Source of the DNA: a virus | Virus record (IMG/VR): IMGVR_UViG_3300036768_000767 | Span: 1 to 64,000 of that record | Strand: one strand, 5' to 3' | Length of the DNA: 64,000 nt | Shown here: in pieces, positions 1 through 64,000 of the stretch | How positions within the stretch are numbered: position 1 is the first letter of the stretch | How the letters are laid out: each line of letters starts with the position of its first letter | Program-made: the position numbers and the translations under genes | Notes under the pieces: model-generated | Told to the model about the DNA's origin: nothing | Seen by the model: only the letters and a program-made list of their open reading frames with translations | Databases searched by the model: none

Positions 1-119
1 GGCATCGATGGATGTTTCAAAATATCGACGACCGTACCACTCCATCGATCAGGAAAATAGTTTTCTAAATAACTTGGAATGACCAGATCGAGATTATCAT
101 TTATCGTCACTGTCTTCAT
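1..119 (-). CDS. N-terminus of an immunity-like (Imm5-like) protein, cut by the window edge
   Basis: The ATG at 119-117 overlaps the stop of the upstream gene (116-118) and the frame stays open to the left edge, giving about 39 residues that begin MKTVTINDN and contain RWSGTVVDIL. The copy at 63363 has the same first six residues. My recollection is that such N-termini precede an Ala-rich helical C-terminal part in a family often annotated as putative immunity protein; that name does not prove a function. If the molecule is circular, this gene probably continues into the open frame entering at position 64000. Confidence 0.55.
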   Translation of the reverse strand, partial: MKTVTINDNLDLVIPSYLENYFPDRWSGTVVDILKHPSM

Positions 120-376
120 GCCGCCTCTTCTATCATCCTAATCAATGTCCCACATTGCTGATTCCTCACGAATTCCCATTTGTCTTTCCACGTGGCTTTC
201 CACGTAGCTATCCACAATGTACTCACCACCAAACCCCTCGCTGCCATCCGGACTGCATGCCTCGATAGAGCAAGCGCTGCTTCCCATGCAGCACACCTAG
301 CTGCATCCCTAGCCGATTCCATGGCTGTAGCCTTTGCTGTTTTCATCGCAGGTTCCCATGCCACACCTCTAATCAC
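116..376 (-). CDS. Ala/Trp-rich helical repeat protein, C-terminal type fragment
   Basis: The 86-residue product is made of short A-W-E-A-A and T-W-K-A-T type units and ends in LIRMIEEAA. It is a paralogue of the C-terminal half of the longer protein at 63360-64000, which ends in LIEMVEEAA. The GTG start at 376 is uncertain because the nearest Shine-Dalgarno-like GGAGG lies about 16 nt away, and the gene lacks the N-terminal part expected for the family, so it may be a truncated copy. The next copy starts inside its stop codon, forming a tandem array. No enzyme motif is visible. Confidence 0.5.
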   Translation of the reverse strand: MIRGVAWEPAMKTAKATAMESARDAARCAAWEAALALSRHAVRMAARGLVVSTLWIATWKATWKDKWEFVRNQQCGTLIRMIEEAA

Positions 377-386
377 ATCTTCGTTC

Positions 387-683
387 TCATGCCCCTCCCT
401 TGGCGTAGATTGTTCCTTTGTCCGTCACCATGACGGCCACGTTGCCGACACGCTTCAGAAGCTGTTCATTGAAGAGGAAATTCACGATCGTCGAGGCGTC
501 GTCGCAGCTTACGCGATTCTTTGCTAGTGCGAAGTACAGCAGGGCGTCGGTCACGGCGCCGCCATGCTCGAGGATGACGGTGAGGATGGTTCGGGCATGC
601 AGGTCGAAGCGGGCGGCCTGGATTTGCATCTTCTCTGCAGCGGTCATCGGCCCCTCTACCCGTAGTACGTCGAACGGGCTCAT
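387..683 (-). CDS. Conserved-looking small phage protein, unknown function
   Basis: This 98-residue soluble protein shows an alternating hydrophobic pattern typical of a small helical fold, possibly a winged-helix type (residues 20-85, with a basic LLKRVGN segment and a beta-hairpin-like end). I do not recognise it. The start overlaps the stop of the gene at 680-925 in an ATGA arrangement, so the two are translationally coupled in one minus-strand early operon. Confidence 0.7.
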   Translation of the reverse strand: MSPFDVLRVEGPMTAAEKMQIQAARFDLHARTILTVILEHGGAVTDALLYFALAKNRVSCDDASTIVNFLFNEQLLKRVGNVAVMVTDKGTIYAKGGA

Positions 684-925
684 TGCACCACCTGACGGGC
701 ATAGATCGCGAACCGATTCAGTCGGTCATGGTGGCGCGGGCGATACTCGCTGACTATCTCGAAACTCGGGTATTCCGAGCGAAAGTTTGGGTCGCCGAGT
801 CGTTGAATACCAACTCTGAATTCCCAGCCTGGAAATGCTTTCGTCAGAATCTGTAAAAGATGCTCGCGGCGGACGGAGAAGTAGATCGTTTGGAGTTGAA
901 GGGATTTGGTTTCTTGGGTGAGCAT
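680..925 (-). CDS. Small early phage protein, unknown function
   Basis: The 81-residue product starts at an ATG preceded by a strong AAAGGAGG ribosome site. It has mixed alpha/beta character and no transmembrane segment or recognisable motif. It is coupled to the downstream gene at 387-683 by a 4-base stop/start overlap and follows 971-1174 on the same strand, so it belongs to the leftmost minus-strand operon. Confidence 0.75.
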   Translation of the reverse strand: MLTQETKSLQLQTIYFSVRREHLLQILTKAFPGWEFRVGIQRLGDPNFRSEYPSFEIVSEYRPRHHDRLNRFAIYARQVVQ

Positions 926-970
926 AAGCCTCCTTTCAATGTGTCGGGCGTCGTGCCCTGCCGATAGTCG

Positions 971-1174
971 TTACGCTGCGTGAACGAAAAGATCGATGTA
1001 AGCCTGGTTCGTGCGGTACGGGTTTTCGAATTCGATTGTCTTGGTCGAAGGTTCGAATTTGCCTAGCGGCATCGTCCTGCATCTGACCTGCGTGCCGTTC
1101 GATATGCCCCGGTAAACCCGGCGACCGAATGCGATGGAGTCGCGGAAAATCTCTTTGAAACGCTTCGTGACCAT
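971..1174 (-). CDS. Small basic early protein, unknown function
   Basis: I chose the ATG at 1174 (protein MVTKRFKEIF...) over an upstream in-frame start because AGGAGG lies at the right distance before it. The 67-residue basic product has no motif I recognise. It is the first gene of the leftmost minus-strand operon and lies downstream of the TTGTTGACAC-type promoter element at 1254-1264. Confidence 0.7.
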   Translation of the reverse strand: MVTKRFKEIFRDSIAFGRRVYRGISNGTQVRCRTMPLGKFEPSTKTIEFENPYRTNQAYIDLFVHAA

Positions 1175-1253
1175 ATGCCTCCTGCTAATCCGATCGGCAT
1201 TCACGTTGCCGATCATCGTTGACAAGGGGTACGATGCCATAGAACACTAAAAA

Positions 1254-1264
1254 GTGTCAACAAA
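1254..1264 (-). promoter_or_regulatory. Copy 1 of the TTTGTTGACAC early promoter/operator element
   Basis: Read on the minus strand the sequence is TTTGTTGACAC, containing a perfect -35 hexamer TTGACA. It lies upstream of the 971-1174 gene. The same 10-11 bases occur before four other transcription units (3429, 42851, 61622, 63004). No good -10 box sits 16-18 bases downstream here, so this copy may act as a regulator site or a weak promoter. Confidence 0.55.
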
Positions 1265-1734
1265 TTTCTTACTTTCTTTGCTCTCGGCTAGAATTAACCA
1301 CTTACGCAAGGCGCTTACTCGACGACACTGAGAATGTCCTCGACGCGGACGATCGGCTACTCATCGATCTCGCCACCGCTATACCTTCCCAACAGGACAT
1401 CGTCACTCCCCTTCACGTCATCGACGTCAGACCCGACGGCAACCACACAATCGCCCTCCCCCATGGGCGTTTTCCGGGATGCCAACACCGTCAAGAGAGA
1501 TGGTCCCTGCGTCGAGCGGATTTGGTCTTCTTTGGGCTTGTTTTCTGGTTACTCCCCCCCCCTGAGGGGGGGGGTGCGGGCTTTCCGTGAACAGGTGCCG
1601 CACCACAACCTGCGTTTTCCGACAGGAGGCATCCTGTTTGGAAATCTGTCTTGCTCGTCAAGCCGCTGCCTCCTGAAAAGCGGCCTATGCGACACTGGTC
1701 ATATCACCTCTACTGTGTCTGAAGGGAGAGTTCA
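1265..1734. other. Non-coding stretch with a perfect C9/G9 hairpin
   Basis: No gene with a usable start is supported here. A plus-strand frame ending at the TGA near 1591 reads like protein for about 100 codons but has no ATG, GTG or TTG at a plausible place, so it could be a gene remnant. At 1554-1574 nine C, the triplet TGA and nine G form a perfect 9-bp stem with a 3-base loop. It is not followed by a T tract, so it is not a standard terminator. Confidence 0.5.
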
Positions 1735-1995
1735 GTGTCTAGACCCCGTTTTCGTTTTTTCGATGTCGCAACCTGCGAGAAGCTCTCAACGCTCCTCGCC
1801 ATCGCCATCGAGAACGGCTTCGCGTTCTCCTTCGATTTCCTCGGCCCGTACGCCGGAGTACCTGGCCGATGGTACATCGTCCAGCTCATGGACATGGATG
1901 AGAAGGTCGTCGTTACAGGCCGCGGCAAGGACCCGGCTGAGGCCGTCTCGGAGCTCCATGAGAGATGGCTGGCGAAGAACATGGGAATGGCCTGA
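1735..1995 (+). CDS. Small protein of unknown function
   Basis: The GTG at 1735 is preceded by GAAGGGAGAG at a suitable distance and gives an 86-residue acidic/aromatic protein. The pattern (GRWYIVQLMDMDEKVVVTG, then a helix containing AVSELHERWL) looks like a small beta-strand domain followed by one helix. I do not recognise the family. It reads opposite to its neighbours and stands alone between two minus-strand operons. Confidence 0.55.
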   Translation: MSRPRFRFFDVATCEKLSTLLAIAIENGFAFSFDFLGPYAGVPGRWYIVQLMDMDEKVVVTGRGKDPAEAVSELHERWLAKNMGMA

Positions 1996-2037
1996 TCTTT
2001 GGTCATCATAAGGGATATGATTTCAGTTCTTCAGACC

Positions 2038-2256
2038 CTATTCCTTCGACCGCCTCCTCCGAAACACCTCTTCCACATCCCGCCAAAGGATCAGCTCCGT
2101 CTTCGCCCCGCGGCTCACCCCTTCTAGCCGTCCCTCCGACTCACAAATGGCAACCATACTCCTCGCCCGAAGTCGTCGGTAGAGCCGATCCTCGCGCCTC
2201 CTGAGGATCGTATTCAGCCGCCTTCGCCTGTAAAGCCACAACCAAAACGCTACCAT
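2038..2256 (-). CDS. Small basic protein with hydrophobic N-terminus
   Basis: The 72-residue product begins with a short hydrophobic stretch (VAFWLWLY) followed by many arginines, then a more ordinary segment ending in WRDVEEVFRRRR. It could be a membrane-associated basic protein or simply a small nucleic-acid-binding protein. It lies 9 bases downstream of 2266-2586 on the same strand, consistent with one operon. No family assignment. Confidence 0.5.
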   Translation of the reverse strand: MVAFWLWLYRRRRLNTILRRREDRLYRRLRARSMVAICESEGRLEGVSRGAKTELILWRDVEEVFRRRRSKE

Positions 2257-2265
2257 GCCACTACC

Positions 2266-2586
2266 TCAACCCGACTTTCTGCGGCTTTTCAGGTCCGCCT
2301 TTACCCGATGCACGATCCACGGCGCCCGAAATCCGTGCTCGAGCCAGTGCTTCACCTGCTGCCGCACCCACCATTCATTCACGTGTTCAGCGCCGACGAG
2401 CCGCACGAGGCGGGTGATCTTTCGCGCGCTAGACTTCTCTTCCTTTGTCAACACATTCGTCCTTTGAATAAGTAGGGGCAGGAAGTGCTCTCGAACAATG
2501 TCGGGTAAACCATAGAGTCGCGCATGCGGGCGTCTTCGGATGCACTCTGTTGACCGGACAAAACCTTCGAACACTCCCTTTCCCAT
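2266..2586 (-). CDS. Small basic protein, unknown function
   Basis: A 106-residue basic, helix-rich product containing HVNEWWVRQQVKHWLEHG, which looks like a folded helical segment. The ATG at 2586 has no clear ribosome site. Another frame on the same strand (2448-2726) overlaps it and could start at an internal ATG near 2612, so which frame is translated in the first 150 bases is not certain. I prefer this frame because its residue pattern looks more protein-like over its whole length. Confidence 0.55.
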   Translation of the reverse strand: MGKGVFEGFVRSTECIRRRPHARLYGLPDIVREHFLPLLIQRTNVLTKEEKSSARKITRLVRLVGAEHVNEWWVRQQVKHWLEHGFRAPWIVHRVKADLKSRRKSG

Positions 2587-2794
2587 AAATCATCAATGAA
2601 GCACCAGAGTCTCATGACCGGTCGACCACCTGCCCCGCCGCGCCGTCGGTCGACGGTCGGATCTCGGTCTTTCGCGTCGTCGTTCTGCCGGCCCATGCCT
2701 CGGTCTACCACCGCCCTTTCAGCCACTCGTTTGCACCCCGTCTACGTCTTCCACTACTTCCCTGCCAACACCGCCCGTCGAATCAGGTCAGCTC

Positions 2795-2968
2795 TTACCG
2801 GGTAGTCGTCCCCTTCCCGGTTCTCCTCCGCGTGTGCGCTCTAGCGCTATTGCCATCGCTTGCGTCATGCCTTGCAATCTTTGGCGATATGGCGGGACGG
2901 TACTTCCGGTCATGGTTATCCTCGAGGTACTCCATTACCATCCCGAGCGCCTGCCTCGTCCCACTCAT
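2795..2968 (-). CDS. Small hydrophilic protein, unknown function
   Basis: The ATG at 2968 overlaps the stop of the secreted-protein gene upstream (ATGA), which favours this start over in-frame starts further up. The 57-residue product is basic, with a TRRRTGKG tail, and has no recognisable motif. It is translationally coupled to 2965-3300. Confidence 0.5.
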   Translation of the reverse strand: MSGTRQALGMVMEYLEDNHDRKYRPAISPKIARHDASDGNSARAHTRRRTGKGTTTR

Positions 2969-3300
2969 GGCCGCTCTACCTTCGTATTCTCCACCCGATC
3001 CGTCGGTGCGATGAGCAGCCAACGGTAGCAGGCGTTCGACACCCAGAGGTCAGGCGAAAACGGGGCATTGGGCCCGCTCGTGCTGGCATAGAAAGTGAGA
3101 CCGGTCTGGCAGTCGAAGGCGGCGATACGGAGATCCATATCCTTTCCGGTGTAGTAGCCGGACAGGGCGGTGTGTCCGCAGTAGCAACGCTTGGACACGT
3201 AAGTTGTTCGACCGATCCGGCTAAAGTACCGCTCGGTACTGTCGGCACAGGCCGTGGCCGCCGCCATGAGTGAGAGTAGGGTCAAAAAGGTCTTGGTCAT
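2965..3300 (-). CDS. Small secreted protein, unknown function
   Basis: The start has a strong AGGAGGAG site. Residues 1-19 (MTKTFLTLLSLMAAATACA) form a Sec signal with a likely cleavage after ACA, or possibly a lipoprotein-like cysteine at 18. The mature part of about 90 residues has several cysteines (RCYCG, FDCQ, NACY), which would suit an exported, disulfide-bonded protein. It heads an operon driven by the promoter at 3408-3438. Superinfection exclusion is one possibility, but nothing in the sequence shows it. Confidence 0.65.
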   Translation of the reverse strand: MTKTFLTLLSLMAAATACADSTERYFSRIGRTTYVSKRCYCGHTALSGYYTGKDMDLRIAAFDCQTGLTFYASTSGPNAPFSPDLWVSNACYRWLLIAPTDRVENTKVERP

Positions 3301-3407
3301 ATGCTCCTCCTGATTTTATGCACCAGACGCGTCAATGATCTCGAGCGCCTCATCCGAATAGCCTCGTCGACGATCGTCTTTCCGACCAAAGCTCGTAATA
3401 GAATCAC

Positions 3408-3438
3408 TATTTACATAACCCGCTGAATGTGTCAACAA
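3408..3438 (-). promoter_or_regulatory. Minus-strand promoter with copy 2 of the TTGTTGACAC element
   Basis: On the minus strand TTGACA (3435-3430) is followed after 16 bases by TAAATA (3413-3408), a reasonable sigma70-type promoter for the 3300-2795 operon. The element sits directly in front of the divergent regulator gene at 3446, so that regulator is the natural candidate to control it. Confidence 0.6.
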
Positions 3439-3445
3439 TAATCGT

Positions 3446-3715
3446 ATGACCGTACGAAAGAAACTAAAGAAGCCGAATATCAAGAAAGCCGTTCAGCACA
3501 TCCTGGACCTCATCGCCCAGCGGCACAACCGGACCCGCGGCGACGTCATCGTGGCCGAGTCCTGCACCGGTCCCAATGGCCGCCCCGACATCTCCGTCTA
3601 CGCGGTAAGGCAGTGGCTCTCGCGGGGCATCCCCAAGAAGCACTGGGAAACCGTGGCTAATCTGGCTGGTATACAAGAGTCTGAGGTTGCGCGGATACAC
3701 AGCCATTACCGTTAG
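3446..3715 (+). CDS. Cro/YdaS-like small DNA-binding regulator
   Basis: This is an 89-residue basic protein with a helix-turn-helix pattern at residues 52-75: VYAVRQWLSRGIPKKHWETV. The 'V..W..RGIP..HW..v' arrangement is typical of YdaS/Cro-type phage repressors. It diverges from the promoter at 3408-3438 and probably controls it. A second protein with the same motif is encoded at 7591. The start codon lies 8 bases from the end of the TTGTTGACAC element and has no clear ribosome site. Confidence 0.7.
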   Translation: MTVRKKLKKPNIKKAVQHILDLIAQRHNRTRGDVIVAESCTGPNGRPDISVYAVRQWLSRGIPKKHWETVANLAGIQESEVARIHSHYR

Positions 3716-4099
3716 TCACCTGGTGGGAGCAGTGCCGGCCGTCCCTACCTGGGTGCACCGAATGTGGCGAAAACGCCTCACCGCTACGGCCTCTTGGGCC
3801 GCCCGCTCCACCATCTCCTTCACCTTCCGGCGAACCTCATCGGCGGGCATACCCATCTGCTCGGCCACGGCCGATAGCGAGAACGGCCAGTCCTGGTGAG
3901 CAGTGTCGAAGAGGTAGCGGAGGGCGGATCGCCTCGCCGCTCGCTCCATGGAAACGCACTGAATCCCCTTCTTCACAGTAATCGGCGCAAGAGCGTCGAG
4001 CACCGCGCGCTGAAAGACGGCGAGCCGCAGGCGTTCTTCGGGAAGTGAGGGGGGTGGGGGATTGATCCATTCGCAGTCGGCAGAAAAGAGATATGACAT
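3716..4099 (-). CDS. Unknown protein with possible HTH
   Basis: A 127-residue protein whose middle (residues 60-100) reads FDTAHQDWPFSLSAVAEQMG and then a basic helix, the usual look of a winged or simple helix-turn-helix. Its stop lies next to the stop of the regulator at 3446-3715 (convergent ends). It follows the helicase gene's 3' end in the minus-strand early order, with a start preceded by ACGAGG. The function is unknown. Confidence 0.6.
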   Translation of the reverse strand: MSYLFSADCEWINPPPPSLPEERLRLAVFQRAVLDALAPITVKKGIQCVSMERAARRSALRYLFDTAHQDWPFSLSAVAEQMGMPADEVRRKVKEMVERAAQEAVAVRRFRHIRCTQVGTAGTAPTR

Positions 4100-4114
4100 A
4101 GAGCATCCTCGTAG

Positions 4115-5812
4115 CTACACGTTGAAACCCGTCTCGTTGAAAAAGTCCTCATCCTCTTGCCCGACCCCTCCCTCACCCTCCGGGAACAGCTCGAGCACTT
4201 TCACGATGCGCCAGAACTTCCCCTCCCGCTGGATCCTGAGACGCTTCGGGTTCCGGATCTCGGTCAGTCTCGCCAGCGCCTCGTCCACGGTCGCCGGGGT
4301 GCTCTCCAGCAGGCTCCCGCCGCGGGCGTACCACCACCGCCGTGCCTTGTTGCCGGCAAATCCGTCATGCTCGAAGCAGATCCACTCGGACACCTTGCCG
4401 ATAGGCACACCGTCAATCATCGAGAAGTAATAATCCGCCCGCATGGTCGGTAGCGGCTTATCCTTCTTCTGGTGTTTGCAGTAGTCAGACTTGAAAACAT
4501 CCACGTCGTAGGTCGGCTCCTCCTGGGTAGAAAGGATCGGCGCGTCGGAGGGCTGGGCTTGGTGGTTCAGACGGGGAGTTTCCAAGAATGGTGTGCCACA
4601 GTCTGGACACTCCTTGGCTGACAACATGACCACTGACCGACACGTCGGGCACGACTTAACCAGTGGAGCTTCGACCCTCGACTCGTCGTTTCCGGTTAGT
4701 GGGCAGCGGCGGTAGGTAATCCGAATCCGGTCGATTGGGCCGTGGCGAAGGGCGTTTTCGCCGAAGTCGAGAACGATGCAATCCTCTTTTCCGTCCGCCC
4801 TCCTCGCGCCCCTACCGCAGATCTGGACCCACAGCGCGGTCGATTGCGTGGCCCGAAGGACGGCGATCAGGTCCACCCGCGGGTGATCGAAACCGGTCGT
4901 CAAAACGTCACAATTGACCAGCGCCCGGAGTTCGCCGTTCTTGTACTCCCGGATGATTCGATCCCGGAATAGCGGTGGGGTGTTCCCGGTCACGACTCCG
5001 GTCGGGATGCCGACCTTGTTCAGGACGGTTCCAATCGTCTCGGCGTGGCTCACACCAGCTCCGAAGATGAGCCAACTCTTACGGTCGTGCCCGTAGGCGA
5101 TTATTTCATTTACTGATGCCTCAACGAGATCTAGGCGGTTGAATACTCGTTCCATCTCCTCGGCTACGTACTCCCCGTTCCGAACCCTCACCAGAGATAG
5201 GTTGGCCTTCGACTTTCCACATTTTGAGACCAGCGGGGAGAGATAACCCTGGGCAATGAGATCCCGGATATTCGCTTCGTAGGCGATGCCCGTAAACAAT
5301 CCCTCGCCCTGGGTCAGAAGCCCGCTGTCCAGCCGGTAGGGAGTCGCGGTTAGCCCGGCGAACCTGACGGCCGGGTTATTCCGAACTAGCCCGTCGATGA
5401 GCGTGCGATACATTCCGTCGCCACTTTTCGGGATGAGGTGACACTCGTCAATGATGACCAGGCTAAAGGCACCGAGATCGTCGGCCCTACGGAACGCCGA
5501 CTGGATGCCCGCGAAAATGACCTGGCTATCAGTCTCACGCCGATTGAGCCCAGCTGAAAAGATTCCGACCGATCCAAATGGCCGTCTGGAAACGAATTTC
5601 TCGTAGTTTTGCTCGATTAGTTCCTTGCGGTGAGCAAGAATCAAAACCCTCCGATCGAGCCCCTTCTCGCAGACTTGCCTAGCTACCTCCGCAAGGATGA
5701 CGCTCTTGCCCGATCCGGTCGGGAGAATCAATAAAGGGGCCCCCTGGGGGTTGGCTCTGAACCACCCCCAGAGGGCCGAAATGGATTGCTTCTGATAGTC
5801 TCGAAGATCCAC
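4115..5812 (-). CDS. Phage SF2 (DEAD/DEAH-type) helicase
   Basis: The 565-residue product is an ATP-dependent helicase. It starts with a Q-motif-like LRDYQKQSI, has Walker A PTGSGKS at residues 31-37, the DECH box at 122-125, GLTATPYR as motif III, and QICGRGARR as motif VI near residue 340. After the helicase core, two CPxC pairs (CPTC and CPDC, about residues 388-407) can bind zinc. The GTG start has GGAGGA upstream. It lies next to SSB-like and RecA-like genes, so replication or recombination is its likely role. Confidence 0.92.
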   Translation of the reverse strand: MDLRDYQKQSISALWGWFRANPQGAPLLILPTGSGKSVILAEVARQVCEKGLDRRVLILAHRKELIEQNYEKFVSRRPFGSVGIFSAGLNRRETDSQVIFAGIQSAFRRADDLGAFSLVIIDECHLIPKSGDGMYRTLIDGLVRNNPAVRFAGLTATPYRLDSGLLTQGEGLFTGIAYEANIRDLIAQGYLSPLVSKCGKSKANLSLVRVRNGEYVAEEMERVFNRLDLVEASVNEIIAYGHDRKSWLIFGAGVSHAETIGTVLNKVGIPTGVVTGNTPPLFRDRIIREYKNGELRALVNCDVLTTGFDHPRVDLIAVLRATQSTALWVQICGRGARRADGKEDCIVLDFGENALRHGPIDRIRITYRRCPLTGNDESRVEAPLVKSCPTCRSVVMLSAKECPDCGTPFLETPRLNHQAQPSDAPILSTQEEPTYDVDVFKSDYCKHQKKDKPLPTMRADYYFSMIDGVPIGKVSEWICFEHDGFAGNKARRWWYARGGSLLESTPATVDEALARLTEIRNPKRLRIQREGKFWRIVKVLELFPEGEGGVGQEDEDFFNETGFNV

Positions 5813-5821
5813 CTTCCTCCG

Positions 5822-6283
5822 TCAGAAAGGAATGTTGTCGTCTTCCGGAATGACCGGGGCTGCAACGGGCGGCCTAGGAGCGCTACTAGTCTCCTTCCAG
5901 AGGATCTTCGTAACGACGTTCCGAGCTTCTCCCAGGTTATCCTTTTCAATGTCGACACGGATCCGGAACGGAATGCCGTGCAATATTGAGGTGTCCGTAA
6001 ATTGTGTCTTGCCGCAAGCTAGACCAATCTCCTTGAGCTCCTTGAGGCCAATCCGCTGTGTGATGACGTTCACGTGCTTGTAATTCACGTAATGCCAGAG
6101 CAAATACCCCTTGTACTGCCCGTCAAGCACTTGGAAGGTGAACTTCACGTACTTGCCGTTCCCCTTCTTGTTGTCACTCACTACGCTGTCTTCGATCGAG
6201 ACCGTGTAGTCCCCGGCGGGAATGGACGCAAAGTCGTCACTATCTGGGATAGAGTTAAAGTCGATGTATCCGATTTCAGCCAT
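5822..6283 (-). CDS. DUF669-type single-strand DNA-binding-like protein
   Basis: The 153-residue protein has an OB-like beta-rich core (AGDYTVSIEDSVVSDNK, then GKYVKFTFQVLDG) and an acidic C-terminal tip DDNIPF, the same type of tail that SSB proteins use to recruit partners. DUF669 proteins commonly sit next to Sak4 ATPases and helicases in phage genomes, as here. It probably coats single-stranded DNA during recombination-dependent replication. Confidence 0.85.
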   Translation of the reverse strand: MAEIGYIDFNSIPDSDDFASIPAGDYTVSIEDSVVSDNKKGNGKYVKFTFQVLDGQYKGYLLWHYVNYKHVNVITQRIGLKELKEIGLACGKTQFTDTSILHGIPFRIRVDIEKDNLGEARNVVTKILWKETSSAPRPPVAAPVIPEDDNIPF

Positions 6284-6294
6284 GTTTTTTCTCC

Positions 6295-7083
6295 TTACAC
6301 TTCACTCGCAAATTGTTCCTGCTTCCCTTGCTCGGGCCGCCAATCCGTGTACTGGAGAAAAGCGTCCCAATCGAACTGCTTCGGGAAAGGTAACTCATAC
6401 GGTAGGTCGAACCGGTTTTTTGCCTTGTGGCTCGGTCGCTCCTCCGTATAAATCACGCGCTGGCCGTTCCCCAAGCCCCTGACCCGCTTCTGGTTGAAGC
6501 CGAGTTCGTCGGTCTGGGTGAACACCCGGTAGTTCCCAAACAGCATCGCATCGGCCCACTCGAAGATCATGTCCTGAATGAGGTCATGACATTTGAGCGA
6601 ATACCGATCGTACGGCTCGATATCAGGGGAATCGTATCGCTCGATATCGCTGTGCCCGAGGAGCACGACCAACATCCCCCGGTCGTTTCGGAGCGCATCG
6701 AGGGCCTTCAAAACACGCTCGAAGTACGGCTCGGCCAGTTTGTAACCGCGCCCGAAGCTGGCGAAGATGTCGTCGCCCTTTTCCTTGCGAATCTCGCTGT
6801 GGACGATTTGCTCGAGCCACGAGATGGAATCCAGCACGACCGTCTGGTACTGGTGCCGTCCTCTGTAAAGGACCGTGAAGCACTCCATCACGTCGGCGAA
6901 AGAACGGGCAGTCGGAAACCGGGCATACTCGAGCTTCCCTATCCCATCCTCACACTGAACGAAGATCGGGTTCGGCGCTGAGGCCGCCCACGTCGTCTTC
7001 CCGATACCCATCGGGCCGTAAAAGACTAACCTGGGCGGTTTCCGCTCCCGACCGGTTTGAATCGATTCAAGGTTTATTGCCAT
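6295..7083 (-). CDS. Sak4-like RecA-type recombinase ATPase (AAA_24)
   Basis: The 262-residue protein carries Walker A GPMGIGKT at residues 23-30 and a Walker B-like TVVLDSISWLEQ near residue 75, in the compact RecA-core layout of phage Sak4 proteins. These act with an SSB partner in single-strand annealing and recombination; the DUF669 gene immediately downstream is the expected partner. The start has AAAGGAGG and overlaps the end of 7074-7502 by 10 bases, so the genes form one operon. Confidence 0.85.
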   Translation of the reverse strand: MAINLESIQTGRERKPPRLVFYGPMGIGKTTWAASAPNPIFVQCEDGIGKLEYARFPTARSFADVMECFTVLYRGRHQYQTVVLDSISWLEQIVHSEIRKEKGDDIFASFGRGYKLAEPYFERVLKALDALRNDRGMLVVLLGHSDIERYDSPDIEPYDRYSLKCHDLIQDMIFEWADAMLFGNYRVFTQTDELGFNQKRVRGLGNGQRVIYTEERPSHKAKNRFDLPYELPFPKQFDWDAFLQYTDWRPEQGKQEQFASEV

Positions 7084-7502
7084 CTGCCTCCTTTCCTTTT
7101 CGGATCACAGTCAGTCGTTTGTAACACGGCACACAAACCAGCTAGAGCGCGGCCCCCTTCCCGGTGCCACTCCCGCCAATCCGTAGCCAATTCTCCATCT
7201 CTCAAATCGTCGCCGAGGTCCTGGTCTCCCACTCTGTAAAGCGCCATATCGGAAAAAGGCGGAGTACGCTCGATCATGAGCTCGGTCGCGATAGATTCGA
7301 ACTCTTGAAACGGATGGTGATCTGCCTCGCGGAGAATGAGACTCATCACACCAGACTCCCGTTCGGGATGGCCGGTCAGGAGTCCGCTGATAAAGGAAGT
7401 GTCATTACCTTTGAAAGACTTGTCGAACTCGGCCGCATCGACGATGAGCCTAGCTGCTTCCGTAAGCACTTTCTTGGTTGCTGGCTTGGTAAAGACCGTC
7501 AT
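7074..7502 (-). CDS. Early phage protein, unknown function
   Basis: A 142-residue soluble protein, first gene of the recombination operon, beginning MTVFTKPATKKVL. It contains an acidic middle and WREWHREGG near the C-terminus, and no motif I can name. The overlap with the Sak4-like gene suggests co-translation. Similar small genes upstream of Sak4 in other phages are often uncharacterised recombination accessories, but that is only context. Confidence 0.65.
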   Translation of the reverse strand: MTVFTKPATKKVLTEAARLIVDAAEFDKSFKGNDTSFISGLLTGHPERESGVMSLILREADHHPFQEFESIATELMIERTPPFSDMALYRVGDQDLGDDLRDGELATDWREWHREGGRALAGLCAVLQTTDCDPKRKGGRWQ

Positions 7503-7548
7503 ACACCTCTAGGCTATGTTTGTTTGCGATGTGACCGAGATCGTTTCT

Positions 7549-7592
7549 ATGGTTGACAAAAGTACAACAGAGAAGCTAATACTGTCAACCAT
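7549..7592 (+). promoter_or_regulatory. Promoter inside a 10-bp inverted-repeat operator; probably leaderless transcript
   Basis: ATGGTTGACA (7549-7558) and its exact inverse TGTCAACCAT (7583-7592) frame the promoter. The left arm contains the -35 TTGACA (7553-7558) and TAATAC (7577-7582) lies 18 bases further. The right arm overlaps the expected transcription start and the ATG of the regulator gene at 7591, so the mRNA would begin within a few bases of its start codon. The geometry suggests autoregulation by the downstream HTH protein. Confidence 0.65.
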
Positions 7593-7833
7593 GAACTCAA
7601 AAATTCTAGACATTATCGATCGATGCGGCGGGGAACTGATGGTGGCTTATAACCTCGCGCTTCATCAGCAGACCGTAAAGCGGTGGGTGAAGAGGGGCGG
7701 CATCCCTCAAAAATACTGGCGGCGGCTTTCGGAACTCGGCTCAATTCCGCTCGAAGCAATCAAGGACGTTCACGCCAAGGCTAAGCATCGGCAAGGAAAG
7801 GCATGGGCCAAAACCGACTCCTCCCGGACCTGA
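7591..7833 (+). CDS. Cro/YdaS-like regulator preceding the replication gene
   Basis: The 80-residue protein has a helix-turn-helix at residues 14-40 (LMVAYNLALHQQTVKRWVKR followed by GGIPQKYW), the same YdaS/Cro style as 3446-3715. It has no ribosome site because the promoter lies directly in front of its ATG. Its 3' end overlaps the primase-helicase start by 31 bases, so it probably sets expression of the replication gene through the operator at 7549-7592. Confidence 0.75.
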   Translation: MNSKILDIIDRCGGELMVAYNLALHQQTVKRWVKRGGIPQKYWRRLSELGSIPLEAIKDVHAKAKHRQGKAWAKTDSSRT

Positions 7834-9998
7834 AAGAGGCCCGGCGGTTCCTCAACCTTTTCGATGAGGGGCTATTCCACACATTCCAATGGTTTCCCGA
7901 GGTCAAGGCCCTCGGCGGCCCGGCCGCCCACAAGGAGGGTGACCTGGACGACATGGCCGCAATGCTCACCGCAATCAACAACGAGCGGTGCGGTATCTTC
8001 TTCACGGTCAACGAGACCGACGGCAAGGGGCGTGACACCGGGAACATCGTCAGCGTTCGCGCGCTCTTCGTAGACTTGGATGGGGCGCCTCTCGAGCCGG
8101 TGTTGGCGGCGGGAGTCGACCCCCATGCCGTCGTCTGCTCCTCGCCGGGGAAGTTTCAGGTCTACTGGCTGGTAAAGGATTGTCCACTCGATCGGTTCAC
8201 ACCCCTTCAACTCGCTCTGGCCGAGAAATTCAAATCCGATCCCCAAGTAGCGGACCTTCCGCGGGTCATGCGCGTGCCCGGCTTCTGGCACCAGAAGAAA
8301 GACCCTCACTTGGTGAGGGTCGACCACATCGAGTACTTCATGCCCTACCCGGTCGAAGTTCTGGTGGAGCGGTTCGGGCTAGCCGATCTCGAGCGCGAGG
8401 CCGTGCAAAAGCAAGCTCTCCCCCCGCTATCCGAGCTGTACCAGCAGAAGATTCCCGAAGGGGAACGGCACAAGAAGCTCATGCGATACGCGGCCAAATT
8501 CGCCTACGAAGGAAAAACCCCGGACGAGGTTTACGGGCTGGTTCAGTCGATCAACTTTATCTGCTGCTCCTCGCCGAAGCCAGAAAAGGAGATCAGAGAC
8601 ATCGTCCAAGCAGCATTCAATTACGCCGGCCCGCCGGGCGGAGGGTACATCCCACCAGCCGAAGAACGAGAGGAGGACTCAGCCGCCACCGAACTCGCAC
8701 TGCCCGAGGCGTTCGTCATCGGGGCCCCTGGACTCGTCGGTCAGGTCGCCGATTGGATTAACGGCAGTATCACGCGAGAGCAACCCCACTTCGCCCTTGC
8801 AGCAGCGCTCTCCTTCGTCGGGGTACTGAAAGGGCATCGGGTGCAAACGCCGCGCCGGTCCAGGACGAACCATATGACGCTAGCCATCGGAAAGTCTGGC
8901 TCTGGAAAGTCCGAGGTCGGTAGCCGCATCGAAGATCTCATCCGGTGCGCCGGTCTGGACCACATCATCATGGGCATCCCCGCGTCCGACTCCGGCCTCC
9001 GGGCCGGCATGGCCCATCGGAGGGGGCGAGTGTTCATCTTCTGGGACGAGATGGGCTTGGCACTGGAAGGGATGCTGCAAAAGAATAGCCAGTACCACAT
9101 CCGGGCGATCAAAGACCTGTTCGTCGAAGTGTGGACGAAGGCCCATACCGTACTCCGGAAGAAGGAACTCATTACCGTCGAGGCCCAAAAGGCCCACGTC
9201 GACATCCAGCAGCCATGCTTCGGGTTTTACGCGACCGCCCAGCCAGACATCTTCTACGGTGCGTTATCATCCGCCCACGCGGCGGACGGCTTCTTTCCCC
9301 GGTTGCTCGTGTTCGAGACACGGAATAATTATCCACCGGAGCGGGCGGTAACCTATACAGATCCGCCCGACCTTCTCGTCGACTCATGCCGGGATATCGA
9401 GTCTTGGCCGACGAATTGCACGCCCGGGAGCGGAAACCTTTCGGACATGGTGATCAACCCAAGGGTCGTTCCGTTCTCACCAGCGGCTCAGAAGCTTCTC
9501 GACGCGGCCAAGAAGGACATCGAGCGGAAGCTCGACAGGACCGGTGATAGCCTGACGGGTGGTGTTTGGGCCCGGTCGCTTAGCCACATCGAGAAGATCG
9601 CTCTCACCGTCGAAGACCGGCCGGTCATATCGAGAGAATCGGCGGAATGGGCAATCGATCTCGTCATGCGGCTCTCGGCTGCCATGTCCGCTGCGTTCAA
9701 GCTGCGTGTGTCGGATTCGGCCATCGAAAAGACAAAGAAGCGTGTACTTCAGGTCATCGCTGCCGCCGGGGTAGACGGAATCGGGACCAATCTTCTGACC
9801 AGAAAAACGCAATTCCTAAGAGACAAGCGTGAGCGTGATGCGGTATTATGCGAGCTTGAGCATAGCGGGCAAGTGACGACGATCATGGAAAACACGGCAG
9901 GAAGGTCGACGAAGAAGTGGATCCTAGTCGAGCACGCCTCCGCGCAAAAATCAAACACTGTCAACCCTTCCGTCAAGATTCGTCAAAGTACAGATTGA
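7803..9998 (+). CDS. Primase-helicase replication protein
   Basis: The 731-residue product looks bifunctional. Residues 1-200 resemble a RepB/prim-pol primase: the metal-binding pair in ALFVDLDG near residue 95 and SSPGKFQVYW near 118. Residues 210-275 look like a PriCT linker domain. From residue 300 there is a helicase-type ATPase with Walker A IGKSGSGKS near residue 362 and a Walker B-like FIFWDEMG. It should unwind and prime phage DNA. The last codons already contain two copies of the repeat that continues in the adjacent origin-like region. Confidence 0.85.
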   Translation: MGQNRLLPDLKEARRFLNLFDEGLFHTFQWFPEVKALGGPAAHKEGDLDDMAAMLTAINNERCGIFFTVNETDGKGRDTGNIVSVRALFVDLDGAPLEPVLAAGVDPHAVVCSSPGKFQVYWLVKDCPLDRFTPLQLALAEKFKSDPQVADLPRVMRVPGFWHQKKDPHLVRVDHIEYFMPYPVEVLVERFGLADLEREAVQKQALPPLSELYQQKIPEGERHKKLMRYAAKFAYEGKTPDEVYGLVQSINFICCSSPKPEKEIRDIVQAAFNYAGPPGGGYIPPAEEREEDSAATELALPEAFVIGAPGLVGQVADWINGSITREQPHFALAAALSFVGVLKGHRVQTPRRSRTNHMTLAIGKSGSGKSEVGSRIEDLIRCAGLDHIIMGIPASDSGLRAGMAHRRGRVFIFWDEMGLALEGMLQKNSQYHIRAIKDLFVEVWTKAHTVLRKKELITVEAQKAHVDIQQPCFGFYATAQPDIFYGALSSAHAADGFFPRLLVFETRNNYPPERAVTYTDPPDLLVDSCRDIESWPTNCTPGSGNLSDMVINPRVVPFSPAAQKLLDAAKKDIERKLDRTGDSLTGGVWARSLSHIEKIALTVEDRPVISRESAEWAIDLVMRLSAAMSAAFKLRVSDSAIEKTKKRVLQVIAAAGVDGIGTNLLTRKTQFLRDKRERDAVLCELEHSGQVTTIMENTAGRSTKKWILVEHASAQKSNTVNPSVKIRQSTD

Positions 9999-10236
9999 CG
10001 AAAGTTTCTGAATAAAATCACTGGCTTTACCCCCTTCCGTCAACGTCAACGGGGGGTGGCACCCCCTTATATTCTCCTCGATTTGGATAAAAAAAAGGGG
10101 GGTAGTATATGTGATAAGGTAATATACATAGTTATATTATTATAACTAATAGATTTTATTCACTATTTACCTAAAAACTTTCGTCAAACTTTCGTCAAAA
10201 TCGTACTTGACGAAAGTTGACGAAAGCCCCCCCCCC
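9970..10236. other. Candidate replication origin with iteron-like repeats and AT-rich segment
   Basis: The core TTGACGAAAG or its inverse CTTTCGTCAA occurs at 9995-10004 (direct), 10178-10187 and 10189-10198 (inverse), and 10207-10216 and 10217-10226 (direct). Shorter CGTCAA matches lie near 9971, 9980 and 10038. The last four copies form two tandem pairs facing each other. Between the groups, 10100-10175 is almost entirely A+T, suited to strand opening. The tract ends in ten C (10227-10236). The position right after the primase-helicase gene fits an origin. Confidence 0.75.
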
Positions 10237-10310
10237 TTCTCCTCAATGGACCTGGGCATGTTACCTTACCCCCTTCCGGGCATGACGCTGAGCAACCTAC
10301 ACTGATCGAG

Positions 10311-10718
10311 ATGCCCCCCAAGGTTACGTCCACTCACCGCCTCCCGGATTACGAGCACAGGGAACAAACCACGTTCTTTAACCTCCTGTCGCGAGTGAAC
10401 CACCCTGCAGCCCTGGTCACTTTCGCCATCCCGAACCAGGCCGTCGCCAAGTTTCGGAGCAAGGCTATGAGGATCAGATTCTGGAAGGAGGGGGTAAGGG
10501 CGGGTGTGCCCGATATCTTTGTCAGTTACCCGATGGCCCCGTTCCACGGCCTCTACATCGAGAACAAAACCCCAGGGGAAAAGCCCTCGAAGGAACAGGT
10601 CGCATGGCATGAACGGCTCCGGGCAGCAGGCTATCGGGTCGAGGTCTGTTTCTCGGCCCGGCAGCAGTTCGAAGTCTTCTGCGATTACCTCGACATCACC
10701 CCGTTCCGGATTGACTAA
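10311..10718 (+). CDS. VRR-NUC domain nuclease
   Basis: A 135-residue protein with the VRR-NUC layout: an early glutamate in YEHREQTTFFN, then GVRAGVPDIFV, then YIENKTPGEKPSKEQ with the catalytic E-x-K, and HERLRAAGYRVEV. These small PD-(D/E)XK enzymes cut branched or structured DNA and are common in phage replication modules. It is the first gene after the origin-like region on the plus strand. Confidence 0.85.
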   Translation: MPPKVTSTHRLPDYEHREQTTFFNLLSRVNHPAALVTFAIPNQAVAKFRSKAMRIRFWKEGVRAGVPDIFVSYPMAPFHGLYIENKTPGEKPSKEQVAWHERLRAAGYRVEVCFSARQQFEVFCDYLDITPFRID

Positions 10719-11064
10719 CCTACTCGCCTCCTCTGTTGATATATTTCGCTATCCGTGTGACCCCCCCCCTCATTGCAGCCGGACGGAGCACGTCGGTTAC
10801 GCGATGCCGTGCCAGAGCAAGACCCGGCATACTGGTAAGGAAAAGGCGAGGCGCTTGCACCATTCACATCTCCACCGACTGACCAAATTCAACCGCTGGT
10901 CAATCTCTTCCCCTCTGTGGCACCCTGTGTATGACGGCGCGCAGGCCACTTCCCGGGAAAGTCGGGACCAAGGGACTAGCGGCTATCCGGGGTTTTTGGC
11001 ACTGAACGACCATAACAGCTACGACACTACGAACTTCTTCCAGGTCTACAGCTCTGGCGAGTAT
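10719..11064 (+). other. Stretch of uncertain coding status after the nuclease gene
   Basis: Contains a run of nine C (10761-10769). One plus-strand frame is open across the whole stretch and runs into the gene at 11065; an ATG at 10804 would start a product with PCQSKTRHTGKEKARR, slightly zinc-finger-like in style. I cannot tell whether this is an N-terminal extension of the 11065 gene or non-coding. No terminator or tRNA is visible. Confidence 0.35.
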
Positions 11065-11322
11065 ATGCCTGAGAAGCGTCTACTCGTCGCTGTAATTCAG
11101 CGGGCCTTGGCCGACTTCACGGTGCCGGATGGAACACACCCGCTTCTGAAGTGGGAGGCGGGTAAGTGGCTCTTCTCCGACTCGCATGAAATCATGTCGC
11201 TGTGGTGGATCTGCTCGGCACTGTCGGATGACCCCAAAAGGTTGAGAGACAAGATTCTCGCAGCCGCCAAGCAAAAAAGTTGGCGGCAGAAGGCGGTGAT
11301 ATTTCGTGTGGATAGGAGGTAG
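11065..11322 (+). CDS. Small phage protein, unknown function
   Basis: From the ATG at 11065 an 85-residue basic helical protein follows (MPEKRLLVAVIQRALADF, later SLWWICSALSDDPKRLRDKI). This helix-rich pattern is common for small genes just before terminase in phages, where they are often uncharacterised DNA-binding proteins. The frame is open further upstream, so the true start could be earlier. Its 3' end overlaps or abuts the next gene. Confidence 0.6.
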   Translation: MPEKRLLVAVIQRALADFTVPDGTHPLLKWEAGKWLFSDSHEIMSLWWICSALSDDPKRLRDKILAAAKQKSWRQKAVIFRVDRR

Positions 11323-11323
11323 C

Positions 11324-11623
11324 GTGGGTGTACTGGTTGCGCTTCTTGCGGGTATTGTCACTACTCTCTTCCTGGAGGCAAGACGTCTCTGGGCCCAGAT
11401 CCAGATGCTTGAACAGACCATCGCCACGCTCGCATCTACTCAATCCGTCGAGGAGATAGCGAAGAACGTCGAGGACCTCAAGACTATGACCTGTGAGGGC
11501 TTCTCGAAGTCGGCTGAGGTCATGAATGCCCTAAACTCGGCGTTGGCCCTGACGAACGCGACGGTTCGACTGAATGCGGTCGCGGTCGAGAAGAATTACA
11601 TTCGCCGAGCCGAATTGAATTGA
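11324..11623 (+). CDS. Small membrane-anchored coiled-coil protein
   Basis: GTG at 11324 is preceded by AGGAGG, better placed than the in-frame GTG at 11306. Residues 1-17 (VGVLVALLAGIVTTLFL) form one membrane helix, followed by a long amphipathic helix region with an EEIAKNVEDLK heptad pattern. About 99 residues. It resembles small one-pass phage proteins near the packaging genes; holin-like behaviour is possible but unproven, and lysis candidates lie elsewhere. Confidence 0.6.
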   Translation: MGVLVALLAGIVTTLFLEARRLWAQIQMLEQTIATLASTQSVEEIAKNVEDLKTMTCEGFSKSAEVMNALNSALALTNATVRLNAVAVEKNYIRRAELN

Positions 11624-11641
11624 GCTATCCTAGTTGGGCAT

Positions 11642-12121
11642 ATGGCCCGAAAGAAAACCGATCAGTCGCAACCCCTTAATCACACGGAATCAGACGGCCC
11701 TAAAAAGGAGCTAACGCCGAAGCAGGTCGCGTTTCTGGAAGCCTTGGTGAAGCGCAAGGGTAACGTCACTGCTGCCGCAAAGGTCGCCGAGATCTCTCGC
11801 GGCCAAGTCTACGAGTGGCGGAATACGAACCCTACTTTCGAGGCCGAGTACCAGCTTACCCGTACGAAGCTCGAGGAGTTCCTCTTCGAGAAGGTGGTCG
11901 AGTTTGCAGAGCTTGGCGACATCACTGCCTGCATCTTCGCGCTCAAGTCCCTCAACCGCGCTCGTTTCGACGACGCTTACGCCCGTCAGGAGCGCGCTCT
12001 CGAGAAGGGCTTGCAACCAGCCGAAGGTTTTGTACCCGTCCGGGCCGTGCTAGTCAGGGACCCAGAACCGCCGGGCGTGAAGGCGCCTGTGGTCAATGGG
12101 GTGTCTGAACAAGAGCACTGA
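11642..12121 (+). CDS. terS: Terminase small subunit
   Basis: A 159-residue protein with KELTPKQVAFLEALVKRKGN, then a helix-turn-helix (TAAAKVAEISRGQVYEWRNT), then an oligomerization-like helix. This matches phage small terminases, which recognise the packaging site and hand DNA to the large subunit encoded 145 bases downstream. The gap between the two genes (12122-12265) holds no gene I can support and might include the packaging site. Confidence 0.8.
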   Translation: MARKKTDQSQPLNHTESDGPKKELTPKQVAFLEALVKRKGNVTAAAKVAEISRGQVYEWRNTNPTFEAEYQLTRTKLEEFLFEKVVEFAELGDITACIFALKSLNRARFDDAYARQERALEKGLQPAEGFVPVRAVLVRDPEPPGVKAPVVNGVSEQEH

Positions 12122-12265
12122 AGGCGGTGGAGATCTCCCAGCGCCTGGCCGAACCACATCACGGACAGTCAAAACCACCTGATGAACGCGCGGCCTCGAT
12201 CATCAACCCTGATACCGCAATGCCCCCTGCCTAACGCCTTTCTCGTCATGCGACACTGCCTGTAG

Positions 12266-13681
12266 GTGGCAACCAAAGCTGAAGAAAGACAGGTACCGAT
12301 ACCGTGGTGGGTCGCCCGGCTAATCGAGGATATGACCCCGGAGCGGACGTTTGCCGTGACGGGAGCACTCGGCGCTGGGAAGACGACGGGCGCGGCGTAC
12401 TTCGTAATCGACCGTTGGCTCCTCAACCGCAAATCGCAGTTCACCTGGTGCGTTGCCCCTACTGCAACGCGCTGTGAACAGATCATCATCCCGGCTCTAA
12501 AACAGGTGTTGTTCGACGTCTATGGCATGACCGACGGCGTCCAATACCGAATCTACCGGGGTAAGTTCTACAAGCTAATCCTGAAGAACTATCAACACGA
12601 GATTCACATCCTCTCCGGCGACAACCCTGACGGGTTTGTCGGCGCGAACATTTCCTGCTTTTGGGTAACAGAACCGGGCCTGATGGAACGGACGGTCTAC
12701 GAGAAGCTCATGGCGCGGCTGCGGTGCCCGAAGGCCGTGATCAGGCAGGCGTTACTCGAAGGTAGTCCCGAAGGAATGTCGGGAAAGGGGGCCTGGTGGG
12801 CAGATATCGGGGACCTGCCCGGTGTCGGGTATGACCGCATCGACGCGGACAAGAATATCCGCCGCATCATCCTCGAGACCCGGATGAACCGGTGGCTCCA
12901 GCCGTCCCCAGAGGTCTATCTCCAGAAGTTGCAGCAGGTCTACGGCCACGACCCGGCGAGGCTAAAGTCGTATACGCTCGGATTGTTCGTCCCCTTTACA
13001 AAATCAACAGCTTACTGGAGTTACGTGGCTAGCCAGCACGTCGATCGGACCGGTGCAAAACCTGATCCGCAATTGCCGGTCGAGCTGACGTGGGACTTCA
13101 ACGTGAGCCCGCTCGCGTGGGTGGCTGCGCAGCAGTTCACCTACCAACGGGACTATTACTCGCCGAGGACGAAGAAGCTCATTGCCCTTAAAGAGTCGTC
13201 CGGGGAGAGTCGCGGGCTGTACGATGCCTGTCTCGAGTTCCGGGTGTGGTTCCCGGTGGAGCGGTTCCGAAACACGCCGATCAGGGTCTACGGCGACGCT
13301 TCGGGTTACGCCCGGTCACACAAGATCGGCCATGACGATTACACGGCCATCGAGGAGTACCTACGGGGAACGCTCGGCTACCGGAACGTCGAGGTCCTAG
13401 CCGAGCGCGCGAACCCGGAAGTCCGGGTACGGTTGGAGAAGGTCAACGCCGCTTTGGCGTACGACATGGTTGCCATCTCGCCGGATTGCCCACGGCTCTT
13501 GGATGGACTCGTCCGGACGTCGCTGAAGGACGGCACGTACCAGATCGAAAAACCCTCCGGAGAGACACATACCCACTACCCTGATGCGCTCGGATACCTC
13601 ATCGTGGCACTATTCGGAGACCAGGATATTACCAACCCCAAGGCCCGGGGCAGCACTAGGCCCTTGGGCGGCACACTGTAG
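12266..13681 (+). CDS. terL: Terminase large subunit
   Basis: The 471-residue product has an N-terminal packaging ATPase (Walker A GALGAGKT at about residues 33-40, CFWVTEPGLMER as Walker B region) and a C-terminal RNase H-like nuclease (VELTWDFNVSPLAW for the first metal site, VYGDASGYARSHK for the second). It cuts and pumps DNA into the prohead. The GTG start follows a short gap after the small subunit. A 70-bp stretch of its nuclease domain is duplicated, in decayed form, at 63211-63280. Confidence 0.93.
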   Translation: MATKAEERQVPIPWWVARLIEDMTPERTFAVTGALGAGKTTGAAYFVIDRWLLNRKSQFTWCVAPTATRCEQIIIPALKQVLFDVYGMTDGVQYRIYRGKFYKLILKNYQHEIHILSGDNPDGFVGANISCFWVTEPGLMERTVYEKLMARLRCPKAVIRQALLEGSPEGMSGKGAWWADIGDLPGVGYDRIDADKNIRRIILETRMNRWLQPSPEVYLQKLQQVYGHDPARLKSYTLGLFVPFTKSTAYWSYVASQHVDRTGAKPDPQLPVELTWDFNVSPLAWVAAQQFTYQRDYYSPRTKKLIALKESSGESRGLYDACLEFRVWFPVERFRNTPIRVYGDASGYARSHKIGHDDYTAIEEYLRGTLGYRNVEVLAERANPEVRVRLEKVNAALAYDMVAISPDCPRLLDGLVRTSLKDGTYQIEKPSGETHTHYPDALGYLIVALFGDQDITNPKARGSTRPLGGTL

Positions 13682-13687
13682 GAGCCT

Positions 13688-14155
13688 ATGAGCATCGAGA
13701 TCGTTTCCCCCACCATTACCGTGAGCACAACGCCGGCGTACACAGCTGGAGACCTGGTCGGCGGCAAGTTGGACCTTTCAATGGCACTGGGCAAAGGTAA
13801 CTATTCCGCCGAACTCCAAGGGCTCGTAGTCGTCGAGAAAGGAATCCAGAAGTCGGCTCTCGACATCGTCTTCTTCAACGCCAATCCATCGGCCACGAGC
13901 TTCACCGATAACACCGCCTTCGCCGTCGCCGCTGCCGACGTGGCTAAAGTCATCGGGATCGTGAGTGTCGCTCAGGCCGACTACATTTCCATCTCGACGA
14001 CGCTGTCGGTCGCGACGATCAAGAAGTCGTCGTTGCGGATGGTGCTCAAAAACGTCGGCTCGACATCGGCCCTCTACGCAGCGGTCATCGCTCGGGGCAC
14101 GCCGACCTACACGACCACCACAGATCTTTCGATCGCCTTCACTATCTGCAAGTAA
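13688..14155 (+). CDS. Structural protein, possible capsid decoration protein
   Basis: A 155-residue beta-rich protein (ISPTITV-like start, TTPAYTAGDLVGGKL, later TSFTDNTAFAVAAADVAKVI). This pattern occurs in small phage proteins encoded among head genes that are usually annotated as head or decoration proteins. It sits between terminase and portal, and the ribosome site GGAG lies just before the ATG. The function is inferred from position and composition only. Confidence 0.6.
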   Translation: MSIEIVSPTITVSTTPAYTAGDLVGGKLDLSMALGKGNYSAELQGLVVVEKGIQKSALDIVFFNANPSATSFTDNTAFAVAAADVAKVIGIVSVAQADYISISTTLSVATIKKSSLRMVLKNVGSTSALYAAVIARGTPTYTTTTDLSIAFTICK

Positions 14156-14169
14156 CCGGCGGGGATTGA

Positions 14170-15771
14170 GTGGCTGACCAAATCAAGCTCTACGAACACC
14201 CTGAGTACAAGGAACGCGAGCCCGAGTTCCGGAAGCATCGCGACCTGTACGAGTGTAAGCACGCCGTGCTCTCGCTCTTCCAATACCTCTGGCCGCACGA
14301 GCTCGAGCTCTCCGAGCAACCAATCAAGACACAACTTGCCACGGGTGACGTCGTGGACACCATGGATACGGTCGGCTCGAAGCTCCGGCGTGTCCGTGTA
14401 TCACGGACCAGGTTTCTCCCGATCGCAGAGAGTATCGTTTCCATGTGGGTGTCTTTCCTCTTTGGGAAGGACAACGCGATTGTACTCAACGACGAGGCGA
14501 AGGAGATGCTCGGCGAGGAGCTGGAGAAGGATATCGATGGTGAGGGCACCGACTTCGCGACATTCGTGAAGTGGCACGTTGCGCCGAACTACTTCCTATA
14601 CGGGAAACCCATCATCCTCGTCGACGCCCCGTCGCTCGAAGGGATCGCGACCGAGGCTGAGAAGAAGGCTTCCGGCTGGCGGCCGAGGATGGAGGTGCTC
14701 GATAACCTCGACGTCAAGGACTGGCAGCTCATCCAGTTCGGAAAGGACAAGGGGAAGTACCAGTTCATCCGGTACGAGTACCAAGAAATCCAAGACCGCA
14801 GAAGCTCACGCGAAGAGCCGGTGGTGCTCACGAAGAGCCGAGAATTGTCAGTCTTGGACGGCGTACTCACCTCGACGACGTACCGGCTCGAAGCCGACTC
14901 AAATGACCCGAGCGGTAAGGTTGGCTGGAGGCTCGACGGCCTGCCGGTCCAGCAGCCGGGCCTGACGGCCGTTCCGGTCTCCACCGTCAAGAAGAACGAG
15001 CCGTGGCTCTGTTCCATCGCGGACATGATCTTGGTTGCCTACAATCTCATGTCGGCCCATTGGAACGGGCTAAACAGTCAGGCGTTTCAGCGGATATTCA
15101 TCTCCGGTAAGCTCGGCGATAAGCACACTATCTCCCTGTCGGAGTACGCCGTTGCGATCCTGCCTGAAGGGGCGCAGGTCAATGTCATCGACCCAACCAA
15201 CCCCGCTGCGCTCGAGAAGGCGATCAACGCCGTCATCGACTACATATACCGAATGGCGTTCAACCGGACGCGCACGCTATCCACGAACTCGAACGAGGCC
15301 CCGGCAGCCGACACGCTTCGCGAAATGCGAGAGGAGATGCTCATACTGCTCAAAAGCGCGGCCAGTGAGATCGAGAACCTACTCAACCAGGCTCTCAAGT
15401 ACTTCGCACTCTTCAAACTTGGGCCCGAGGCCGGCGCGAAGTTCAACGGCAAGGTGACGCTGAACAAGGACCTCACCATCGAGGACTTCCAGAAGCAGCT
15501 CGACATCTGGGCCATCGCGCGGGACGACATCAAAAGAGTGTTCTCCTGGTACAAGGCGTTTCTTAAGAAGCTCGCCGAGGAGCAGAAATTCTCCGAGGAT
15601 GAGGAGAAGGAGATTCTGGACGAGATCACGAAGATGAAGCCCGAGCCGAAGCCGGATCCTCTGGCGGGCTTCGGGCCGTTTCTGAGCAACGGCGATGGCG
15701 GACGAGAAGGAACTGGACAGGTTGACACGGGAGGCCCGAAGCCGGACCAAGGCGGGGGAGGCGGAGGTTGA
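14170..15771 (+). CDS. Portal protein (SPP1 gp6/DUF4055-like)
   Basis: The 533-residue product matches portal proteins: an N-terminal YLWPHELELSEQ-type region, IAESIVSMWVSFLFGKDNA, a central ADMILVAYNLMSAHWNG, and a long C-terminal helical wing (LREMREEMLILLKSAASEIE) ending in an acidic, Gly-rich tail. The dodecameric portal is the DNA channel at one capsid vertex. The 3' end overlaps the minor head protein gene by 77 bases, an overlap often seen for portal/gp7 pairs. Confidence 0.88.
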   Translation: MADQIKLYEHPEYKEREPEFRKHRDLYECKHAVLSLFQYLWPHELELSEQPIKTQLATGDVVDTMDTVGSKLRRVRVSRTRFLPIAESIVSMWVSFLFGKDNAIVLNDEAKEMLGEELEKDIDGEGTDFATFVKWHVAPNYFLYGKPIILVDAPSLEGIATEAEKKASGWRPRMEVLDNLDVKDWQLIQFGKDKGKYQFIRYEYQEIQDRRSSREEPVVLTKSRELSVLDGVLTSTTYRLEADSNDPSGKVGWRLDGLPVQQPGLTAVPVSTVKKNEPWLCSIADMILVAYNLMSAHWNGLNSQAFQRIFISGKLGDKHTISLSEYAVAILPEGAQVNVIDPTNPAALEKAINAVIDYIYRMAFNRTRTLSTNSNEAPAADTLREMREEMLILLKSAASEIENLLNQALKYFALFKLGPEAGAKFNGKVTLNKDLTIEDFQKQLDIWAIARDDIKRVFSWYKAFLKKLAEEQKFSEDEEKEILDEITKMKPEPKPDPLAGFGPFLSNGDGGREGTGQVDTGGPKPDQGGGGGG

Positions 15772-16495
15772 ATCCCTCGTCGCGTCTCTGGAGCGGTTCC
15801 TGCGACGTAATCTTTCGAGGATCCTCAACCATCTGAAGAGAGGTAGCCTCACGGCGAAAGAGGCAGCGAAGGCCCTGGGCGGCCTCAAGTCCGCTATGGA
15901 GGAGGAGGGCCTCGGGAGGTACTTCGACCGCGCCCGGGCCCTCGTCCAGGAGGAGTACGCGGCCGTGCAGGCGGAGTTCGAGCAGACCACGGGCAAGAAG
16001 GCGCTCCTGTCCGAGTTTACGCGGAAGAGCCTCGACGCCCTGCGGGATACCCGGCTCAACCTAGCCTCGACGTACGTGGATGACTACCTGGGGGACGTGC
16101 GCTCAGCGGTGCTGGACGCGGTCGTGGGCGGGCGGGAGATCGAGCCCGAGGACATTCTCGACTCAGCAACTGGCCGAACGCTGGCAAATCTGCAGACCGA
16201 ACTCAACACGACCCGCATGGCCTACCAGCGGGTCATCCACTTCGAGAAGGCGAAGAAGGCGGGTATCGACAAGTTCCTGTACGTCGGCCCGGATGATCAG
16301 ATCACCCGCGACTTCTGTAAGGAGCACGTCGGGAAGGTCTACACCCGCGATGAGATAGCCGAGATGGACAACGGACAGAATCTTCCGGTCGAGATCTACT
16401 GCGGTGGGTATAACTGCCGACACCACTGGCGCCCAGTGTCGGACGAACTAGCGGCAGAGTTACAGCAGGGGGGCGATGGGACTAAAGAAGACTGA
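15695..16495 (+). CDS. Minor head (head morphogenesis) protein, SPP1 gp7/Mu F-like
   Basis: The 266-residue protein ends with the signature of the family: DDQITRDFCKEHVGKVYTRD, then a stretch with YCGGYNCRHHWRPV. The N-terminal half is helical and charged. Such proteins bind the portal inside the prohead and help DNA ejection. The ATG lies inside the portal gene, preceded by GATGGCGG rather than a strong ribosome site, so translation is probably coupled to portal. Confidence 0.88.
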   Translation: MADEKELDRLTREARSRTKAGEAEVESLVASLERFLRRNLSRILNHLKRGSLTAKEAAKALGGLKSAMEEEGLGRYFDRARALVQEEYAAVQAEFEQTTGKKALLSEFTRKSLDALRDTRLNLASTYVDDYLGDVRSAVLDAVVGGREIEPEDILDSATGRTLANLQTELNTTRMAYQRVIHFEKAKKAGIDKFLYVGPDDQITRDFCKEHVGKVYTRDEIAEMDNGQNLPVEIYCGGYNCRHHWRPVSDELAAELQQGGDGTKED

Positions 16496-16727
16496 CCTCT
16501 GGATCCTTCCCGTCTCCAAGACTCCCGAGGATAATGTCTGGGTGGTCATCGCCGAGTCTCGCATGAAGGACCGAAATCTCCGGAAGATTCGGGTCTTCAC
16601 CACCGAGCCAACCGACGCGTTCGTCGAGCACTTCCGCCGGGCCCTCGGGGACGACGCCACGGCAATCGTGATAGAGACGGCGCCCGACCACTTCGACGCC
16701 GACGAGATCGATACCGTCGCCTGCTGA
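16476..16727 (+). CDS. Small head-region protein, unknown function
   Basis: An 83-residue acidic protein with a ferredoxin-like strand/helix pattern (WILPVSKTPEDNVWVVIAES, FVEHFRRALGDDATAIVIE). Its start overlaps the minor head gene by 20 bases. I know of no assigned role; position suggests a head assembly accessory. Confidence 0.6.
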   Translation: MGLKKTDLWILPVSKTPEDNVWVVIAESRMKDRNLRKIRVFTTEPTDAFVEHFRRALGDDATAIVIETAPDHFDADEIDTVAC

Positions 16728-16771
16728 GACCCCCCTACCATACCGATCCGCACCTGCCCGACAATTCCCAT

Positions 16772-17257
16772 GTGGCCATCGAAGTCAAGAATGCCGAGGT
16801 GATCGTTCGCGCCGTGCGAGAGAAGCTCGAGCGGATGAAAGCCAAGCTGGAACCGGTCCTTCAGGACGAGGTGACCCGCATGGTTCTTCGCACCCGGCAG
16901 GGACGAGACGTGAACGGGCAACCGTTTGCGCCGTACACCCCCGCTTACAACGCGTTCAAGGCTTCGCACAAGAGCGGGGTCAAGACCCGCACGGGGAAGC
17001 CCGGGAAGAAAGCCAAGCAGGTTAAGGGGGCGTTTTCGGCTATCCCGCAGACGCCTGATCTGACGTTGTCGGGAAACATGCTGGCGGCCATCACCATCGA
17101 GGTTCGAGACGAGGGTAACACGACAATGGGTCGAGTCTTCTTCAACTCAGCTCTGGAGGCCGCAAAGGCGCGGGGCAACATGGAGAAGCGCGACTTCTTT
17201 GGATTCTCGAATGACCAGGTGGTGCGGATCAAGCGAAGGTTGACTGAAAATACATGA
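16772..17257 (+). CDS. Mu gpG-like virion morphogenesis protein
   Basis: A 161-residue protein with the features of phage virion morphogenesis/tail completion proteins: GRDVNGQPFAPYTPAY, then LTLSGNMLAAITIE, then RVFFNSALEAAKARGN and RDFFGFSND near the C-terminus. The family acts in head completion or head-tail joining. GTG start. The stop overlaps the scaffold gene start by 4 bases. Confidence 0.78.
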   Translation: MAIEVKNAEVIVRAVREKLERMKAKLEPVLQDEVTRMVLRTRQGRDVNGQPFAPYTPAYNAFKASHKSGVKTRTGKPGKKAKQVKGAFSAIPQTPDLTLSGNMLAAITIEVRDEGNTTMGRVFFNSALEAAKARGNMEKRDFFGFSNDQVVRIKRRLTENT

Positions 17258-18045
17258 CGACTCAAGCAGGAGAAGAAACGGGAGTGGATCGGCAGCAGGC
17301 GGGCGAGAAGCCCCAGGCGTCTGAAGGGCAGAACGAGCTAAACGTGCTCGCGCTCACCACTCAGCTCAAGAACGAGAAGGAGGCCCGTCGCGCTGCTCAA
17401 GGGCGGCTTGCCGACATGGAGGCAAAGCTCCAGGCATTCGAGGGGATCGACCCGGCGGCGATCCGCGAGATCATCGCGGAGAAGGAGCGGCTCGCCGAGG
17501 AGATGCGCAAGAAAGACCCAGCGAAACTCGAGGAGCACTTCAAGGCTGAGAAGCAGCGGCTGATAGACACTTACGAGTCGAAGCTCAAGGCAGCCCTCGA
17601 GGAGAACGCCAAGCTCAAGGCCCAGAACAAGTCGCTCACTGTCACCGACAAGGTGATGGCGTCGATCGGCAAGTATTTCAATGACGACGTCCTCGATATC
17701 GTAAAGACGGTCGTCGAACGGCACTGCGACCTGGATGAGGCCGGGCAGATCGTCATCCGGGACGAGAACGGTGAAGAGATGCCCAGCCCGAAGAACCGCA
17801 TGCTCCCGATCTCGATCGAGGAGTTTGGGCAGTGGCTAGTCGAAAAGCGGCCATCGCTCGCGAAGCCTATCGGCATGGGCGGGACGGCGAGCGCGAGTCA
17901 GGGCGAGCGGGCGAAGCGTGGTGCGAACGGACGGATCCCGGCGACGTATGCCGAACTCCAAGCGATGCCGAACGCCAAAGAGATTTGGGCGAACCTCTCA
18001 TACGAGGAAAAGTCGAAGCTCGCGAGCACGATGCGATTTGGGTAA
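17254..18045 (+). CDS. Capsid scaffold protein
   Basis: The 263-residue product is dominated by a coiled coil (residues 25-130, rich in E, K, A, L with heptad spacing, for example LKNEKEARRAAQGRLADMEA). A more ordinary C-terminal part follows, ending in LSYEEKSKLASTMRFG. A long charged coiled coil placed shortly before the capsid gene is typical of phage scaffolding proteins, which guide capsid assembly and then leave. No protease motif is evident in it. Confidence 0.8.
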   Translation: MTTQAGEETGVDRQQAGEKPQASEGQNELNVLALTTQLKNEKEARRAAQGRLADMEAKLQAFEGIDPAAIREIIAEKERLAEEMRKKDPAKLEEHFKAEKQRLIDTYESKLKAALEENAKLKAQNKSLTVTDKVMASIGKYFNDDVLDIVKTVVERHCDLDEAGQIVIRDENGEEMPSPKNRMLPISIEEFGQWLVEKRPSLAKPIGMGGTASASQGERAKRGANGRIPATYAELQAMPNAKEIWANLSYEEKSKLASTMRFG

Positions 18046-18066
18046 CCGATAGGGAGAACAAATTTT

Positions 18067-18477
18067 ATGCAGAAGCAAAGAGAAGCGATTGAAGTATTTC
18101 CAGATGGTGGCGGGCATAACGGCGGTGCCGTGTATCGACCGTACAAGGTCAAGACGACCGACGCCACGGCGACGGTGATTTTCGAGATCCGACTGGCCGA
18201 AGGTGAGACGGTCCTTATCGACGGTGCCGTTCACGGCAGTCAGTCGGACGCCTCGAATGGTCTCTTCCGCCCGATCACGTGCGGGTTCAAGCGGGCGGTC
18301 GGCGGAAACGTCACATCGATCGGCACGGCCTCAGGCGCGGATGTCGAAGACGATGTGGGCACACCGGCGGTGACGGTCGCAGCCGACACCGTGAATCAGA
18401 AGGCCCAAGTGAAGGTCACCGGCATCGCAGGCGAGACCTGGAAGTGGACAGCGCTACTCACGTACGTAAAGCACTAG
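18067..18477 (+). CDS. Head decoration-like protein
   Basis: A 136-residue beta-rich protein with VIFEIRLAEGETVLIDGAVH and GTPAVTVAADTVNQKAQVKV. Its position directly before the capsid gene and its size fit a head decoration or stabilising protein (lambda gpD-like position). No sequence motif settles this. Confidence 0.55.
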   Translation: MQKQREAIEVFPDGGGHNGGAVYRPYKVKTTDATATVIFEIRLAEGETVLIDGAVHGSQSDASNGLFRPITCGFKRAVGGNVTSIGTASGADVEDDVGTPAVTVAADTVNQKAQVKVTGIAGETWKWTALLTYVKH

Positions 18478-18487
18478 GAGGTGTGGG

Positions 18488-18739
18488 GTGATGGAAGAAA
18501 AGCAGAAGAAGCTCGTCGAGTCAGTCCATCCATACCCGGGCAACGACCGCGTGCGGGTCAAGTTTGCGGACGGCAACATCGCGTTCTACCGCGGCGAGGC
18601 GTTCCAGAATGCCTGCGAGTGGTTCGAGTTTCCGGAGGGTGGGGAAGCTTCCACACCCGTCGAGCCAGCGCCTGATACGCCGGTAACGGAGACCGCGCCA
18701 GCAGTCGAACCAGCGGTCCCCCAGACGCCCGGGGAGTAG
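18488..18739 (+). CDS. Small head-region protein with Pro-rich acidic tail
   Basis: About 83 residues; GTG at 18488 or ATG at 18491 can both start it, with GGAGG 9-12 bases upstream. The N-terminal 50 residues look folded (VRVKFADGNIAFYRGEAFQN); the C-terminal 30 are disordered and rich in P, E, T, A. The function is unknown. Confidence 0.6.
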   Translation: MMEEKQKKLVESVHPYPGNDRVRVKFADGNIAFYRGEAFQNACEWFEFPEGGEASTPVEPAPDTPVTETAPAVEPAVPQTPGE

Positions 18740-18817
18740 TAGGGCGGACAGATTTAAGCAGTTCGTCTAGCCCGCGGGGTAATGGAGCCTCGCGGATAGT
18801 TTAAGGGATTTAAAGCC

Positions 18818-19693
18818 ATGGGAGCCGTACCTTACGTTACCGAGTTTGGTAACACCATCAACCCGTCCGAGGTACTCTCGGACCTCATTAGCCCACCCTT
18901 CGTGAAGAAGGTCATTGCGCCGAACCTGATCCACGCAGAGGATCTCCCGGTTCGCACGATGACCAAGAAACACATCAAGGACACAGCACTCTCCGGCACG
19001 CTGGCCGCGATCGCGGAGAGTAACCCGGTCGCGCTCGCAGCCGCCGGCGAGTATGCCCAGACCTCGGTCACCTCGACCATCGCCAAGATCGCGATCGCGT
19101 CAGGTGTGTCGATCGAGCAACTCCAGTTCGGGTCAGTTGACGCGAACAGCATTGCCGAGAAGCAGGCAAATCTGCTCTCGCGTGCAGTAGATGATGACTT
19201 CCTGTCGCTCTTCGGCGGGCTATCTTCGACGGTGACCGCGGCGAGCGTGCTGACGGTCGAGGACCTCTACGCGGCTCAGTACGCGATCTTCGCGGCTGAG
19301 TGCCCGAACCAGGAGGTAGATCTCGCGGTGGTGCTCAACCACAAGGCGCTTCTGAACCTCAAGAAGGAGCAGATCAACTCCGGTGCGTCTGCCTACACGA
19401 ACCAGCAGTACCTGAGCATCCTGCAGGGCAAGCCGCAGGCGAACCGGTTCGTAGGAACGCTCCCGGGCTTCCAGATCTACTCGACCTCGGGCCACACCAC
19501 GAGCGGCGGTGACAACATCCAGGCGGTGTTCCACCCGATGTGGTGCTTCGCCGGCAGCTTTGCGCCGAAGCCTTCCGTGATGGTGAACAACAAGGGCACC
19601 GAGGGCCTCTACCAAGAGGTTGTCTCGTGGTTCTTCTATGACATCGTCGAGTGGAATGACGCCGCCGGTGTTGCGCTGCTTAGCGACAGCTAA
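18818..19693 (+). CDS. Major capsid protein (HK97-like)
   Basis: The 291-residue protein fits HK97-fold capsid proteins in size and layout: a long N-terminal region, a central VEDLYAAQYAIFAAECPNQE spine-like helix, LPGFQIYSTSGHTTSGG and a conserved C-terminal beta segment with SVMVNNKGTEGLYQEV. It follows scaffold and decoration genes. There is no scaffold fusion visible. The fold call is from layout and context, not from a structural match. Confidence 0.8.
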   Translation: MGAVPYVTEFGNTINPSEVLSDLISPPFVKKVIAPNLIHAEDLPVRTMTKKHIKDTALSGTLAAIAESNPVALAAAGEYAQTSVTSTIAKIAIASGVSIEQLQFGSVDANSIAEKQANLLSRAVDDDFLSLFGGLSSTVTAASVLTVEDLYAAQYAIFAAECPNQEVDLAVVLNHKALLNLKKEQINSGASAYTNQQYLSILQGKPQANRFVGTLPGFQIYSTSGHTTSGGDNIQAVFHPMWCFAGSFAPKPSVMVNNKGTEGLYQEVVSWFFYDIVEWNDAAGVALLSDS

Positions 19694-19767
19694 TCGGTAG
19701 TCGATGTTTGAAGCGGAGGGGCGGGGTTCTCCTGCCCCTCCTGGTTTTATCCAAGGATCCCCATCGA

Positions 19768-20295
19768 ATGAACGTGAAATACAACCGCAAAGAACAAATC
19801 TTCCAGACCCGCGTTCCGCCCACGTCCGAGGAGACGCTCAAGTATTTGAAGGGCTTCCGCCCACCGAACCACGCCTACATCCTGTTCGAGAAGCAGGAAT
19901 TCAAGATCGTCGGCGACGGGGAGTACGAGTACGGCACTGGCCTCTTCACCCTGAACGTCGAGCACCGGCCCGAGCAGCAGACCAAAATCGACCAGTACCT
20001 CAGGAAGGGTTTCAAAGTTCTCCACTACGACAATTTCCCCGGCGTGCACCAGAAGAGCTCCGTCCGCATGGCCAAGGCCAAGTTATATTCCGGCGAGAGT
20101 CAGCAGAACCCGTGGGAGGAGCTCGATGTTTTTCTCAAGGCATCGATCGAGAACAACCCGCACTGGCGGAGCGAGCTAGCGGCGAAGGAGAGCAAGATCG
20201 CCATGCTCGAGCAGCGCCTAGCGGAAGCGGAGAAACGGCTCAAGAAGTCAGACAAGTCAGACGGTAAAGACAAGGGCCAGGAGGCCGCACAGTAA
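19768..20295 (+). CDS. Head-tail region protein with C-terminal coiled coil
   Basis: I chose the ATG at 19768 (MNVKYNRKEQIFQ) over an upstream in-frame start because the upstream part looks like intergenic sequence. The 175-residue protein has a folded N-terminal domain and a coiled-coil tail (AMLEQRLAEAEKRLKKSD). It overlaps the next gene by one base. The role is unknown; position suggests capsid or neck accessory. Confidence 0.65.
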   Translation: MNVKYNRKEQIFQTRVPPTSEETLKYLKGFRPPNHAYILFEKQEFKIVGDGEYEYGTGLFTLNVEHRPEQQTKIDQYLRKGFKVLHYDNFPGVHQKSSVRMAKAKLYSGESQQNPWEELDVFLKASIENNPHWRSELAAKESKIAMLEQRLAEAEKRLKKSDKSDGKDKGQEAAQ

Positions 20296-20654
20296 TGGCT
20301 GTATTCATCAGAAAAGAGCGGCTAGGCTCGGGCTCGCCACCAGATAGGGTGCGGGTCATCCGGGGTCAGAGCTTCTCAAGTCTTCCGAGCTTCCAGAAAC
20401 TTCAACAGGAGTACGCCGAGGCCGCGGCGGAGAAAGCCGCCGAGCGGAAGGAGAAGTGGGAGTCGAACGCTGAGGTGCAACGGCGCCGGCGGATGACGCA
20501 GGAGGAACGGTCCCGCGGCGCCATCGAGAAGGTGGCGAAGAATCTGAAAGAGTACGCCGACCAGAAGGCCGGGCGCGACACGTCGTACGACGAGGCGCGG
20601 AAGAAGGCCGAGAAGATCGCGTATAAGCAGGATCGGCAGAAGAAAGGGGAGTGA
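20295..20654 (+). CDS. Charged helical protein in the head-tail region
   Basis: A 119-residue very charged protein, helical from residue 35 onward (EYAEAAAEKAAERKEKWESN and further K/E/R-rich helices). No motif. It overlaps both neighbours (TAATG and TGATG), so four small genes here are translated in a chain. Confidence 0.6.
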   Translation: MAVFIRKERLGSGSPPDRVRVIRGQSFSSLPSFQKLQQEYAEAAAEKAAERKEKWESNAEVQRRRRMTQEERSRGAIEKVAKNLKEYADQKAGRDTSYDEARKKAEKIAYKQDRQKKGE

Positions 20655-20830
20655 TGTACTGGGAGCCGTACACTGGTAACAGCACGGTTGGTCCGATGAC
20701 GACGGGTAACGACGCGAAACCTCTGACGTTCGACGAGGTGAAGCTCGAGGAGATGCAGAAGAAGTGGGTCGAGCTTCGGCAAAAGACCGTGATGTTGACG
20801 CCTCCCCCAACCCTGACGGTTTGGTGCTGA
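20654..20830 (+). CDS. Very small protein in the head-tail operon
   Basis: A 58-residue product beginning MYWEPYTGN, with a helix (FDEVKLEEMQKKWVELRQK) and a Pro-rich end. The ATG overlaps the previous stop (TGATG) and the gene ends one base before the next GTG. This spacing and the codon pattern support it as real. The function is unknown. Confidence 0.55.
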   Translation: MYWEPYTGNSTVGPMTTGNDAKPLTFDEVKLEEMQKKWVELRQKTVMLTPPPTLTVWC

Positions 20831-21160
20831 GTGGACGAGGCTCGTTACTGTCGGGAGGTGTGTGGGGGAGCGTGCTGCAGGTTACATCTCCCCGATGAGG
20901 GCATCATCCATTGCCCGAGGCTGAACGCCGACAACTCCTGTAGCTGTTACACGGAGCGCTACGGCGGTGACGATGTGCCAGACCTCGTGGTGGTTGGGTA
21001 CTGGCAGTCCCGGAAGTACAAGACGCTCGACAACACGCCAGCGGTCCGACCGTTCTGGTGTGGGAAGGTCGAGCAGGTCTATGCCCGGGGCGGGCTGTCG
21101 AAGGAAGTGGCTGACCGCTGTTGCGTGATCCACCCAGAGTTACTCGAGGAGAAGGTATGA
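20831..21160 (+). CDS. Cys-rich YkgJ-like metal-binding protein
   Basis: The 109-residue protein has a cysteine pattern like YkgJ/UPF0153 proteins: CREVCGGACCRLHLPD, CPRLNADNSCSCYTERYG, and a later WCGK and RCCVIHPE. These bind zinc or an iron-sulfur cluster in their known relatives. Finding one in a phage head-tail operon is unusual. The GTG start immediately follows the previous stop. Confidence 0.65.
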   Translation: MDEARYCREVCGGACCRLHLPDEGIIHCPRLNADNSCSCYTERYGGDDVPDLVVVGYWQSRKYKTLDNTPAVRPFWCGKVEQVYARGGLSKEVADRCCVIHPELLEEKV

Positions 21161-21348
21161 AGTTTGACGTGAAGTTCGAGAAGCAAAAAGGGATGAAAGA
21201 AGCCGATGTCCGCGAATCGATCGCTCGGGCCGCCGCCCGTGCTCGCGACGTTGCCGCCCAACAGGGTAAGGGCGACGTCTCGCAGGAGTCGCTCAGGCGG
21301 GAGATGGAGAAGTACGCCGAGAAAGACCGGCGGGAAGGGAGGATTTAG
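21157..21348 (+). CDS. Small charged helical protein
   Basis: A 63-residue product, almost entirely helical and charged (ESIARAAARARDVAAQQGKG, then REMEKYAEKDRRE). The ATG overlaps the preceding stop. Unknown function; it resembles the neighbouring charged genes in style. Confidence 0.55.
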   Translation: MKFDVKFEKQKGMKEADVRESIARAAARARDVAAQQGKGDVSQESLRREMEKYAEKDRREGRI

Positions 21349-21350
21349 TA

Positions 21351-21551
21351 ATGGTCTACAAATCACCGTTTCGGAACGAACACATCGAGCTCTACCTCCA
21401 GGGGAAGCTCGACGAGATCCCAGCTGAGTCACTGCCGTACGCGAAAGCGGCAGCCGAGGCGCGCGTGGGTGCCAAACCCCAGTCCATCGATCTACCGGCT
21501 GATGCCTCAGAAGAACAGGAACCGTTTGCAGCGCTCGATGAGGAGAAGTGA
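21351..21551 (+). CDS. Small acidic protein in the head-tail operon
   Basis: A 66-residue product (MVYKSPFRNEHIELYLQGKL) with an acidic C-terminal tail. Its stop overlaps the next GTG by 4 bases. No motif. Confidence 0.55.
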   Translation: MVYKSPFRNEHIELYLQGKLDEIPAESLPYAKAAAEARVGAKPQSIDLPADASEEQEPFAALDEEK

Positions 21552-22282
21552 CCTACCCGTTCGGCCAGTCATTCACCGCCTGGTTCTTTCCCCTAGTCGA
21601 CGACCAGACGCCGGCGGGTTTGCTCACTTCGAGTAACCTCGTCGCCATCTATGTGTTCGACCAGATGCCTAGCCGCAACGCCGCGGCGAACGGCACGGGG
21701 GCGGTGCAAACCATCACCTCCTGGACGTGGGACGCCTCGAAGAACGGGTTCTCATACTCGATTGCGGCGATCAGCGACCCGGACCCGACGTCGACCACGC
21801 CGGTGAGGACGTACTGGCGGGCGATCAATTTCCGGCTTCAAGCTTCACAGCAGGTTCAAACGGTGCTCCAGTCGTTCGACCTGGAGCGGGTCACAGGACC
21901 GGCATTCACAATCGAAGTCAGTGATAGCGACCTTGCTGCTTACTTCCCGCAGGTCACGAGTTACTCATCCGCCGCGCAGCGGCTGGCGTACGTCGCTCAG
22001 GCAAAAGAGGAAGTCCGAGCACGGCTCAGAGTCAAGGGCTTTCAGTGGGCGAAGATCCACCGGGCCGACCGACTCGACATGGCGGTCACGTTCAAAGCCC
22101 TCTCGATGCTCATGCTGGCCCAGGTGCAGCAGCCAGGTGACAAGTTTGCGATGAAGTATACTGAATTTAAGTCGATGTACGAGAACGCGCTGGAGAGTAT
22201 CCAGTTCGAGTATGACGCGGACGGCAACGGACAACCGGAAACCGAGGGGAATGTTCCGTCGGGGCTATGGGTGATCAGGTAA
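21548..22282 (+). CDS. Head-tail connector protein
   Basis: The 244-residue protein has an N-terminal beta-rich domain and a C-terminal part with the helical look of gp6-type adaptors (SSAAQRLAYVAQAKEEVRAR, LDMAVTFKALSMLML, then a short acidic end). This position, before the tail terminator and tail tube, is where neck proteins lie. GTG start. Fusing a beta domain to an adaptor-like helical domain is somewhat unusual. Confidence 0.6.
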   Translation: MTYPFGQSFTAWFFPLVDDQTPAGLLTSSNLVAIYVFDQMPSRNAAANGTGAVQTITSWTWDASKNGFSYSIAAISDPDPTSTTPVRTYWRAINFRLQASQQVQTVLQSFDLERVTGPAFTIEVSDSDLAAYFPQVTSYSSAAQRLAYVAQAKEEVRARLRVKGFQWAKIHRADRLDMAVTFKALSMLMLAQVQQPGDKFAMKYTEFKSMYENALESIQFEYDADGNGQPETEGNVPSGLWVIR

Positions 22283-22286
22283 CGGT

Positions 22287-22763
22287 ATGAGTGTCACCTC
22301 CGCCGATATCCGCACGGTCTGGGACGAAAGCGTTCTGCAGCACGCCACCGTGCAGGGGTACACCGACAAGACCTACACCTACGATGTTTCCCAAGACTCG
22401 CAATTCGACTTGGCCCGCCTGTATTCGGACGCCGACGGCGAAGGCCCACGACTGAACTTCTTTCTCTGTCTCGTCCAACGAAAGGCCGAGCCCCTGGAGA
22501 TCGGCGGGGGCACCCGGTACACGTTCGAAGTCCGGCTGGAGTATTATTTGCAGCAGACGGATGAGGCCGAGAGTACGTTCAACACACTCGTGGACCGCTT
22601 GGAAGCGGTTGACGATTTGGTGCAGGCGGCACTCGGCAAGACGTGGTCCGCCACGGTCGACTACTGGCGGGGCGGGGAGCCGCTCAAGGTGGCTACGGTC
22701 ACCATCGACGAGCGGGCGTGTTGGAAGGGGGGATTTACATACACGGCTTTCAAGACGGCATAG
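22287..22763 (+). CDS. Tail terminator/completion protein candidate
   Basis: The 158-residue product has the alternating strand pattern common in tail terminators (TRYTFEVRLEYYLQQTDEAE, then EAVDDLVQAALG, then VATVTIDERACWKGGF). It lies just before the tail tube gene, the usual place. Strong family motifs are absent, so the role rests on order and size. Confidence 0.6.
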   Translation: MSVTSADIRTVWDESVLQHATVQGYTDKTYTYDVSQDSQFDLARLYSDADGEGPRLNFFLCLVQRKAEPLEIGGGTRYTFEVRLEYYLQQTDEAESTFNTLVDRLEAVDDLVQAALGKTWSATVDYWRGGEPLKVATVTIDERACWKGGFTYTAFKTA

Positions 22764-22778
22764 GGAGAGATTTCAAGT

Positions 22779-23840
22779 ATGGGTAGCATTTCTGGTTCGC
22801 AAACAAACATTGGAGTCAAGATCGCCAGCACCTGGGGAACGGCGGTGGCGGCAGGCTCGGGCAACAAGTTCGGCGGGGAACTGACCCCGAATTTCGACCC
22901 GGCCTCGATCCTTCAGGCTCGAGCAGTGGGCTCAGGCTGGTACATGCTCCCCGACGAGACGAAGGGCGCGGTCATCCCGACGGTTTCACTGGTAGGCGAT
23001 CTCGGTTACCGGAACAACTGGGACGTCATCTTGGCTCAGATGATGGGCACGGCGGCCGCTCCGACCGAGACGACGACCGGCCAGGCAGACTACAAGCACG
23101 TGGTGAAGTTCAACACGACCCTGAACACAAAATATGTCACGATCGCCTGGGAATCGAGTTCGACCACGACCATCGAGATCCCGACTGCCGCGTGCCGGAA
23201 GTTCGGTATCAAGACCACGTCGATTCCGGGATACCTCGAAGCATCCGCGGAACTCCTCGGCGGGCAGGTGAATCTGTCCAGTTCCACGAACACCAACACC
23301 ACGCTCCAGGCGACGACCTTCACCGAGGGCACGCCAGAGCTTGTCGCCTGCGACTATTCCGACTACTACCGCCACAACGTGGCGAGTGGTTCCGCGCTCA
23401 ACACGGGCGACACGTACGCCATAACCTCGTTCGACTTCAATCTGGAACGACCGCAGGAGATCATCCCCGAGATCAAGGGTGGGACCGCTTGGGGCGTCCC
23501 GACCGCAAGCGGGTTCGTGAACGGTACCCTCGCCGTCACGGTGAAGGAATTGGCTGACCATGCCATGTTCACCATCTGGAACGCGGAGACGGCGTACAAG
23601 GCGATTATCAACGTCCAGGGCACGCAGATAGGCACGGGCACCAATAAGACGTGGGCCATTTACATCCCGCGGATGAAGCTCATCAGCGCGCCGGTATACG
23701 CGGTCACTGACCCCGGTACGAACACGCTGTCGCTCAAGTGGGATCTCTTGTACACGTCCACTGCGCCGACGGGCATGACGGGGTATAACTACCCGGCGTT
23801 CGAGATCACCAATACTCTGAGCACATCGCTTTTGGCTTGA
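22779..23840 (+). CDS. Major tail (tube) protein
   Basis: The 353-residue product is rich in Gly, Thr, Ser and beta strands and starts like phage tail tube proteins (SQTNIGVKIASTWGTAVAAG). Later parts contain ITSFDFNLERPQEIIPEI. It would polymerise into the tail tube whose length is set by the tape measure. Its stop lies 6 bases before a hairpin that belongs to a transposon remnant, so the tail operon was interrupted right after this gene. Confidence 0.82.
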   Translation: MGSISGSQTNIGVKIASTWGTAVAAGSGNKFGGELTPNFDPASILQARAVGSGWYMLPDETKGAVIPTVSLVGDLGYRNNWDVILAQMMGTAAAPTETTTGQADYKHVVKFNTTLNTKYVTIAWESSSTTTIEIPTAACRKFGIKTTSIPGYLEASAELLGGQVNLSSSTNTNTTLQATTFTEGTPELVACDYSDYYRHNVASGSALNTGDTYAITSFDFNLERPQEIIPEIKGGTAWGVPTASGFVNGTLAVTVKELADHAMFTIWNAETAYKAIINVQGTQIGTGTNKTWAIYIPRMKLISAPVYAVTDPGTNTLSLKWDLLYTSTAPTGMTGYNYPAFEITNTLSTSLLA

Positions 23841-23845
23841 CGATT

Positions 23846-23867
23846 CCTCACCCCTTCGGGGGTGAGG
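23846..23867. repeat. Hairpin at the end of the TnpB remnant
   Basis: CCTCACCCC and GGGGTGAGG form a perfect 9-bp stem around a TTCG loop. It lies about 20 bases past the stop codon of the TnpB fragment on the minus strand, where IS200/IS605-type elements have their right-end hairpin and the 3' end of the guide RNA. On the plus strand it could also weaken transcription after the tail tube gene. Confidence 0.6.
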
Positions 23868-23889
23868 TTCCCCTCACGGGCGCTCGTCG

Positions 23890-24045
23890 TCATGAGCGGG
23901 CAAGAATGTTCCGTGCGGCGTTCACGTCCAGATCGTGGACGGCGCCGCACGTTGGGCAATACCGCTGCCCTATTTCTTCTCCGACACGTCCCTTTTCTTT
24001 GGTAATACGGTTTTTCGATTGCGGTGCCGTGTTCCCGACTGGCAT
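23890..24045 (-). pseudogene. tnpB: TnpB (IS200/IS605-type) C-terminal remnant
   Basis: A 51-codon frame ends RYCPTCGAVHDLDVNAARNI plus LARS, the hallmark TnpB ending: a CPxCG half zinc ribbon, then H-D-x-D-x-N-A-A-x-N. A full TnpB has about 400 residues with a RuvC nuclease; here only the second half of the zinc ribbon and the tail remain, on the opposite strand to the tail genes. Whether the remaining ATG at 24045 is used is unknown. It is most likely the scar of an IS insertion and partial deletion. Confidence 0.8.
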
Positions 24046-24125
24046 AGTTTGGGGGTAACCCGATGACAGTTTGAGGCCCTCGGGTGCGGTTTACGGCGCG
24101 GGGGTCATTTCATTTCACGAGGATT

Positions 24126-24476
24126 ATGAAGGTTTCGAAGCAGATCACCGGCAGTGCCAAAGACTGGCAGTTTACGTTCGACCAGGCCAATCTGAACGAC
24201 TGGACGATCATGACGCAGGAGATGAACAACCTGGAGCGTATCCAGAAGCTCCTACCACGACTTACCGGCGTGGCAAACATCGCCTACGACGACGGGACCC
24301 CGATTACGTTCGAGCAGATCCAGGCCCGAGAGGCCCCGATTGCCGTCTATATCGCCATGACCTTGGCCTGGAACGACGCCGTGTCGAACGCCTATAAGGT
24401 GGAGGCGGAAGAAAAAAACGAGTCAACGGGCGACTCATCCGACTCCTCCGAGCCCGGCTCTTCGAGCCCGGCTTGA
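24126..24476 (+). CDS. Tail assembly chaperone, zero-frame product (gpG-like)
   Basis: The 116-residue protein starts at the ATG at 24126 with a GAGG site; in-frame starts further up lie in the scar region. It contains DWQFTFDQANLNDWTIMTQE and an acidic, Ser/Pro-rich end. Position before the tape measure and the frameshift site near its 3' end identify it as the gpG-type chaperone that coats the tape measure during tail assembly. Confidence 0.8.
   Translation: MKVSKQITGSAKDWQFTFDQANLNDWTIMTQEMNNLERIQKLLPRLTGVANIAYDDGTPITFEQIQAREAPIAVYIAMTLAWNDAVSNAYKVEAEEKNESTGDSSDSSEPGSSSPA
24413..24419 (+). promoter_or_regulatory. -1 ribosomal frameshift slippery site
   Basis: The heptamer A-AAA-AAC lies in the correct reading phase of the chaperone gene (codons GAA, AAA, AAC at 24411-24419). 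Slipping back one base opens a frame without stops through 24757. This X-XXY-YYZ arrangement is the standard signal in gpG/gpGT tail chaperone pairs of siphoviruses. A stimulatory structure downstream was not modelled. Confidence 0.85.
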
Positions 24477-24757
24477 ATTGCGCCACTTGTTACACGATTT
24501 ACGCAAAGAACAAGAAAAAACCGGCCTGCCTCGTAGGTCGCTGCCATATCGTCGACATTGCCCCGGACATCGAGCTGAACCGGTTGGTGAATGCGTTCCT
24601 GGAGTGCGAGATGCTGGAGATGTCTCCCGGCTACGCACCATACCAGCGGAAGATCCTGAAGGAGTCGGGGCTTCTCAATGAGTCGCCAGCGACCATCTTG
24701 GCCTTGAAAAGCGTTCTAGCGGACTATAGGGATTGGAAGAATAAGATGGGCAAGTAG
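24419..24757 (+). CDS. Tail assembly chaperone, -1 frame extension (gpGT-like part)
   Basis: After the -1 shift, 112 codons follow, giving a fusion of about 210 residues. The extension holds CATCYTIYAKNKKKPACLVG, a possible zinc site with two cysteine pairs, and NRLVNAFLECEMLEMSPGY. In lambda-like phages the extension binds the tail tube protein. A separate start (TTG at 24473, overlapping the gpG stop) is also possible, but the slippery site makes the fusion more likely. Confidence 0.78.
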   Translation, partial: RVNGRLIRLLRARLFEPGLNCATCYTIYAKNKKKPACLVGRCHIVDIAPDIELNRLVNAFLECEMLEMSPGYAPYQRKILKESGLLNESPATILALKSVLADYRDWKNKMGK

Positions 24758-24761
24758 GCGG

Positions 24762-27700
24762 ATGGCTTTCGGCGGCGGAAACGACATATCACTCAAGGTG
24801 TTTTTGGAGACAGCCGAGGCGAGCGGTAACGCTGAGCGGTTCTTCAAGGATTTTCTTCATGGGGTCGCCGAGGGGGCCGCGGCTGAGCAGAAACTCGCCG
24901 ACGGCCTAAAGAAGGTCGGCAATGAAGCCAAGGCCGCCGGCGAGAAGATTGAGGACGGGTTCTCAAGGGCTCAAAGGTCGATCATATCGGCCAATCAGGC
25001 GCTCGAGCTTGGGAAGAAGGCTGCGAGCGGATTCGTCTCGATCTTGAATTCCATCCCCGCGATCGTCGAGCGGGGGAGCGGGTTCGATGACCTCGCGAGC
25101 AGTTTCGAGAATTTCGCTAGGCAGGCCGGGATAACGGGCGAGGCCCTCGAACGGCGGTTGAACGCTGCCCTCGATAACACCATTTCCAAGCGAGATCTCT
25201 ACCAACAGTCCGTGGAAGCGATGTTCGCCGGGCTGAAAATCGACCAGATCGAGGTAGCAGCGCAAGCAGCTCGCGCGTTCGGTGACACCCTCGGCGGATC
25301 GACCAAGGATAACCTCGACCAGTTTACCAACGCCCTCGCGAAGGGCAACGACATGTTCTTCAAACGGCTCGGCATTCTCGTCGACAACGCCCGAGCTGAG
25401 CGCGCCTACTTTCAGCAGATGGGAGCATCCGCCGCGGAGGCTGAGGAGCTCCGAAGGGTGCTCGACGAAGGCACAAAGGCTGAGATCGATCGGGCGGCCG
25501 TCATAGATGTGCTGAAAAAGAAACTCGAAGAACTCGGCACGCCGACAGAGGACGCCGCGGATAACCTCGACCAACTTCGGGCGAAGAGCGCGAACGCCTT
25601 CGACGAGATTGCTCGGGGCATCGTCACGAACACGCGCTTCCAGGAGTCCCTCGTTAATGTCGTCGAGGCTATCAACGACTTCGACCCGCAGGTTATCGTG
25701 AATGGGTTTAGCATAATCGCTGAATCGATTGCAGCCCCCATCAAGCTTCTTGATCAGTTTGCTGACGGCCTTACCTCGTTGATTCAGAAGACGAACCGGG
25801 AGATCGATGAGGATGCTGGCGACAGGAGTATCACGAAACAGTTGCTCAACATCACTGATCTACTCAGCAAGGGTGGGGGCGGGGATATCGACGCCACTAT
25901 CGCGGCTGGAAAGCAGATCCTCGAGGTTCTGAAGCGACTTGAGGACGAGATCAAACAGGGCAACGAATTATTCGCGAGCGCGTTTTCGGGGGACCTACTC
26001 AAACTGCAGGAGCAGTATCAGTCTCTGGCGAAGAGCCAGGGGGTGTACGCCAAGTTACTCGAGCAGGAGAAGGGGGCGACCATTGCGGCTGGGCAGGCGA
26101 CGAAGGCTCTCAACACTGCCGTGGCCGACAGTGTGAAGAAGGTCGAGATACAAGGCAAGACGACGAAAGCCACGACCAAGACTCTCGCCGACTGGAGAAA
26201 GGAACTAGCCGATATCTCGAGCAAAGGAAAAAGGAGTGTCGACGAGGTTACCAGCAGTTTGGAAAAGATGCGGTCCTCGATTGGTACCGCCCTCCCGTCT
26301 GAGGTGATCTTCGAAATCGAGGCGGCGTTCGGAAAGTTTGCGCTCGGTACCAAAGAATTAGACGACGCGCTCTCAAAGGTAATCGAGAAGTACGCCAAGC
26401 AGAAGGATATTCTTCAGGCCATCAATCAGAAGATCGCTGAGCAGGTCAAGCTTACCAAGGAGGGTGGTTTCGCCCCGGGTGACAACAAGAGCATTGCCGA
26501 GTTCATGCAGCAGCAGAACCAGCAGGCCAAGAAGGATGATAAAAGTGGCTTGGGTAAAAGCCTTGTTGACGCTCTCGGTATCGAAGATCTTTCAGGGGAA
26601 ATCGCCCAGGAAATGCAGGGCACGCTCGACAGCGCGCTCTCTCAGGCATTCAACGGACTTACTCAAGCCGCCATCAACGGTGATGGCAGGGCGGCGGCTC
26701 AAGCGGCTGGTCAGGCGATCGGTACCGTCGTCGGGGCGGCGATCGGTGCGTACTTCGGCCAAGCTGCGGGAGCAGCGGCGGGTGCGCAGATAGGCGGGGT
26801 TATCGGCGGATTCGTTAGCCAGATCGCGGCTGACTTATTTGGTTCGGACAGCGCGGGTACCAAGGCCCGTAAGGCTGCAGATAAGTTCTTCGCGGAGATG
26901 TTCGACGAGAACCGTCTATCTGCCATCGTCGAGGGCAAGATCCAGCGCATCAGGGACCTCGTGTTCAACAAGACCGGTGGGCAAGATCTCACCAACTCGA
27001 GCGCGACCGCTTTCGACGGCCAGCACTTCGCCGACGCGTTCAACCAGTTACCCGCTCAGGTGCAAGCGGCGTTTCAGAGCGTCGGTAACTCCATGGAGGA
27101 GTTCCTCGGTCTCTCCGACGATATCTCAGGACAGATCGGGGCGATCCTCTTCAATAATATCGGCGGCAACATCGAAAACTTGCAGGTCCTGGTGCAGACT
27201 CTCGGGAAGAGTTTCGACGAACTAGCCGAGAAGCTATTCGAAGCATTCTTCGACGGCACGCTTTCGCTCGAACAACTCCAGGGCGACCTACAGGGGCTCA
27301 ACGATATCTTCACTGCCGGGCTACCAGGGATCGGCCAGGTCGAGCAGGCCATTCAGAACTTCCAGATAGCCTTAGCCGACGACAAGGGTTCGCGAATCCT
27401 CTTCGACTCGCTGCGGGACATCGCGGCAGAGTCGAAGGAACTCGGCCTGAGCTTTGATCAGATGGTGGCTCGCATCGCCCAAGCCTTCGGGCTGGGGGCG
27501 TCGCAGGTCCAGCAGTTCCTCGAGGCCATGAAGCTTGCGGGTATCAAGTCCATCGATGACCTGGTGAATGCTGGAAACAATAAACTTGCGGCGCTCGCCC
27601 TCAACATCAAGCAGGTTAGTGAGGGCAATACTCCGACCAATACCCCGGTCACTGACCCGACCGTAAACCAAACTCCGCCCGGCAATTTCAGCGATGGAAA

Positions 27701-29231
27701 GTTTAACTTTCCGGGAGGCGGGGGTAGCAAAGGCAGTGGCAACACTACCGCCAAACGCACCGCCGACGAGGCGAAGCGCAAGGCCGAGCAGGCGTTTCAG
27801 AACGTCTACAAGCTCCTGACCGCGTCGAAGCAGTATGAGAACATCCTCTCGAGGCTTGCGGCCAAGGACATCGATCGGATGGAGGCGAACAAGGAGATCC
27901 TCGCCCTATACAAGGAGATTACGAAGGAGACGAAGATTGTTGCCGACCTGCAGGAGAAACTCGAAAAGGCGCTCAAAGCCCAAGATGCGAAGAAAATCGC
28001 TGAGCTTGCGGCGAAGCTCAATGAGGCCGAGAAGAAGCTCAAGGAGACGACCGAGAGCGCTACCTCGTTCAATGATTCGCTCAAACTCGACCTCTCGAAG
28101 ATCACGCCACTCATAGGAAGCCTGAACGAACTGGGAGCGCTCTCGCGCGCAGTCGGGGTCAACATCGAAGGCATCACAAATACGCTGGTTCAGGGTTTTC
28201 TTCGTGGAAAGATCTCCCTCAAGGAGTTTCACGACGAGCTGAAGAAATCAGAAAATATCCTCGGTAAGGGCATCCCAGGGGCCGTGGGTGCCGTCGACCA
28301 AGCCATCAACAACCTCAAGGAAGGTGGCCTAAACGGCGGACTGTTCTCGATAGACGCGTTCCGGGACATCTTCACTGAGGCGAAGGAGAAATTCGCTGAG
28401 CAGTCGAGCGAGACCCGAAAGCAGCAACTTGCGATTCTGACCAAGGAGTTCAACACGGCACGCGACCAGTTCCAGAAAGCAATCGATTCGGGGGTCGATC
28501 CGGTCAAGATCGCCGAGCTGCGAAAGGAGTTCGAGGCTGCGGATAAAGCGCTGAACGATTTCCTAAACACGCCGAACAAGATAGGCTTCGAGGACTTGCG
28601 GTCATTCATCGAGCAGACGCTCAACCCAGAGCAGGCCAAGATCTTCTTTCAGACGCTAGCCAACTCCGGCATCACGAGCATCGACGAACTCGAGAACGCC
28701 TCGAACGAAACGGTCACGAAAATTCTATCCGACCTTGCCGACCTCGGATTCAACTTCGGTGAAACTTCCCAGCGGGTGAAGGATATCAACAAGGAAGTCG
28801 ACCAGGCGATCACCAAAGCCAATGGTGGGAAGGACGTGCTCCAGGCCGCGCTCGACACGATCAAGCGGTTTAATGACGCGCTCGTCATACTCCCCAACCA
28901 GACCAATGCCGGCTCGAGCGCGTTGGCAGTGCTTGCCAAGGGTTTCGATGACATCATCGAGAAGGTGGCGGAGCTCGACGGTCGGACCTTCGAAAATGAC
29001 ATTATCTTCAATATCAAGACCAACGGCACGGCAAGTGAAAAGGCCCTCGTCGATGTGTTGTTTGGCGATGGCAGCGGCTCGGCCAACAACGCATCGAGCG
29101 GCTCGCCGGGTCTGACACCCCGGCAGGCTGCCCGCAGGGATTATCTCCTCAAAAAGAAGAATCGGCTGGGCAGGCTGAGCGCCTCCGAGCAGCAGCAACT
29201 CAACAGTCTCATCGCGCAGGCGGGGGCGTAG
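24762..29231 (+). CDS. Tail tape measure protein
   Basis: The largest gene of the window encodes 1489 residues, mostly long helices and coiled coils. A Gly/Ala-rich hydrophobic region lies near residues 645-690 (VVGAAIGAYFGQAAGAAAGA) and low-complexity Ala/Glu/Lys helices elsewhere. Two halves contain similar segments (DAFRDIFTE versus DSLRDIAAE contexts), hinting at an internal duplication. At the usual 1.5 angstrom per residue the tail would be about 220 nm long. It follows the frameshifted chaperones as expected. Confidence 0.93.
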   Translation: MAFGGGNDISLKVFLETAEASGNAERFFKDFLHGVAEGAAAEQKLADGLKKVGNEAKAAGEKIEDGFSRAQRSIISANQALELGKKAASGFVSILNSIPAIVERGSGFDDLASSFENFARQAGITGEALERRLNAALDNTISKRDLYQQSVEAMFAGLKIDQIEVAAQAARAFGDTLGGSTKDNLDQFTNALAKGNDMFFKRLGILVDNARAERAYFQQMGASAAEAEELRRVLDEGTKAEIDRAAVIDVLKKKLEELGTPTEDAADNLDQLRAKSANAFDEIARGIVTNTRFQESLVNVVEAINDFDPQVIVNGFSIIAESIAAPIKLLDQFADGLTSLIQKTNREIDEDAGDRSITKQLLNITDLLSKGGGGDIDATIAAGKQILEVLKRLEDEIKQGNELFASAFSGDLLKLQEQYQSLAKSQGVYAKLLEQEKGATIAAGQATKALNTAVADSVKKVEIQGKTTKATTKTLADWRKELADISSKGKRSVDEVTSSLEKMRSSIGTALPSEVIFEIEAAFGKFALGTKELDDALSKVIEKYAKQKDILQAINQKIAEQVKLTKEGGFAPGDNKSIAEFMQQQNQQAKKDDKSGLGKSLVDALGIEDLSGEIAQEMQGTLDSALSQAFNGLTQAAINGDGRAAAQAAGQAIGTVVGAAIGAYFGQAAGAAAGAQIGGVIGGFVSQIAADLFGSDSAGTKARKAADKFFAEMFDENRLSAIVEGKIQRIRDLVFNKTGGQDLTNSSATAFDGQHFADAFNQLPAQVQAAFQSVGNSMEEFLGLSDDISGQIGAILFNNIGGNIENLQVLVQTLGKSFDELAEKLFEAFFDGTLSLEQLQGDLQGLNDIFTAGLPGIGQVEQAIQNFQIALADDKGSRILFDSLRDIAAESKELGLSFDQMVARIAQAFGLGASQVQQFLEAMKLAGIKSIDDLVNAGNNKLAALALNIKQVSEGNTPTNTPVTDPTVNQTPPGNFSDGKFNFPGGGGSKGSGNTTAKRTADEAKRKAEQAFQNVYKLLTASKQYENILSRLAAKDIDRMEANKEILALYKEITKETKIVADLQEKLEKALKAQDAKKIAELAAKLNEAEKKLKETTESATSFNDSLKLDLSKITPLIGSLNELGALSRAVGVNIEGITNTLVQGFLRGKISLKEFHDELKKSENILGKGIPGAVGAVDQAINNLKEGGLNGGLFSIDAFRDIFTEAKEKFAEQSSETRKQQLAILTKEFNTARDQFQKAIDSGVDPVKIAELRKEFEAADKALNDFLNTPNKIGFEDLRSFIEQTLNPEQAKIFFQTLANSGITSIDELENASNETVTKILSDLADLGFNFGETSQRVKDINKEVDQAITKANGGKDVLQAALDTIKRFNDALVILPNQTNAGSSALAVLAKGFDDIIEKVAELDGRTFENDIIFNIKTNGTASEKALVDVLFGDGSGSANNASSGSPGLTPRQAARRDYLLKKKNRLGRLSASEQQQLNSLIAQAGA

Positions 29232-29237
29232 CTTGGC

Positions 29238-30068
29238 ATGGCGTCGTCCTTTCTCATCTGCTACCCCGACGTCCCGGTCAATGCGCTCGTCACGTCGGCC
29301 TCCGCGACGTACGACACGGACTACCCATTCTGGAACACGTTCACCGGGGCTAGGAGCGGTTATGCCCAACTCGCGGCCTCAAACACCACGGTCACGCTCA
29401 CCTATGACCTCGGTACTGGGAATAGCCGGACGATCGACCACTTCATTCTCGGCGGGGTCAAGCTGCTGAAAGCCAACGGCGTCACCCAGGCCGTAGTCCG
29501 GGGTAGTAACGACAACGTCACCTACTTCAACGTGCTCGGCACGTCAGGGTCGTTCCAAAGCCGGACGTTCGACGGCCCGGACGACTCGGATATCATCTTC
29601 ACCACGAGTTACAATGACACCTACGGCAACACCCCGGCGGCCTATCGGTACTACCAGGTGGTGCTCGCCGGCGGTACGCATACCTTTCCCGTCTCGAAGA
29701 TCTATTTCGGCGCTGCGTTCGACATGGGGAAGGAGCCGGACATGTACGAGCCTGAGTACATGACCGAGCAGGACGCCGATACGTGGCGCTACCAGCGGGG
29801 TAATATCCTCATGACGCGGGCGTTCTACCCGCGACTAAAGCTGACGGTCGAATGGGATGCTGTGACTGACGCAAAAGCTGCCGAGTTCGAGACCAGTATA
29901 CTGAAGAATCCCTTCCGGGACTCGGTGTTTCTATACGCGGCGACGTACAACGATCCGCTCTACGACAACAAGCTACTCCATTGTCGGGTACTGTCCGAAG
30001 AGTGCTCCGTGGAGCGGAAGAAGCAGGACTGGGCGACGGTGAAAGCGGTATTCGAGGAGCTCGTCTGA
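29238..30068 (+). CDS. Distal tail protein, paralogue A
   Basis: A 276-residue beta-rich protein. The first half has a discoidin-like style (TVTLTYDLGTGNSRTIDHFI, then VVRGSNDNVTYFNVLG), suggesting carbohydrate or tail-tip binding. The C-terminal half (PRLKLTVEWDAVTDAKAAEF) aligns with the end of the next gene. Position after the tape measure fits a distal tail protein. Confidence 0.7.
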   Translation: MASSFLICYPDVPVNALVTSASATYDTDYPFWNTFTGARSGYAQLAASNTTVTLTYDLGTGNSRTIDHFILGGVKLLKANGVTQAVVRGSNDNVTYFNVLGTSGSFQSRTFDGPDDSDIIFTTSYNDTYGNTPAAYRYYQVVLAGGTHTFPVSKIYFGAAFDMGKEPDMYEPEYMTEQDADTWRYQRGNILMTRAFYPRLKLTVEWDAVTDAKAAEFETSILKNPFRDSVFLYAATYNDPLYDNKLLHCRVLSEECSVERKKQDWATVKAVFEELV

Positions 30069-30071
30069 CGC

Positions 30072-30836
30072 ATGGCTTCGAACGTCCTCCTCGCCAACGC
30101 AGGCATCCCGCTCACCAGCACCTATTCATGTACCAACACGCCCGACACTACCTACGGGTTGAACAATCTGGTCGGTGGGAATAAGACGGACATCTTTCGC
30201 CTTGCGACCGCCGCAAGCGGTGACACGACGATCACCTACACGCCGACTGCGGCTTCGACAGCGAATTTCCTCTACATCGCCCGCGCGGACCTGTTGAAGG
30301 CTTCGGGTGTGGGCACGATCACGCTCAAGGGAAACTCGTCCTCAAACTACGCCACGGCGACGACCGTCACTACGATCTCATCCTTTGGGGCCGCCACGCT
30401 CATGGGGCCGCAGTCGGAAGACTACCTCACCACTTTTACCACCAGCGCAAGTTACGCCTACTGGTTTGTCAACTTCAACGCGGCCTCGGCCTCGAAATGC
30501 CCGTGCGCGAAGGTTTTCTTCGGGAACTACTTCGATCCCGGCAAAGACCCGACGGACAAGGTGGTGATTAGGCGGAAGCGGCCAACGAGCCTGCGTAAGC
30601 GGTCGCTCTACACTTTCGACTTATCCTGGGAAGGTCTCACCTACGCGAACACGGTGATCTTCGCGAATAGGTACGCCCGGAACCGGCGACACAATCCGCT
30701 CATCCTGTTCACGACGAGCTACCACGGGATATTCTCGAGCCAGAAGGTGATCCTCTGCCGGATGGTCGATTTCACATTCCCGCCGCGTGCGACGGACTTT
30801 TGTGACGTGACGGCGACTTTCGAGGAGATCTTGTAA
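30072..30836 (+). CDS. Distal tail protein, paralogue B
   Basis: The 254-residue product shares the plan of its upstream neighbour: an N-terminal beta domain, then DPGKDPTDKVVIRRKRPTSL, then a C-terminal part ending VTATFEEIL where paralogue A ends VKAVFEELV. The pair probably arose by tandem duplication and may form a hetero-oligomer at the tail tip. Confidence 0.7.
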   Translation: MASNVLLANAGIPLTSTYSCTNTPDTTYGLNNLVGGNKTDIFRLATAASGDTTITYTPTAASTANFLYIARADLLKASGVGTITLKGNSSSNYATATTVTTISSFGAATLMGPQSEDYLTTFTTSASYAYWFVNFNAASASKCPCAKVFFGNYFDPGKDPTDKVVIRRKRPTSLRKRSLYTFDLSWEGLTYANTVIFANRYARNRRHNPLILFTTSYHGIFSSQKVILCRMVDFTFPPRATDFCDVTATFEEIL

Positions 30837-30843
30837 GGGGGGT

Positions 30844-33204
30844 ATGGCGTACCAAGGCAATTTCTTCTTTCGGGTGGATGTGACTGTCGCAAGCTACGTC
30901 GGCGAGACGAAGACGACCAAGACGTACACGTTCACCAATAAATCGCTGAAAGACTCCTCGTCGCTCACTACCTACTGGCCCATCCTCCGCTCGATTGGTG
31001 AGATCTCGTTCTTGGCAGGCGAGATACTACCCTCAGTGACGGCGGGTTCGATCGAGATCGACAACTCAATTGGTTCGTTTGGCACGGGGCGAAAATTCTC
31101 TGACATTCTCCAACCAGGCCGTGGCACAGTCGTCGAGCAAGCTATCAAGGTTTACGTTGCCCAGGCCGGGAACGATTCCGACACTGTCAACTCATGGACG
31201 CAGATCGCTTCACTCCTCGTGAGTGACTGGGAGGCTCCGGCGCAGGGCGAGACGCTGACGTTCAACACGAAGCCGCTCAAATACGACGAGAAAGTGGTCA
31301 CGCTAGAGGTTAACCGCATGATGTTGGGAATGGAAAACGCTCCCAGCAGTTCGCTCGGGCGTGCGGTGCCCTTACTCATCGGTGACAACCCGACGGTGAT
31401 TCCCGTCCGCATCTCGGCAGACGGGGCGACGACAGCCAAGTACGCGGTCGGAACGGCTTTTTACCAGCTCCTGGAAAACAACCTGTCGACGATCACCGTG
31501 TACTCGAAGGACGACGACGACACGTGGCAGGTAATGAACAACGGCGGGACCGGTGCTATTACCGATTACTCGACTGCCCCGATCACGGGCTCGCACACAC
31601 TCAACACCTATGACGGTCGGGCGTGGAAGATAAATCAGAACGGGCCCAGCATCGTGACCGGCGTACAACTTCGGGCGAAGGGGAATGGTACGACCGGGCG
31701 GGTATCGACTGCCTACCTGGACGTATTCATTTTACAGGTCGACTCATCCACTTGGAACATCATCAACGAGGAGGTGACCAAGGGCTCGGTCGCCCTGTCG
31801 AACTACGATTCGTTGAACAACGCCGGCAACTCTAATTTCGCCATCAACGTGTCCTTTGAAAAGCCTGCGGTACTCACGTCCGGTCATTACTATTACTTCT
31901 GCGGTTGGCACGTCCGCGGGTGGGCGGTAAACGAGCTCTCCCTGAACTACAACTCGACCCTAACTGACGAACTCAGGCAGGACAGATCTGACGCGAACAC
32001 GTCGAATGGTTCATGGAAGCTCCTCTTCTTCGGCATCAATCGTCCGAATCACAAGTTTCACGAGGTCACGTTCTCGACCACAAATCACGTCAACGGTTAC
32101 ACATCGAACGGCCTCACGTACAGCTTGCTCACGCTCAGTCAGTTTACCCCTGACAGTGGGCAATCGAACCCGAACTTCGACACGTTACCGATCGCGGTCA
32201 CTCCCATCCAGGGACTAGTCGCCTATGGCGGCGGCGCGACATTCGACTGGCCGTCGTCGCTCATCGATCTCTTGAGCTACACTTGGAATCCGATAACAAA
32301 ATCGTGGGCCGCGTCGAATACGTGGGACATAAACACGCTCGACTCGACACACTACTCCTACCTCTTTGCCGGGCCCAACGCGAACTATCGGAGCCGTGCC
32401 GCCCGTGGCGTGTTCGACTCGAAAACGACCTTCCTTCAAGTCGTGACCGAGGTATGCCGCGGTACGGCTTCACGAGTCGGCGTACTCTCGACCGGGCTAT
32501 CGTTCGTGTACCCTTGGGGCGTGACGGTCACCCCGGTGGCGGACATCCCATTCGCTGACATCAACGCGCTGACATGGCAGCAGCGGGACGTTTCGACAGT
32601 CGTGAACCGGTGCGTCATCAACCTTGGGAAGAACTACCTCTCGCCGCCGCGTAGCTTCGAAAACGCCGATGACACGAATGCTAGTTTCCTATACTCGACA
32701 GACTTTTCAGCGACAAACTTCACACAAGTGGAGTTCCTCACCCGCGAGAGCCGGGTGATGTACGGGAACAGGGACCTTGGGATTACGAACTTTCCGATAT
32801 ACCCGTACCAAGCGAACGGCGGCGGCTATCTCGGGAATAGTTCGAGTGAGGGTTCAATCCTAGCAGAGTACTACTTGACACGATTTGCCAAGCCCCTCGT
32901 CTACTGCAGCTTCATCGTCCCTTGGCACCGTTACTCTGGTCTGAGAATGTTCGACGTAATTACCTTCACGACACCCGCGTTTCCGGCTTACTACGGGACC
33001 GACCCGGACCCGCGCCAGAGCTGGGTAGTCGACACTGGGACCACGGTGACGACGGTGGACGTGAACGCGGGGTACGACATGGTTCAAGCCCAGACGTATC
33101 GGGGGCTTATCGAAGGGATTTCGTACGTGATGGCGATGGAGCATGCTCCGGCCATCAAGCTCACGGTGCTGGTGCTCCAGAACTACGCGACCGACCCCAC
33201 GTAA
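30844..33204 (+). CDS. Tail tip/baseplate-like protein
   Basis: A 786-residue beta-rich protein. The N-terminal 200 residues look like a tail hub domain (FFFRVDVTVASYVGETKTTK, later LLVSDWEAPAQGETLTFNTK). The middle resembles jelly-roll inserts (SIVTGVQLRAKGNGTTGRVS), and the C-terminal third (VVNRCVINLGKNYLSPPRSF) resembles the hub ring that binds the tube. It probably links the distal tail protein to the fibres. No catalytic motif. Confidence 0.7.
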   Translation: MAYQGNFFFRVDVTVASYVGETKTTKTYTFTNKSLKDSSSLTTYWPILRSIGEISFLAGEILPSVTAGSIEIDNSIGSFGTGRKFSDILQPGRGTVVEQAIKVYVAQAGNDSDTVNSWTQIASLLVSDWEAPAQGETLTFNTKPLKYDEKVVTLEVNRMMLGMENAPSSSLGRAVPLLIGDNPTVIPVRISADGATTAKYAVGTAFYQLLENNLSTITVYSKDDDDTWQVMNNGGTGAITDYSTAPITGSHTLNTYDGRAWKINQNGPSIVTGVQLRAKGNGTTGRVSTAYLDVFILQVDSSTWNIINEEVTKGSVALSNYDSLNNAGNSNFAINVSFEKPAVLTSGHYYYFCGWHVRGWAVNELSLNYNSTLTDELRQDRSDANTSNGSWKLLFFGINRPNHKFHEVTFSTTNHVNGYTSNGLTYSLLTLSQFTPDSGQSNPNFDTLPIAVTPIQGLVAYGGGATFDWPSSLIDLLSYTWNPITKSWAASNTWDINTLDSTHYSYLFAGPNANYRSRAARGVFDSKTTFLQVVTEVCRGTASRVGVLSTGLSFVYPWGVTVTPVADIPFADINALTWQQRDVSTVVNRCVINLGKNYLSPPRSFENADDTNASFLYSTDFSATNFTQVEFLTRESRVMYGNRDLGITNFPIYPYQANGGGYLGNSSSEGSILAEYYLTRFAKPLVYCSFIVPWHRYSGLRMFDVITFTTPAFPAYYGTDPDPRQSWVVDTGTTVTTVDVNAGYDMVQAQTYRGLIEGISYVMAMEHAPAIKLTVLVLQNYATDPT

Positions 33205-33236
33205 GGACGGAAATGAGGGATACTACCGGATAGCCT

Positions 33237-34424
33237 ATGTCAGTCTCGATTTCAGACGCCAAAAACCTTCGCACATCCAACTTCACGGCGAACAACGTCG
33301 CCGACTCCATCGACTACGCCCTGACCGTCTATAAGGGTGGAATAACTTCCGGGACGTCAACCGCCTATGTCGTAAACCCGACCCCGGCTTGGACGAGCTA
33401 CGCGACGGGAGACTTGCTCTGGGTCGTCTGGCACACGACCAACGGTGCCTCCCCCACACTCAACGTGTCGGGCCTCGGGGCTAAGTCGATCCGCATGCTC
33501 AACGCGCCCTTGACTGGCGGTGAGCTTCTGGCCAACACGCCTACGCTTCTCTACTATGATGGATCGTATCTGCAGGTTGTAATGTTCTCGGCAATGCCAC
33601 CTCTGTACGTAGATACGACCAATGCGCGCGTGGGTATTGGGACGGTGCCCCCGGCAGCGAATCAGAAACTCGACGTGCGGGGCCGGATCGTGTCCGGATC
33701 TGGCTCGAGTGACGCTGGATTTGCTTGGCGCGACGTCGGAAGTACTACGATCCGTTGGCATCTAGGTGTCAGGACGGACGTCGGCGGCACCAACTCGGAT
33801 CTCAAACTCCTTCGATTCGATTCCAGCGGCACGTACCAAGGTCTGGCGATGCAGATCAGTGAGGCGGGCAACGTGTTCTTCGCCACGGCGGCCGGTGATT
33901 TGACGGCCTCCGCCGCGAACTGCTACATCCAAGCCAGCGACGGGCGCATCATGCGATCCACGTCATCCATTCGGTACAAGAAAGATATCGAAGACATCTT
34001 GCCGTTGTTCTACCGCAAGGCACTCCTCCTGCGAGCCCGCTGGTTCCGGTCGAAAAACAGCACCGATCATCCCGACTGGAGCTACTACGGTTTGATCGCT
34101 GAGGAGGTAGCCGAGATCGAGCCGCGCCTCGTGCACTGGGACTATACGCCCGAGTCGTACGAGGAAGTATCGGTCGATGAGGATGTCGAGGTAGGTAGGA
34201 ACAAGAACGGCCAACCGTTGATAGAAAAACGGACCCTCACCGAGCGTCGACTCCGGCCAGAGCACCAGCGTGAACTCCGCCCGGAAAGTGTGCAGTACGA
34301 CCGCCTTGCGGTTCTCCTACTCCCGCTCGTCCAGGAGCATGAGCAAGAGATCGCAGCGCTGAAAGCCCAGAACGCGGCTCTCGAAGCCAAACTGGCCGCC
34401 ATCGAAGCGAGGCTTGCCCCATAG
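33237..34424 (+). CDS. Tail fibre with S74-type intramolecular chaperone
   Basis: The 395-residue protein ends in a peptidase S74 (endosialidase-type) chaperone: SSIRYKKDIEDI, later GLIAEEVAEIEPRLVHWD, and a terminal coiled coil. In this family the C-terminal domain trimerises the fibre and cleaves itself off at a conserved serine, here likely the first Ser of SSIRYKK. The N-terminal part contains repeats typical of fibre shafts. It is a likely receptor-binding protein. Confidence 0.87.
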   Translation: MSVSISDAKNLRTSNFTANNVADSIDYALTVYKGGITSGTSTAYVVNPTPAWTSYATGDLLWVVWHTTNGASPTLNVSGLGAKSIRMLNAPLTGGELLANTPTLLYYDGSYLQVVMFSAMPPLYVDTTNARVGIGTVPPAANQKLDVRGRIVSGSGSSDAGFAWRDVGSTTIRWHLGVRTDVGGTNSDLKLLRFDSSGTYQGLAMQISEAGNVFFATAAGDLTASAANCYIQASDGRIMRSTSSIRYKKDIEDILPLFYRKALLLRARWFRSKNSTDHPDWSYYGLIAEEVAEIEPRLVHWDYTPESYEEVSVDEDVEVGRNKNGQPLIEKRTLTERRLRPEHQRELRPESVQYDRLAVLLLPLVQEHEQEIAALKAQNAALEAKLAAIEARLAP

Positions 34425-34467
34425 AAGGCCGACCGCCGCTAGGGCAACACTCCTCCGCACGTTCGAG

Positions 34468-34593
34468 GTGAAAGGCGGGACGGCTGCAATACTCGGCATT
34501 ACGAGCTACCAGGATGCGATAACCCCCTACCAGACCGATATTGGAGCGGTCGATAATGGGGCCACGAGTTTCAGACGAGGGTTCACCGCATGA
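34468..34593 (+). CDS. Very small protein after the fibre gene
   Basis: A frame starting at GTG 34468 gives 41 residues (MKGGTAAILGITSYQDAITP...), with AGGTG nearby and a stop that overlaps the next ATG (ATGA). A TTG at 34414, overlapping the fibre stop, would give 59 residues. Both ends being coupled to neighbours supports a real gene. The function is unknown. Confidence 0.45.
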   Translation: MKGGTAAILGITSYQDAITPYQTDIGAVDNGATSFRRGFTA

Positions 34594-34814
34594 CGACAGA
34601 TTACGACACGTTTTCCATCGAGGAATTAGAGGTCAAGGGGAACGAACTCCAGGCCCAGGCCGACGCCATTCGCGACGAGCGAGCGAAGCTCCAGGCGGCG
34701 CTCAGTAAGAAGCTCCAGGAGAACCGCCTGCGCGGCATCCTGGAATCGGCGGGCATCGACGCGGTCGCTGCGGTCAACGTGCTTAGCCTCATGGGTTCTG
34801 CGCAGAAGGCATAA
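34590..34814 (+). CDS. Small coiled-coil protein among fibre genes
   Basis: A 74-residue helical protein (SIEELEVKGNELQAQADAIR, then a Lys/Gln-rich helix). Small coiled coils beside fibre genes may be fibre assembly factors; nothing more specific can be said. Confidence 0.6.
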   Translation: MTTDYDTFSIEELEVKGNELQAQADAIRDERAKLQAALSKKLQENRLRGILESAGIDAVAAVNVLSLMGSAQKA

Positions 34815-34823
34815 CGGAGGGAT

Positions 34824-35249
34824 ATGTCGGACGTAGTCTACAACGCGGCAAAAAAGTACCTGCTCAACGGCTCGGTCGATCTCGATACGGATACTCTGAA
34901 GCTCATGCTGGTCACCTCGAGCTACACCCCGGATATCGACGCTCACGCTTTTCGGTCGGACGTCACGAACGAGGTGACGGGTACCGGCTATTCTTCGGGC
35001 GGTACGGCCCTTGCAAACAAAACGGTCATCCAGGACAACACGAACGACCGCGCAAAGTTTGATGCCGATGATGTCTCGTGGCCTTCGTCCACAATCACGG
35101 CTCGCGGGGCAGTGCTCTACAAGAGCCGCGGCGGGGCAGCTTCGGCGGACGAGCTTATTTGCTACTTCGACTTTGGATCCGACAAGAGCTCGAGCTCCGG
35201 CACTTTTACGGTTCAATTCAACGCGAACGGTATCCTGCTCCTGTCGTAA
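34824..35249 (+). CDS. Minor tail/structural protein
   Basis: The 141-residue product begins with a helix (YNAAKKYLLNGSVDLDTDTL) followed by LKLMLVTSSYTPDIDAHAF and a beta-rich C-terminus ending in FTVQFNANGILLL. Proteins with this plan occur often among phage tail and fibre genes. GGAGGG precedes the ATG. Confidence 0.65.
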   Translation: MSDVVYNAAKKYLLNGSVDLDTDTLKLMLVTSSYTPDIDAHAFRSDVTNEVTGTGYSSGGTALANKTVIQDNTNDRAKFDADDVSWPSSTITARGAVLYKSRGGAASADELICYFDFGSDKSSSSGTFTVQFNANGILLLS

Positions 35250-35271
35250 CCATTTTCACTAGCGGAGGGCC

Positions 35272-36048
35272 GTGGCCGACAACACCTCGATTGACCCGGG
35301 AGCTAGCCCCACCGTAACCATCGCGACGGACGAGATTTCCGGGATCCATTACCAGAAGGTCAAGCTTTACAATGCCACGACCGACAGCACGGACCCTGTG
35401 CTCGAGGGCCACCGGTTCGGCGCATCGTCCGAGCGCATCCCGTTTGTGGCGCTCATGGCCTATGAGTACAGGCAGATAGACGCGTTAGTTGAGTCGGGGT
35501 CCACTTCCACTGTCATCAACTGCACTGGTCATTCGGCTGTCGTTGGTGCTGTGGTTTCGTTCGCCTACTGGGCGAGCACGCCATCTGCGGTGTCTTACGT
35601 CACGGCGGTCACGGCGAATACCATCACCGTCAGTCCGCCCCTTCCCGCTGCACCGACCAATGGTGATAAATTCGACATTCTCCAGGGAAAGCCGGTTCCG
35701 ATAGAGCCAGGCGTCGGTGCGTTACGGGTCGTGACGACTAGTTCGAGTACCGTCAAGCTCACCTCGAACGTGGTCAGCTCGTCCGTTACGGTCGCCTCCG
35801 TCGGCGACACGACATCGAGTACCACGCTCAAAGCGTCGAACGCATTGCGGAAGCGCATCACGATCACTAACGACTCGACTGCCCGGCTCTACATCCTCTT
35901 AGGTTCCGGCACTGCGTCCTCGACGAACTACACCATCTCACTCGGACGTTACGACACATATGAAGACACGATGTACACCGGCAATATCACCGGCGTCTGG
36001 GATTCTGACCCCAATACCGGTAATGCTCTGATCACGGAGGTTACGTAA
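35272..36048 (+). CDS. Tail-associated beta-rich protein
   Basis: A 258-residue Ser/Thr-rich protein starting at GTG 35272 (GGAGG upstream). The middle (VTAVTANTITVSPPLPAAP) and the C-terminal domain (KRITITNDSTARLYILLGSG) have clear strand alternation, as in fibre tip or decoration domains. Unknown exact role. Confidence 0.6.
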   Translation: MADNTSIDPGASPTVTIATDEISGIHYQKVKLYNATTDSTDPVLEGHRFGASSERIPFVALMAYEYRQIDALVESGSTSTVINCTGHSAVVGAVVSFAYWASTPSAVSYVTAVTANTITVSPPLPAAPTNGDKFDILQGKPVPIEPGVGALRVVTTSSSTVKLTSNVVSSSVTVASVGDTTSSTTLKASNALRKRITITNDSTARLYILLGSGTASSTNYTISLGRYDTYEDTMYTGNITGVWDSDPNTGNALITEVT

Positions 36049-36051
36049 CCG

Positions 36052-36789
36052 ATGCCCATCTACCGCGCCGGCAACACCGGAACCATCAGCGCAGGTACCA
36101 ACTCGGCCACTCTCGGCCAGGTTGTATTCTCCAACTCCAATAACATCTCATTCGGGATGAATAACTCGTCGCAGGTCACGGCATCTTACGACCCTGCTCG
36201 CGTAAACAACTTCATAATACGGCAGGGAAGCTTAGCGGCTGCTAGTTATGGCAACTCAGTCTTCTTCGTTCAGCCGTGCGACATGCCGCCCGGGACGTTC
36301 GATCGGGCACTGCACTTCGTGAATGTGACTAACACGACAAACGTCACGGGCACGCTTACGATTTCGTTCTTTCACGGTCTCTACACCAGAAATAACAACA
36401 CGCTATCGCTCGCCACGAGCGGCTCACAGTCGCTGGCAATTACTTTCAGCGGCTCGGAGCGCAACTCACTCAACACCGGTATTCGACACTTCTCCATTCC
36501 GCTCAGCGCGAACATTACTGGCGGTGCGTACTGGTACGCGGCGGGTTCGGTTACGGCAACCGCCGGCGCAAACGCCACCGTCAATCAGCTCGTCGTTTCG
36601 CAGTTCAACTCTTCGTTCATTGGACCGCTCGGTGTTCCCAGCAACCAGAGTTATCAAAAGGCGATTGGGTACGGCTCTTGGTCCGCGAACACGAACAACG
36701 TTCCATCGAGTATGGCGTTCTCCGACCTACGGGGTTCGGGCCTCTGGGCACGTGATCAGTACGTGGTGTTCGTGAACGGCACGGTTTAG
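36052..36789 (+). CDS. Fibre or receptor-binding type protein
   Basis: The 245-residue product is rich in Asn, Ser, Thr and Gly and highly beta-patterned (ISAGTNSATLGQVVFSNSNN, GTLTISFFHGLYTRNN). Proteins with this composition at the end of tail modules usually bind receptors. It is 3 bases downstream of 35272-36048, so the two are co-translated. Confidence 0.6.
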   Translation: MPIYRAGNTGTISAGTNSATLGQVVFSNSNNISFGMNNSSQVTASYDPARVNNFIIRQGSLAAASYGNSVFFVQPCDMPPGTFDRALHFVNVTNTTNVTGTLTISFFHGLYTRNNNTLSLATSGSQSLAITFSGSERNSLNTGIRHFSIPLSANITGGAYWYAAGSVTATAGANATVNQLVVSQFNSSFIGPLGVPSNQSYQKAIGYGSWSANTNNVPSSMAFSDLRGSGLWARDQYVVFVNGTV

Positions 36790-36828
36790 GGATAGGCCCT
36801 TTGCGTTTAGTCTGAGATAGTCTGATCG

Positions 36829-37548
36829 ATGAAACCAGAGCTCATCATTCAAGACTTCGCCGGGGTTCATAACAGCGACCTTCAAAGAACTTCTGCGCGG
36901 CTAATCAAAGGCGGTAGCTGGAAAAGGCAGCGCATCATCTTGATCATTCCTGCCGGGGCAAGCATTCCCGCAAAGGTCTATCTTACCCATATGAACCTTG
37001 TGTTTCCGCCGAACCAAGGATGTCTTCGCATCCTTGCGCAAGGTATGGAGGTTGGTGAGGCATACTCGAACGCTATCGAGCAGATTCTCGCTCACCCGGA
37101 TTTCTCGCAATGGGAGTACTTGCTTACAATCGAGCACGACAACTGCCCGCCGTCGGACGGCGTACTTCAGCTTCTTGAGTCGATGGAGGCGCATCCGGAG
37201 TTCGCGTGTATTGGGGGGCTGTACTACACGAAGGGTCCTGGAGGCGTGGCGCAGATCTGGGGCGACCCCAAAGACCCGATCCTGAACTACCGCCCCCAGC
37301 CACCTGACCCCAACGGCGGGCTAGTGGAGTGCTGTGGGACGGGCATGGGTTTTAATCTGTTCAGGTTGTCCATGTTCAAGGATGAGCGAATTCCGAGACC
37401 ATGGTTTCGCACGAAATTTGGCAAAGAGGGCGGCGCAACTCAGGATCTCGCCTTCTGGGCCGAGGCTCGGAAGTACGGGTATCGGTGCGCGATCGACTGC
37501 CGCGTGCGGGTCGGGCACTACGACGCCCAGCAAGATATCACCTGGTAG
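36829..37548 (+). CDS. Glycosyltransferase-like protein
   Basis: The 239-residue protein looks like a GT-A type enzyme: a Rossmann-like start (RIILIIPAGASIPAKVYLTH), the acidic metal/sugar site YLLTIEHDNCPPSDG near residue 105, and a later GATQDLAFWAEARKYGYRC where such enzymes have a second acidic motif. It may glycosylate virion proteins, DNA or host surface sugars; the target is not visible. It is paired with a methyltransferase-like gene 3 bases downstream. Confidence 0.65.
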   Translation: MKPELIIQDFAGVHNSDLQRTSARLIKGGSWKRQRIILIIPAGASIPAKVYLTHMNLVFPPNQGCLRILAQGMEVGEAYSNAIEQILAHPDFSQWEYLLTIEHDNCPPSDGVLQLLESMEAHPEFACIGGLYYTKGPGGVAQIWGDPKDPILNYRPQPPDPNGGLVECCGTGMGFNLFRLSMFKDERIPRPWFRTKFGKEGGATQDLAFWAEARKYGYRCAIDCRVRVGHYDAQQDITW

Positions 37549-37551
37549 GTT

Positions 37552-38160
37552 ATGACGAAGAAAAAGCTCGAAAAAATGCAATCCAAAGCCTCTCGGCAAC
37601 TCATCAAGCTCGACATTGCAGCGGGCCAGAACAAGCGCGAAGGTTTTGTCGGTATCGATCTCTATTCCGGCAGTGACATCGTCCACAACCTGAACCACTA
37701 CCCATGGCCCATTGCCGACGAATCAGTGTCCGAGGCTCATTGTAGTCATTACCTCGAGCACATCCCGATGGCCTACTGGCACCCGGGAAACCGCTACTCA
37801 CCGGTGCAGGAGACCCCGAAGGGCCGGGACGCCCTGTGTAAATTCTTCGACGAGCTTCATCGCATCCTCGTGCCCGGCGGGAAATGCTACCTCATCGCCC
37901 CGTACTATGCGAACCAGCGGTGCTGGCAAGATCCTACCCACCGCAGGCCCATCTGCGACAGCACATTCTTCTACCTCTCAAAGCAGTGGCGGGAGGCGAA
38001 TCGTCTCGATCACTACGGAATGACCTGCGATTTCGAAGCCACATGGGGCTACGCATTCGAGCAGGATCTCTTGGGCCGAAACGACGAGTACCGCCAATTC
38101 GCCGTCCGACACCACTGGCACGCCGTCCAAGACATCCACGCTACCCTGACCAAGAAGTAA
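37552..38160 (+). CDS. Class I SAM-dependent methyltransferase-like protein
   Basis: The 202-residue protein has KLDIAAGQNKREGFVGIDLY as SAM motif I and its following acidic strand end, then EAHCSHYLEHI, then LHRILVPGGKCYLIAPYY in the usual methyltransferase order. It sits next to the glycosyltransferase-like gene, so both could modify the same sugar or virion component. No DNA methyltransferase motif (DPPY/NPPY) is present. Confidence 0.72.
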   Translation: MTKKKLEKMQSKASRQLIKLDIAAGQNKREGFVGIDLYSGSDIVHNLNHYPWPIADESVSEAHCSHYLEHIPMAYWHPGNRYSPVQETPKGRDALCKFFDELHRILVPGGKCYLIAPYYANQRCWQDPTHRRPICDSTFFYLSKQWREANRLDHYGMTCDFEATWGYAFEQDLLGRNDEYRQFAVRHHWHAVQDIHATLTKK

Positions 38161-38183
38161 GCTCGTGATACCCTTGGGGTGAC

Positions 38184-39797
38184 ATGCTCACCCTGCTTCT
38201 CAAGACTCATAGCGCTTCGGGCGGCGTCACCGCCGCCGTCTCGAGCGTTGCTCTTGCGGTTGCCGCGCAAACCGTAACGGTCGCCAGCGACACCAATACG
38301 AGCCAGAACGCGCTGATAGTGGCCCTGTCCCCGCAAGCCGTAAGCGTCGCGTGCGGCGCAAGCATATTGCAAAACGCCCAGATGCTTGCCGCTTCTTCGC
38401 AGGCGGTTTCGGTGGCCAGCTCGGCTGTCATACCGACCGGGGCTCAGGCGAGTACGCTCGCCGCGCAATCCTCTACCGTTACGACGGATCAGGTCCTATC
38501 GCAGAACACCGTTACACTTACCATTACTCCGCAAGCATCGACAGTCGCAGGCAATGCCAACACGGCACAAGGGGCTCAGGCTCTCGCGGTCTCGGGTCAA
38601 GCGGTCACTGTCACTAGCGGCGCAACCGCCGCGGTCAACGCGGAGACCGTCGTTGCGAGCGTGCAAGGCGTTTCGGTCACTGGGGACGCGGCGGTTACAC
38701 AAAACGCCCAGACACTGACCGCCATCCCTCAGAGCGTTTCCGTTGCGACCGGCCAGACCCTTGCTCAAAACGCACAGACGGTAACCACGAGTGCTCAGGC
38801 GGTGGCCGTCACCGGCGACGTCAGTGCGACTCAGAACGCACAAACCTTGACCGTCCTCGAGCAAGCACCGACGGTGGCTATCGATATCTCCACTACTCAA
38901 AACGCCCAAAGCCTAACGCTCGCACCACAAGGAGCAAGCGTCGGCGGCGCCGTCACGGGCGCTGCGAACACCCAGACGGTCACGGTCGGCGCGCAGGGGA
39001 CTTCGGTCTCGACAGACCAGGTGCTCACCCAGAACGTTCAGACGCTCACGGCATCCCCACAGGTCGTCACGGTCACTGGAGACGCTAGTGCGACGCTTGC
39101 TGCCGTGGCGCTGGTCGCCTCGCTCCAGTCCCCGAATCTCTTGACCGACCAGGTACTGGCCCAGAACGCCATCTCGCTCACCGTCTCACCGCAGGCCGTG
39201 TCGATTGCGACCGGTAGTAACGTCACGGTAACCGCCGGGGTAGTCTCCGGGTCACTGGCGGCCCAAGGCGCGACTGTTTCGGGCTCGACCACCGCTTCCC
39301 CTGGGGTCGTCTCGGTGACGGTCTCCGGGCTTTCTACGGCCGTTATAAGCGACCAGATCTTGTCAGTCGGCACTGCTACGGTCACGCTCGCCGCCGTTAC
39401 ACCGTCGGCGTTGGGCAGTACGAGCGTCCCGGTGGGCGCGCTGGTCGCGTACGTCACCCCGGAAGCGGTCATGACCGCCGGGGGCGCGACGGGTCTGCCC
39501 GGAGCACTGTCGGTCTCGGCTACACCCCTTACGCTCAATACCCTGTTTGATTACGCGGTGGGAACAAACGCACTCGCGCTCACCGCCGCGCCGCAGGCCG
39601 TCAACGTTGTTGTCGTGGTCATGGCCGCGAATGCTTCCGTCGGTTGGAAGGCCGTTGGAACTCTGCGGTGGACGGCCGAGGAGAACCGACTTCACTTCAC
39701 CCCGGCTGACGGGCGGGTTCATTGGACGGCGGACGAGAACCGCCTGCACTTCACTGCCCGAGGTCGGTTACACTGGACCGCGGAGGACGATGAGTAA
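38184..39797 (+). CDS. Long repeat protein, possible fibre or adhesin
   Basis: The 537-residue protein consists of about 20 imperfect repeats of roughly 23-25 residues with the consensus NAQTLT..PQ.VSVAT....Q, ending with three W-T-A-(E/D)-E-N-R-L-H-F type units. It is nearly free of Lys and Arg in the repeats and strongly beta-patterned, as in solenoid fibres. Its start has TTGGGGTGAC upstream rather than a clear ribosome site. It might form an extended spike; repeat number may vary between relatives. Confidence 0.65.
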   Translation: MLTLLLKTHSASGGVTAAVSSVALAVAAQTVTVASDTNTSQNALIVALSPQAVSVACGASILQNAQMLAASSQAVSVASSAVIPTGAQASTLAAQSSTVTTDQVLSQNTVTLTITPQASTVAGNANTAQGAQALAVSGQAVTVTSGATAAVNAETVVASVQGVSVTGDAAVTQNAQTLTAIPQSVSVATGQTLAQNAQTVTTSAQAVAVTGDVSATQNAQTLTVLEQAPTVAIDISTTQNAQSLTLAPQGASVGGAVTGAANTQTVTVGAQGTSVSTDQVLTQNVQTLTASPQVVTVTGDASATLAAVALVASLQSPNLLTDQVLAQNAISLTVSPQAVSIATGSNVTVTAGVVSGSLAAQGATVSGSTTASPGVVSVTVSGLSTAVISDQILSVGTATVTLAAVTPSALGSTSVPVGALVAYVTPEAVMTAGGATGLPGALSVSATPLTLNTLFDYAVGTNALALTAAPQAVNVVVVVMAANASVGWKAVGTLRWTAEENRLHFTPADGRVHWTADENRLHFTARGRLHWTAEDDE

Positions 39798-40122
39798 AGC
39801 CAAGGAGATTCCGATCAAACACCCATCCGAGACGAAGACCGCTGGGGTCTCGTTCGTCAACGTCCTGGAGTCCGGCGAGAGCCTCACCGGCACACCGACC
39901 GTCACATCCTCGCCGTCCGGGCTTACCATCACGAACATCCAACGGAATGCAACGGCTATCACCATCAATGGCGCGTCGGTCGCCGCCAATAAGGCAGTCT
40001 TGTTCACCGTCTCCGGGGGCAAGCACGGCGTCCAGTACGAGCTCGAGGTACAATGCAACACTAACGGCACCCCGGCGCAAAGTCCGCTCGTCGAGTGCAA
40101 GCTTCTCGTCCAGGACGGCTAG
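39790..40122 (+). CDS. Small beta-rich structural protein
   Basis: The ATG at 39790 lies inside the end of the repeat protein gene (8-base overlap). The 110-residue product (SKAKEIPIKHPSETKTAGVS, then SGLTITNIQRNATAITINGA) looks like an Ig-type beta sandwich. Similar small proteins at this position are usually annotated as hypothetical phage structural proteins. Confidence 0.6.
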   Translation: MSKAKEIPIKHPSETKTAGVSFVNVLESGESLTGTPTVTSSPSGLTITNIQRNATAITINGASVAANKAVLFTVSGGKHGVQYELEVQCNTNGTPAQSPLVECKLLVQDG

Positions 40123-40182
40123 ATCCCCCTCTACAGAACAGCTTTTCCCTCGTGGTATCCTCGAACTGGAGACGGCAGATCG

Positions 40183-40476
40183 ATGCTCGAGCGGGCAGTT
40201 CTAATGATGGCGGAGAAGATCGACGGTGACATGTTCAGATGGATCCTAGGCGGCATCCTTGGCCTCTTCTCCATGATCGGCGGTTTCTGGCTGACCAACC
40301 TCACGAACGCCATGACCGACCTGCGCCGGGATGTCGTGCAGCTCGGCCAAGAGCAATCGGCCCTCAAGGCCCACGACGAGTCGCAAACCAAGCTCCTCGA
40401 TCGCGTCGACCAGCGGTTCGAGCGGATCGAGCAAAAAATCGACCTTCTGCTCCAGGAGAGGCGCAGCCACCCGTGA
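40183..40476 (+). CDS. Membrane-anchored coiled-coil protein, holin-like position
   Basis: A 97-residue protein with one membrane helix (WILGGILGLFSMIGGFWLT) followed by a long coiled coil (LLDRVDQRFERIEQKIDLLL), resembling XhlA/DUF-type lysis accessory proteins. It lies 15 bases before the endolysin gene. An in-frame ATG at 40204 or 40207 would also work. A role in lysis is inferred from order and topology. Confidence 0.65.
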   Translation: MLERAVLMMAEKIDGDMFRWILGGILGLFSMIGGFWLTNLTNAMTDLRRDVVQLGQEQSALKAHDESQTKLLDRVDQRFERIEQKIDLLLQERRSHP

Positions 40477-40491
40477 CCAAACCCGAGGATT

Positions 40492-41040
40492 ATGAACGAG
40501 GGACAAGGCCCCCACGAAAAGTCCGGCGAAGGCAGAATCGTACCGTCCCTATCTCCGTTCGACAGGGCGTTTCTACTCGTCCTCGGGTATGAGGGAGGGT
40601 ACGGAATCGATACCCGCGATTCTGGTGGTGAGACAAAATACGGCATCTCCAAGGCCCAGTACCCAAATCTCGACATCAAGAACCTAACCATCGACGACGC
40701 TAAGGCCATCTACCGAAGCGACTACTGGCACGCGTTCCACTGCGGCGAAATTCCATGGCCGCTCGGCTTCGCCTTCTTCGACAGCGTCGTTCAGTTCGCC
40801 CCGCGCAACCCGATCCGGTGGCTGCAAGGTGCGGTCGGCGCGGTCGTGGACGGCGTCCTCGGCCCCCGTACCATCCAGGTGGTAAACGAGTGCCGAGATA
40901 TCGAGATGGCATTGATTCGATTCATGCACGAGCGGGGTGAGTACCGGACGCTCCGGCCGAACTACGACCACTTCGGGAAAGGCTGGCGCAAGCGTGACCT
41001 GATGGTGGTCGCGGACGCGATCCGATTCTGGGGGAAGTAA
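40492..41040 (+). CDS. Endolysin, GH108-type N-acetylmuramidase
   Basis: The 182-residue enzyme has the GH108 signature LGYEGGYGIDTRDSGGETKY with catalytic Glu about residue 34, YRSDYWHAFHCGEIP, and a C-terminal binding-like part (GVLGPRTIQVVN). It cleaves glycan strands of peptidoglycan. It has no signal peptide, so export would need the holin. Confidence 0.88.
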   Translation: MNEGQGPHEKSGEGRIVPSLSPFDRAFLLVLGYEGGYGIDTRDSGGETKYGISKAQYPNLDIKNLTIDDAKAIYRSDYWHAFHCGEIPWPLGFAFFDSVVQFAPRNPIRWLQGAVGAVVDGVLGPRTIQVVNECRDIEMALIRFMHERGEYRTLRPNYDHFGKGWRKRDLMVVADAIRFWGK

Positions 41041-41043
41041 GCC

Positions 41044-41916
41044 ATGAGAGACTTCTTCCGCTGGTGCCTACTACCGTTTCTGGTTGGGCTGGTGTTTGGG
41101 TTCATGCATGCCGCGCATGGGCAGGAAGGCGGGAACAACCTCTGTGCCAGCTACCTGGGCATGTGCTCCAAGCACTGGCCGTGCTCAAAGTCGCTCCGCG
41201 TCTTCCAGGGCCTGTCGGAGAAGCGGGTCGGCTGGCTGGCCGACGGTACTTTTGGCACGACGTGTACGTGCCCGAAGCGATTTCTGGCGCTTCCCGGGAA
41301 GAAGGTCATCCGTGTCCAGCTCCTGAACGGCACGTGCTTTCCCGAGCGCGGGAGGCGATGTGGCCGCCGGGAGACCTTCTACGCCGAGTCCATTCGTTCG
41401 GCAGATCGGAAGCTCGCGCGTGGCGACAAGCGACTCTTGGCACGCATAGATCGAGCGCTCAAGGCTACCCGTGCGGTGGTCCCGTACGACTTGCCGGACA
41501 CCATCAAACTGGCCGGGCTATGTTTAGAGTGCCCGCTCGGTGCGAATGCTAGGTTGGCCATCCTGCAGCGGGCGAAGACCATCTTGCCGGATTTCGTGTT
41601 CGTCGATTCCGTACTTACGCAGAAATGCCTGCCGGGCCTGGTATGCGAAAAACACGGTTTCTCGCCGCGGTGTAATCCCGCCGTGCAGGAGTGTCTGGCG
41701 GACACCGACGGCGACGACTTCCGGACGATGGATGGGGATCGGTTCCTCCTAGCAACGACGGGATTCGTGATGGCGTGTCTTTGGTCGCCCAGCATGAACT
41801 GCCTCGACGAGTCACGCTCGTCATTCGAGCCGCCGCCAACCCGCACCCACTGCCCGACGCAGGGTGATTTCGAAGCCCTCCGCTACTGGCTCCTCGAGGG
41901 CGTGGTGCGGCCGTGA
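41044..41916 (+). CDS. Secreted Cys-rich protein of the lysis region
   Basis: A 290-residue product with a Sec signal (FLVGLVFGFMHAAHGQ, cleavage likely after AHG or AHA). The mature protein has many cysteines, including GTTCTCPKRFLALPGKK and LCLECPLGANARL, and DTDGDDFRTMDGDRF, a possible calcium-type site. I do not recognise the family firmly. It follows the endolysin by 3 bases and overlaps the lipoprotein gene, so an envelope-directed lysis role is plausible. Confidence 0.6.
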   Translation: MRDFFRWCLLPFLVGLVFGFMHAAHGQEGGNNLCASYLGMCSKHWPCSKSLRVFQGLSEKRVGWLADGTFGTTCTCPKRFLALPGKKVIRVQLLNGTCFPERGRRCGRRETFYAESIRSADRKLARGDKRLLARIDRALKATRAVVPYDLPDTIKLAGLCLECPLGANARLAILQRAKTILPDFVFVDSVLTQKCLPGLVCEKHGFSPRCNPAVQECLADTDGDDFRTMDGDRFLLATTGFVMACLWSPSMNCLDESRSSFEPPPTRTHCPTQGDFEALRYWLLEGVVRP

Positions 41917-42104
41917 GGATATGCCTCCTCACCGCCGCCATTATGCTGCTTTGCGGCTGCGGTGTCTCGTTGCAAGCTAGCGCATGGAACCACTCGGCGA
42001 AAGAGTGTCGGGAAGCGGAGGACTACGGAAACGGCTACTGGGAGCGGGATGTATTCTGTCGCGACGGCGTGGGATTCCTGACCTGGGCGACGTGGGTGTG
42101 GTAG
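41913..42104 (+). CDS. Small lipoprotein, possible outer spanin
   Basis: The GTG start overlaps the previous stop (GTGA). The 63-residue product has a lipoprotein signal (ICLLTAAIMLLCGC, lipid attachment on the Cys of CGC) and a short mature part. Small lipoproteins beside endolysins are often outer-membrane spanins, but the usual inner-membrane partner is not clearly identified here. Confidence 0.6.
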   Translation: MRICLLTAAIMLLCGCGVSLQASAWNHSAKECREAEDYGNGYWERDVFCRDGVGFLTWATWVW

Positions 42105-42134
42105 ACCGCCGGCAAGTCGTGCGACACTGACCGC

Positions 42135-42425
42135 ATGACAGCGAAAATCCTGAACTTCATTCTCAGCTACTCGAAACTCGGAAAGTTTCTCGACGGACAC
42201 AAGACCATCATCGGGGCATCTCTGCTTCTCGTTGTAAAGGTACTCGAAGGTCTTCAGGCTATCTCGCCATTGTTTCCAACAGCCACCTATCTCGGACAGG
42301 CGGAAGATAGCGTCCGCGACGCGCTGAACGTCACCATCTCCACGCTCGAAGCTCTCGGCTACTCGTTCGCGAGCATCGGGCTTGCGCGAAAGTACGTGAA
42401 GGCGAAGCTCCCAGATGGGAAGTAA
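42135..42425 (+). CDS. Small membrane protein, holin-like
   Basis: The 96-residue protein has one clear hydrophobic helix (IIGASLLLVVKVLEGLQAI) and a second moderately hydrophobic one (LEALGYSFASIGLA). It ends in a basic KYVKAKLPDGK tail, the usual holin topology. It closes the lysis gene run. An in-frame start other than the ATG at 42135 is not evident. Confidence 0.55.
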   Translation: MTAKILNFILSYSKLGKFLDGHKTIIGASLLLVVKVLEGLQAISPLFPTATYLGQAEDSVRDALNVTISTLEALGYSFASIGLARKYVKAKLPDGK

Positions 42426-42946
42426 AGACTTCAAGCGTTTTCGTCTTAAAGATTTTCACTATGCGCGCACCATCGCAGTATTTGCGTAGCTTACTCCTTT
42501 ACCGGTGGTTCTTTTGCCAATTCCGACCCATTGCCTTGATGTCGCTCTTGCGTTCGGTGCATTAGGTAAAGCCGCAAAGGGCCGCTGGGACGGCGTCGAT
42601 GCAATTGAATGTGTCCGATCCGTACGTAATGGGGGTAGATAGCCGCGATCCGTTTCGACACCGCTGCATTGGCACTACCAATCTGCCGAAACGTTGACCG
42701 GTAACATCCATCAATCGACTCATACCTTGTTTGGTTCCCAGTCCCGTTCTGTCGCGTCACGCTCATCCCTATCAGGTCAATCGCTGAACTCACAGAAAAT
42801 ATGTATTCATCACGATTACTTAGATGGAAAAGTACGGGCAATGTTAAAAATTGTTGACACAAAATCATTTTCTGACGAATCATACTCTACACAAGACAAG
42901 CTGATGAGCACTAAGGCTCATCAAAACCGACAGCAGGGAGGCAGGT
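42426..42946 (+). promoter_or_regulatory. Intergenic region with copy 3 of the TTGTTGACAC element
   Basis: TTGTTGACAC at 42851-42860 is followed by an AT-rich stretch; the best -10 candidates (GAATCA at 17 bases, TACTCT at 23) are poor. It precedes the small-gene group 42947-44296. The rest, 42426-42850, has no gene I can support. A minus-strand frame (42491-42883) looks partly protein-like near its end, but its start lies in the promoter and lacks a ribosome site. Confidence 0.5.
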
Positions 42947-43066
42947 ATGGGGAGGTTCAGGGCGAAGGCGGATGCAGCGCTCGACGTGATCTTTGAGGTC
43001 ATGTGGTGGGCGACTGTAGCAGGTCTCGTGGTCTTGGGCACCACCATGACCGTGCCCCACCTGTAG
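42947..43066 (+). CDS. Very small one-pass membrane peptide
   Basis: An ATG at 42947 with AGGGAGGC upstream starts a 39-residue peptide with a membrane helix (MWWATVAGLVVLGTTMT). It is too short for certainty, but the ribosome site is excellent and it is the first gene after the 42851 element. Confidence 0.5.
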   Translation: MGRFRAKADAALDVIFEVMWWATVAGLVVLGTTMTVPHL

Positions 43067-43096
43067 GGCATTTTACGTGACACAAGGAGGCAAACA

Positions 43097-43321
43097 ATGA
43101 GAAGCGCAGCAATAGCAAAACAAAGACTTCAACGACTCACGTGGGACGCGTGGGCAAGGCGGGTGGACGTGATGTTGTCCGTAGCCGGGCTCTCACGGGC
43201 CGACTTTCCGCAGTATCCGTTTCGCTCGACTCATTTGGCCGGTGTTTCGGCGAGTGAGGTGGCGATCCGGTTACTTGCGGAGCATGCGGAGCAGTTGAAG
43301 GGACAGAAGGTTAGCGTCTAG
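43097..43321 (+). CDS. Small basic protein, unknown
   Basis: The start has CAAGGAGG upstream. The 74-residue product (KQRLQRLTWDAWARRVDVML, then SASEVAIRLLAEHAEQLKG) is helical and basic and has no family I know. Confidence 0.6.
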   Translation: MRSAAIAKQRLQRLTWDAWARRVDVMLSVAGLSRADFPQYPFRSTHLAGVSASEVAIRLLAEHAEQLKGQKVSV

Positions 43322-43341
43322 GTGGATGGAGAACGAAGGTT

Positions 43342-43584
43342 ATGAAGACATACCATGACAACACAGCGGAGAAGACTTGCAAGGAATACGCACTACTCAT
43401 TTCAATGCTCACCGCCCTGGGGGTAGCAATGTTTGGCACCGGGTGTGCTGGGATTGGCGCGTCGGCTAACATTTACCGGATCGACGAGCACCAGGAGAGC
43501 CACAAGACGTATCGCAACGCGATCCCGCTCAAATGTTATTTCGTCAACTGCGCACCCGAGGCAGACGAGGCCCAAGGTTCATGA
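43342..43584 (+). CDS. Small lipoprotein-like protein
   Basis: The 80-residue product has a hydrophobic segment (LLISMLTALGVAMFGTGC) ending in a plausible lipobox Cys, followed by a short charged part with two further cysteines (CYFVNC). The N-terminal 16 residues before the hydrophobic part are longer than usual for a signal. It may be an outer-membrane or periplasmic lysis or exclusion protein. Confidence 0.55.
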   Translation: MKTYHDNTAEKTCKEYALLISMLTALGVAMFGTGCAGIGASANIYRIDEHQESHKTYRNAIPLKCYFVNCAPEADEAQGS

Positions 43585-43606
43585 CGGCTAGCAGGTAAGG
43601 AGGACT

Positions 43607-43774
43607 ATGTTCGATCAAATCAAAGCACATCTCTTCAGTATCCCGGGCATCGTGACCACGTTCATTCATGTGTTCCTGGTGGTCGGCTTCGTCACCTGCT
43701 ACATGGCGTTCCAGACGCAGGTACTCGGCAATGACCCGCTGGCGCAGGTCCAGCAGGTGAAACCGAAGAAGTAA
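43607..43774 (+). CDS. Small one-pass membrane protein
   Basis: AAGGAGG precedes the ATG at 43607. The 55-residue product has a single membrane helix (TTFIHVFLVVGFVTCYMAF) and a basic C-terminal end (QVKPKK). It lies 3 bases before the transglycosylase gene. Confidence 0.6.
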   Translation: MFDQIKAHLFSIPGIVTTFIHVFLVVGFVTCYMAFQTQVLGNDPLAQVQQVKPKK

Positions 43775-43777
43775 CCC

Positions 43778-44296
43778 GTGAGCCAGAACGGAAACGGCGG
43801 GGTATGCCTCGTGGTCTGCCTCGCCCTGGTATTCGTAACTGCCCGGGTTGAACGCGCTCCACACCTGGGCAAACTACGCTACCACGCACTTCGCATCTGG
43901 GGGATTCACACCACGCCGCCGCCAGAGGTGGTTGATGACGCCATCGACCGCGCAGCCGACGAGCACGGAATCCCCCGGAAACTGTTCCGGGCACTGGTCC
44001 ACGTCGAGAGTCGCAAGAATCCCAACGCAGTCTCGCCGAAAGGGGCGACGGGCCTCAGCCAGATCATGCCGGCCAATTCCAGGCGGTGCGGGCTGTCAAG
44101 CGCCCGCCAGCTCGAGGACGTCATCTTCAACGCCCGGTGTGGGGCTCAGATCTTAGCCGAGGAGTTGACTACCTACGGCGGCAACGTGACCAAGGCGCTC
44201 AAGGCGTACAACGGAGGGCCCAAGTGTGTGAACGGCGGGTGTAAAGAATCGGACGCCTATGCCCTGCGCGTTCTTTCTATCGCCAGCCGCGGCTGA
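43778..44296 (+). CDS. SLT-type lytic transglycosylase
   Basis: The 172-residue enzyme starts at GTG 43778 and has an N-terminal hydrophobic segment (VCLVVCLALVFVTA), so it is anchored or exported. The catalytic domain shows ALVHVESRKNP with Glu77 as the acid, GATGLSQIMPAN, and KALKAYNGGP. It cleaves peptidoglycan without hydrolysis. It could assist lysis or open the wall at DNA entry. It is the last late gene before the structured-RNA region. Confidence 0.87.
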   Translation: MSQNGNGGVCLVVCLALVFVTARVERAPHLGKLRYHALRIWGIHTTPPPEVVDDAIDRAADEHGIPRKLFRALVHVESRKNPNAVSPKGATGLSQIMPANSRRCGLSSARQLEDVIFNARCGAQILAEELTTYGGNVTKALKAYNGGPKCVNGGCKESDAYALRVLSIASRG

Positions 44297-44299
44297 ATG

Positions 44300-45240
44300 T
44301 GTAACGCTGAGCCTACCGACGACCCTTCACCAACTCCTCGGTAGCGCCGGGTGCGGGGAGACCTGCCCGCCCGGCACGAGGACGAACGAGCCATACAGCA
44401 AAGTTCACGCGACGACGGGACGGCGGCCGACGCGGGTAACCAACCCCGCCGAGGGGGCAGATGACCCACGTGGCGCTGTTACCTCGCCGAGACCCGGACC
44501 CCGTCACCCGCGAGGGCGGCGGGCAGATAGCTCAAGGGGATGAAGGCCGCGAGGCCGACTCGGGTGTGTGGACGATATAAAAAGCTACTCTTTTTATATC
44601 ACGGAGACGGGGCCAGACCGCGAAACGACGGGCGGGGGCGCGGTAACTCGGGGCTTGTGCGTTCTACCGAGACGGAAATCTCCATGGGAGGAAAGTGTTC
44701 GGCCGGGGAACCGGTCGGGATACTCCGCCCGTCCCGTGGCCGAAGAAGCCACTAGCGACGTGACCACCACAACGACGGCCGCACGACAAATCGGGACCCT
44801 CTCCCACGCAAGGACCGAAGGTTCTCGAGGAGAGGGAATGCGCGGTGTCGGTAGGACGCTCGGCGGGTTGAGGAGCGAAGGTGTTTCAGGGCCACACGGC
44901 GGGGCCAGCGGTTTAGGAAATGCGGTTCTACGAGCGATGCGGGCCAGCAGGGCAGTTGGCTGCATTCCCCGTCCTGGGGGGACGACAGCATCCACCGAGG
45001 GAGGTGGCGGTCATTTTCGTGCGCAGTACCACCCGGAAGGGGAATGCACGGACGTGGCCCTGAAGGTTATGGTCGGCGGCCCGGGGGAGCCTCTGCCGTG
45101 AGGCGGAAATCCCCCAACCTGATCTATCCTTGACGTGGAGCCGGTCGCCCGTGCGGGGCGAAAGGACCGGGGGGCCGGACAGGGGCTATTTCGCACCCGA
45201 CCCTTCGAGCACGCCCTGTTGGTAGCAGGGGGGGGGCTCC
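44300..45240 (+). ncRNA. Candidate large structured RNA
   Basis: About 940 bases lack a credible gene but are filled with stems: 44313-44319/44338-44344 (7 bp), 44346-44375, GGCC-GCGA-GGCC (44546-44557), an AT-rich 11-bp hairpin (44575-44601), and CCGG-GGAA-CCGG (44703-44714). Further along are CCCTCTCC/GGAGAGGG (44797-44804/44829-44836) enclosing another hairpin, and a long-range 9-bp stem 44962-44970/45039-45047 with two hairpins inside. A double hairpin lies at 45083-45115. The GNRA loops read GNRA only on the plus strand, which gives the orientation. Size and style recall large phage RNAs such as GOLLD or ROOL, but I recognise no known family. Confidence 0.55.
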
Positions 45241-45252
45241 GCTTAAAGACCT

Positions 45253-45936
45253 ATGACCCCGTACCTCGTCAAGTCGCCACGCCACCTCGTCCAACTCCTG
45301 GCCTGCAACATCCTGAACCGCGGCTACCTGTTCTACTGCACGTCCTGGATCCCGGACGGGAAGGACCCGCTGCCCATCGACGCCCGCCTCCTCCTCATCT
45401 ACTCCGCGCACCTGCCGAAGGAGAAGCAGTACCGCCGGCGGAAGGCCGGGCTCGCGTCGGTCCGGTATCTTCGCTGCGGCCAGCTCTGCGTGCTGCTCGC
45501 GACGAAGGGCCAGTCGCCGTTCTTCGAGCGCGAGGCGTGGAAGGACGTGCGCGAGGTACCGCTCCACATAGCCGGCTACAGCCTGCGAGTGGCAAAGGAC
45601 ACGGGCAAGGTCAGTGTCCGCATCCACGCCGAGGCCCAGAGGAAGATGCGGCGGGAGATGACCGAGAAGGCGGCGTGGGACGTCCGGTACTGGGAGGAGC
45701 GGATTCTCAACATCCCGTTCCTGGCCTTCAGTGGCGTGAGGGACAACGTGTTCGCGCTCGTGCGGCACCTAAACGCCTGCCGAAAGAGTCTGAGGAAGCC
45801 GCCGGTCGAGTGGAAGCGGTGCGTGCGGAAGCGGATCAAGCCGGAGCCGGTGTTTCTACCGACACCGCCGGAGGTCGATGAGGCGGTGAAGTGGTACGGT
45901 GGAGAGGTTGGTCGCGCACGGCGTAACCTTGAGTAA
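45253..45936 (+). CDS. Protein of unknown function beside the structured RNA
   Basis: A 227-residue basic protein beginning MTPYLVKSPRHLVQLLACNI, with FYCTSWIPDGKDPLPIDARL and a C-terminal LRKPPVEWKRCVRKRIKPEP. The plan (beta-rich start, basic helical end) suits an RNA- or DNA-binding protein. It is the only gene adjacent to the RNA candidate and on the same strand, so a functional link is worth testing. No ribosome site better than GACCT-type sequence is seen before the ATG. Confidence 0.6.
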   Translation: MTPYLVKSPRHLVQLLACNILNRGYLFYCTSWIPDGKDPLPIDARLLLIYSAHLPKEKQYRRRKAGLASVRYLRCGQLCVLLATKGQSPFFEREAWKDVREVPLHIAGYSLRVAKDTGKVSVRIHAEAQRKMRREMTEKAAWDVRYWEERILNIPFLAFSGVRDNVFALVRHLNACRKSLRKPPVEWKRCVRKRIKPEPVFLPTPPEVDEAVKWYGGEVGRARRNLE

Positions 45937-45968
45937 AACCTCTCCGGTACTGCTTTTTGCCCACGGCG

Positions 45969-46304
45969 CTAGATGGGGATATCCTCCTCACCGCCGCCGT
46001 GCCCGTTGCCCCCGAGGTTCGTGCCGGTCTGATGCGCGATCCACAGCCAGCACAGCCTGCTCATCTCGGCCACGACGAGCAAGTCATCCCGACCGTAGCT
46101 GGTGGCGCTTTTCCACACATCGTTACCATCCTTGTAAGATCGTGTGATATTTACGCTGAACCACGGGCCTTCCTTGCCTTCGTTGCGCCAGACGATCCCG
46201 CGGATCCTCCCGATCCGGCACTCGTATACCGGTGGAATGCGGAAACCTTGGCCTTGCTGCTCTGTGGGCGGACCCTCGATGCCTTGGGCTTTCTTTTTAC
46301 CCAT
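45969..46304 (-). CDS. Small conserved accessory protein
   Basis: The start at 46304 (MGKKKAQGIEG) has GGGAGG upstream. The 111-residue protein contains YECRIGRIRGIVWRNEGKEG, WFSVNITRSYKDG and YGRDDLLVVAEMSRLCWLWI. From memory this plan (R-x-G-x-I...W, then DDLLVVA) is common in plasmids and integrative elements of planctomycetes and relatives, without known function. Beta-rich then helical; possibly single-strand DNA binding. Confidence 0.65.
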   Translation of the reverse strand: MGKKKAQGIEGPPTEQQGQGFRIPPVYECRIGRIRGIVWRNEGKEGPWFSVNITRSYKDGNDVWKSATSYGRDDLLVVAEMSRLCWLWIAHQTGTNLGGNGHGGGEEDIPI

Positions 46305-46457
46305 GTGAACACCCTCCCTTGTCGGATGGAGTGAGACACGCTCACGCCCTCCATCTGGTGAATGGGACAGATATGAACGAACACGACGCCAGAGCTTCAT
46401 GCCCCTGCGTCGTGGTTGTCGTCACGTCCCGGCATCCGTGCCGGGGGTTGGCTTTGG

Positions 46458-47213
46458 TCAGGCGGCCGTCGCGGGCTCGGACAGGGCGAGGACCGACCCG
46501 AGCCGGACTGTCGCGTGGGCATGGGCCTGCGGGTTCCTCTTCTGCCGATCGTTGAGCGCGTAGGTCACCGCGTTATAGAGCGACCACGCCGTTCGCGGCT
46601 CGAAGTCCGGGTAGTCCGGCCGCCGCCACTGGTTCAGGGCGACGGGGAGCGTCTGCGGCGACAGGATTTTCGCCTCGTAGCACCGCAGGAGCAGGCTCTC
46701 GGCCTTCGTGTCGTCGATCTCCCAGGCAGCGAGGCGCTTGATCCGCTCCTCCTCCACTTGGCGGTACTGCTCCAGGTCGGTCACCGCCTTGACGATGGCC
46801 TCCTGGTAGCGGAGCACGCCGTTGGTGGTGTGTTTCCGGGCGATGGTCTTCTCCATCGACCAGGCGCCGTTGTCGCAGACCCAGACGTTGTGCCCATAGC
46901 CCCAGCGGAGGCTGATGGACTTGTCAATGCTGGAGGCGACGGCGACCGCGAGGCTGACCCCGTGGACGATGTTCGACTCGAGCACGAGAGTGCCCCAGAA
47001 CCGCTGATCGTTTCGACTTAGCCCGAGCTTGAGCTTTTTGATGCCGTACCCGGCGTCGGTGAGGCCCTTGACTGCGAAGTCGAGGACCGTCGCGTGCGGG
47101 ACCGGCTTCCACCTGCCTTCGGCTTGTGGGCACGGGACCACCGCGAGTTCGTCGCGTGTGACCTCTCGGGCCCCGCAGTGCAGCGTCATCACTGCCGTGG
47201 CGGTGTCGGACAT
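46458..47213 (-). CDS. DUF932-like phage/plasmid protein
   Basis: I chose the ATG at 47213 (MSDTATAV). The 251-residue protein has the later part typical of DUF932 proteins: WVCDNGAWSMEKTIARKHTT, VTDLEQYRQVEEERIKRLAA, and ARTAWSLYNAVTYAL near the end. DUF932 proteins are widespread on plasmids and phages; their job is not established. A second, more classical DUF932 protein is encoded at 60570-61538. Confidence 0.7.
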   Translation of the reverse strand: MSDTATAVMTLHCGAREVTRDELAVVPCPQAEGRWKPVPHATVLDFAVKGLTDAGYGIKKLKLGLSRNDQRFWGTLVLESNIVHGVSLAVAVASSIDKSISLRWGYGHNVWVCDNGAWSMEKTIARKHTTNGVLRYQEAIVKAVTDLEQYRQVEEERIKRLAAWEIDDTKAESLLLRCYEAKILSPQTLPVALNQWRRPDYPDFEPRTAWSLYNAVTYALNDRQKRNPQAHAHATVRLGSVLALSEPATAA

Positions 47214-47356
47214 GGTGATGCCCTCCAACAGGAGGGTTGGCGCACGGAAAAACCTTCAGTGCTGATAACCAACCTCTCGAAGCGTCGAGGGGTCGGTGAG
47301 AGAGATGCTTCTACCCAACGACGAGAAGACCACGATCGAGGGCGACTGGCAATGGG

Positions 47357-47734
47357 CTACTTCCGGCGGGTCTCCTTGCACTCCCACCACCAGCCGCCGA
47401 CGGCTCGAACAGTCGCGTACATGGCGTAGGCTTCGGCCCGGAGTTTCATGCTGTCGCCGGCGAGCATCAGCGATTGCCGGAGAAACTCCCGGTCCACCTC
47501 CGAGCGGGTGTGGGTCTTCTGGTATTCGAGGTTGCTGTACGCCGCGTCATGGAACGTAGCGGCCTGGGTGAGCGGATGGGTAACAGGAAGCGAGAAGAAG
47601 CCGACGCCGAGGCGGACCGTCTTGTCTTTGCTCGCGCTGTCGTCGGGGAAGGCATAGACGTTACCGGTGATATCTCGCCACTTGCCGTCGTCGTCCTGGA
47701 ATAGCTCCACCCCGTAGATGATCCGCTTCTTCAC
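47357..47734 (-). CDS. DUF1353-like protein
   Basis: The 125-residue protein has the DUF1353 features: GVGFFSLPVTHPLTQAATFH then DAAYSNLEYQKTHTRSEVDR, giving the conserved HDxxY and R-x-x-D pair. DUF1353 occurs in many phages and may be a peptidase-like or accessory protein; its activity is not known. It is 12 bases from the metallophosphoesterase gene upstream. Confidence 0.72.
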   Translation of the reverse strand: MKKRIIYGVELFQDDDGKWRDITGNVYAFPDDSASKDKTVRLGVGFFSLPVTHPLTQAATFHDAAYSNLEYQKTHTRSEVDREFLRQSLMLAGDSMKLRAEAYAMYATVRAVGGWWWECKETRRK

Positions 47735-47746
47735 CTGGTCAGGGTA

Positions 47747-48298
47747 TCACTCATCGTTTTCGTCCGGTGCATCGTGGTGGTCGACCGGCCTCCAGTCTTT
47801 CTTCTCCATCCGGCGCGCGATTCGGTCGAAGCTGACGGGCGTGAATTCCCAGCAGTCCACACCGACGTCCAGGCTTTTCGCACGCGGATCGTCGGGCAGG
47901 CTACCGTGAGAGTGGCCGTAAAGGTGCCACGACCCATGGTGCGACGATCGCCACACGCGGCAGGCGTAGTGATGAAGGTAAATCTTTTGGGCACCCACCT
48001 TCAGGTAGTGCGCGTCCTTGATCCAGACAAAGTACCGGGCGAACCGCTCGATCTGGCAGTCATGGTTCCCCTTCACGAGGTAGATCTGACCGTTCAGCCG
48101 CTTCAGCACCGCTTCGGTCTCTTCGAGGCGACCGAGGGAGACATCGCCGAGGTGGTAGACACGGTCGCCTTTCGAGACGACGGCGTTCCACCGCTCGATG
48201 AGCGTCTCGTTCATCTCCCAGATTGACGCGAAGCCACGCTTCCGCTGGACGAGAGGGTGGGAGAAGTGAGTATCTGCGGTGAAGAAAACCGTTTCCAT
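47747..48298 (-). CDS. Calcineurin-like metallophosphoesterase
   Basis: The 183-residue enzyme shows all metal-binding motifs: DTHFSHP (residues 9-15), GDVSLG, GNHD, HHYACR and YGHSHG. This compact form resembles phage and bacterial phosphoesterases acting on nucleotides or phosphoproteins; the substrate cannot be read from sequence. Start at the ATG at 48298. Confidence 0.87.
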   Translation of the reverse strand: METVFFTADTHFSHPLVQRKRGFASIWEMNETLIERWNAVVSKGDRVYHLGDVSLGRLEETEAVLKRLNGQIYLVKGNHDCQIERFARYFVWIKDAHYLKVGAQKIYLHHYACRVWRSSHHGSWHLYGHSHGSLPDDPRAKSLDVGVDCWEFTPVSFDRIARRMEKKDWRPVDHHDAPDENDE

Positions 48299-48632
48299 AC
48301 GGCTACGGAGCGTAGCACATCTCTATTCACCGTGCCGCGATCATCTTTGCGTACTTCAGCCCGCTGCGGACGCCGTAGTTGTTCTGCGTCAGTAGCACGA
48401 TCATGGGCCTCGAAATGGTGCGGCTGGATGCAGGGCCGAGAGGGGTTGCTAGTTCTCGGCACAACCGTCTATAGCCCCCAGCCGCGAGAGCACGGTAACC
48501 CATCGGAAAACCGCGCTCAAGGATGGGGCCGTCCCACCCTTGAGCGCCTGGGGCCATCGGCCTCCGGACCGCCCCTATTCCTCGGTCCGATCAGCGGACT
48601 TCCGCTTCAGGGCGGCAGGGCTAGGATGCCAC
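48299..48632. other. Intergenic region with two strong hairpins
   Basis: No gene is supported except perhaps a 25-residue minus-strand frame near 48330-48405. A 10-bp perfect stem GCGCTCAAGG/CCTTGAGCGC (48513-48522/48538-48547) encloses a further GGG/CCC pair. A 6-bp GGACCG/CGGTCC stem follows (48566-48571/48583-48588). No T tract follows either, so this could be a structured leader or a small RNA rather than a simple terminator. Confidence 0.5.
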
Positions 48633-49550
48633 CTACGCACTGAAGGTGCCATCGCTTCTTTTTTTCTTCGGATTGGGCTCCGGCTTCGGTACCGCCGTGA
48701 CGAACGGCGAGCGTGAAGGTTCGATCGGGATGCCCGCACTCGGTTTCTTCTCCTGATATTTCTTCATCATGCCCACCAGGGCTCGCTTCATCTCCTGGAC
48801 TTTCTGGATTAAGTGCTTCGCGACGGCTGCCGCCTGTTTCGGCGGATAGGCCTTCGACTTGTACTCCTCGAAGTCGTTGTCGAACATCTTCAGCCATTCC
48901 AGGTCCGCCGACGCGATGTAGTTGTCCCCGCGGGCTACGATCAGAACCGCGAGGTTCATGATCTTCACGCTGTCTGGCGTGTTTCCGGCGTCCTGGTCGT
49001 CGCCGAGCCGCACGAGGTACGCCCGCTGAGGTTCCGTGAGTAACACCCGCTTGAGCCGGCCCAAGAACTCGTTGGTCACGGCCACGTCGTTTCGCTCGCC
49101 ACGGTTGACGAGCCGGAAGGCTTCGGCTACGACGGCCTCGGGGAATATGACCAACTCATCCTGGCGGCTCTCCTCGAGCACATACTTCGGCACCTCGGTG
49201 ACGAGCACCCGGCGTACACCGACGTCCATCCCCAACAGCAGAGACACGGCGAAGCCGGTGCCGTGGGCCGGTTCCCCGAGGTCGCTGCCAATGGTGCCGT
49301 CTTCCGCCAGGCCGTAGAGCATGTCCAGGCAATTCTGCAATTCGTTCGAGCAGCCGTACAGCCGCAGCATGGCATCGAATGTCTCGCGGTTAGGCTTCTC
49401 CAGCAATCCGCTCTCGACCTTCGACAGGTAGTCGGCCTTCACCCCGAGTTTTCCCGCCACGGCTCGGAGCGACTCCTCCGGAAACTGCGTGAGGCGGATC
49501 CGGCGCAGGAGATTGTTGAGCAGGTTCGGCGTCTTGTTCGACTCGTCCAC
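48633..49550 (-). CDS. XRE-type transcriptional regulator
   Basis: The GTG at 49550 with GGAGGG upstream starts a 305-residue protein (the frame is open further up, but that part looks non-coding). Residues 10-60 form an XRE helix-turn-helix (ESLRAVAGKLGVKADYLSKV). The remaining 240 residues include helical segments with VRRVLVTEVPKYVLE and a Lys/Arg-rich tail, possibly a sensor domain. It diverges from the mobilization operon and is the obvious candidate to regulate it. Confidence 0.75.
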   Translation of the reverse strand: MDESNKTPNLLNNLLRRIRLTQFPEESLRAVAGKLGVKADYLSKVESGLLEKPNRETFDAMLRLYGCSNELQNCLDMLYGLAEDGTIGSDLGEPAHGTGFAVSLLLGMDVGVRRVLVTEVPKYVLEESRQDELVIFPEAVVAEAFRLVNRGERNDVAVTNEFLGRLKRVLLTEPQRAYLVRLGDDQDAGNTPDSVKIMNLAVLIVARGDNYIASADLEWLKMFDNDFEEYKSKAYPPKQAAAVAKHLIQKVQEMKRALVGMMKKYQEKKPSAGIPIEPSRSPFVTAVPKPEPNPKKKRSDGTFSA

Positions 49551-49881
49551 CGCATGACCCTCCGTTTTCAAACAGCATAGTAGCGCTCGGCGAATTGGTA
49601 TAATAATCTTTTTTTTGGAAACAGTATCTTGACTTCGGATCAGCGGGGTGGATAATTTCAAGTAGTTAACCGTCTACTACCCCACGCAACCTGACAAACT
49701 TCAAGCTCAGCGACTCACGGTCTTCCCAGCCAGGAAGCCCTCACGATGAGGGTCCGTCCCACCGTGCGCGCGTGGAGAAAACCGCGATAACATTTCTCCA
49801 CCCGCCCCCGCTCAGCTTGCCCTTCGGACGCAGCCGGTCCACCCCGGGCCGACCGTCATAGACCCCCTTGGAGGCCAAGCC
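49551..49881 (+). promoter_or_regulatory. Divergent control region with plus-strand promoter
   Basis: TTGACT (49629-49634) and GATAAT (49651-49656) are separated by 16 bases and point towards the vWA-kinase-mobilization operon. The run TATAATAATC near 49599 could serve a second promoter. This stretch is much richer in A+T than the genes on both sides. No operator repeats are obvious by eye. Confidence 0.6.
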
Positions 49882-50559
49882 ATGGCCGACATCTCGAGAG
49901 TGCTGAGCGGGATGCTGAACCGCCGCACCCGCCGCGTGCTGAAGCTCGGAAAAGACCTGCACCGCTGCCGGATCGCCCTCGACCTGAGCGGCTCGACCGC
50001 ACACTACCACCCGCGCATCAAGGCCCTCTGGGCGCAGCTCATCTCCAAGGTCGCCGCGAGCCCGGCGATGGCTGCCCAGTTCCTGATCGGCGCCACCGTC
50101 ATGTCCGAGAAGGTGCTCTCCTCGCCCTACCAGGAGCCGGGCAAGGCCGAGCTGCCCGAGATCAAGGCGGGCGGCACCTCGCCCATCGCCCAGATGGTTC
50201 GCGACCTCACCGCCGCCGACGCGGACAAGTGTGCGATGGACGGCGTGACCATCGCGATACTGCTCACCGACGGCCAGTACATGGAGAGTGACGAGGAGAT
50301 GAGGGCCGCGATCGCGGCGTACCGGGCGGCCCAGGACGAGCGAAACATCCACGTCTTCCCCGTCGCGTTGGGGATGAAGAAGATGGTGAACTGGAACGTG
50401 CTCAACGCGCTTTCGGTCAAACACACCCCGGCGCACAGCCCGGACCTCGACTTCGACGCCATCTTCGAGGCCGCCTTCGGCCTGATCGAGTCCGCGTCCA
50501 TCAGCGTTCAGCGGATGGCGTCCGTCAAGACCATCGACATCAACAGGAAGCCGGAGTGA
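49882..50559 (+). CDS. von Willebrand factor A domain protein
   Basis: The 225-residue protein is essentially one vWA domain: the MIDAS motif ALDLSGST near residues 33-40, a Thr in KAGGTSPIAQM, and IAILLTDGQYM. It resembles TerY-type proteins. It sits 4 bases upstream of a protein kinase gene; vWA-kinase pairs are known as a conserved partnership (with a phosphatase in the TerY triad, not seen here). How it serves a mobile element is unknown. Confidence 0.85.
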   Translation: MADISRVLSGMLNRRTRRVLKLGKDLHRCRIALDLSGSTAHYHPRIKALWAQLISKVAASPAMAAQFLIGATVMSEKVLSSPYQEPGKAELPEIKAGGTSPIAQMVRDLTAADADKCAMDGVTIAILLTDGQYMESDEEMRAAIAAYRAAQDERNIHVFPVALGMKKMVNWNVLNALSVKHTPAHSPDLDFDAIFEAAFGLIESASISVQRMASVKTIDINRKPE

Positions 50560-50563
50560 CGCC

Positions 50564-51985
50564 GTGGATCTCTCTGCCCCGACGCTCGGGAAGCTCACCA
50601 CCGCCGGCATCCTCGGCCGCGGCGGGATGGCGGTGGTGTTCGCCCTGGAGGCGACGCCGCGCGACCCGCTCCGGCCGTGGCGGTACGTGGTGAAGATCCC
50701 GCACGACGTCGGGGTGATCCAGAGGCGGCTCGTCGCCTACTATGTGATCCGTACCCGGCTGGCCGACGTGCACGACGCCTGCCGCTTGGTGGACATCGCT
50801 CACGACGGTCCGGGCGGGAGGCCAATCGGCCTCGTACTCGAACGCGTCTGCGGCCTGCCCCTCGGGGAGGTGGCCGCCCGCAGCAGGCTCCGCCTCGGTC
50901 GGCGGCGACGGATCGGCCTCGCCGCGAAGCTCGCCCGGGCCGTCAATGCCTGCGTCTCACGCGGCATGATCCCCGGGGACTTGAACCCGAACAACGCGCT
51001 GGTCGCCCTCGGGTCCGCCCGCGACCGACTGAAGCTGATCGATACCGACGACCTGAGCCTCGACGCCCGCGACCCCGCCACCGGGCGAGTGGTGAGCTTC
51101 CACAGCCCGATGGCGGTGAAGGCGCACGTCGCGCCCGAGCTCTGGGGGAAGGCCGACGCCCGGCACACCGAGGCCACGGTCTCGTACGCCCTGGGCGTAC
51201 TGGAGTACCTGCTCCTGACCGGCCGGCACCCGTGTGCCGTCCCGGACGACGCGGCCGTCGACGCCAACCTCGACCGCGGCGTGTACGCCGACCCGCCGGC
51301 CTGGGCGCCGAAGGCGATCAGGGACCTCATCGCCGCGTCATTCGGCCGGGACAGTGGGCGGCCGAAGCTCGCCGACTGGGTCGGTGGGTTCGGCGCCTGG
51401 GAGAAGACGATCCGGAGGCAGCGATACGGGGTCTTGGGGTGTGGGGGCGCGGCCCTGGTCACCGCCGTGGTCGGCTTCGCCGGCCTGCCACCCTCCAGCC
51501 CGACACCGCCGCCGGCGACGGTCGTGGCGCGACCGCTGGCGGCCCCCGAGGTCGAGCGGAACCAGCCCGCGATCGTGGCGAAGGTCGACAAAAGCCCGCC
51601 AGTTTTGGATCGTACCCCGCGACCGAGCGCCGAACCCGCCACGAACCCAACCCCACCGCCGGTGGCCCCGAAGGCAGAAAGGCCCTCAACGCCCGACCGC
51701 CTGCGCGTGGCCCCGAAGGCGGACTACTGGGCGCGATGGGCGGCCGTCCCGGACAGGCTGTTCGCGACCGACGCGACAGCGGAGCTCGCGCTGAAGCGAC
51801 TGGCTAGTGATGTCCGAACCACGCTGGACGAGGTGAGGCGGGCGGGCAAGCCGGTCCCCGCCGAGCGCGAGGTCGCCGGGCTCCTGGACCGGGTCCAGCC
51901 CGGGCTGACGCTCGACGAGTACCGCGCACTCTGGGGGCCGCTGCTCGGGCACCTGCGGGCGCTCGAGGATCTGCTGACTGACTGA
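50564..51985 (+). CDS. Hanks-type protein kinase, membrane-anchored
   Basis: The 473-residue protein has a kinase-like domain: glycine loop LGRGGMAVVFAL (residues 17-28), the ATP lysine in YVVKIP, GDLNPNN in place of the usual HRDxxxxN near 138, and IDTDD where DFG would be. Since the catalytic Asp of GDLNPNN and the metal-binding Asp remain, activity is possible. A membrane segment (GCGGAALVTAVVGFAGL) follows, then a Pro-rich linker and a helical C-terminal domain. GTG start. Confidence 0.8.
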   Translation: MDLSAPTLGKLTTAGILGRGGMAVVFALEATPRDPLRPWRYVVKIPHDVGVIQRRLVAYYVIRTRLADVHDACRLVDIAHDGPGGRPIGLVLERVCGLPLGEVAARSRLRLGRRRRIGLAAKLARAVNACVSRGMIPGDLNPNNALVALGSARDRLKLIDTDDLSLDARDPATGRVVSFHSPMAVKAHVAPELWGKADARHTEATVSYALGVLEYLLLTGRHPCAVPDDAAVDANLDRGVYADPPAWAPKAIRDLIAASFGRDSGRPKLADWVGGFGAWEKTIRRQRYGVLGCGGAALVTAVVGFAGLPPSSPTPPPATVVARPLAAPEVERNQPAIVAKVDKSPPVLDRTPRPSAEPATNPTPPPVAPKAERPSTPDRLRVAPKADYWARWAAVPDRLFATDATAELALKRLASDVRTTLDEVRRAGKPVPAEREVAGLLDRVQPGLTLDEYRALWGPLLGHLRALEDLLTD

Positions 51986-52016
51986 CGGGCAACCTTTCAG
52001 AGAAGGGAGAAGGGTC

Positions 52017-52373
52017 ATGGCTGAAAAGTCTACGAACGGCGCGATGGTGCAGGTCGGTGTCAAGCTCCCCCAGGACGTTGCGGAGCGGCTTGAGCTGTGC
52101 TGGAAGAAGGCGGGCGCGGAATCTCGGTCGCACTTCGTGCGCAGCGTCCTCACCGCCGTGGCAAACGGCGAGGGGGCGGTTCCGGCTTCGACCACGACAG
52201 CCATCGCCTCGCAACCAATCCAGTCGTCCGACGACGGGCTCCGCCGCCTCCTCGCCGAGGCCGTGCTGTTCCTGCTCTCGTCCCAGTGGCGTGTACAGTC
52301 GACCGAAGAGGCCGCGACGCTCGTACGCGAGGTGTTCTTGAAGGGGGTGTTGCGTGAGCATCTCGGCGAGTAG
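52017..52373 (+). CDS. Ribbon-helix-helix protein, likely relaxosome accessory
   Basis: The 118-residue protein has an RHH pattern near its start (MVQVGVKLPQDVAERLELCW then ESRSHFVRSVLTAV) and a helical C-terminal part. Its gene overlaps the relaxase start by 20 bases. Such MobC-type proteins bind the transfer origin and help the relaxase nick it. The nick site would probably lie near; I could not pick it out. AGAAGGGAGAAGG precedes the ATG. Confidence 0.72.
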   Translation: MAEKSTNGAMVQVGVKLPQDVAERLELCWKKAGAESRSHFVRSVLTAVANGEGAVPASTTTAIASQPIQSSDDGLRRLLAEAVLFLLSSQWRVQSTEEAATLVREVFLKGVLREHLGE

Positions 52374-53286
52374 GGCGGAGCAGTATATCGACTGGCTCTT
52401 CTACATGGAGGCGAAGAACTCGGGCGCGGGCATCAGGACGTCCGAGGGGGCCCAACTCCTCGGGTTCGTGGGAGAGAACCCCAGCTTCGACGAGGTGGTC
52501 TGCTTCAGCAACAACCTGCGGCCGGATGGGAGCTACTTCCTCCGGCCAAGGTCCGACCAGGGAACCCACTACTGCTACGTGCTCCACTGCCACGCCTCGG
52601 TGAGCGTGCTCCAGGCGGCGAATGATCTCGACTTCACGCGGCGGCTCCACCAGGAGGGATTGGCGGCCGCGGTGGAGGCGATGAAGGTCCTGGACGGTCG
52701 GTGCCAGGTGCGCTTCCGAAAAGACGGCGAACTCATCCTGCGAGACGCTAGCCCGGTCTGGATCGCGTTCACCGGGACCATGAACCGCAAGGGCGAGCCG
52801 TGCCTCCACTGGCACGTCTACACGGCCCGCACCGGCGTAACGCCCGACGGGCTGAGCCGGTCGGTCGAGAGCCCGCGGCGGACGTTCTTCAAGCCGCAAA
52901 AGGAGATCGACCGCTGCTTCCAGGAGGGGCTCGTGATGCGGCTGACCGAGAAGCTCGACATCCCGGCGAAACTGGTCGGCGGGACGTGCACGGTGCCGGC
53001 GGTGCCCCCGGAGCTGATGGCAGGCATGTGCACCCGCCGGCACGACGCCATCGAACACCTGACGCGGCGTGGAAAGGAGCTGACGCCGGAGAACATCCGG
53101 AGGGCGCTCATCGCCACGCGGCCGGAGAAGGTGATGCCCCGGACCCTCGCCGAGCAGGTGGAGGGGTGGAGCGAGCAGGCGAAGGCGATCGTCCCGGACT
53201 TCAGCGTCGAGCGCCTGCGTGAAGAACAGCGGCAGCAACAGCAGCGGCAGCAATACCAGCAACTCAGCGGAGGGCTCAAGATGTGA
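52354..53286 (+). CDS. TrwC-like HUH relaxase (compact)
   Basis: The 310-residue protein starts SISASRAEQYIDWLFYM, the typical TrwC/TraI opening with the candidate catalytic Tyr at about residue 11. It has the HUH pair in EPCLHWHVYTARTG (His 152 and 154) and a Gln-rich C-terminus. It lacks the helicase domain of full-length MOBF relaxases, so only the nicking/strand-transfer domain is present. GTG start inside the RHH gene. It overlaps the coupling protein gene by 4 bases. Confidence 0.75.
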   Translation: MSISASRAEQYIDWLFYMEAKNSGAGIRTSEGAQLLGFVGENPSFDEVVCFSNNLRPDGSYFLRPRSDQGTHYCYVLHCHASVSVLQAANDLDFTRRLHQEGLAAAVEAMKVLDGRCQVRFRKDGELILRDASPVWIAFTGTMNRKGEPCLHWHVYTARTGVTPDGLSRSVESPRRTFFKPQKEIDRCFQEGLVMRLTEKLDIPAKLVGGTCTVPAVPPELMAGMCTRRHDAIEHLTRRGKELTPENIRRALIATRPEKVMPRTLAEQVEGWSEQAKAIVPDFSVERLREEQRQQQQRQQYQQLSGGLKM

Positions 53287-54824
53287 AAGAACCAACAGAG
53301 AACGAGATCCTGATGGGTTACGCGCTGGTGACGCTCGGCATCTACCTGCTCGGCAGGCTCTACGACTCCCTCTTTGACAGTAAGGTCAAGTACAAGGTGG
53401 TCCGCGGCCAGCCACTGGGGCCGCCTCGGCGGAACGGGCCGAAGCCGAAAACGGGTCGGTGGGTTCGCCTCGGCGCGGACTGGCTCGACGAGGGCTTCGG
53501 GGTGCTCGGCGTGCTGATAGCCGGGATCCCCGGCGCGGGGAAGGGCCTGCTCATCAAGGTCTTACTTCGGAGCATCCTCAACCTGATGGACGGGCGGGGC
53601 GTCCACCGGGTTGTCATCTTCGATATCGCGCGAGAGATGCCGCGGTTCGTCTCGGCGTTCGCCCCGGCGCACGTCAACATCTGGATCCTTGACCCGTTCG
53701 ACGCCCGGTGCACGGCGATCGACTACGCCCGGATGCTCCGCACCGCCGCGGATTTCCTGAACTTCGCTACCCGGATGGTCCCGTCCACACCGAGAAACCC
53801 GCAACCGTTCTTCGAGGACAGCGCCCGGCTCCTCTTCATGCGAACGCTCCAGCTTCTCAACCACTGCTCGCCGGGAAACTGGGAGCTGATCGACCCGTGC
53901 AAGATACTGCGGAATAAGGCCCTCGCCCGCGCCCTGTTCCAGCGCTTCCCGGCGTTCTCCGACGCAATCACCCACCTGACCGACAACGACGCCGCCCGGT
54001 CGGTCTACGCCACGCTGCTCGCCAAGCTCGGGCCGCTCGAGCCGGCCTTCGCCTGTCTGGCGAAGGCGAAGGAGAAGCGCACGGTGGAGGAGTTCATGGC
54101 GAGCGAGGATGTCTGGCTCATGGGCATGGACGACAGGAACGCCGAGGCGTGCGCCACCCTCTACGCCCACTTGTTCGACGCCTTCACCGACCGCGCCCTG
54201 TCGCAGGTCACGTTTGACCAGAAGCACTGGCTATTTCTCGATGAACTAAGGGCCCTGCGGCCGTTGCAGTGCGTGACCAAGGTCGCTACCCGGGGCCGCA
54301 AGTCCGGCTGCTGCATGGTCAGCACGATCCACGACCGCTTCGGGATGTACCACGTCTACACGCGTGACGTCGCGGAAGAGCTGTTCGCGTGCCACGCCTA
54401 CCACCTGTATCTACGGCTCGGCTCTCCCGACATGTCATCCTGGGCCAGCGCCAATCTTGGCGAGTGCGACTGCATCGAGCGGCTCACGACCAAGAGCGGC
54501 CACGTCCACGAGACCGTCACCCGCCGCCGCAACGTGTCGCCGTCGGAACTGGAGAATCTGCCACCAGCCGACTACGCCGGCGATCTGGTATCCGGCGCGG
54601 TCCGGACCCCGGACCCGAACCTGCCGCCCGCGTTCTTCACCTGCACGTTCCGGGACGACGTCGACATCCCCAACGACGGCCGCCCGCTGATGAAGAACTT
54701 CGTCCCGCGGCCGGCGAGCGACCAGGATGTCGAGGCCTTCACCCTCGACGACCTCATGCGGCTCAACCTGCCCGACACGCCCGAGATCCGCAAGACCATC
54801 AAAGACGACCACAAGACCCCCTAA
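53283..54824 (+). CDS. Type IV coupling protein (TraD/VirD4-like ATPase)
   Basis: The 513-residue protein has one N-terminal membrane helix (LMGYALVTLGIYLLGRL), Walker A AGIPGAGKGL near residues 79-88 and Walker B HWLFLDELRAL near 312-322, then TRGRKSGCCMVSTIHDRFGM. This is the layout of coupling proteins that bring the relaxase-DNA complex to a type IV secretion channel. No channel genes are visible in the window, so the element would need a helper. Confidence 0.85.
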   Translation: MKEPTENEILMGYALVTLGIYLLGRLYDSLFDSKVKYKVVRGQPLGPPRRNGPKPKTGRWVRLGADWLDEGFGVLGVLIAGIPGAGKGLLIKVLLRSILNLMDGRGVHRVVIFDIAREMPRFVSAFAPAHVNIWILDPFDARCTAIDYARMLRTAADFLNFATRMVPSTPRNPQPFFEDSARLLFMRTLQLLNHCSPGNWELIDPCKILRNKALARALFQRFPAFSDAITHLTDNDAARSVYATLLAKLGPLEPAFACLAKAKEKRTVEEFMASEDVWLMGMDDRNAEACATLYAHLFDAFTDRALSQVTFDQKHWLFLDELRALRPLQCVTKVATRGRKSGCCMVSTIHDRFGMYHVYTRDVAEELFACHAYHLYLRLGSPDMSSWASANLGECDCIERLTTKSGHVHETVTRRRNVSPSELENLPPADYAGDLVSGAVRTPDPNLPPAFFTCTFRDDVDIPNDGRPLMKNFVPRPASDQDVEAFTLDDLMRLNLPDTPEIRKTIKDDHKTP

Positions 54825-54844
54825 CCCCCCGAAGGAGGTGCCCC

Positions 54845-55045
54845 ATGCCGGACATTCGGCTGATCCACGACTGCAGCTTCGCGACGACCAAGGCCGTGCT
54901 GGAAGTGTTCGCCCTCGACGAGCGGGAGTACCGCGAGGCCTTCGACCAGGTGATCGAGATCATCAAAGCCGGGTTCCACACCTACGCGGAGTTCAAGGCC
55001 CGGGAGATGGTCCGGCTGGCGAAGGCCCAGCCGGACACCAACTGA
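54845..55045 (+). CDS. Small helical protein of the mobilization operon
   Basis: GAAGGAGGTG precedes the ATG. The 66-residue product (STATTKAVLEVF-like start, EAFDQVIEIIKAGFHTYAEF) is helical and acidic-to-neutral with no known family. Its strong ribosome site and place between coupling protein and membrane protein suggest a real operon member. Confidence 0.6.
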   Translation: MPDIRLIHDCSFATTKAVLEVFALDEREYREAFDQVIEIIKAGFHTYAEFKAREMVRLAKAQPDTN

Positions 55046-55074
55046 CACCAAACCCTAACTCGGAGTACCCAACC

Positions 55075-55554
55075 ATGAAGAGACTGCTGCTGAAGCTCAC
55101 CGACAAGCACTACCTGCTCCACGTCGCGACCTACGCGACCATCTTCCTCGTGTACGTGTTCATGTTCTTCGCCGCACTCGTCGCGGCCCGGGTCGCGGTC
55201 CCCAACGGCCTGAACGCCCTGAAGGCCCGCGGGATCCCGAACGTCCTGAACACCACGCCGACGTGGTACTTGGTCGCCTGCGGCCTGATGGCGCCGCTGC
55301 TCACACTCGCGTTCTTCGTGTTCATGTTCCGGAGGTGCCTCATCCCCTGGGTCAACAAGAAGCTCATCGAGCGCGGCCGGCGGCTCGACGCCCTGGAAGG
55401 GAAAAAAGTCTGGAAGGGAAAGAAGCGCCGCCGCGCTGAAGACACTACTCCGACACCTCCGCTACGACGCCGACGAATGCGAGGCGATGGTCGTTGGGCT
55501 GTACGACGCCGACGAATGCGAGGCGATGATCGACGCTTCGGATTCCTCGATTGA
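55075..55554 (+). CDS. Two-helix membrane protein with possible frameshift near its end
   Basis: The 159-residue product has two membrane helices (TIFLVYVFMFFAALVAARVA and VACGLMAPLLTLAFFVFMF). Its last 30 residues are very arginine-rich because a 27-base direct repeat is read in an unlikely frame. In the +1 frame the same bases give an acidic tail (two copies of YDADECEAM) that stops at 55563 and looks more natural. A run GGGAAAAAAG near 55400 could mark a sequencing indel or frameshifting. Confidence 0.6.
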   Translation: MKRLLLKLTDKHYLLHVATYATIFLVYVFMFFAALVAARVAVPNGLNALKARGIPNVLNTTPTWYLVACGLMAPLLTLAFFVFMFRRCLIPWVNKKLIERGRRLDALEGKKVWKGKKRRRAEDTTPTPPLRRRRMRGDGRWAVRRRRMRGDDRRFGFLD

Positions 55555-55638
55555 GGCGATCTAGGCCATGTTGCCGCCGTTCGGTTCGGAAGAGGAAGCG
55601 GAAAAAGCATCGTATCCGATCTTCCGCGTGCTCTGCGA

Positions 55639-55893
55639 GTGATAGGCCGGACAGCAGTCACCCGCGCGCTCTGGCGGTTTCGCATGGCCCTCCGAGTCCT
55701 TCTTGGGTACCGCCCGACGTCGGTACGGTTCGACGCGGTCGACCGGAACATCGCGGACCTCTGTGCGAATGCGGCAGCGGACTTCATCTGCGGCAGGTTG
55801 TACGACCAGATCTGCGGTAAGCGGCAGGGATGCCCTCTTATTCACGATCGGAGATCGACAGAGAACAAGCACAAAGACGAAACCGGGGGGATG
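55639..55893 (+). other. Uncertain small coding stretch
   Basis: A GTG-started frame runs from here without a stop into the excisionase-like gene. Its first 60 residues look protein-like (MALRVLLGYRPTSVRFDAVD, then NIADLCANAAADFICGRL), but the following part becomes arginine/glycine-rich where a different frame (55898) is coding. A separate short gene ending in this region by frameshift, or a decayed gene, are both possible. Confidence 0.35.
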
Positions 55894-55897
55894 AAGG

Positions 55898-56041
55898 ATG
55901 AACCAGAAGTACTTGAACCCCGAGCAGATCGCAGCCCGCTGGGGCGTGCCCTGCGAGGAGCCGGAGCTCGACGGGGTCGTGGTGCAGGAAGTACCGGCGG
56001 GACGATGGTCGCTCGCGGTGGCGGGAGGGGGTGGAGGATGA
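55898..56041 (+). CDS. Very small protein before the excisionase-like gene
   Basis: An ATG at 55898 with GGGGGGATG-type leader starts 47 residues (NQKYLNPEQIAARWGVPCEE) whose beginning looks like half of a helix-turn-helix. Its stop overlaps the next ATG (ATGA). Possibly a control protein for the integrase module. Confidence 0.45.
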   Translation: MNQKYLNPEQIAARWGVPCEEPELDGVVVQEVPAGRWSLAVAGGGGG

Positions 56042-56241
56042 CCGAAACACTCCTCACGAAGGAAGAGGCTTGCCAGCTCCTCCGCGTCTCGTCCCGCACG
56101 CTGGACCGCTGGCGGGCGATGTGGCGGGCGAGGAAGCTCAATCCGCTCGGCGAGGTGAAGATCAGAAAACAGCCCCGCTTCCGCCGCGAGGCCGTCGAGA
56201 AGCTCCTTACCACGCCGAAGCTGTGGCTCCAGAACGCCTGA
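56038..56241 (+). CDS. Excisionase-like HTH protein (MerR/Xis type)
   Basis: The 67-residue protein is a helix-turn-helix of the excisionase type: LLTKEEACQLLRVSSRTLDR, then a basic wing (RKLNPLGEVKIRKQPRFRRE) and a final helix. Its stop is 3 bases from the integrase stop, tail to tail. Excision control is likely from family and place. Confidence 0.75.
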   Translation: MTETLLTKEEACQLLRVSSRTLDRWRAMWRARKLNPLGEVKIRKQPRFRREAVEKLLTTPKLWLQNA

Positions 56242-56244
56242 CGC

Positions 56245-57480
56245 TCACTTCAGCCCGAGCCCTTCCATCGCCTTCACGGCGTCTTCGAGAGTATGGAAAC
56301 TCTCGTCGTCGTAGGTTGCCATCGTGAGCCGGATGTCCGAGTGCCGCATGAAGAGCTGGCGGATGCGGGCCGGGACGCCCGCCTGCCCGAGCATCACGTT
56401 CGCGGTCATGCGGAGCGAGTGGAAGTCGGCGTCGCCCTGGGCCGTCTTGTACGGGATGCCGGCGAATTTCAGATCCTTCTCCATCATTCGCGCCGACGCC
56501 TGCGGCACGTCGAACAGCAAGTCGTCCGGTCCCTTATTCGTGTCCCGAATCCAGTCCGCCAACTCCTGAGCGAACGCGGGTACGAGAAGCAGCCTCACCT
56601 GCTGGTCGTTCTTCGTCAGCTTCCCCGGAATCGAGAGTCGGGGGAACGGCTTCTTGTCCAACTCCAGGTGGTGGGGGCGGAGCGAGCCGATCTCCCCGGC
56701 CCGAAGTCCGGTGTAGACCGCCGTCTTGTAGATCAATGCCCGCTCCCGACCGAGAAGGACGTACCTGGCGACGGCCTCATCCCGCTTCTTCTGGGCACGC
56801 TCACGTTGCCGGACGCCGGGGCCGACCTCGGTCCCGTACCGTTCGTGATACTGAGCGAGCGGTCGGGCCCTCGCGGCGTCAAGGAGTTTCTGGATCTGCT
56901 CGACCGTAAGGGCCCTTCGCTCCTTCGTCTTCTTGCTGCCCGTTGGGGCGTCCACGCGCTCGAGCGGGTTGCCCTCGATGCGGTCCTTCTTGACGAGCCA
57001 CGCGACGAAGACGGAGATGGCCGAGAGGTGCTTCTTCTTATTGCCCGAGGAGCCCTTGACGCCCGCAAGGTAGTGGTCGATTGCCTCGTGGGTGAGGTCG
57101 GTGAGCGAGTTCAGGCCGCCGACGAACGCTCGCAGGATGGCTTCCTTTCGGTCCTTGTCCTTCTCCGACTTCCCCCTCGCCCGCATGACGGGCAGGAACT
57201 CGTCGAGGTGCTCGGAGATCTTCCGGTCGTAATGCTTCTGCCGGGGGTCGACGATCTTCGCCTTTGTCAGGTCCTTCGTCCGCAGGAAGTCGGCTAGCAT
57301 CGCCTTGGCTGCCGTCTTGTCCGCGCAGAGCGGAACCTTCTTCTGCTTCGTTCCCTCGCGGTAGTACGCGTACCACTTCTCCGAGGTGCGAACTCGTTTT
57401 TCAGCACCGCTTGTTTTCGGTGGTACCCTCCGGCCGTTCAACCACCACTCGGTGTACTTCACCTTGATGAGCGTAGCCAT
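56245..57480 (-). CDS. int: Tyrosine recombinase (phage integrase)
   Basis: I chose the ATG at 57480 (MATLIKVKYTEWWLNGRR). The 411-residue enzyme has an N-terminal arm-binding region, a SAM-like core-binding domain, and a catalytic domain with TGLRAGEIGSLR (first Arg), DFHSLRMTANVML (His-x-x-Arg), and FMRHSDIRLTMATY (second His and the Tyr nucleophile). It inserts the element at a tRNA-Ser gene, whose 3' fragment with arm repeats lies just upstream. This style of integrase is, as far as I know, typical of planctomycetes. Confidence 0.92.
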   Translation of the reverse strand: MATLIKVKYTEWWLNGRRVPPKTSGAEKRVRTSEKWYAYYREGTKQKKVPLCADKTAAKAMLADFLRTKDLTKAKIVDPRQKHYDRKISEHLDEFLPVMRARGKSEKDKDRKEAILRAFVGGLNSLTDLTHEAIDHYLAGVKGSSGNKKKHLSAISVFVAWLVKKDRIEGNPLERVDAPTGSKKTKERRALTVEQIQKLLDAARARPLAQYHERYGTEVGPGVRQRERAQKKRDEAVARYVLLGRERALIYKTAVYTGLRAGEIGSLRPHHLELDKKPFPRLSIPGKLTKNDQQVRLLLVPAFAQELADWIRDTNKGPDDLLFDVPQASARMMEKDLKFAGIPYKTAQGDADFHSLRMTANVMLGQAGVPARIRQLFMRHSDIRLTMATYDDESFHTLEDAVKAMEGLGLK

Positions 57481-57498
57481 GCCGCACCCCACGGGTTC

Positions 57499-57519
57499 GT
57501 GTGTAGCTCCGTGTGTAGC
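57499..57519 (+). repeat. Left pair of integrase arm-type repeats
   Basis: GTGTGTAGC occurs at 57499-57507 and 57511-57519, 12 bases apart. The same pair, same orientation and spacing, lies on the other side of the tRNA fragment at 57773-57793. Paired short direct repeats on both sides of a core are how arm sites of tyrosine integrases are arranged. Confidence 0.65.
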
Positions 57520-57597
57520 ATACCATGGCTGAATGTGACTTCAAGAGGCCGGTAGTGGCTCGATGTGTCTCGCGCCTTCGAGAGCCAGAAAATGAAG

Positions 57598-57622
57598 AAA
57601 CCCCCAGATTTTCTGGGGGTTT
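57598..57622 (-). terminator. Bidirectional hairpin terminator beside the tRNA fragment
   Basis: AAACCCCCAGA and TCTGGGGGTTT form an 11-bp stem with a TTT loop. On the minus strand it lies just past the 3' end of the tRNA-Ser fragment, where a tRNA gene's own terminator would be. It may have been captured with the tRNA end as part of the att core. Confidence 0.7.
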
Positions 57623-57635
57623 CTCGTGTTTCAGC

Positions 57636-57708
57636 GGAGAGGGCGGGATTCGAACCCGCGGAGGGGTTTTACCCCCTCGCCGCTTTAGCAAAGCTCCATC
57701 TTTGATGG
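57636..57708 (-). other. tRNA-Ser(GCT) 3' fragment, the probable att core
   Basis: On the minus strand the segment contains an anticodon loop TTGCTAA, a long variable arm (GAGGGGG/CCCCTC type), a perfect T arm (CGCGGGTTCGAATCCCG) and the 3' acceptor strand CCTCTCC. The matching 5' acceptor strand GGAGAGG and D arm are missing upstream, so this is not a working gene. It is the sort of tRNA end that an element carries to rebuild the host gene after integration. Confidence 0.75.
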
Positions 57709-57772
57709 CAACTCACTGCGGTACGCCTAAAAATCAAGCTAATCACAAACGGTCTGCTATTCGGGCGGTTCG

Positions 57773-57793
57773 GTGTGTAGCTCGGTGTGTAGC
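57773..57793 (+). repeat. Right pair of integrase arm-type repeats
   Basis: GTGTGTAGC at 57773-57781 and 57785-57793, same spacing and orientation as the left pair at 57499-57519. Having arms on both sides of the core means that the site is in its attP (free circular) arrangement rather than split into attL and attR. Confidence 0.65.
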
Positions 57794-57798
57794 AACCC

Positions 57799-57945
57799 AG
57801 GGAAGTTCAGCACCGCCCACTCACCACGGAGCTCCTTGCACTTCCTGTCCTACACCCGCGCAGCCTCTTCGGCTGTGGAGAAGTAGCCGAGAGAGATGCG
57901 CCGGTTCTCGTGCTGGATCGAGGCTTTGAATCCACCATGAACGCG
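57799..57945 (-). pseudogene. AP2-domain remnant (homing endonuclease type) with amber stop
   Basis: The minus strand encodes GFKASIQHENRRISLGYFST then AEEAARV, a TAG at 57852-57850, then DRKCKELRGEWAVLNFP in the same frame. This is the end of an AP2 DNA-binding domain, in which the position of the TAG normally holds Tyr. AP2 domains in phages are usually part of HNH homing endonucleases. Only this part is left, so it is a decayed gene. Confidence 0.7.
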
Positions 57946-58009
57946 GTCCACGTCGCTCGCAGGCCCAGTCACAGCCCTCAAAATCGACTGGGAACATGCT
58001 CGGCTCGAA

Positions 58010-58165
58010 CCGCCGCCGCCAGAGCCAGGCGTAGAGCCTGCCGGGCATTTTCCGGGCGGCGGCAACCGCACCAGCCGTGGCAGCGACGAGTAGCCCGCCG
58101 CTGGCAAACTGGTTGGTCCTCAGGAGTTCTTGGGCGTGGAAGGCGAGATCGGTGATTGATGTCAT
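58010..58165 (-). pseudogene. N-terminal remnant of a BCS1-like AAA+ protein
   Basis: The frame starts at 58165 with about 52 residues of the typical beginning of phage/bacterial BCS1-like ATPases: LRTNQFASGGLLVAATAGAV, then KMPGRLYAWLWRRR, a membrane-near segment before the AAA domain. The sequence then turns into unrelated DNA next to the AP2 remnant. The ATPase domain is absent. It is probably a recombination scar beside the att site. Confidence 0.6.
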
Positions 58166-58366
58166 ACCGCGATGAAGGTATCACATGCGTGATGGTCTGG
58201 TAGCGAGTGAAGTGCGGGTGCCATTACGCTAAAGTCGGACCTGTGACACTATCAGGGTATGGCATTCTTCCTCCGCCATGTCCTCCCGTTCAATCTACCC
58301 TGCCAGGGGTAAATACACTTTTCGCGCCAGCAATCGGGCGCAGCACACAAGACAAATCAGTTCGTT

Positions 58367-58446
58367 CGGAAAGTAGGGTAATGGCTCATCCTGGGCTAAC
58401 GTGGCTTTGGACCACGAGACTGCCGGTTCGAGTCCGGCCTTTCTGA
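58367..58446 (+). tRNA. tRNA-Gln(TTG)-like gene with enlarged D region
   Basis: Acceptor CGGAAAG (58367-58373) pairs with CTTTCTG (58439-58445) with one G-U. The anticodon stem CGTGG/CCACG holds the loop CTTTGGA with anticodon TTG, and the T arm GCCGG/CCGGC is perfect. The D region is about 4 bases too long (26 bases between acceptor and anticodon stems), so function is likely but not certain. Confidence 0.65.
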
Positions 58447-58452
58447 TCAAAT

Positions 58453-58550
58453 GGCGAGATGGTGTAACGGCAGCCGCGCCCGGCTCAGGCCCGGGTATCT
58501 TCGGATGTGGGAGTTCGAGTCACTCTGACGCAGGTTCGAGCCCTCCCGCC
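58453..58550 (+). tRNA. tRNA-Leu(CAG)-like gene, irregular
   Basis: The anticodon stem CCCGG/CCGGG with loop CTCAGGC (anticodon CAG) is perfect. GGCGAGA at 58453 pairs with TCCCGCC at 58544 except for one A-C mismatch. The region between anticodon arm and T arm is longer than normal for tRNA-Leu and contains two TTCGAG T-loop-like sequences (58514 and 58535). It could be a degenerate tRNA or two fused pieces. Confidence 0.45.
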
Positions 58551-58560
58551 CCAGCCACAC

Positions 58561-58633
58561 GGTGTCGCTAGCTCAACGGCTAGAGCGCCGGGTTGTGGCC
58601 CCGGAGACTGCGGTTCGATTCCGCAGCGACACC
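58561..58633 (+). tRNA. tRNA-His(GTG)
   Basis: A complete cloverleaf: G-1 (58561) facing C73 (58633), acceptor GTGTCGC/GCGACAC, D arm, anticodon loop with GTG in GGGTTGTGGCCCC, and T arm CTGCGGTTCGATTCCGCAG. CCA is not encoded. The extra G at the 5' end is the identity mark of tRNA-His. Confidence 0.92.
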
Positions 58634-58658
58634 CCATCGTCCTCCCGGCTTATGCCTC

Positions 58659-58976
58659 TCACTGACCGGAGACCACGACAGCGGTCATTCCCGCCACAAG
58701 CGGTAGCTTGGGAGCCCAGTCGATCGGCGGCAGTTTGCTGTCCGCCCTGTGGTGCTCGGAGAGTTTGAAGAACTTCCGAAACGTCCGGGCGCCGATGACC
58801 CCTTCGGGGTCGGTGATGAGCCCCCGGGCCATCAGGGTTTCTTCGTCCCAAGCGGCTTCAAACTGACAGACGGCGGTGTAGTTAAAGATGAGCAGATCGT
58901 GGACCGGGTGCTTCTGGATTGTGACCCGCTTCTTCGCTTCGAGATCTCTGAACGTCTCAAGGTTTACCCTACCCAC
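58659..58976 (-). pseudogene. Truncated T4 Rnl1-like RNA ligase
   Basis: GTG at 58976 with GGAGG upstream starts 105 residues matching the beginning of T4-type RNA ligases in style: NLETFRDLEAKKRVTIQKHP, LLIFNYTAVCQFEAAWDEET, ARGLITDPEG, ARTFRKFFKLSEH. It stops just where the E-K-L-D-G active-site lysine motif would come, so it cannot ligate. It sits beside the tRNA genes, where intact RNA ligases repair cleaved tRNAs. Confidence 0.7.
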
Positions 58977-59128
58977 CTGCCTCCGTGCCGAAAACCAGCC
59001 ACTGTCGACCAAGGTTGGTGCGTAAGTCAGGAAGTATCAACGGGCAAAAAACCGCCCCCCCCCTCCCACTGCCACAAAACCCCTAGCTTGTCAATCTTCC
59101 GCTATGCCACACTGTTGTTAGGCGGCGC

Positions 59129-59422
59129 ATGATCCACGTCACGATCCTCGGAAAACGCTGGCGACTCCGGTTTACCAAGCTAGCGCGGGGGACGGATGGG
59201 GAGTGCGACGCGCCGACGGACCCGGATAAGGAAATCCGGATCGCACAGGGGCTTGGTGAGAAAACGCAACTCGAAACACTCATCCATGAAGCGCTCCACG
59301 CTGCCGACTGGTCGAAAGACGAGGCATGGGTTGAACAAGTCGGCTGCGACATCGCCCGACTCCTCTGGCGGCTCGGTTACCGGCGGAAAACCAACGCCGA
59401 CGTGGACGACGACGCAACTTAG
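59129..59422 (+). CDS. SprT-like zinc protease
   Basis: The 97-residue protein contains the zinc protease helix LIHEALHAADWS (HExxH at 53-57), preceded by strands (MIHVTILGKRWRLRFTKLAR). Phage SprT-like proteins are short, as here. Its 3' half overlaps the start region of the metallophosphoesterase gene in another frame. Confidence 0.75.
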   Translation: MIHVTILGKRWRLRFTKLARGTDGECDAPTDPDKEIRIAQGLGEKTQLETLIHEALHAADWSKDEAWVEQVGCDIARLLWRLGYRRKTNADVDDDAT

Positions 59423-60272
59423 CCGGAACGTTTTCCGGGTAAACATCCCCTTTCAGCAAGGGGCGGAATGGGAGCAGTGGGCTCTCTTCACGAGCGATAT
59501 CCACTGGGATAACCCGCACTGCGACCGAAAACTCCTAAGGAGACACCTCGACCGGGCCGTTGAGCGAAGCGCAATCATCTTCTGCAACGGCGATTTGTTC
59601 GACCTGATGGGCGGCAAGTACGACCCCCGTGCCGTCAAGAACGGCATCCGCTCCGAGCACAACGTCCCACACTACTTCGACGCGGTCGTGGAAGATGCGG
59701 CTGACTGGCTCGCCCCGTACGCACGAAACCTGTTCGTCCTAGCCCAGGGGAACCATGAGACGGCCATGACCAACCGGCACGAGTTTAACCCAATTGAGCG
59801 GCTCATCGGTTTACTCAACGCGAGCACCAGGTCACGGGTTTACAACGGCGGCTACTCAGGGTTTCTGGTTTTCGCGTTCGCAGCGCAGGGGGCGAGCGAA
59901 CGCGCTCGGGTCTCGTCCGTCGTCGTGAACTACCACCACGGGGCCAGTAGCGGGAAGACTACTTCGAACATCCTGTCGCACGAAAGGCGGGCGGCGTTTC
60001 TGCCCGACGCCGATATCCTGGTCACGGGCCACGCCCACAACCACTGGAGCGAGACCGTGGCTCGCATCCGGCTCAGCAAGAACGGGGCCGTGTACCAGGA
60101 CACCCAGCTCCATCTCGGGATTCCGGGCTATAAGGACGAGATCGGCGACGGGCGGGAGGGCTGGGCCGTGGAACGGGGCTTCAGGCCGAAGCCGCTGGGG
60201 GCCTGGTGGGTCAGGTTCTTCTGGTGTCGGCAGAGGAGTCGGGTGCTCTACGAGGCTATCCGGGCCCAGTAG
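59331..60272 (+). CDS. Calcineurin-like metallophosphoesterase with uncertain start
   Basis: From about 59430 a clear phosphoesterase follows: FTSDIHWDNPH, FCNGDLFDLMGG, LAQGNHETAM, VNYHHGASSG, TGHAHNHWSE. About 280 residues are reliable. No ATG or GTG lies near the start of the domain; an in-frame TTG at 59331 or an ATG at 59286 would place the start inside the SprT gene. Coupled translation from the overlapping gene is likely. DNA end processing or a phosphatase role is possible. Confidence 0.8.
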   Translation: MNKSAATSPDSSGGSVTGGKPTPTWTTTQLSRNVFRVNIPFQQGAEWEQWALFTSDIHWDNPHCDRKLLRRHLDRAVERSAIIFCNGDLFDLMGGKYDPRAVKNGIRSEHNVPHYFDAVVEDAADWLAPYARNLFVLAQGNHETAMTNRHEFNPIERLIGLLNASTRSRVYNGGYSGFLVFAFAAQGASERARVSSVVVNYHHGASSGKTTSNILSHERRAAFLPDADILVTGHAHNHWSETVARIRLSKNGAVYQDTQLHLGIPGYKDEIGDGREGWAVERGFRPKPLGAWWVRFFWCRQRSRVLYEAIRAQ

Positions 60273-60343
60273 CTCGGCGCTCGATAGGCCGGGTAATCCG
60301 ATCAGCGGTTTTCATTACTGATACATTCAAACAAGTTCTGAAT

Positions 60344-60511
60344 GTGAAGAGCGTTGCCCGCAGGGCACGCAGCGAAAACCGGCCCTGCGGGCAATCCGAG
60401 GGCCGGTGCGAAAACGACCGTTACTCGCGGTCAACGTACTGTAAGGCGGCTTACCGCCTCGAACGAGTCGTGAAGCTAATCCTGAAACCAATCGGTTTTG
60501 ATGTTGTCTAG
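60344..60511 (+). CDS. Small Cys-containing protein overlapping a 13-bp inverted repeat
   Basis: A GTG-started frame of 55 residues reads CENDRYSRSTYCKAAYRLER then VVKLILKPIGFDVV, which looks like a small zinc-finger-like protein. Its first part lies on a perfect 13-bp inverted repeat (60354-60366/60382-60394). No good ribosome site is visible, so the repeat could instead be a terminator or RNA element. Confidence 0.45.
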   Translation: MKSVARRARSENRPCGQSEGRCENDRYSRSTYCKAAYRLERVVKLILKPIGFDVV

Positions 60512-60519
60512 GCCGATAC

Positions 60520-60548
60520 GAGCACGCACCGCAAGAGGGTGCGTGCTC
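60520..60548. terminator. Strong hairpin between converging genes
   Basis: GAGCACGCACC and GGTGCGTGCTC form a perfect 11-bp stem with a 7-base loop. It separates the plus-strand genes ending at 60511 from the minus-strand DUF932 gene ending at 60570, a natural place for a bidirectional terminator. The following TTTTCC is a short T run. Confidence 0.65.
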
Positions 60549-60569
60549 AACTGGTTTTCCCTAATAAGC

Positions 60570-61538
60570 CTACGCCGCTAACGCCACTTCATACGCCCGC
60601 TGCTTCAGCCTCGATCCCTCGCCGAACCAAGCAGACTCGAGCCGAGCCGCCTCGCTCCGTTGCCCCCGCGTGTGATCGACCCAATCCGTGAGTGCGTTGT
60701 ACGCCCCCCAGTACGTGCCGCGAACGCCCGGGATGTTCGCCCCCGGCGCGTTGTAGTACGCTTTCAAAACCGCCTCCCAAGCTTTCGAGCCCTTACCCGC
60801 CTTCTGCTCGTCTTCGGTTACTTCCAGTACCTCGCGGACAAAAGCGGCTAGGCCGTCAACCGGAAGCCCGCGCGACGCCATTCGCTGGAAGTCCTGCACC
60901 GTCGCGGTGAAGGTCTGTGCCGCCATGTCCACGGTACGCTTTACCAGGTCTAAACCCGCTTCTACCTTCGATGTGTGCCGTACCCGCAAACAGTCTTCAA
61001 GGCCGCTGTTGGCCCTGCGGTCCGCCCGGCTGAGGGTGTTCCAGCACACTACGCGGATGGTGGTGAACTGAGCCCGCACAGCCTGGGTGCCGTCGTGGGC
61101 GTTGCTCAGAAGGAAATAGCCTCGAACGCGGTCGCCATTTAGAACGTCGGCTTCAGCGTCCTTCAGTCTCGCGAGAACCCACACCCGTCGACCGCCCTTG
61201 AGGGAGCCAGCTGTTTCGAGCTGGCAGGCACCAGACGAAACGAACCAATCGATGAACTCGAAGGCCCGGGCGTTCTGCAGCGGCTGATAATCCTTCCCGA
61301 CGATTCCAAGAATCGTGTGATCTGTGTCGCGGACGACGGCCCGGTGAGTCTTCACCTCACGGGTGTTGAGCACGCCTTTGTCGGAGATGAGGGCCCCCAG
61401 CGGCTGAAGGGAGACCGTCCAATCAAGACCAGCCAAGCGAATTGCCTCCTCAACGCTCGGTGCCTCAGGGAGAACGACGCCCAACCGATGCCATGCGGGG
61501 GTACGGACGGTAAAGCCTGTTTCGAACTCGTGTGTCAT
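60570..61538 (-). CDS. DUF932 phage/plasmid-like protein
   Basis: I chose the ATG at 61538 (MTHEFETGFTVRTPAWHRLG) because GAAAGGAGG precedes it. The 322-residue protein is a classical DUF932/TIGR03299-type protein: TPAWHRLG at the start, VVRDTDHTILGIVGKDYQPL, and NALTDWVDHTRG near the end. Its function is not established; it is often expressed early by phages and plasmids. It is driven by the promoter at 61602-61633. Confidence 0.88.
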   Translation of the reverse strand: MTHEFETGFTVRTPAWHRLGVVLPEAPSVEEAIRLAGLDWTVSLQPLGALISDKGVLNTREVKTHRAVVRDTDHTILGIVGKDYQPLQNARAFEFIDWFVSSGACQLETAGSLKGGRRVWVLARLKDAEADVLNGDRVRGYFLLSNAHDGTQAVRAQFTTIRVVCWNTLSRADRRANSGLEDCLRVRHTSKVEAGLDLVKRTVDMAAQTFTATVQDFQRMASRGLPVDGLAAFVREVLEVTEDEQKAGKGSKAWEAVLKAYYNAPGANIPGVRGTYWGAYNALTDWVDHTRGQRSEAARLESAWFGEGSRLKQRAYEVALAA

Positions 61539-61601
61539 AAGCCTCCTTTCGGAAAAGGCCGCATCCTTCACGGGGGATGCAGCCGAGTTAATGAGTGGAG
61601 A

Positions 61602-61633
61602 ATACTACAAAAATCAAAAAAGTGTCAACAAAA
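61602..61633 (-). promoter_or_regulatory. Minus-strand promoter with copy 4 of the TTGTTGACAC element
   Basis: On the minus strand TTTTGTTGACAC is followed by a T-rich spacer. TAGTAT at 15 bases or GTATTC at 17 bases may serve as -10. It lies about 65-95 bases upstream of the DUF932 start. Confidence 0.6.
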
Positions 61634-61688
61634 TAATGATACTGTAAGCGTTAATAATCAGACCCTTGATCAGGGAAGGTTTGGAAGG

Positions 61689-61775
61689 CCCCCCCCGCCG
61701 CTACGAGCGGCCATCGGGCACAGGTTTGGAAGCGCCACGGGGGGGGGATGCGGGGAGAGTCCGGGAGGGGGGGGG
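61689..61775. repeat. Cluster of C and G homopolymer tracts
   Basis: Eight C at 61689-61696, nine G at 61739-61747 and nine G at 61767-61775, with GGGG and GGG between the last two. The plus strand from 61739 to 61775 meets the G-quadruplex pattern (four G runs separated by 7 bases or fewer). A TTTGGAAG sequence precedes both ends of the first part. No gene lies in 61634-61811. Confidence 0.6.
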
Positions 61776-61811
61776 AAGCCCCTCCCGTGCGGGAGCCATC
61801 AATGCTGATAG

Positions 61812-62096
61812 CTACCGCTCGAGCTCGTCGATACCCCAGCGAATAACCTGCACGTCCGGCCCGGCGAGCTCGAAAACCATCCGTTCTATGTTCGCATACT
61901 GGTGCGGCATCGGCTCGTTCCAGAGCTGAAGAAAGTCTACGTAGGCGGGCGAGTTACTCTCCCGGAGATCGACAACGATTCGTGCAGCCTCACTGTTCTC
62001 CGGGTAAAGCTGGCTGGCGATAGCCTCAATAATTTCGGGGCATGTCGAAAGTGTACGAAACTCGCCGTCGATGTACTGTGCCCATTCCGGAGCCAT
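61812..62096 (-). CDS. Small early protein, unknown
   Basis: A 94-residue acidic protein (APEWAQYIDGEFRTLSTCPE, then EAARIVVDLRES) without known motif. It lies downstream of the zinc protein gene on the same strand, but a strong terminator hairpin stands between them (62110-62143). Confidence 0.6.
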   Translation of the reverse strand: MAPEWAQYIDGEFRTLSTCPEIIEAIASQLYPENSEAARIVVDLRESNSPAYVDFLQLWNEPMPHQYANIERMVFELAGPDVQVIRWGIDELER

Positions 62097-62109
62097 GATC
62101 CTTTGAAAT

Positions 62110-62143
62110 AAACCCGCCGGGGGTATTCTCCCCCGGCGGGTTT
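62110..62143. terminator. Perfect bidirectional terminator hairpin
   Basis: AAACCCGCCGGGGG and CCCCCGGCGGGTTT form a 14-bp stem with a 6-base loop, with A/T tracts at both ends. It separates the 62149 and 61812 genes and should stop transcription in both directions. Confidence 0.85.
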
Positions 62144-62148
62144 AGGGC

Positions 62149-62544
62149 CTACTCGGGCCGGGTAACGGGCTCACGGCTGGCCTCGTAGTCAGCCGCCCAC
62201 GTGACGTAGATGCCGCGTTTCTTTAGCCTGTCGAACAGAGTCTCGTGACAGGCGAGACAAACTTGGCCGTCGGTGCTCACGCCATCACTCGCAAAATCGT
62301 CCCAGGCACGGTACTGCACGAGCCGGGCCACGGGAAGAACGGCGAGACACTCCGGACATACGAAGTTATCGTCGAGGTTCTTGCCGTCGATGGTGGAAAG
62401 CTCATCGGGGTCGGCAACCTCGTCCGAAAAGCACTCGTCGCAGATGCAGCGATCGACCGAGCCGCCCTTGCGGCGGGTGGTGTGAAAGCCGTGCTCGTCG
62501 GCGTGGCGGGGGTGGTTGCAGCGGTCACAGATGTACTGGCCCAT
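62149..62544 (-). CDS. Zinc-ribbon protein with multiple Cys pairs
   Basis: From the ATG at 62544 the 131-residue protein carries at least three metal-binding groups: YICDRCNHPRHADEH, RCICDECFSDE, and FVCPECLAVL, plus VCLACHETL. Probably a nucleic-acid- or protein-binding zinc protein. Its start overlaps the end of the 62550 gene region closely, within the same minus-strand operon. Confidence 0.7.
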   Translation of the reverse strand: MGQYICDRCNHPRHADEHGFHTTRRKGGSVDRCICDECFSDEVADPDELSTIDGKNLDDNFVCPECLAVLPVARLVQYRAWDDFASDGVSTDGQVCLACHETLFDRLKKRGIYVTWAADYEASREPVTRPE

Positions 62545-62549
62545 CGTCG

Positions 62550-62927
62550 TTACGCCTCCTCTCGTAGAAACACCGTCCACCGCCTGTCGCCGCTATCGTT
62601 TAATTCGAGCAGCATCCAAACCTCGGCAAAGTAGAAATGGCTCTCACTGTCGGCGGTCGGGACGACGGTTTTGATGAGGGGGAGGAACGCGCGGCCCCTC
62701 TGGTACGCGATGCTGAGCAGGCTCAAGACCTCATGCAGTCGCGTGTGTGAGTCGGTACCCTGGTAACCACAATGGGCGGTGATCAGCTCGTGATACGCCC
62801 GGCGGCTCAAGGCCGTGGGATAACGAAGGTTTTCGAGCTCGGCAACCGCCGAGACGTCGATCAGATCGCCCTCGATGAGGGCTTCTGCTCGATCGGGAAA
62901 AGGTGATACCTCTAGATGTTGGTTCAT
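62550..62927 (-). CDS. DUF6573-like small phage protein
   Basis: The ATG at 62927 has an AGGAGG site. The 125-residue protein contains RAEALIEGDLIDVSAVAELE and LRYPTALSRRAYHELI. I recall this 'DG.LVDVS..A.E.G...PVA.T...W' plan from a common phage/plasmid family (DUF6573). Function unknown. It is the first gene after the promoter at 62982-63014. Confidence 0.7.
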   Translation of the reverse strand: MNQHLEVSPFPDRAEALIEGDLIDVSAVAELENLRYPTALSRRAYHELITAHCGYQGTDSHTRLHEVLSLLSIAYQRGRAFLPLIKTVVPTADSESHFYFAEVWMLLELNDSGDRRWTVFLREEA

Positions 62928-62981
62928 ATGCCTCCTGTGTTTGGGAGCAGTTTCACGGACCGCTCCATAATTGGTGAGGCA

Positions 62982-63014
62982 AGAATAGCGCGAACGAAGA
63001 AATGTGTCAACAAA
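62982..63014 (-). promoter_or_regulatory. Strong minus-strand promoter with copy 5 of the TTGTTGACAC element
   Basis: TTGACA (63010-63005) and TATTCT (62987-62982) are separated by exactly 17 bases, the best sigma70-type match of the five copies. It drives the 62927-61812 operon. Confidence 0.75.
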
Positions 63015-63058
63015 TTAGAATAAGAAAAAATGACACTTGCACAATACTGAAGGCGCCT

Positions 63059-63285
63059 TAGGTTGGCGGCATGAGTAACTTTCGTTCTGCGTCCGACAAC
63101 TCCGGGAAGCACGTTTGCGCATGCTCGCCGGCCCTATACTGCTTCGGGGTATCTTCGGAAATGAGTGGACTAACGTGATCTTCACTGGTGACGAAGCACC
63201 GGCCTTGTATTCCCCGTAGGTAATCTTCGATAACTGTGTAATCGTTGTAGCCAATCTTGTGTGACCGGGCATAACCTGAAGCGCT
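63059..63285 (-). pseudogene. Terminase large-subunit fragment fused to unrelated sequence
   Basis: The minus strand of 63211-63280 matches 13299-13368 of the terminase gene at 59 of 70 positions and encodes SASGYARSHKIGYNDYTVIE then DYLRG, the segment after the second nuclease Asp. After it the frame continues with sequence that has no relation to terminase and ends with TAA at 63059. Upstream it is fused in frame, through a TAG, to the truncated gene at 63286-63363. It is a non-functional copy from another phage or from an old duplication. Confidence 0.75.
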
Positions 63286-63363
63286 CTAGCCCTCCGGAAG
63301 ATATTTTACGGGATCATAACAAGGCTTCCAATTGCGTATATCATCGATCGTCACTGTCTTCAT
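63286..63363 (-). pseudogene. Truncated N-terminus of the immunity-like gene family
   Basis: The ATG at 63363 overlaps the stop of the Ala/Trp-rich gene and starts 25 residues (MKTVTIDDIRNWKPCYDPVK...) before a TAG. The first six residues equal those of the partial gene at 1-119. The W-x-P-C-Y-D-P and YLPEG features match my memory of the N-terminus of the family. The rest of the gene was replaced by the terminase fragment. Confidence 0.6.
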
Positions 63364-64000
63364 GCCGCCTCTTCTACCATCTCAATCAGTTTCGCACATT
63401 GAGCATCTCGCGCAGATTTCCATCCGGCTTTCCATGCAGGTTCCCACGTAAGCTCCCACGCGGCTTTCCACGTCAACTTTCCTACCCATTCCTTCGCTGC
63501 AAGCCAGACTGTATCCCTTGCTAGAGCAATTGCAGCTTCCCATGCAGCACGCATTGCTGCGTACCTAGCCCATTCAATGACTGTAGCCCTTGCTGCTTCG
63601 ATCGCAGCTTCACAGGGAGTGAGCATGACTGCGGCTCCGGTCGCACCCTCCTCTACTTTCATCGCAGCGTCCCACACAGCACTCCGCACAACATATCTAG
63701 TTGCTTCCCTTGTTGCGACGATGGCTTCATCACGTGCTACAGTTTTTACCGATTCCATCGCAGCTTCAAACGCTGCATCTCTGATGGCATCCCACGCTGC
63801 TGACCTCATCGCCTCACATTCTTCATTCTTTGCTATGATCTTATATGCAGCATGAGATTCCATCCTCACTTTATCACGTAATACACGCATCACTGCGTCA
63901 TCGACTGCATCCCACGTTAATGCACGTGTTTCCGACGATTCGTTTCTCGCTGCGACCAGTTCTTCTCTGGATGCCTTTCCTTGTATGAAGTTCTCAGCAA
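63360..64000 (-). CDS. Ala/Trp-rich immunity-like protein, 5' end beyond the window
   Basis: The frame is open from the right edge to 63360 (about 212 residues) and starts AENFIQGKASREELVAARNE, typical of the middle of this family. Repeats of A-x-D-A-x-x-A-A and W-K-A-A type follow, ending in LIEMVEEAA. A GTG at 63893 is not the true start, because clear family sequence lies upstream of it. The protein is probably the continuation of the gene whose start lies at 119-1, if the molecule is circular. Confidence 0.65.
   Translation of the reverse strand, partial: AENFIQGKASREELVAARNESSETRALTWDAVDDAVMRVLRDKVRMESHAAYKIIAKNEECEAMRSAAWDAIRDAAFEAAMESVKTVARDEAIVATREATRYVVRSAVWDAAMKVEEGATGAAVMLTPCEAAIEAARATVIEWARYAAMRAAWEAAIALARDTVWLAAKEWVGKLTWKAAWELTWEPAWKAGWKSARDAQCAKLIEMVEEAA

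Follow-up and report, generated by a model that had tools for sequence, protein, structure and literature searches.

A putative derivative of circularly permuted group II intron RNAs in a phage genome, without a recognisable domain 6 and next to an acpG gene

The stretch of DNA analysed here (the window, 64,000 nucleotides) comes from a virus record of 66,340 bases that has genes for portal, terminase, tape measure and primase proteins. Between a transglycosylase gene, which has no relatives among viral contigs, and a gene starting at position 45253 lies a long gap (Table 1), described in a first-pass annotation as about 940 bases without a credible reading frame. This description is borne out by codon usage: every open reading frame overlapping the gap has a negative score (-2 to -54), and real genes score positive. 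A protein-coding reading of the gap was discarded, as no open reading frame there has coding-like codon usage. The AT skew within the gap is about +0.18, an excess of A over T that is expected for a structured RNA on the plus strand. Two other regions of this otherwise dense genome, 42430-43340 and 54825-55638, also have little or no confident coding, and tRNA genes for Arg(acg) and His(gtg) are located at 58366-58636, inside a 1.2-kb gap between predicted phage genes.

Table 1. Features of the RNA-acpG locus, in window coordinates.
Feature	Position	Strand	Details and evidence
SLT transglycosylase gene	43778-44296		Pfam SLT, E 7e-23; 5' neighbour of the gap
Noncoding gap	44297-45252		956 bases, 65.7% GC; between the transglycosylase gene and the 45253 gene
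D6-less circularly permuted group II RNA (putative), whole conserved extent	44304..45125 (approximate ends)	+	Conservation with L002, L164 and L063; 214-pair consensus, 68 covarying
Domain 5 catalytic hairpin	44344..44377	+	CGC triad 44345-44347, GAGA loop, 2-nt bulge; RF00029, descriptor, covariation
Site of D6, branch-point A, 3' splice site and linker in relatives	44378..44408	+	31 nt in the window, with none of these elements
GCGAC, corresponding to the GGGCG 5' splice site at the D1 start	44409..44413	+	4/4 phage-type RNAs; GGGCGA in relatives
Conserved D1 motif ATAGCTCAA	44527..44535	+	Alignment of 30 RNAs
AT-rich hairpin (GATATAAAAAGCTACTCTTTTTATATC), D1 insertion of about 25 nt, this copy only	44574..44600	+	Gap in all other sequences
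Loop CTTGTGCGTTC, EBS1 position	44654..44664	+	Complementarity scan in non-phage RNAs; invariant in 4/4 phage RNAs
Conserved core motif (C)TAGCGACGTGACC, 3' side of D1	44753..44766	+	Alignment
Conserved motif GCAGGGCAGT, D2/D3 part	44947..44956	+	Alignment
acpG homologue, 227 aa, maturase-like partner (predicted)	45253..45936	+	hhalign to Thermus AcpG; AlphaFold; PDB fold matches

The folding energy of the gap is barely below that of shuffled sequences (z = -1.4 on the plus strand and -2.0 on the minus strand), so that the existence of a structure needed comparative proof. The layout of the RNA recurs in three other phage-type loci, namely L002 (in IMGVR_UViG_3300044994_000102), L164 and L063, and in more than 30 loci from planctomycetes, cyanobacteria and other sources. 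In all four phage loci, an open and intact acpG gene lies directly 3' of the RNA and in the same orientation. The noncoding stretch preceding acpG in L002 is 71% identical to its counterpart in the window over 497 columns. A consensus fold of the four phage-type RNAs has 214 pairs, 94.1% of which are formed; double-sided changes occur in 68 of these pairs, compared with 29 after shuffling and 8-11 when the partners are slid, a large margin even though the structure was derived from the alignment on which it was tested and is hence biased in its favour. For domain 5 (D5), 98.4% of the cells are paired in 24 sequences, 9 of the 14 pairs change on both sides, and the covariation score and pairing were reached in 0 of 500 shuffles. 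Apart from its lost splicing end, the phage RNA is under selection to keep its pairs. The conserved part comprises about 820 bases, the final 125 or so before the 45253 gene lying outside it. The initial proposal of a plus-strand structured RNA is therefore upheld by conservation in a second phage and by strong covariation, the test proposed with it, and the individual stems named at that stage are present, including the AT-rich hairpin and a GGAA-capped stem.

No Rfam family matched the gap at gathering thresholds. A permissive scan gave one match, to group II intron D5 (RF00029), of 28.6 bits at 44342-44408, which is below the cut-off of 40 bits. We regard this weak match as genuine because related RNAs that precede the gene for the same protein reach more than 40 (49.4 in L005, 47.6 in L004, 47.4 in L019 and 45.8 in L010); in each of these loci, the match is at the 5' end of the noncoding stretch before the AcpG gene. 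The match to a D5 descriptor is the only one in the window, and the CGC triad, present instead of AGC, is also found in many relatives that carry domain 6 (D6). Full-length alignment with such D6-bearing RNAs places D1-D4-type sequence downstream of D5, the borders of the single domains being unmapped. The order D5-D1-D2-D3-D4, together with the AcpG gene, leads to the published class of circularly permuted (CP) group II RNAs (Roth et al. 2021, PMC8637638), reported in the main text without a known role and with D5 before all else as its signature. The Thermus reference plasmids have the arrangement D5-D6-linker-GGGCGAC, the same layout as described for the class. To judge from sequence, the region is a derived CP group II intron RNA, and a D6-less derivative rather than a full member because a defining feature, a D6 with a branch adenosine, was looked for and is absent.

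This assignment changes what is new about the locus. The RNA had been put forward as undescribed, with the proviso that a match to a known family would remove novelty; it does lack an Rfam match at curated thresholds, but its weak D5 match proved to be real and its class is already known, so that most of the novelty is gone; what is still new is its occurrence in a phage and the loss of D6. In the literature that was searched, including the main text of PMC8637638, the class itself is described, whereas neither the phage variant nor the AcpG fold has a precedent. When phage and plasmid collections were searched with the region by blastn, only chance matches resulted. Like the CP group II RNAs of that main text, the phage RNAs have D5 first, followed by D1-D4, an internal 5'-splice-site motif, a length of about 900 nt and acpG, which is often near; the non-phage relatives additionally share D6, the linker, GGGCGA and EBS1/IBS1. 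Unlike the CP group II RNAs of PMC8637638, the phage clade is devoid of D6, the branch A, the 3' splice site and the linker, and has a CGC triad. With a canonical bacterial group II intron and its maturase/reverse transcriptase (RT), the locus shares D5 (RF00029), D1 features and an RT-like partner protein, but the order is permuted, D6 and a YADD RT are absent and no gene is interrupted.

AcpG is known as a protein associated with CP group II RNAs, frequently but not obligatorily encoded near them, for which the main text of PMC8637638 reports no known homology. L002 encodes a relative of the 45253 protein with 60% identity. A profile built from 41 sequences from this work matched Thermus AcpG (the TTHC007 family, taken by size and position as the 259-aa pTT8 protein at 6164-6943) with a probability of 93.3% and an E value of 2.7e-7 over 165 columns; a smaller set gave 9e-5. 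The phage proteins resemble TTHC007 also in being encoded beside the RNA, and differ in that their genes are co-oriented and directly 3' and in the group II RT fold predicted here. Pfam, NCBIfam and PHROGs gave no convincing family match, and matches to L22 among PDB sequences were weak (E 0.006). AlphaFold models of the window AcpG and of a cyanobacterial AcpG reached pLDDT values of 90.8 and 95.5, respectively. With Foldseek, the top five PDB folds for the former (8t2r, 8t2s, 6ar1, 8fli and 8h2h; best E 2.2e-4) and the top four for the latter (8t2s, 8t2r, 8fli and 6me0; best E 0.013) are group II RTs, the likeness being partial, with a TM to query of about 0.42-0.49 for the best RT matches. 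Comparing its profile with those of ordinary RT proteins yielded no usable signal, and hence the idea of a maturase rests on folds. The YADD catalytic motif is absent from 13 of 13 aligned AcpGs; from secondary structure and sequence we infer that a beta hairpin, VRYLRCGQLCVLLA, would occupy the place of RYADDFVIL in intron RTs, without the aspartates. With moderate confidence, AcpG is probably a dead RT kept as a maturase. Its predicted likeness to maturases offers a testable answer to the identity of AcpG and to how CP RNAs may fold in the cell.

The family extends well beyond phages. Plasmids from Leptolyngbya, from Calothrix and from a planctomycete encode relatives of AcpG, in each case preceded by 1.4-1.7 kb in which no gene is annotated. 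Among 95 genomes from the family to which a Gemmataceae MAG belongs, 15 have AcpG, as do 8 of 392 from its phylum and 2 of 292 in a draw from a cyanobacterial phylum; within the Gemmataceae family set, genome G778 accounts for six matches to acpG. With a 34-nt descriptor, D5 was located in 27 loci at a distance of 0.75-1.43 kb upstream of AcpG, and a nucleotide profile detected RNA homology at 12 further AcpG loci. Complete CP group II RNAs that carry D6 and are accompanied by acpG are present in L005, L010, L013, L016, L035, L036, L040, L051 and others, on plasmids and chromosomes of Planctomycetota and Cyanobacteria. The 2021 paper does not name these phyla in its main text; the carriers given there are plasmids and chromosomes of Deinococcus-Thermus, Firmicutes and Proteobacteria, and phages are not mentioned. 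The widened range (Planctomycetota, Cyanobacteria, one Paracoccaceae MAG and phages) provides many new sequences for study. Searches of viral contigs with the patterns AGCTCAACCA, TAGCGACGTGACC and CTTGTGCGTTC added L164 only. In the part of pPNAP05 (a plasmid named in PMC8637638) that was inspected, the CP RNA was not located. Near-identical acpG genes at L011:4001-4600 and L012:4001-4600, from a Gemmataceae MAG and an 'Acidobacteria' MAG, have no CP RNA nearby; one of these MAGs may be misassigned.

In 32 non-phage RNAs, some of them close copies, D5 is followed by D6 (about GA.GGAGGC...TTCTA.CC.AT), a linker and GGGCGA, and in most of them 64-125 nt separate D5 from GGGCGA. In the four phage-type RNAs, the distance from D5 to GCGAC is about 23-31 nt, and no D6, branch adenosine, 3' splice site or linker is recognisable in any of them. 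The linker of 15-86 nt between the 3' splice site and GGGCG was not recognised in the window, where GCGAC alone is kept, and a D5-D6 pattern search of viral contigs found nothing. The phage AcpGs form one clade (support 100/100), so a single loss of D6 is enough. With the branch nucleophile and the circle-forming linker gone, branched or circular products would not be expected by the known route (Roth et al.). As the splicing end is deleted in the phage clade and the rest is under selection, circle making does not appear to be what is selected there. A further acpG locus, L038/L170 (G273:C2), has an RNA that looks partly degenerate around D5-D6 and keeps GGGCGACC; it groups loosely, on a long branch, with the phage clade.

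Scanning D1 of the non-phage RNAs for complementarity to the GGGCGA flank picked out a loop, CTTnnnnnTTC, as the expected EBS1. In a set of 22 RNAs with close copies removed, 13 have at least 5 nt of EBS1-IBS1 pairing against 7.7 expected from permuted partners, and 15 of 2000 permutations were as high. No IBS1 complementary to EBS1 was found beside GCGAC in the window or L002; in L164 and L063, 5 bp between EBS1 and the GCGAC flank are possible. D5, with its bulge and GNRA-type loop, the GCGAC site and the EBS1 loop are among the best-kept parts of the phage RNA.

On balance, our best guess is a non-splicing, phage-borne CP group II ribonucleoprotein. A phage CP group II intron RNA would have lost its splicing end and retained the remainder, and RNA and AcpG would work jointly, AcpG being a shrunken, catalytically dead group II RT whose sole task would be that of a maturase, an RNA-folding partner. 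The likeliest remaining chemistry would be hydrolytic cleavage, at GCGAC or of an EBS1-paired target, because D5 and the EBS1 loop are kept and the branch nucleophile is gone; a purely structural role would be the next possibility. The benefit to the phage may lie in control of mRNA in its lysis region or in action on other nucleic acids. It is conceivable, but we consider it unlikely, that a D6-less catalytic RNA held by AcpG as a dead RT cleaves RNA or DNA chosen by the fixed EBS1 loop GUGCGUUC, as a weapon during infection or as a regulator.

The loss of the splicing parts, most simply once in a phage ancestor, and the adjacency of RNA and acpG on the same strand in four of four phage loci would equally suit a catalytically dead RNA with a structural or regulatory role, such as scaffolding AcpG or, as a leader, controlling acpG in the lysis region. 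We find this doubtful, though it deserves serious attention, as the elements relevant to catalysis are among those best kept. Distinctly unlikely is a normal CP group II ribozyme that still splices, with D6 shrunk to a tiny hairpin after D5 (GACCGAACGGTC in L164 and L063, GACGACAGTC in L002). Three of the four phage RNAs would allow a stem of 3-5 bp immediately 3' of D5, GCGAC is kept in all four, and the 5-nt pairing of L164 and L063 would fit; however, the stem is not evident in the window copy, there is no bulged adenosine or recognisable 3' splice-site context, and the spacing from D5 to GCGAC is far shorter than in relatives. GOLLD and ROOL are large structured RNAs that often occur in phages, and the first-pass annotation had noted a resemblance to them. 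Size, phage setting and the lack of an Rfam match at gathering thresholds would agree with a new giant phage RNA class of this kind, but homology to CP group II RNAs along the length, with D5 and AcpG, refutes it, and neither Rfam scan gave a score for a GOLLD or ROOL model; we give it hardly any credence. A decayed remnant without function, as the missing D6 and the 25-nt insertion in D1 might suggest, is just as improbable given the compensating changes in 68 pairs across four widely diverged copies and the intact acpG in each.

The host of the virus is probably a planctomycete bacterium. The fourth phage-type member, L063, is on a 10-kb contig of a genome from the Gemmataceae family set, and nine window proteins have matches on this contig, which therefore looks like a prophage or phage and indicates Gemmataceae hosts. 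Just 3' of acpG in two of the phages, at L164:5690-5760 and L002:8715-8775, there is a near-identical hairpin followed by T's (CCGCAACAGGGGCCGGACCTCTGTTGCGGCGGTTTT), which is likely to be a shared terminator closing the RNA-acpG unit.

Follow-up and report, generated by a model that had tools for sequence, protein, structure and literature searches.

A temperate phage genome carrying what appears to be the core of a planctomycete integrative mobilizable element

We describe a phage genome that we read, with moderate confidence, as a circular and unintegrated molecule from a temperate phage of planctomycetes. On this favoured reading it carries the core of an integrative mobilizable element (IME) of planctomycetes, a gene set that would most likely enable helper-dependent transfer. 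The window analysed here is a stretch of 64,000 nucleotides, bases 1-64000 of a 66,340-base IMG/VR virus record (66.3 kb). The earlier note on this DNA had placed a relaxase, an RHH accessory protein, a coupling ATPase and a vWA/kinase pair on the same DNA as a complete phage structural gene set, and this observation is borne out.

Genome organization and extent of the module

Phage genes in the window comprise a primase, TerL, portal, head maturation protease, scaffold and major head protein, together with a 1489-aa tape measure, a tail fibre and endolysins. These packaging, head, tail and lysis genes, accompanied by an integrase, are the complement of a temperate phage. The structural and lysis genes of the siphovirus set proposed earlier are present, and the siphovirus type itself is likely as judged from the genes. 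The record ends have an exact 64-bp repeat in common, and joining them creates an uninterrupted 303-aa ORF, a member of the tandem gene family at the join; because of this repeat and this ORF we consider the genome probably circular, at about 66,276 bp. The tandem family consists of ~5 related genes with 71-88% DNA identity, occupying 63.3-66.3 kb of the record and positions 1-400 of the window across the circular join. That both record ends fall inside this family bears on the closure of the circle, and mis-closure there is unlikely. Assignment to the phage-plasmids was considered and rejected, as an integrase and attP are present and neither ParA nor ParB is among the listed Pfam matches of the window proteins. 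In agreement with the earlier view that no secretion channel is encoded, no T4SS channel family was found among the 25 of 29 Pfam families listed in a scan of 74 window proteins.

The module spans about 44.3-57.7 kb, and its GC content is 64.7% versus 58.3% in the phage part; GC3 is likewise higher in module genes than in phage genes (0.85 versus 0.76, P=7e-6). The five genes reported earlier (vWA, kinase, RHH, relaxase and coupling protein) lie exactly at 49882-54824 and form one operon. The extent had been drawn too narrowly, since the module also holds a DUF932 gene, an HTH regulator, an excisionase-like HTH, an integrase, attP, a group-II-like RNA and an AcpG-like protein. Its features are as follows (window coordinates, strand):

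44297-45252, +, conserved noncoding region, probably a circularly permuted group II RNA; D5/D6-like element near the 5' end (44342-44408)
45253-45936, +, 227-aa AcpG-like protein, the RNA's neighbour; 55% identity in phage B
46458-47228, -, DUF932 protein (Pfam DUF932 E=6e-10); 41% to its counterpart in the G313 element
48633-49550, -, HTH regulator divergent from the operon (HTH_31 E=2e-6); phage B homolog at the same place
49772-49801, no strand, perfect 9-bp inverted repeat with 12-nt loop; candidate oriT or operator
49882-50559, +, vWA-domain protein (VWA E=0.05; MIDAS residues); 31% to the G313 vWA
50564-51985, +, Ser/Thr protein kinase (Pkinase E=6e-6, 26.2 bits)
52017-52373, +, RHH accessory protein (RHH_1 E=0.02)
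52354-53286, +, TrwC/MOBF relaxase domain, 310 aa, without helicase (TrwC E=3e-18)
53283-54824, +, TrwB/TraD-type coupling ATPase with one apparent TM helix (TrwB_AAD_bind E=4.7e-37)
54845-55045, +, small module-conserved protein; 39% to phage B, 35% to G251
55075-55554, +, hydrophobic protein with two apparent TM helices, from sequence
56038-56241, +, HTH_17 excisionase-like protein, from sequence and an HTH_17 match among the window proteins
56245-57492, -, tyrosine integrase (Phage_integrase E=5e-12; phrog_1 E=9e-35)
57635-57694, -, attP core; all 60 nt match the 3' portion of planctomycete tRNA-Ser(GCU)

The kinase score of 26.2 bits lies below the Pfam cut-off of 31.7. An intact MIDAS (DLSGS...LTDG), found by reading the sequence, lends weight to the weak vWA match, as does the recurrence of the vWA-kinase pair in chromosomal elements. 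A small gene similar in size to the window RHH gene sits before the relaxase in many of these elements, and small hydrophobic proteins are also encoded by the modules of phage B and of the Planctomycetia genomes G251 and G313.

A second phage with the same gene order

Phage B, a second and diverged IMG/VR record of 67,172 bp, also has the coupling protein and was recovered by scans with the helicase and with the DUF932 gene at 60570; single-protein scans of viral and genome contigs returned no relatives when the query was the coupling protein, the portal or a lysis-side gene, and a search for a third phage with the module found none. The earlier note had allowed that phage and mobilization module might never co-occur in relatives; phage B carries both, and its lysis genes, module and integrase follow one another as in the window. 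Identity to the window is 60% for the helicase, 55% for the AAA protein and the AcpG-like protein, 36% for the primase, 30% for the tape measure, 28-51% for the lysis-side genes, 29% for the relaxase-like protein and 23% for the coupling protein, and the portal and terminase of phage B gave no BLAST match to their window counterparts. After its AcpG-like gene, phage B has small genes, an HTH gene, an RHH-like gene, the relaxase-like gene, a hydrophobic protein, the coupling protein and an integrase, and it lacks the vWA and kinase genes. The lysis-to-module junction (~44 kb) is present in both independent records, and on the far side of the module the order integrase, DUF932, helicase is collinear when the two genomes are read as circles.

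Three contigs of the Planctomycetia genome G295 are of note: one holds a prophage resembling phage B (portal 73%), another carries a B-like AcpG gene, and the last encodes a coupling protein. The portal of the window phage had no match in 397 Planctomycetia genomes, and the lack of any prophage with such a portal among them weighs against the favoured reading. As separate observations, the B-like portal gene in G295 (contig C1186) has an in-frame insertion of ~384 aa, probably an intein, and phage B encodes a 2466-aa FG-GAP/RHS-repeat protein.

Chromosomal and plasmid relatives of the module

Relatives of the coupling protein, with up to 31% identity, were found in 39 of the 397 Planctomycetia genomes, where the surrounding set consists of a small RHH-type gene, a relaxase, the coupling protein (T4CP) and often an integrase. 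The adjacent vWA-kinase pair recurs at seven chromosomal loci (G224, G301, G054 twice, G313, G181 and G149), G224 and G301 being nearly identical. In G313 the DUF932, vWA, kinase, relaxase, T4CP and integrase genes follow the window order, and no phage structural genes were recognised between DUF932 and the integrase; three tandem tyrosine recombinases stand just left of this element. Terminase searches in 22 module-bearing genomes found no such gene near the module; the shortest distance was ~45 kb, in G149.

The planctomycete plasmid pK2D_1 (CP036351), typed as mobilizable, shares with the window a MOBF TraI, an AAA/T4CP-type ATPase, XerD, an AcpG-like protein and the conserved noncoding region, and has no annotated channel. 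It differs in being a plasmid with ParAB, a replication initiator, metal resistance and a large TraI, and in having no annotated phage genes. Because the same set occurs in Planctomycetia chromosomes, mostly without a terminase nearby, we identify the window module by sequence comparison as the core of a planctomycete IME; the GC3 difference, the chromosomal elements and pK2D_1 together indicate that the phage carries this core. Like described IMEs (PMC5704250), the window combines a terminal tyrosine integrase, an att site at a tRNA 3' end and mobilization genes (a relaxase and the optional coupling protein) without a mating channel. In contrast to them, it sits in a phage genome with a full structural set, its MOBF relaxase is short and altered, and it adds the vWA/kinase pair, the AcpG-like protein and the group-II-like RNA.

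Integration site and probable host

The integrase at 56245-57492 is the only one detected in the window. Next to it lies the 60-nt attP core, which is identical to the 3' part of the chromosomal tRNA-Ser(GCU) in 4 of the 397 Planctomycetia genomes, the identity ending at the anticodon stem. Since this tRNA-Ser 3' block adjoins the integrase, the record is identified as the attP form, i.e. the unintegrated genome, and because of the identity to the Planctomycetia tRNA the host is probably a Planctomycetes bacterium. In the element of G224 an intact tRNA-Pro stands beside the integrase, in the position of the window attP; direct att repeats were not found for the G313 and G224 elements. We propose that the IME part provides the integrase, the excisionase-like HTH and attP, and that it would most likely direct insertion of the lysogenic phage at the tRNA-Ser(GCU) 3' end.

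Two further observations concern tRNA sequences. Contig C10 of genome G042 holds a displaced 3' half of tRNA-Ser(GCU) whose 5' side differs and which looks like the att site of another element, and window positions 58366-58636, beside attP, contain a tRNA-His and a tRNA-Arg that was called by ARAGORN without Rfam support.

The noncoding RNA and its neighbouring protein

The 956 nt of noncoding DNA 5' of the 227-aa gene are conserved in phage B, in blocks that are 83-85% identical. In the majority of 20 Planctomycetia loci a sharply bounded conserved block lies about -1400 to -400 upstream of AcpG-like relatives, and a profile made from planctomycete loci only matches the window at 44602-44790 (E=4e-7) as well as phage B (E=1e-10). 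The group II D5/D6 model RF00029 scores 28.6 bits in the window, below gathering, and 42-49 bits, above gathering, in all three relatives scanned; in relatives these matches sit on the 5' side of the conserved block. An Rfam scan of the phage B copy gave no match. The region is probably a circularly permuted group II RNA. Such an RNA of ~900 nt, accompanied by AcpG, was described by Roth et al. 2021 (PMC8637638); the window resembles that system in having a D5/D6-like element near the RNA 5' end, in its length of ~900 nt and in its position beside a 220-260-aa protein of unassigned role, and differs in its setting, namely planctomycete phages and MOBF elements; Planctomycetes go unmentioned in that paper's main text. 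Within the GC-rich noncoding region the window also has an 11-bp perfect A/T-rich hairpin (GATATAAAAAG-CTACT-CTTTTTATATC, 44574-44600) that is absent in phage B.

The AcpG-like family is found in 72 of the 397 Planctomycetia genomes, including 29 of the 39 with the coupling protein (Fisher P=2e-16), and in 19 of 50 cases no more than 63 kb separate the gene from that of the coupling protein. Comparison of the protein with Thermus TTHC007 (AcpG) gave hhalign E=0.24, a value that does not establish homology, and its structure prediction was too poor for use.

Relaxase, coupling protein and the case for transfer

The TrwC match of the window relaxase (PF08751) covers residues 82-278, and the family profile matches TrwC/TraI structures with good alignment (E=3e-49). 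Canonical planctomycete relaxases of this family retain YY, DLTFSxPKSVS and the His triad. The window relaxase keeps HxH (LHWH), with the first metal-binding His replaced by Gly and the motif-II Asp by Cys, and in phage B both positions are Gly, such that the His triad and motif-II Asp required in TrwC/MOBF enzymes are complete in neither phage. One N-terminal Tyr of the window relaxase aligns with the YY motif, in a stretch where the alignment is weak. In the divergent relaxases of G313 and G251 the His is present and the Asp absent. Structure prediction was unusable (mean pLDDT 36). In HUH enzymes, such residue changes should weaken or alter catalysis, which is not proof of its loss.

The coupling protein has an AAD-binding ATPase domain with Walker A (GIPGAGKG) and Walker B (LFLDEL) motifs and, read from the sequence, a hydrophobic helix near residues 11-30; ATPase domain, Walker motifs and N-terminal TM are those of T4SS coupling proteins (TrwB/VirD4). 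No oriT was identified, the sole candidate being the 9-bp inverted repeat at 49772-49801, which 9 of 1000 shuffles matched and for which no counterpart was recognised in relatives.

From these parts we propose that the relaxosome-type set (RHH, TrwC-like relaxase and TrwB-like coupling ATPase) would stand under the HTH regulator and probably be controlled by the vWA/kinase pair, and that the excised circle would most likely be processed by this set and handed to the mating channel of another element. The outcome would be a second, helper-dependent transfer route beside virions. Mobilization is the weakest step of this proposal because the relaxase active site is altered. Transfer by helper-dependent conjugation, as the earlier note had it, is not supported in that form, given a short relaxase with an altered active site and no identified oriT; taken alone, we put such mobilization slightly below an even chance.

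The strongest competing account, in our estimate a serious if rather unlikely one, is that the relaxase-like and coupling-like genes have been repurposed and are no longer conjugative, the integrase and attP being the useful part. The relaxase-like protein might then serve in DNA binding or copy control, and the ATPase in DNA translocation or exclusion. That both phages lack the same His fits this account, as do the absence of a helicase domain from both relaxases and the divergence of the phage B relaxase to the point that Pfam no longer recognises it. However, both phages retain a coupling protein with Walker motifs, HxH and a Tyr near the relaxase N terminus are kept, and the related divergent chromosomal forms of G313 and G251 retain the third His. 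About as unlikely, or marginally more so, is an ambitious form of the preferred reading, in which a lineage of temperate planctomycete phages, durably merged with an IME, would travel both as virions and as ssDNA via a helper channel, using a two-His relaxase and including the RNA and AcpG-like protein in the transfer package.

Degenerate relaxase motifs and a module GC above that of the phage would also be expected had an IME inserted into a phage ancestor and the module since become a functionless, drifting hitchhiker. We regard this as improbable, since drift would not keep open frames and gene order in two phages whose relaxases and coupling proteins have only 23-29% identity, and the only detected integrase belongs to the module. 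The change in GC at the module edges (about 44 and 57.7 kb) might suggest a chimeric assembly of a phage with an unrelated mobilizable element, but this is very improbable and was rejected because the independent phage B record is collinear and the window record closes into a circle. Equally implausible is a MADS-like defence system with the kinase as mad6 and the coupling protein as mad8 (PADLOC E=4e-5 and E=9e-8, ten proteins scanned): both matches are weak and cover one domain each, the TrwB match is far stronger, and neither the methyltransferase nor other parts of the mad1-8 set were found within the module.

Relation to known systems and significance

Phage and mobilization functions are known to share a molecule in P1-like phage-plasmids, two of which carry a relaxase or oriT, as do many P1-like-derived plasmids that have lost phage genes (PMC10879196). 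The window genome differs from these in being integrative (attP, integrase) and probably planctomycete, and in that phage and mobilization functions have stayed together in two diverged phages, neither of which has lost its head and tail genes. In the open-access literature searched, a scope that leaves most subscription papers outside, we came across no description of an IME core that is conserved among integrative phages.

The tie between a group II-like RNA and MOBF elements across Planctomycetia makes the role of this RNA testable. Phages and conjugative elements are usually seen as separate routes of gene transfer. Conservation of an IME core that includes the only detected integrase, in phages that retain their head and tail genes, shows that the two kinds can merge and remain joined while their lineages diverge far, and one DNA molecule may be equipped for two routes between cells.
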